The notes under the pieces are model-generated. The model made no database searches. It was not told the origin of the DNA and saw nothing but the letters and a program-made list of their open reading frames with translations. 9,192 bases of DNA from Bacteroidota bacterium (GTDB lineage: Bacteria > Bacteroidota > Bacteroidia > Flavobacteriales > Crocinitomicaceae), in the NCBI GenBank assembly GCA_029558435.1, contig JAKQEZ010000406.1, forward strand, positions 1 through 9,192, read 5' to 3'. The translations under genes were made by a program, and so were the position numbers. Below, piece after piece: positions 1-9,192 of this stretch; position 1 is the first letter of the stretch, and each line of letters begins with the position of its first letter.

Positions 1-123
1 TATAAAACACTGGATGAAATCAGTGAGTTCTTCTCTCAAACTATTCATTATCTAAGCTCAGATAATATTAAATCTATATGCAATTACAAATATATTTCTT
101 TAGATTCATTTTGGTCTATTTAA
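1..123 (+). CDS. 3' end of a plus-strand gene, possibly a transposase
   Basis: An open frame enters from the left edge and runs 40 codons to a TAA at 121-123. The visible tail begins YKTLDEISEFF and ends DSFWSI. It is short, acidic at first and then aromatic, and it is the only plus-strand coding end in the left part of the window. The style recalls the C-terminus of IS630-type transposases, but too little is present to assign a family. It stops 16 bp before the point where repeat copy A becomes recognisable, and copy A lacks the left half that the other copies have. That is consistent with an insertion that cut the repeat, although it could equally be an unrelated flanking gene. Confidence 0.5.
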   Translation, partial: YKTLDEISEFFSQTIHYLSSDNIKSICNYKYISLDSFWSI

Positions 124-138
124 ATATTCATTTTCGTA

Positions 139-253
139 TAAGAGAAATACAATCCATCAACCGGTCCCGCTGAATGGCAAATATTCAAAAGTCGCCCGGC
201 TTGGTGGTTTAATTTGGAGGATTGTTGGTGGGCTTTTGTATATTCGGGTTGAT
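139..253. repeat. Repeat element copy A (truncated) with hairpin
   Basis: From TAAGAGAAATACAATCCATC onward this matches copies B, C, D and E. It contains the CCGGTCCCGCTGAA block and the shared imperfect palindrome (about 176-247, right arm GGGCTTTTGTATATTCGG at 230-247), ending with TTGAT before the Fic-gene unit. Only about 115 bp remain; the 200 bp or more that lie to the left in the other copies are missing and replaced by the end of the plus-strand gene. Confidence 0.85.
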
Positions 254-268
254 GTTTATAGCCAGTTG

Positions 269-1375
269 TTATTCTCTATTATAGGTTGTCAGTTCATAAC
301 TTGCATTTCGTCCGCTTTCATTTGTTTGTTGCAAAATACCTTTTTCTATTAAGTTTTTGATATCTCTTAAAGCAGTGTCAGTAGATGTTTTGGTAATTTT
401 TGCCCATTTTGAAGTTTGCAATTTGCCTTCAAATCCGTCAAAAAGTTTGTTTATCATAAGGCGCTGTCTTTCGTTGATTGGGGTATTCTCGTGTAGTTTC
501 CAAAATTCAGCTTTTTGTAGTATTTTTTGTCTAGTATTTTCGGTAGAAAGCATTGCATTTTTCAGACAATTTAAAAACCAATCAATCCATTCGGTAATGT
601 CGCCCGAACTGTGTTGTGCTTTTTGTAATACTTCGTAATAGCGTTTACGTTCTTTTAAAATTTGGCTCGACATACTGTAAAAGCGCTCGCCACTACTTTC
701 AGCACGAGCAAGCAACATATCGGTTATAGCTCTGCCTATTCGCCCGTTTCCGTCATCAAAGGGGTGAATGATGATAAACCAAAAGTGAGCAATAGCGGCT
801 TTCAATACAGGGTCAAGGGTATTGTCGTTATTGAACCAATCCAAAAATTTGTCCATTTCAGTTTTTACCAATTCAGGTTTAACAGCTTTGTAATGAATTT
901 TTTCTTTGCCCATTGCTCCCGAAACTACTTGTATTTCGCGTGAGCGGTATTTGCCTGTTTCTATTTCGTAGGGTCCGCTGTGCCCTGTTGGGAAAAGTGC
1001 TGCATGCCAACCAAATAAACGCTTTTCAGTTAAGGGCAAATTGTAGCGTTGCGTAGCATCAAGCATCATTTCTACTAGGCCTTCAATGTGGCGACTACTT
1101 GGAATAAGCCCTGCGGTGTTGATTCCTAAACGCCTTGCTATGGAAGAACGCACTTGGTCGTATTTGAGCAATTCACCTTCTATTTCCGATGATTTTACGA
1201 CATCTAAAGTTAATGCTGTAAGTGTAGCTTCTTCTTTAGCCGAAAAACCTAAGGCGTTCATTTGCCCGATTGTTTTTCCTTGTATTAGTTTTACTTCACC
1301 AAACACGGCATTTATAGCTTTGTCCTGCCAGGAAAAAGCCGTCCAGTTTTTATGTTCGTAGATGTATTTTGCCAT
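269..1375 (-). CDS. Fic family protein (DUF4172-type N-terminus, Fic core, winged helix)
   Basis: This 368-residue protein is a predicted Fic-domain nucleotidyltransferase, a family that usually transfers AMP from ATP to a hydroxyl on a target protein. The N-terminal region (MAKYIYEHKNW, about 1-75) resembles the DUF4172 domain often fused to Fic. The full catalytic motif HPFDDGNGRIGR is at residues 204-215, with catalytic His204. An inhibitory-helix signature, S62-x3-E66-G67 (SSEIEG), lies upstream, which is the arrangement of class II, self-inhibited Fic proteins. Residues about 300-362 look like a winged helix (SKWAKITKTSTDTALRDIKN), so it may also bind DNA. Length is normal for the family and no key residue is missing. 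The ATG at 1375 follows a TACCTTTG promoter element by about 20 bp. The target is unknown. Its reading frame ends about 15 bp before the unit boundary at 254. Confidence 0.93.
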   Translation of the reverse strand: MAKYIYEHKNWTAFSWQDKAINAVFGEVKLIQGKTIGQMNALGFSAKEEATLTALTLDVVKSSEIEGELLKYDQVRSSIARRLGINTAGLIPSSRHIEGLVEMMLDATQRYNLPLTEKRLFGWHAALFPTGHSGPYEIETGKYRSREIQVVSGAMGKEKIHYKAVKPELVKTEMDKFLDWFNNDNTLDPVLKAAIAHFWFIIIHPFDDGNGRIGRAITDMLLARAESSGERFYSMSSQILKERKRYYEVLQKAQHSSGDITEWIDWFLNCLKNAMLSTENTRQKILQKAEFWKLHENTPINERQRLMINKLFDGFEGKLQTSKWAKITKTSTDTALRDIKNLIEKGILQQTNESGRNASYELTTYNRE

Positions 1376-1396
1376 TGTTCAAAACCAATTCCTCGG

Positions 1397-1430
1397 CAAA
1401 GGTACGAATTATTTACCGCAAATTTGCGGT
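1397..1430 (-). promoter_or_regulatory. Promoter -7 element and palindromic operator of the Fic gene
   Basis: On the minus strand TACCTTTG (1404-1397) matches the Bacteroidota -7 consensus TANNTTTG and lies about 21 bp ahead of the Fic ATG. Just upstream is a perfect 16-bp palindrome, ACCGCAAATTTGCGGT (1415-1430). The half-site TGCGGTAAA occurs again further upstream (near 1446-1454). A palindrome next to the -7 box fits a repressor operator. The winged helix of the Fic protein itself is an obvious candidate ligand, but that is inference. Confidence 0.6.
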
Positions 1431-1479
1431 GATTATTTTGTTTTTTTACCGCATAAAGAAAAGTATAGCTGAAATACTG

Positions 1480-1966
1480 TCATTCTTCGTTTGTTGGTAT
1501 ATGTTTGTCTTTGCGATCATTTTCAATTTCGGCGTCGTTTGCAAAGTAATTGTCACAAAATTCGTCTTATTCTTTTTCTGCTTCTGAAACATATTTTTCA
1601 TTTGCGGTCACCAGCTTTTCTGTTTTCTTAATGAATTATTCAAACTCTTTATTTATCTTACAAAGTTTGTCTATGATTTTAAAGTCTAAATCTCTGTAAA
1701 CTGCCGGAAATAATACTTTACTTTGATAGGGATTTGCATTGACTTCAATCATTCCTATTCCAAAAGATTGATTAAGTCTTGCCATTTCTTCGTTCAAACC
1801 ATCACTAAATTCAAATTCAACCAAATATTCATAATTTGCCCAACTTGAATTTGAAACGGCTTGAAAAAATGCTTTTTTTGTCCGTTGTCGCTATTAATTT
1901 CTCTTTTCAGTTCGTATAAACTCAATTTGAAGGTATTTGCACGGTTAAATTGATTTATGAAAAAAA
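1480..1966 (-). pseudogene. Remnant of an HrgA-like (COG2958-type) gene, 5' truncated and frameshifted
   Basis: The minus strand encodes a recognisable but broken protein. One frame reads FKLSLYELKREINSDNGQK and then, after a one-base shift at a homopolymer (T7 on the plus strand, 1873-1879), continues AFFQAVSNSSWANYEYLV and SFGIGMIEVNANPYQSKVLFPA to KINKEFE. The same frame goes on through two in-frame TAA codons (1636-1638 and 1567-1569) with coding-like text (FIKKTEKLVTANEKY, DEFCDNYFANDAEI) to a TGA at 1480-1482. The LYxxELKREI, FFQAVSNSSWA and FGIG blocks are typical of HrgA-like proteins, whose ExK core suggests a nuclease-type fold. The N-terminal part is absent: the frame closes at about 1966, next to the predicted unit boundary. 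It lies upstream of fic in the same orientation. The 62-codon open piece at 1636-1824 is only part of it. Confidence 0.75.
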
Positions 1967-1982
1967 CATGATCCTATATAAT

Positions 1983-2342
1983 GGAATCCTTTGGGATATT
2001 ACCACACTGCACAATCGAGGGTTACCGAAAGTTATCCCGAATTACCCCAAAATCCCCGCCAAATTAGGACACTACACAACACTAAATACAATCCAACCTG
2101 TTGGAACAAAGTGCCCTCCATGCAAGGTGGCACTGCCGCACCTTCCATTCCGGAAGTCAGATTATTTCTTCTTTCTTTGGCAGACAAAAGTCAGCATTCC
2201 ATCCCCAAAAAAGACAGGCATCCACCTAAGAGAAATACAATCCATCATCCGGTCTCGCTGAACACCGAATATTCAATTGTCCGGCTGGCTTAGTGATTTA
2301 ATTTGAAAGTTTTTTGGCTGGCTTTTGTATATTCGGATTAAT
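1983..2342. repeat. Repeat element copy B with hairpin
   Basis: This gene-free stretch is the second copy of the interspersed element. From about 2103 (GGAACAAAGTGCCCTCCATG) it matches copies C and E, including GCACTGCCGCACCTTCCATT and GGCAGACAAAAGTCAGC. It ends with the common palindrome (2264-2282 against 2320-2336) and TTAAT. The left 110 bp (1983-2095) are not shared with other copies. In frame with the C and D peptide, only a short GHFVP-like relic remains, so the small ORF is destroyed here. Confidence 0.85.
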
Positions 2343-2390
2343 GTTATCGGCTGCCCTGCTTTCGTCCTTTTTGTTAGGTGTCCAAATGTA

Positions 2391-2420
2391 GAAAAGCCCT
2401 GACCGTTGTGCAGTCAAGGC
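2391..2420 (-). terminator. Rho-independent terminator after the SnoaL lipoprotein gene
   Basis: Read on the minus strand, GCCTTGACTG and CGGTCAGGGC form a 10-bp stem (two G-T pairs) around a 5-base loop, followed by TTTTC. It lies 24 bp beyond the stop codon of the gene ending at 2444 and inside the same unit. Confidence 0.75.
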
Positions 2421-2443
2421 GATTTTCTTGTCTTTAAGATTGA

Positions 2444-3313
2444 TTAAAACTTTCCGTTGTCGTTTTTCCAATTCTCTTTAGAAGGGATTGGCTCAATCAC
2501 ATCCCAATGCTCGGCAATTTTTCCATTCTCAACTCTGAAGAGGTCGTAAAATGAATTGTGGTTTCCGGCAAGATGTCCTTCGCTTACTACTAAAACAAAA
2601 TTACCTTCACCTAACACTTTATGAATGGTATCATACTTCATAGTGATGCCTTGTTTTCCCCATTCTTCAAGTGCACTTCCAAGTCCGGAAAGCTGGTCAG
2701 CAATCAGAGGATTGTGTTGAATATAATTATCACCATCAAAATAGCCAGCCAGTTTTTCCATTCTGCCATTTACTAAAATGTCGTCAACAAAATTCCTGAC
2801 TAAGGTTTTGTTGGCTTCTGTTTTGTCAAGGTCTTTAATTTCAGTTGTACCATCAATCATTGTGTGTCCGCTTGGATTCGGCTGGCTTGGTGTTTCCTGC
2901 AAATTGTCCCAATGTTCAACGATTTTTCCGTCTTCAAAACGGAAGATGTCAAACCCAATTTTTGGACCGAAGAAATTGTAGTCTGTGTGTGTAAATACAA
3001 AATCACCATCCTGAAACGCCCGAACGGTATTTACTCTTGCTGAATTGGCCGGTAACTGTTGCAATAATGCGCCAAATCCTGCAAGCCCATCAGCTGCACC
3101 TAAATTGTGCTGAATGTATTTGTCAGGGTTAATGTAACCAATAGGTTCTTGTTCACCTGTTTCAATGCTTTTCAAAAGAGCAATAACTTTTTCTTTGTTT
3201 GAAAATTCCATTTTTTCTTCTTTTTGTGTTTGTGAATTAGAGTTGCCTTGATTGGTGCAAGCTGAAAATCCAACTCCTAAAATTATCGTTGCACATAGTA
3301 TCGTCTTGTTCAT
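2444..3313 (-). CDS. Predicted lipoprotein with two tandem SnoaL/NTF2-like domains
   Basis: The chosen ATG at 3313 gives 289 residues and a clean lipoprotein signal (MNKTILCATIILGVGFSAC, lipidated Cys after GFSA). A longer frame from 3358 would put 15 residues ahead of the signal and is less likely. After a Ser/Gln/Asn-rich linker come two similar halves, each like a SnoaL-type NTF2 domain. Half one carries YIQHNLGAADGLAG, ending FEDGKIVEHWDNLQ. Half two carries YIQHNPLIADQLSG, ending VENGKIAEHWDVIE. The family is a small alpha+beta cone that binds hydrophobic ligands or catalyses ring chemistry, but members with these signatures are mostly uncharacterised. The protein is probably exported and anchored in a membrane. 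It follows the AraC regulator by 83 bp and is closed by its own terminator, so the pair may be a regulator and its target. Confidence 0.85.
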   Translation of the reverse strand: MNKTILCATIILGVGFSACTNQGNSNSQTQKEEKMEFSNKEKVIALLKSIETGEQEPIGYINPDKYIQHNLGAADGLAGFGALLQQLPANSARVNTVRAFQDGDFVFTHTDYNFFGPKIGFDIFRFEDGKIVEHWDNLQETPSQPNPSGHTMIDGTTEIKDLDKTEANKTLVRNFVDDILVNGRMEKLAGYFDGDNYIQHNPLIADQLSGLGSALEEWGKQGITMKYDTIHKVLGEGNFVLVVSEGHLAGNHNSFYDLFRVENGKIAEHWDVIEPIPSKENWKNDNGKF

Positions 3314-3396
3314 TTTGAATTGATTTAAATGACGATGCAAAAGTGCAACGATAAACAAAAAGGTAAAAGGTAGAAACAGTCCTTTAAATGATACTT

Positions 3397-4269
3397 TTAA
3401 GCCAAAGCAAATTGCTCTCTAAATTCAACGGGCGTTGAATTGCTGTGTTTGCGAAAGTATTTTATAAAGTTGGTTGGCTCATCAAAGCCCAATTCAAAGC
3501 CAATTTCTTTTACACTTTCGTTAGTGTGTGCTAAAAGCCTCTTTGCTTCAAGCATTACTCTTTCGTCTATCATTTGTTTTGGCGACTTGCCCAAAATCTT
3601 TGATGTTGCTTGATTCAACCGCTTTTCGGTTACGCTTATTATTTTTGCGTAGTTGCTTACTTGTTTCAACTTGTGGTAGTTGGATTCTAAAAGATCTTTG
3701 AAGAGCATTACATAGTCAAGGTCAGCACTTTTTTTAATTTCAGTGAAATTTTGTTTCCTTCTTTCTCTTTCGGAGAGTAGTAAAAAGTTATGTAATAGAT
3801 TTTTTAGAATATGGGGCTGTGAAATGTCTTTTTCGTTTTCTAATTCAATTTCCATTAGTTGAAACAAATGGGCAAACAGCGAAGCAGTTTTGCTCATTTG
3901 AATTTGAGAAACTGAAAACAAGTCGTTGAATAAAATACTGCTCCGTAAATACTTTATGTCTGCTTCTGTGTTGCAGAAAAAACCGTCAGTAAACAAGATA
4001 GCTTTGCCGTCAAAACCACCTTTTTTGTCAAATCGCTGAACCGTGTCCTTGTTCAGAAATAAAATTGTGTTTGGTTTTATTTCTACTGGATTGAAGTCAA
4101 CCAAATGTGTCGGGCTACCTTTTTGAAACCAAAGAATATGATAAAAACCTGCCCGATGTGGAGTTGTCAATGAGTCAGAATGATTGTTGTATAATTGTCC
4201 GATGCCAACCAACTCAAATTCTTGTGGTAGTCCCTGTTTGAATGAATATTTCTTAATGTCAGACTTCAT
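3397..4269 (-). CDS. AraC family transcriptional regulator
   Basis: This 290-residue protein has an N-terminal cupin-like sensing region (about 25-110; HILWFQKGSPTHLVDF, then IKPNTILFLNKDTVQRF) and a C-terminal AraC-type double helix-turn-helix (about 200-287). The latter includes ISVTEKRLNQATSKILG, then IGFELGFDEPTNFIKYFRKH and a TPVEFRE ending, all characteristic of the family. Length is normal. The ATG at 4269 lies only 37 bp inside the unit boundary at 4306, so its promoter probably extends into repeat copy C; TACAATTG, one base off TANNTTTG, lies at the junction. It most likely controls the downstream SnoaL-domain lipoprotein gene, and perhaps itself. The inducer is unknown. Confidence 0.93.
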   Translation of the reverse strand: MKSDIKKYSFKQGLPQEFELVGIGQLYNNHSDSLTTPHRAGFYHILWFQKGSPTHLVDFNPVEIKPNTILFLNKDTVQRFDKKGGFDGKAILFTDGFFCNTEADIKYLRSSILFNDLFSVSQIQMSKTASLFAHLFQLMEIELENEKDISQPHILKNLLHNFLLLSERERRKQNFTEIKKSADLDYVMLFKDLLESNYHKLKQVSNYAKIISVTEKRLNQATSKILGKSPKQMIDERVMLEAKRLLAHTNESVKEIGFELGFDEPTNFIKYFRKHSNSTPVEFREQFALA

Positions 4270-4306
4270 TTTCTGTTGCAGGTTGTCTTTTAGGGTTGCC
4301 TATAAC

Positions 4307-4684
4307 AATTGTATTTACGACATATGGCGTAAATATCACATTAAAAGTAATCCTTTTTTCAAATACCCAAACTACCCAACGGGCTTTTTATCTCCTTTCT
4401 CAGCTTATCCGTGATATTCGTGTAAATCTCAGTTGGATATTCCGGAACAAAGTGAACACCTTTTATTGTAGCACTGCCGCACCTTCCATTCCGGAAGTCA
4501 AATTCTTTCTTCTTTCTTTGGCAGACAAAAGTCAGCAATCCATCCGGAAAAAAAGACAGGAATCCACCTGAGAAAAACACAGTCCATCATCCGGTCTCGC
4601 TGAATGGCGGATATTCAAAAGCCGCCCGGCAAAGTGATTTAAGTTGGAAGATTTTTGGGTGGGCTTTTGTATATTCGGCTTAAT
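4307..4684. repeat. Repeat element copy C with two hairpins
   Basis: This is the most complete copy together with D. At its low end is a short hairpin, TATTTACG (4312-4319) and CGTAAATA (4328-4335), which copy D shares. A block encoding the conserved small peptide follows (see 4359-4580). At the high end is the common long palindrome (4607-4627 with 4661-4679), then TTAAT. No independent gene with known function is present. Confidence 0.88.
4359..4580 (-). pseudogene. Coding segment of the small repeat-borne protein in copy C
   Basis: A 73-codon frame, opening at a GTG within the repeat, reads GGFLSFFPDGLLTFVCQ and then a basic stretch, FRNGRCGSATIKGVHFV, PEYPTEIYTNITDKLRKEI and KSPLGSLGI before the stop. 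The same text, in part, is encoded in copy D (intact ORF, central part missing) and copy E (GGLVSFLPDGWLTFVGQ, HNGKHGSATLHGGHFVPE). The nucleotide differences between C and D in the tail are mostly third-position (ATC/ATA, ACG/ACA, AAG/AAA), which suggests past selection on the protein. The upstream NIRHSARPDDGL text is in another frame here, so this copy is probably broken. Function unknown. Confidence 0.4.
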
Positions 4685-4722
4685 GTTATATACGGTTTCT
4701 CTTCTATCGATCAAGTCGTACG

Positions 4723-5031
4723 TTAGATTTTTATGTTAAGTTCAAGTCGTCCGCCAAAACCAAGTTCAATGATTTTCTGAAGTGTCGAAATACGAGCTTC
4801 TTTTAAATTGTTTTCAATTTTAGAAATGTAGGATTTAGTTGTCCCAACTTTTTCAGCAAGTTGCTCTTGTGTCATTCCCATTTCTAAACGTATGTCGTGA
4901 ATTAACGCACCAATTTTAAATGCTTCGTAACCCGCTTCAAGTTCGTCTCGTTCCTTTGTCCCACGTTTGCCGTAGTTCTTTTCTTTGAACTCTTCGAGCG
5001 TCATTAAGTTATTATTTTTCGCTTTACTCAT
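4723..5031 (-). CDS. higA: HTH (XRE) antitoxin of a HigBA-type module
   Basis: This 102-residue protein has an N-terminal charged helical arm (about 10-40, MTLEEFKEKNYGKRG) and a Cro/C1-type helix-turn-helix (about 42-97). The HTH core reads MTQEQLAEKVGTTKSYISKIEN. It would neutralise the adjacent toxin by direct binding and repress the shared promoter through the HTH. The ATG at 5031 lies 5 bp after the toxin stop, so the two are one toxin-first operon, the usual HigBA order. Internal ATG codon 10 is an alternative start. The symbol is by family, not by orthology to a named locus. Confidence 0.9.
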   Translation of the reverse strand: MSKAKNNNLMTLEEFKEKNYGKRGTKERDELEAGYEAFKIGALIHDIRLEMGMTQEQLAEKVGTTKSYISKIENNLKEARISTLQKIIELGFGGRLELNIKI

Positions 5032-5036
5032 ATCTT

Positions 5037-5405
5037 TTATGATTTGTTTATGGTATTCGTGATTTCCAATTCATATTCTGCTTTTATTTTAAGTGCCATT
5101 TCAATTTCTTTCTTTGGTGTCTTTTGAGCTTTCTTTTGAAAGCCGTTTGCTAAAACGACCAATTGTCCTTGGTCAAAAAAACAGAAAATTCTAAAAATGT
5201 CGCTTCCTAATTGAACTCGGATTTCATACAGTCCATCTGTATTCTCTAAATGCTTCAAATACGTTTCAGGAACTCTCCCTAAGTCTTCAATAAGGTCAAA
5301 AGTCCAAACTATTTTTGCTTTTACTTTCTTGTTTTGCTTAGAAAAGAAGTCTTGAAAATTGTTCTTATAAAACGCAATCTTTCTACGTTTCTGATTTTTG
5401 TCCAC
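5037..5405 (-). CDS. higB: RelE/ParE-superfamily HigB-type toxin (Gp49-like)
   Basis: This predicted 122-residue toxin belongs to the Gp49-like branch of the RelE/HigB superfamily, which are usually ribosome-dependent mRNA interferases. Visible signatures are VWTFDLIEDLGRVPETYLKHL, then DGLYEIRVQLGSDIFRIFCFF, and GFQKKAQKTPKKEIEMALKIK at the end. The frame is open from 5444, but a TATCTTTG promoter element lies inside that extension. The GTG at 5405 (MDKNQKRRKIAFYKNNF) fits the family N-terminus better, and it would leave almost no 5' leader. The antitoxin gene follows after 5 bp. In a cassette array such modules are thought to stabilise the array against loss. Confidence 0.88.
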   Translation of the reverse strand: MDKNQKRRKIAFYKNNFQDFFSKQNKKVKAKIVWTFDLIEDLGRVPETYLKHLENTDGLYEIRVQLGSDIFRIFCFFDQGQLVVLANGFQKKAQKTPKKEIEMALKIKAEYELEITNTINKS

Positions 5406-5409
5406 GACG

Positions 5410-5440
5410 CAAAGATAAGAAAGTTTCCCTAAAGTGAAAC
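5410..5440 (-). promoter_or_regulatory. Promoter and inverted-repeat operator of the toxin-antitoxin operon
   Basis: TATCTTTG on the minus strand (5417-5410) matches TANNTTTG exactly. Immediately upstream is the inverted repeat GTTTC-N8-GAAAC (5423-5427 and 5436-5440), placed where a bound HTH antitoxin would block RNA polymerase. The predicted transcription start falls on or next to the GTG start codon, implying a leaderless or nearly leaderless mRNA. Confidence 0.6.
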
Positions 5441-5507
5441 ACAAAAAATCATTTTAATTTATTTAATTCTCTGTCGTTGTGGTCTGCTGAAATCGTATAA
5501 AATATTG

Positions 5508-5610
5508 ACAATATGGCCAGTAAGTGATTGCGGGCGATTTCCTGTCAAGATACACTAAAAGCGTGCTACAACCCTCTGCAACTCTCTTAAACCCTTATTG
5601 GCTATATTGT
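5508..5610. repeat. attC-like hairpin with its own sequence
   Basis: ACAATATGGCCAGTAAG (5508-5524) and CTTATTGGCTATATTGT (5594-5610) pair over 17 positions with 2 mismatches, around a 69-base interior. The sequence is unrelated to the palindrome of copies A-E, yet it sits at the same place, between two inverted-repeat-bounded gene units and with no spacer element attached. The stop codon of the kinase gene (5595-5597) lies inside its right arm. Confidence 0.7.
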
Positions 5611-6176
5611 GTGTTGGCAGCGGGCATTTTTATTGTCTTTTGTAATTCATTAATTATCAGGTTTGGTATGTCTACCAGTTTCATACTATTTATGTCAATT
5701 TTCAAATCTGCACGTTTATATGAATCCCTAAAATAGTTATAATCAGCATTAATCTTTTTCAAATATTTCATTTTCTTTGAATCATCTAATTTTTCTATGA
5801 TAGGATTTGAATCTTTATCATAGAATGTCAATCTATCCAATATATTTTCACACGAATCATTTATCTGAATTGAATATAAGTCTTTGTCTGCTTTATGTTT
5901 TTTATAAACTTGTAGATATGAAAATTTTAATCCTGATGGTGTGCCAGAAATTACAGAATCAATGTTTTTTGAAAACAAGTAATCTAAAACTTTACTTGCT
6001 TTTTCTCTGTATACATTCATTGAAAAACATTCATCTTGAATCCTTTCGATTGGTTTATTATAATAATTCTGAATCTCTACATCTAAATCAAAGAAGGAAA
6101 AATCAATATTTTCAGCCAACAATTTCCCAATTGTTGTTTTTCCCACACAGCTAATACCAACAATATACAAAATCAT
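5595..6176 (-). CDS. Small P-loop kinase, shikimate-kinase-like fold
   Basis: This 193-residue soluble protein begins MILYIVGISCVGKTT, a Walker A loop (GISCVGKT, residues 7-14) directly at the N-terminus. DLD follows at 30-32 and SGTPSG at 78-82, an arrangement like shikimate kinase and related small-molecule or nucleoside kinases. Arg115 in NILDRL and the region ending YKRADLKIDI resemble the lid and adenine-binding end. The substrate cannot be told. The ATG at 6176 is 16 bp after the end of the frameshifted small gene, suggesting one operon. The last 8-9 residues (AANTQYSQ) are encoded by the unit boundary and the hairpin arm, so the native C-terminus was probably replaced or extended when the unit joined this site. 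Confidence 0.8.
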   Translation of the reverse strand: MILYIVGISCVGKTTIGKLLAENIDFSFFDLDVEIQNYYNKPIERIQDECFSMNVYREKASKVLDYLFSKNIDSVISGTPSGLKFSYLQVYKKHKADKDLYSIQINDSCENILDRLTFYDKDSNPIIEKLDDSKKMKYLKKINADYNYFRDSYKRADLKIDINSMKLVDIPNLIINELQKTIKMPAANTQYSQ

Positions 6177-6527
6177 AGAAACTTACAAATATTTAAAAAT
6201 CAAAATTTCTTTTTTCAAGAGGAATGGCTTTTATTTTCTCGATATTTTCTAAAATCTTTTTACATGTACTAATCAAACTATTTTTGTCCGGAGGATTGCC
6301 CCAAAATAAATCTTCTAATTAATATCATCCACTTTTAATATTTCCGTGGTAAATTTTTCAGCTTTTTCAACGTATTCAGTCTCATTTTTACATTCACTTG
6401 ATAATAAGCCATAGTGCAAAGTCAAATCATGAGTTAATTTCTCTGCTTTTATTAAAATCCCATTATATGCTTCTCTTGATAAATCATCAGTATCCATATG
6501 CAGTATTTCTTTTTGCTTGCTGCCAAC
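5613..6527. mobile_element. Candidate cassette: small gene remnant and P-loop kinase
   Basis: GTTGGCAGC (5613-5621) and GCTGCCAAC (6519-6527) are perfect inverted copies (10 of 10 if the flanking T and A are included). The left end touches the 5508-5610 hairpin and the right end touches repeat copy D. Confidence 0.6.
6193..6497 (-). pseudogene. Small acidic helical protein gene broken by a one-base deletion
   Basis: From the ATG at 6497 the frame reads MDTDDLSREAYNGILIKAEK to KVDDIN and stops at 6315-6317 after 60 residues. The +2 frame then continues immediately as LEDLFWGNPPDKNSLISTCK to PLEKRNFDF and a TAA at 6193-6195. One extra T in AATTAG would restore a single product of about 100 residues (DDINLEDLFWGNPPD), so this is a one-base deletion or a sequencing error. 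I recall similar small hypothetical proteins in Bacteroidota but know no function. The frame stays open upstream to 6584, but those codons lie in the cassette end and repeat copy D, so 6497 is preferred. The intact gene would end 16 bp before the kinase ATG. Confidence 0.75.
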
Positions 6528-6824
6528 ATCTGTATATACGCCAAATGTCGCATATATTCCGAATAAATTAACCTTTTCCCTCAAATTTCCAATCTATCCA
6601 ACGGGCTTTTTATATCCTTTCTCAGTTTCTCTGTTATATTCGTGTAAATCTCAGTTGGATATTCCGGAGTAACGTGAGCCACCCATCCCGCAAAAAAAGA
6701 GAGTAATCCACCTAAAAAATACAGTCCACCATCCGGTCTCGCTGAACACCGAATATTCATAAGTCCGGCTTGTTTAGTGATTTAATTTGGAAGATTTTTG
6801 GTGGGCTTTTGTATATTCGGGTTA
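6528..6824. repeat. Repeat element copy D with two hairpins
   Basis: This copy is homologous to C over its whole length, with an internal deletion of about 90 bp. It begins with the short hairpin TATATACG (6533-6540) and CGCATATA (6549-6556), as in C. It includes the shared GTGTAAATCTCAGTTGGATA block and ends with the common palindrome (6748-6768 with 6804-6821) and TTAAT. It contains the intact small ORF 6581-6760. Confidence 0.88.
6581..6760 (-). CDS. Repeat-borne 59-residue small protein
   Basis: An ATG within the palindrome arm opens a frame of 59 codons: MNIRCSARPDGGLYFLGGLL, then SFFAGWVAHVTPEYPTEIYT, then NITEKLRKDI and KSPLDRLEI, with TGA at 6581-6583. Residues about 11-29 are hydrophobic enough for a single membrane segment, and the tail is charged. 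The tail matches the product of copy C almost residue for residue with mainly silent nucleotide changes. Copies B and E keep only fragments. No recognisable family. The N-terminal part may be a chance fusion, because in the other copies the SARPDDGL frame stops at LYFS. It could be a real microprotein or the fossil end of a longer protein once carried by the element. Confidence 0.4.
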   Translation of the reverse strand: MNIRCSARPDGGLYFLGGLLSFFAGWVAHVTPEYPTEIYTNITEKLRKDIKSPLDRLEI

Positions 6825-6826
6825 AT

Positions 6827-7485
6827 GCGTATGGTGGGCGCACACAGCTTATTTTCCGCTTGTCCATAGTAATTTGTCAACTGCTCGATTAATGCAAATA
6901 GTTTTTAGGTCCTTTAATTCTTTTTTGAACTCAATGTCAACGATTGATGTCATTGGTTTTGTGTACTTAATAAAGTTGTCAAGGACTAATTTATTTTCTT
7001 TGCGATATTTCTTAAGATTGTCGGTGTAAACTGAGTATATATTCTCACGCTGCTTAAGTGCTTTTCTTGCAAGCGCGTCCATTGGAATTATAGACCAAGG
7101 ATTATTTAAGAACAGAACCTTCGAAGCCATTGAAGTCACAACGTGTCCACGAGTCAAGTTTGTTTTACATAGTCGTTTTGCAAACAGGTCAACGTTGTCA
7201 GCGTTTTTGCCATTTACCCAATTGATCGTCTCTTGTAACAGTCTGTCTGCCGAACCTTGCGAGATATTTCTTATTATACGGAATTCAATTAAGAAGGAAT
7301 AAAAAGTTCCAATGTCTTTTAGTAGAATGTCTGCCGAAGATATTTTACCATGTTTGAACCTTTGAAAGTTTCTGATGTAATTTAAGTCCGTATAATATGT
7401 CGAGAGGAAATTGCCTATCGCTGCGATATATTCTTTTTTCATACAGTCTGTTGTCTGCTTTAAGGAATTGTCCGCCCACTTACGC
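6827..7485. mobile_element. Candidate cassette: single hypothetical gene
   Basis: GCGTATGGTGGGCGCACA (6827-6844) follows the copy D hairpin and TTAAT. The inverted copy TGTCCGCCCACTTACGC (7469-7485) matches at all but about three positions including one gap. The right boundary coincides with the first codons of the gene inside. Confidence 0.5.
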
Positions 7486-7487
7486 AT
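6849..7487 (-). CDS. Hypothetical helical protein with an ASKxLxFxNPxxxxPxD motif
   Basis: This predicted protein has 212 residues from the ATG at 7487; a TTG at 7496 would add three. It is basic and mostly helical, with no signal peptide. The most distinctive part is near the middle: TSMASKVLFLNNPWSIIPMD followed by ALARKALKQREN. I associate this ASK...NP...P.D...RKAL pattern with uncharacterised helical proteins that have a helix-hairpin-helix or glycosylase-like look, but I cannot name a family. The gene fills its unit completely: its first codons form the right inverted repeat and its stop is about 20 bp from the left one. It therefore has no room for its own promoter and must be expressed from repeat copy E or from upstream. 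Confidence 0.7.
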   Translation of the reverse strand: MRKWADNSLKQTTDCMKKEYIAAIGNFLSTYYTDLNYIRNFQRFKHGKISSADILLKDIGTFYSFLIEFRIIRNISQGSADRLLQETINWVNGKNADNVDLFAKRLCKTNLTRGHVVTSMASKVLFLNNPWSIIPMDALARKALKQRENIYSVYTDNLKKYRKENKLVLDNFIKYTKPMTSIVDIEFKKELKDLKTICINRAVDKLLWTSGK

Positions 7488-7948
7488 AAAACTCAAAGGA
7501 ATATTGATACTCTCCCCTTTTCAACTTCAAAAAAGTAATTCAAATCAAATATCAATATTTCAAGTTGGACGAGCCCAGTCATGCCTATTTGGAGAATCAA
7601 TTTCCGTTTGTTCTAATTTTGGTGATAAATATAAGGTTTTCATAAATATTCCGGTGTAAAATGAGCCCTAGATTGTGGAGCAAAGGGAGCCACCTTTGGA
7701 GGATTCCGGAACAAAGTGCCCTCCATGCAGGGTGGCACTGCCATGCTTTCCATTGTGGAAGACAAGATATATCTTAATGCTTTGACCGACAAAAGTCAGC
7801 CATCCATCCGGCAAAAAAGATACTAATCCACCTAAGAGAAATACAGCCCATCATCCGGTCTCGCTGAACACCGAATATTCAAAAGCCCGGCTGGCTTAGT
7901 GGCTTAATTTGGAAGATTTTTGGTGGGCTTTTGTATATTCGGCTTAAT
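7488..7948. repeat. Repeat element copy E with hairpin
   Basis: This is the longest copy and it is mosaic. The first 150 bp (7488-7635) are not shared with other copies and contain a perfect 10-bp inverted repeat, AATATTGATA (7500-7509) and TATCAATATT (7550-7559). From 7645 it carries two partial, tandem versions of the TTCCGG...GTG block. It then runs through GGCACTGCC and GACAAAAGTCAGC to the common palindrome (7870-7888 with 7925-7942) and TTAAT. A peptide-coding relic (GGLVSFLPDGWLTFVGQ to HGGHFVPE) remains in one frame. On the minus strand TTCCTTTG near 7493-7500, one base off TANNTTTG, could drive the downstream gene. Confidence 0.85.
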
Positions 7949-8887
7949 GTTAGCGGTAGGTTTTATCATCAGTGGCTATTTATAAAATTATTAAATTCAG
8001 ATTTTGCAATTGGACTTTCGAACAGAGAGTCGTGTTCACCACCAGTAATTTCAACAAACTGGCTGTTCTGACAACTTATGCAACTTAATACATCTTGTTT
8101 AAAAGTTGGCCACGAGTACATTTGAATAGGAGAGTCATTTAAACCTTGAACAAACAAAATGTCAGACTTGAAACCATTTGTGAAATTGAGTAATGACCTT
8201 TGGAAATATGCGTTCGGGTTGTTTGAGACAGTTCCATACACATTTTTTAGTTTGGTACACACAGCACCAGATTGAACTTGCCCATTTTCCTCTAATTGAC
8301 ATCTATAAATAAGGTTTAATGGTCCTGGTGCATTAGCAATTACTCCATTTGTTTGATGCATTGTATTAAGTCTTGTTACCATATAGCCTCCTTGAGAGTG
8401 ACCTCCTAAGAATACTTTTTTTACGGTTATTCCTAATTCTTGACTTGCTTTATTTTTCAACCATAACAAGGCGGCTTCACATTTAACAATATTGTCACCT
8501 AATAGTATATTTTCTTGCGGATATGCAACACTTACAATCATCATATCATTTCTATCTAAAATACCCTTGAATTTGTCAAGTGTTGTATTGGCAGCAGTCA
8601 TTAAGTTACTGTCATACAATATTGTGCCGTGGAATACTAACAAGACATCAACTTCATTTAGTGCAGGTTTGTCAATTACAACATCTACATTAACATTATT
8701 ATAGGTAACAGACTTTGTTATTTTATAAGCGGTTGGAGTAGGCTGTTTTGTCGTGTTGTCTTTTATACACGAGAAAAAAAGTAATGTCAGTATCATCAAT
8801 ATTCTCATAAGACTAAATTTGTAAATATTCTGTTGGAATGTTCTCTTTTAAAATGGTTTAATCTTCTCAGACAAACTTACCGCTAAC
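7949..8887. mobile_element. Candidate cassette: alpha/beta-hydrolase lipoprotein
   Basis: GTTAGCGGTA (7949-7958) and TACCGCTAAC (8878-8887) are perfect 10-bp inverted copies. The left one follows the copy E hairpin and TTAAT; the right one directly precedes the 8894-9003 hairpin. The unit holds one gene. Confidence 0.6.
7969..8808 (-). CDS. Alpha/beta-hydrolase lipoprotein (esterase-like)
   Basis: This 279-residue predicted lipoprotein has the signal MRILMILTLLFFSC, with Cys14 as the lipidation site. The mature part has the alpha/beta-hydrolase layout: an oxyanion-type HG at 60-61 (LLVFHGT), the nucleophile elbow GHSQG at 136-140 with Ser138, an acid candidate Asp225 in QGLNDSP and the base His259 in TGGEHD. 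It resembles serine esterases or peptidases of the polyhydroxyalkanoate-depolymerase/feruloyl-esterase-like group. Cys residues at 170, 184, 243 and 246 could form disulfides outside the cytoplasm. The substrate is unknown. The ATG at 8808 gives a complete signal peptide, and about 80 bp remain between it and the unit edge for a promoter. No partner gene shares its unit. Confidence 0.88.
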   Translation of the reverse strand: MRILMILTLLFFSCIKDNTTKQPTPTAYKITKSVTYNNVNVDVVIDKPALNEVDVLLVFHGTILYDSNLMTAANTTLDKFKGILDRNDMMIVSVAYPQENILLGDNIVKCEAALLWLKNKASQELGITVKKVFLGGHSQGGYMVTRLNTMHQTNGVIANAPGPLNLIYRCQLEENGQVQSGAVCTKLKNVYGTVSNNPNAYFQRSLLNFTNGFKSDILFVQGLNDSPIQMYSWPTFKQDVLSCISCQNSQFVEITGGEHDSLFESPIAKSEFNNFINSH

Positions 8888-8893
8888 GGTTTG

Positions 8894-9003
8894 GGTATTG
8901 CCGAAGGCGGGGCGTTTCAGCAATACTGTTCATTTGAAAAACAAAAGTTGAACATAGCACAAAAGTTTCATAGAAGTTCGTCACCCCCGCTTTTGGCAAT
9001 ACC
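8894..9003. repeat. attC-like 110-bp hairpin at the right end of the array
   Basis: GGTATTGCCGAAGGCGGGG (8894-8912) pairs imperfectly with CCCCCGCTTTTGGCAATACC (8984-9003). An inner pair GTTCA and TGAAC lies in the loop region. Outside, the CGCTAAC of the hydrolase unit (8881-8887) faces GTTCAAGCG (9006-9014), complementary apart from small gaps. It is GC-rich compared with its surroundings and unrelated in sequence to the other two hairpin types. Confidence 0.7.
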
Positions 9004-9104
9004 TTGTTCAAGCGACACCTCCGGTGAAATCCCCACAAAGCTAAAATAATGCCCACAGCCTTACTTGTTATACATATTTAATCATATAAAAATAAGTAAT
9101 AAAC

Positions 9105-9192
9105 ATGAAAGGTAATGAATTTTCAACAAACAAATTGACAACCCATGCAGAAGAATGGGTCAAAAAGCTCATTCAGACCCTGACCATTAAAG
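9105..9192 (+). CDS. 5' end of a divergent plus-strand gene
   Basis: An ATG at 9105 opens 29 codons without a stop to the window edge: MKGNEFSTNKLTTHAEEWVK followed by KLIQTLTIK. The upstream 90 bp are AT-rich and gene-free, with no clear Shine-Dalgarno sequence. The text looks like the start of a soluble helical protein. It is transcribed away from the minus-strand array and sits just beyond its last hairpin, the place where an integron integrase would be expected. Twenty-nine residues are too few to claim that. Confidence 0.6.
   Translation, partial: MKGNEFSTNKLTTHAEEWVKKLIQTLTIK

Follow-up and report, generated by a model that had tools for sequence, protein, structure and literature searches.

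What are the 9,192 nt of contig JAKQEZ010000406.1 (the window), in which one unit after another is bounded by inverted repeats of its own? A first-pass annotation read them as an integron-like array of gene cassettes, and related genomes bear this out: they show private pairing of cassette ends, covariation within attC-like hairpins, cassette copies that share their boundaries, an intact integrase next to an attI-like palindrome at the end of an array, and a tendency of integrase and hairpins to occur in the same genomes. The window very probably comes from a cassette array that belongs to an integron-like system in Bacteroidota. Most matches were in Candidatus Parvibacillus calidus (Saprospiraceae; G001 below). 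A pattern scan of viral contigs and a search of plasmids found nothing, and an Rfam scan of the window gave no match.

Private pairing and cassette copies

The main genes of the window share one orientation, as annotated, all on the minus strand, and five units do carry their own inverted repeats (Table 1), with right arms that had been placed 8 to 23 bases too far inside. The Fic unit had been called the poorest fit and it is: its ends share GTTTATA/TATAAAC alone, and we list it as a candidate cassette.

Table 1. Predicted features of the window. For the five cassettes with private repeats, the positions give the left and right arms.
Feature	Position	Strand	Details
IS91-like right end (hairpin), remnant	139..254	+	82% over 117 nt to the G001 element
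Candidate cassette: Fic protein 269-1375 (DUF4172 + Fic)	254..1921	-	weak right boundary
IS91-like remnant: 3' end of transposase gene and right-end hairpin	1946..2343	+	80% over 410 nt to element positions 2128-2536
Cassette: SnoaL-like protein 2444-3358, AraC-type regulator 3397-4269	2343..4306	-	private repeats at both ends
attI-like palindrome TATTTACGACATATGGCGTAAATA	4312..4335		5 nt from the cassette R''
Remnant of integron-like integrase gene, 3' end (repeat D5)	4359..4455	-	C-terminal residues, assigned by eye
IS91-like right end	4444..4685	+	81% over 243 nt
Cassette: Gp49-type toxin-like protein 5037-5444, HTH antitoxin-like protein 4723-5031	4685..5504	-
attC-type hairpin separating two cassettes, no element inside	5499..5615	+	24.1 bits, E 9e-5; absent from the model-building set
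Cassette: shikimate-kinase-like P-loop protein (ORF 5595-6176), small ORF 6315-6584	5613..6527	-
Second attI-like palindrome	6533..6556
Second remnant of integrase C-terminus	6581..6677	-	88% identity to 4359-4455
IS91-like right end	6671..6827	+	85% over 159 nt
Cassette: 215-aa orphan protein (ORF 6849-7496)	6821..7492	-	left arm (~6821) without a clean GTT; protein without Pfam match
Short hairpin after R''	7493..7564	+	same kind found after other R'' in G001
IS91-like right end	7708..7949	+	90% over 242 nt
Cassette: alpha/beta-hydrolase-like protein 7969-8808	7949..8887	-	private repeat GTTAGCGGTAGG / CTTACCGCTAAC; protein below Pfam cut-offs
attC-type site; the element at 9007 breaks it at the GTT	8885..9008	+	114.7 bits; sequence among those building the model
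IS91-like left end and first codons of its tyrosine recombinase	9007..9192	+	95% over 186 nt; cut by the window end

The annotation had proposed that each cassette has a lead complementary to the R'' with which its own attC opens, and this was upheld. We scored the five private bases that follow the GTT in 60 adjacent pairs from nine genomes and the window. All five agreed in 36 of the 60 pairs (18/33 in G001, 16/23 in the eight other genomes, and 2/4 in the window), versus 4.5% of 3,540 mismatched combinations. The scores sum to 225, and none of 20,000 permutations reached this value (the top one gave 167). The four scorable pairs of the window have 4, 3, 5 and 5 matching bases; in the pair whose left arm lacks a clean GTT, about 15 bases agree by eye. 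Further adjacent junctions from a simple hairpin scanner were paired in two genomes (6/16 in G429 and 4/11 in G392). Nineteen of the 60 pairs score below 4/5, perhaps where junctions were missed.

It is the pattern over all 60 pairs that is decisive. A single pair is weak evidence, because the best downstream partners of the 33 known leads score 12-25, and 150 random GTT leads gave overlapping scores (a mean of 16.1 and a maximum of 25); we therefore dropped a single-lead search for the best partner.

The sequence of the core site is not the expected one. Integron core sites read GTTRRRY / RYYYAAC, and the annotation had cited this motif, noting weak matches to it beyond GTT/AAC. Among the 41 leads of pairs scoring 4/5 or better, all 41 have A or G at position 4, 20 have T or C at position 5, and 37 have G at position 8, so the R box here is GTTRNNNG.

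Near-identical cassettes also recur at different places with common boundaries. Unit X is present at three sites of G001, and unit Y has four copies in G001 and one in L012. The 3' hairpin accompanies the cassette in each of these copies, whereas the sequence on the opposite side takes three forms for X and four for Y (copy Y3 and L012 are alike). Units X and Y thus consist of a gene and its own attC, and from their copies we infer that such cassettes probably move as units. We also considered a model in which the cassette owns the right hairpin of the plus strand, with the gene inverted relative to attC, and rejected it when the copies showed that it is the left hairpin that belongs to the cassette. 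A fixed, colinear order of the units in relatives had been named as the observation that would speak against an array, and it is seen in part: L001 and L016, the near-identical contigs that we compared, mostly keep the order of region D of G001 and depart from it in a tandem repeat and in one type I specificity gene. Cassettes reach about 10 kb and can hold several defence genes (SIR2-Argonaute, HEC-01, and a type III methylase).

attC-like hairpins, the integrase, and their spread

In G001, a cassette is a gene with its own folded attC-like site, typically of 117-121 nt. Across 19 aligned sites, 16 of the 19 base pairs show two-sided changes, which is to say that structure is conserved rather than sequence, as in attC. 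Of 19 hairpins, 15 fold better on the strand antisense to the genes, and on this strand the wobbles of the 41 pairs are G.T 42 times and A.C twice. This asymmetry supports a putative recombination of the folded bottom strand. The hairpin scanner gave 40 hits on reversed control sequence, and for this reason we counted hits by the covariance model wherever we could.

One array of G001 ends at an intact tyrosine integrase beside an attI-like site. The first GTT is a few bases away from the 24-bp palindrome of this site. As in integrons, then, an attachment site adjoins the integrase and the cassette is joined to it at G/TT. There are 14 such palindromes in the G001 stretches and two in the window, and in 15 of these 16 the AAC of an R'' is five bases off. 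We judged by eye that a palindrome and a GTT lie 3' of the integrase at about 11 of the 30 loci of the family, counting G001; 3 of those 30 gave no integrase ORF. The window itself holds two attI/integrase remnants.

The integrase does not belong to the IntI type. Residues 214-247 of IntI4 (2a3v), the additional domain, have no counterpart in it, and an alignment with XerA shows no such break in this region. It also scores below the NCBI cut-offs for integron integrases (204.8 bits against 265 for TIGR02249, and 206.6 against 220 for NF040815). The part of PMC9668308 available to us calls the additional domain defining for integron integrases, and the corresponding part of PMC8138268 describes the insertion as not fully conserved in its integron subgroup, yet essential. 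Across 62 aligned relatives, R240, H329, R332, H355 and Y364 are invariant; by our own assignment these are the putative catalytic residues of a tyrosine recombinase. A region of about 100 amino acids precedes the core. The predicted structure (mean pLDDT 86.4, pTM 0.54) matches XerA and IntI4 best, with query TM-scores of 0.40-0.51. We conclude that the system probably works like an integron and that its integrase lies outside IntI.

The integrase is often co-directional with the cassettes. In G429 and G121 it is divergent from the array, and in contigs of G106, G068 and G191 (C48) the integrase and attC are not in the expected relation. Of 59 minus-strand hits, 21 have the contig start within 400 nt of the integrase's 3' side; of 90 plus-strand hits, 3 have it within 400 nt of the 5' side.

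This class of attC is found in 204 of 295 genomes of the class of G001, which we take to be Bacteroidia, versus 1 of 199 and 5 of 198 genomes in two control classes, presumably Chloroflexota and Bacillota-like. Four control genomes besides the seed have unexplained matches to the attC model, one of them at 117.9 bits. The integrase occurs in 165 of the 295 genomes, and over the whole class it co-occurs with the attC class (odds ratio 11.5, p 2e-18). Inside the family the co-occurrence is weak: 60 genomes have both, 27 attC only, 62 the integrase only, and 50 neither (odds ratio 1.8, p 0.035).

An IS91-like element in the attC sites

Long imperfect hairpins had been noted beside the units, and they are present at the left arms in another role. 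The hairpins beside the five left arms belong to one repeat family (D2/D3) rather than being specific to each unit, and they are the right ends of an IS91-like element that carries a tyrosine recombinase. The transposase of the intact G001 copy is an HUH Y2 transposase with a zinc domain (NF033538, 381.9 bits; Y2_Tnp and Zn_Tnp_IS91 domains). An additional gene for a tyrosine recombinase occurs in some members of the IS91 family. The annotation had also suggested looking for an IntI or other tyrosine recombinase beyond position 9192, and this is right in part: the left end at 9007-9192 contains the first codons of the recombinase of this element. The long spacers are remnants of the element and of copies of attI and the integrase.

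The element has many copies in G001. It lies in a single orientation at the G|TT on the R'' side of attC sites. We found 35 right ends and 16 left ends; 13 of the 16 left ends start at the GTT of an attC, and 15 are preceded by TG. Of the 35 right ends, 33 have TT directly after them; in 30 of the 33 the base just before the TT is G, and after the TT comes A or G in most cases. (The IS91 family inserts next to GTTC/CTTG.) The element has invaded the cassette array and sits precisely inside many of its attC sites. The right-end hairpin at 7708-7949 resembles an attC of the minus strand (20.7 bits versus 7.3 on plus), and the recombinase is 30-38% identical to five array integrases, in a comparison that left out the Xer-like protein L073 of G001. 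We are inclined, if only slightly, to think that the element enters by recombinase-mediated use of the other attC strand; the alternative is targeting by its HUH transposase. The recombinase (E 1e-60) is found in 2 of 199 family genomes, versus 87 of 199 for the attC class, and the fetched arrays of 11 other genomes had no match to the element.

Explanations and known systems

In the mechanism that we propose, the integrase would, in the manner of IntI, act on the folded bottom strand: it would excise cassettes as circles and insert them at the G^TT of attI or attC. The IS91-like element, with its HUH transposase and integrase-related tyrosine recombinase, has entered this array at attC sites. 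Could the element instead have built the array by one-ended rolling-circle transposition, with the integron-like features secondary? ISCR elements carry neighbouring genes in this way, all five left arms of the window adjoin an element right end, and right ends outnumber left ends. We consider this improbable, as private pairing is found in arrays without the element and its recombinase is far rarer in the family than the attC class.

A pile-up of single small transposons in a hot spot, each with its own terminal inverted repeats, would account for the repeats at the ends of each unit, and the abundance of the IS91-like element in G001 would be in keeping with it. This is more improbable still: the repeats are unit-specific, a Pfam scan of nine window proteins showed no transposase, unrelated units have hairpins of a single covariance family, and an integrase and an attI-like site stand at array ends. 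Least credible is that the hairpins, which lie directly 3' of genes, are transcription terminators and the private repeats coincidental, given the permutation test, the common boundaries of repeated cassettes, and the adjacency to attI.

A broader reading of the cassette array is slightly more likely than not: a second kind of integron, whose integrase lacks the IntI additional domain, may have been moving cassettes with folded sites, unnoticed, across the class of G001, along with an IS91-like element that enters attC as an inverted cassette via a related recombinase. In that case the additional recombinase gene of such elements would have a function.

Integron surveys depend on IntI and on attC models from other taxa. 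If the system recombines, a gene-capture platform was overlooked in about two thirds of the sampled class. The additional domain of IntI would then be dispensable for cassette recombination. Our literature search found no description of the system. In the parts available to us, PMC8352920 gives attC models for 11 taxa, none of them Bacteroidetes; PMC9024848 has one complete integron in Bacteroidetes (Salinibacter); and the reviews PMC8618304 and PMC9668308 count Bacteroidota among integron carriers and do not describe the present type.

With integrons, including the sedentary chromosomal ones, the system shares cassettes made of a gene and a 3' folded site, a lead complementary to the cassette's own R'', the G|TT boundary, a tyrosine integrase beside an attachment site, and arrays of a single orientation with defence, toxin-antitoxin and orphan genes. 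Unlike integrons (IntI, attI, attC), it has an integrase that lacks the additional domain and has an N-terminal region in front of the core, another R box with a longer paired arm, a palindrome in its attI-like site, and an integrase that often points the same way as the cassettes. Spirochaete integrons also have a reversed intI (PMC9668308, in the part available to us); theirs, however, is an IntI, and here the topology differs among genomes. The element resembles the IS91 family in its transposase and differs from it in lying inside attC-type sites, in its attC-like right end, and in a recombinase related to the integrase. Mobile elements that target integron attC sites are known, namely IS1111-attC elements and group IIC-attC introns; unlike these, the present element combines an HUH transposase with a tyrosine recombinase.

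Cassettes and their folded sites

As the first-pass annotation had claimed, the array has a single gene orientation, with all encoded proteins of the window on the minus strand, and private inverted repeats bound five units (the second to the sixth). It had also placed a long hairpin beside these repeats. Hairpins of ~115 nt do stand before each left arm, but they are one repeated family and are the ends of an IS91-like element.

Genes and element pieces of the window, and the intact integrase of Candidatus Parvibacillus calidus (G001)
Feature	Location	Strand	Remark
Fic protein	window	minus	
SnoaL-like protein + AraC	window	minus	
Gp49/HTH toxin-antitoxin-like pair	window	minus	
Shikimate-kinase-like protein	window	minus	
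Orphan protein	window	minus	215 aa
Alpha/beta-hydrolase-like protein	window	minus	
Element piece, one end	window 139-254		sequence match to element
Element piece, one end	window 1946-2343		sequence match to element
Element piece, one end	window 4444-4685		sequence match to element
Element piece, one end	window 6671-6827		sequence match to element
Element piece, one end	window 7708-7949		sequence match to element
Element piece, other end	window 9007-9192		sequence match to element
Intact integrase, 384 aa	G001 1009934-1011085	minus	end of largest G001 array

A hairpin-derived pattern, searched against genome contigs, matched 24 stretches, 15 of them in CP058702.1, the chromosome of Candidatus Parvibacillus calidus (Saprospiraceae; G001). 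This chromosome has 33 hairpin matches in several clusters, including 3 fragments. Two repeated cassettes reveal the boundaries: X (~0.8 kb) lies at three G001 sites with a partial copy adjoining, and Y (~3.15 kb) has four G001 copies, one just 69% alike, and one in locus L012. In every copy, the hairpin 3' of the gene travels with the cassette, which starts at the lead (GTT...). The opposite flank differs among copies (three kinds for X, four for Y, with Y3 and the L012 copy sharing theirs) and is another hairpin, an attI palindrome, or a further copy. Because the 3' hairpin and the lead are kept, the cassette is, by sequence comparison, a gene plus its own attC in the usual order.

A 2.2-kb repeat occurs three times at G001:C1:940437-947925 and also at A 589320 and B 886671 (97-99.9% identical). 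At some junctions (window 7493-7564; G001 B 885689 and 911758), R'', the AAC-ended box that opens attC, is followed by a hairpin of another, shorter class (GGAATATTGATAC..GTATCAATATTTC). Locus L001 is nearly identical to G001 3309265-3310609 except in the variable parts of an apparent type I restriction specificity gene. L001 and L016, from records titled Chloroflexi OLB14 and Bacillota, hold Parvibacillus-like array contigs, which are probably binning contamination.

Junctions free of the element are typically hairpins of 117-121 nt, running from AAC to GTT. The 19 aligned attC sites have 19 common base pairs, and 16 of these show two-sided changes in one or more sequences; a single G.T pair and a single T-A pair are invariant. 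With R1, our covariance model of these sites, window 8885-9008 scored 114.7 bits (this sequence was among those that built R1) and window 5499-5615, which was not used in R1, scored 24.1 bits.

We scored private pairing between lead and R'' over bases 4-8 in 60 adjacent pairs from nine genomes and the window. Agreement was complete in 36 pairs (18/33 in G001, 16/23 in other genomes, 2/4 in the window) and reached four or more bases in 41, leaving 19 below four. Among 3,540 mismatched combinations, the corresponding rates were 4.5% and 14.8%, and in 20,000 permutations the sum always stayed below that observed. All 41 pairs that agree at four or more bases have a GTTR lead, and 37 have G at position 8. 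At the R'' base facing position 11, every one of the 41 has T, which stands against G in 27. On the gene-antisense strand, these pairs contain 42 G.T wobbles versus 2 A.C mismatches, and this strand gives the better fold in 15 of the 19 attC sites (DNA parameters). Together, the wobble excess and the better fold point to attC acting, like that of integrons, as a folded bottom strand.

An IS91-like element within attC

The hairpin at the left arms is the right end of a ~2.5 kb element in G001, whose left end is TTCAAGCGACACC. Its transposase is of the IS91 family (NF033538, 381.9 bits; domains Y2_Tnp and Zn_Tnp_IS91), and it carries a tyrosine recombinase gene (313-316 aa product) with stops in 9 of 11 copies scored. 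The right-end hairpin terminates in TTAATG; TG precedes 15/16 left ends and TT follows 33/35 right ends. The element breaks 13 of the 32 attC model matches in G001 and the window at their GTT, always (13/13) on one side and in one orientation. Read in the direction of the genes, the broken side is that of R'', which we take, from integron mechanics, to be where the opposite attC strand would be cut.

Like a cassette, the element has private pairing between its two ends (GTTCAAGCGACACC / GGTCTCGCTGAAC). Of its right-end hairpins in the window, one is attC-like on the other strand (20.7 bits minus, 7.3 plus; the others score lower). Its recombinase matches five array integrases at 135-182 bits (30-38% identity), versus 79 bits (33%) for the single Xer-like G001 protein compared. 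We infer that the element enters attC as an inverted cassette through its own recombinase; alternatively, its HUH transposase may target it to attC. No match to the element was present in the arrays fetched from 11 other genomes.

Integrase, attI-like site and distribution

The integrase stop in G001 is followed by the palindrome TATTTACGCCATATGGCGTAAATA, and five bases further on the first cassette opens with its GTT. Such attI-like palindromes number 14 in the fetched G001 stretches and 2 in the window, and the R'' AAC is five bases away in 15 of these 16 cases. By eye, remnants of the integrase C-terminus lie next to palindromes in the window and near 600 kb of G001, and ~11 of 30 family loci, counting G001, have a palindrome and a GTT after the integrase. 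The attI-adjoining first cassette of the largest G001 array (~10 kb, G001:C1:1000014-1009336; L063, L096) contains an 882-aa ORF and, by PADLOC models, combines a SIR2-Argonaute fusion with a HEC-01 pair and a type III methylase. Several defence genes thus share one cassette.

At E values up to 1e-30, 122/199 family and 165/295 class genomes contain integrase relatives; attC matches occur in 87/199 (E 1e-3) and 204/295 (E 1e-6), respectively. Two control classes gave attC matches in 1/199 and 5/198 genomes, with the seed genome, which carries Parvibacillus-like contigs, counted in each; the non-seed matches are G806, G823, G847 and G872 (class of G493), one at 117.9 bits. Of the class genomes, 148 carry integrase and attC together, 56 only attC and 17 only the integrase, and 74 lack both (odds ratio 11.5); within the family this association is weak (60, 27, 62 and 50; odds ratio 1.8). 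Named relatives include Saprospiraceae, Lewinellaceae, Chitinophagaceae, Bacteroidales and Dysgonamonadaceae. Among the 240 matches listed, most of them without a name, the names shown do not include "integron integrase."

The integrase is co-directional with the array in G001, G126, G191, G146, G135, G025, G099 and G392 and divergent in G429 and G121; G106, G068 and contig C48 of G191 fit neither topology simply. Contigs end within 400 nt of the integrase on its 3' side in 21/59 cases and on its 5' side in 3/90, a pattern that a variable or repeated attI side would produce.

Comparison with integrons

We found no description of this system in the open literature searched, including the passages compared from PMC9024848, PMC2426708, PMC8618304, PMC9668308, PMC8352920 and PMC8138268; subscription journals and preprints were outside the scope, and novelty is unproven. 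The integrase scores 204.8 bits with the NCBI integron integrase model, below the cut-off of 265. Its alignment to IntI4 is split in two, with IntI4 residues 214-247 left unaligned; its alignment to XerA is in one piece. One passage describes the additional domain as defining for IntI (PMC9668308); another describes the insertion as incompletely conserved in an integron subgroup yet essential for function (PMC8138268). The R box of the array sites also differs from the integron GTTRRRY. Because its integrase lacks the additional domain, a feature tested here, the system is, as judged from sequence, not an IntI integron, though it would function like one.
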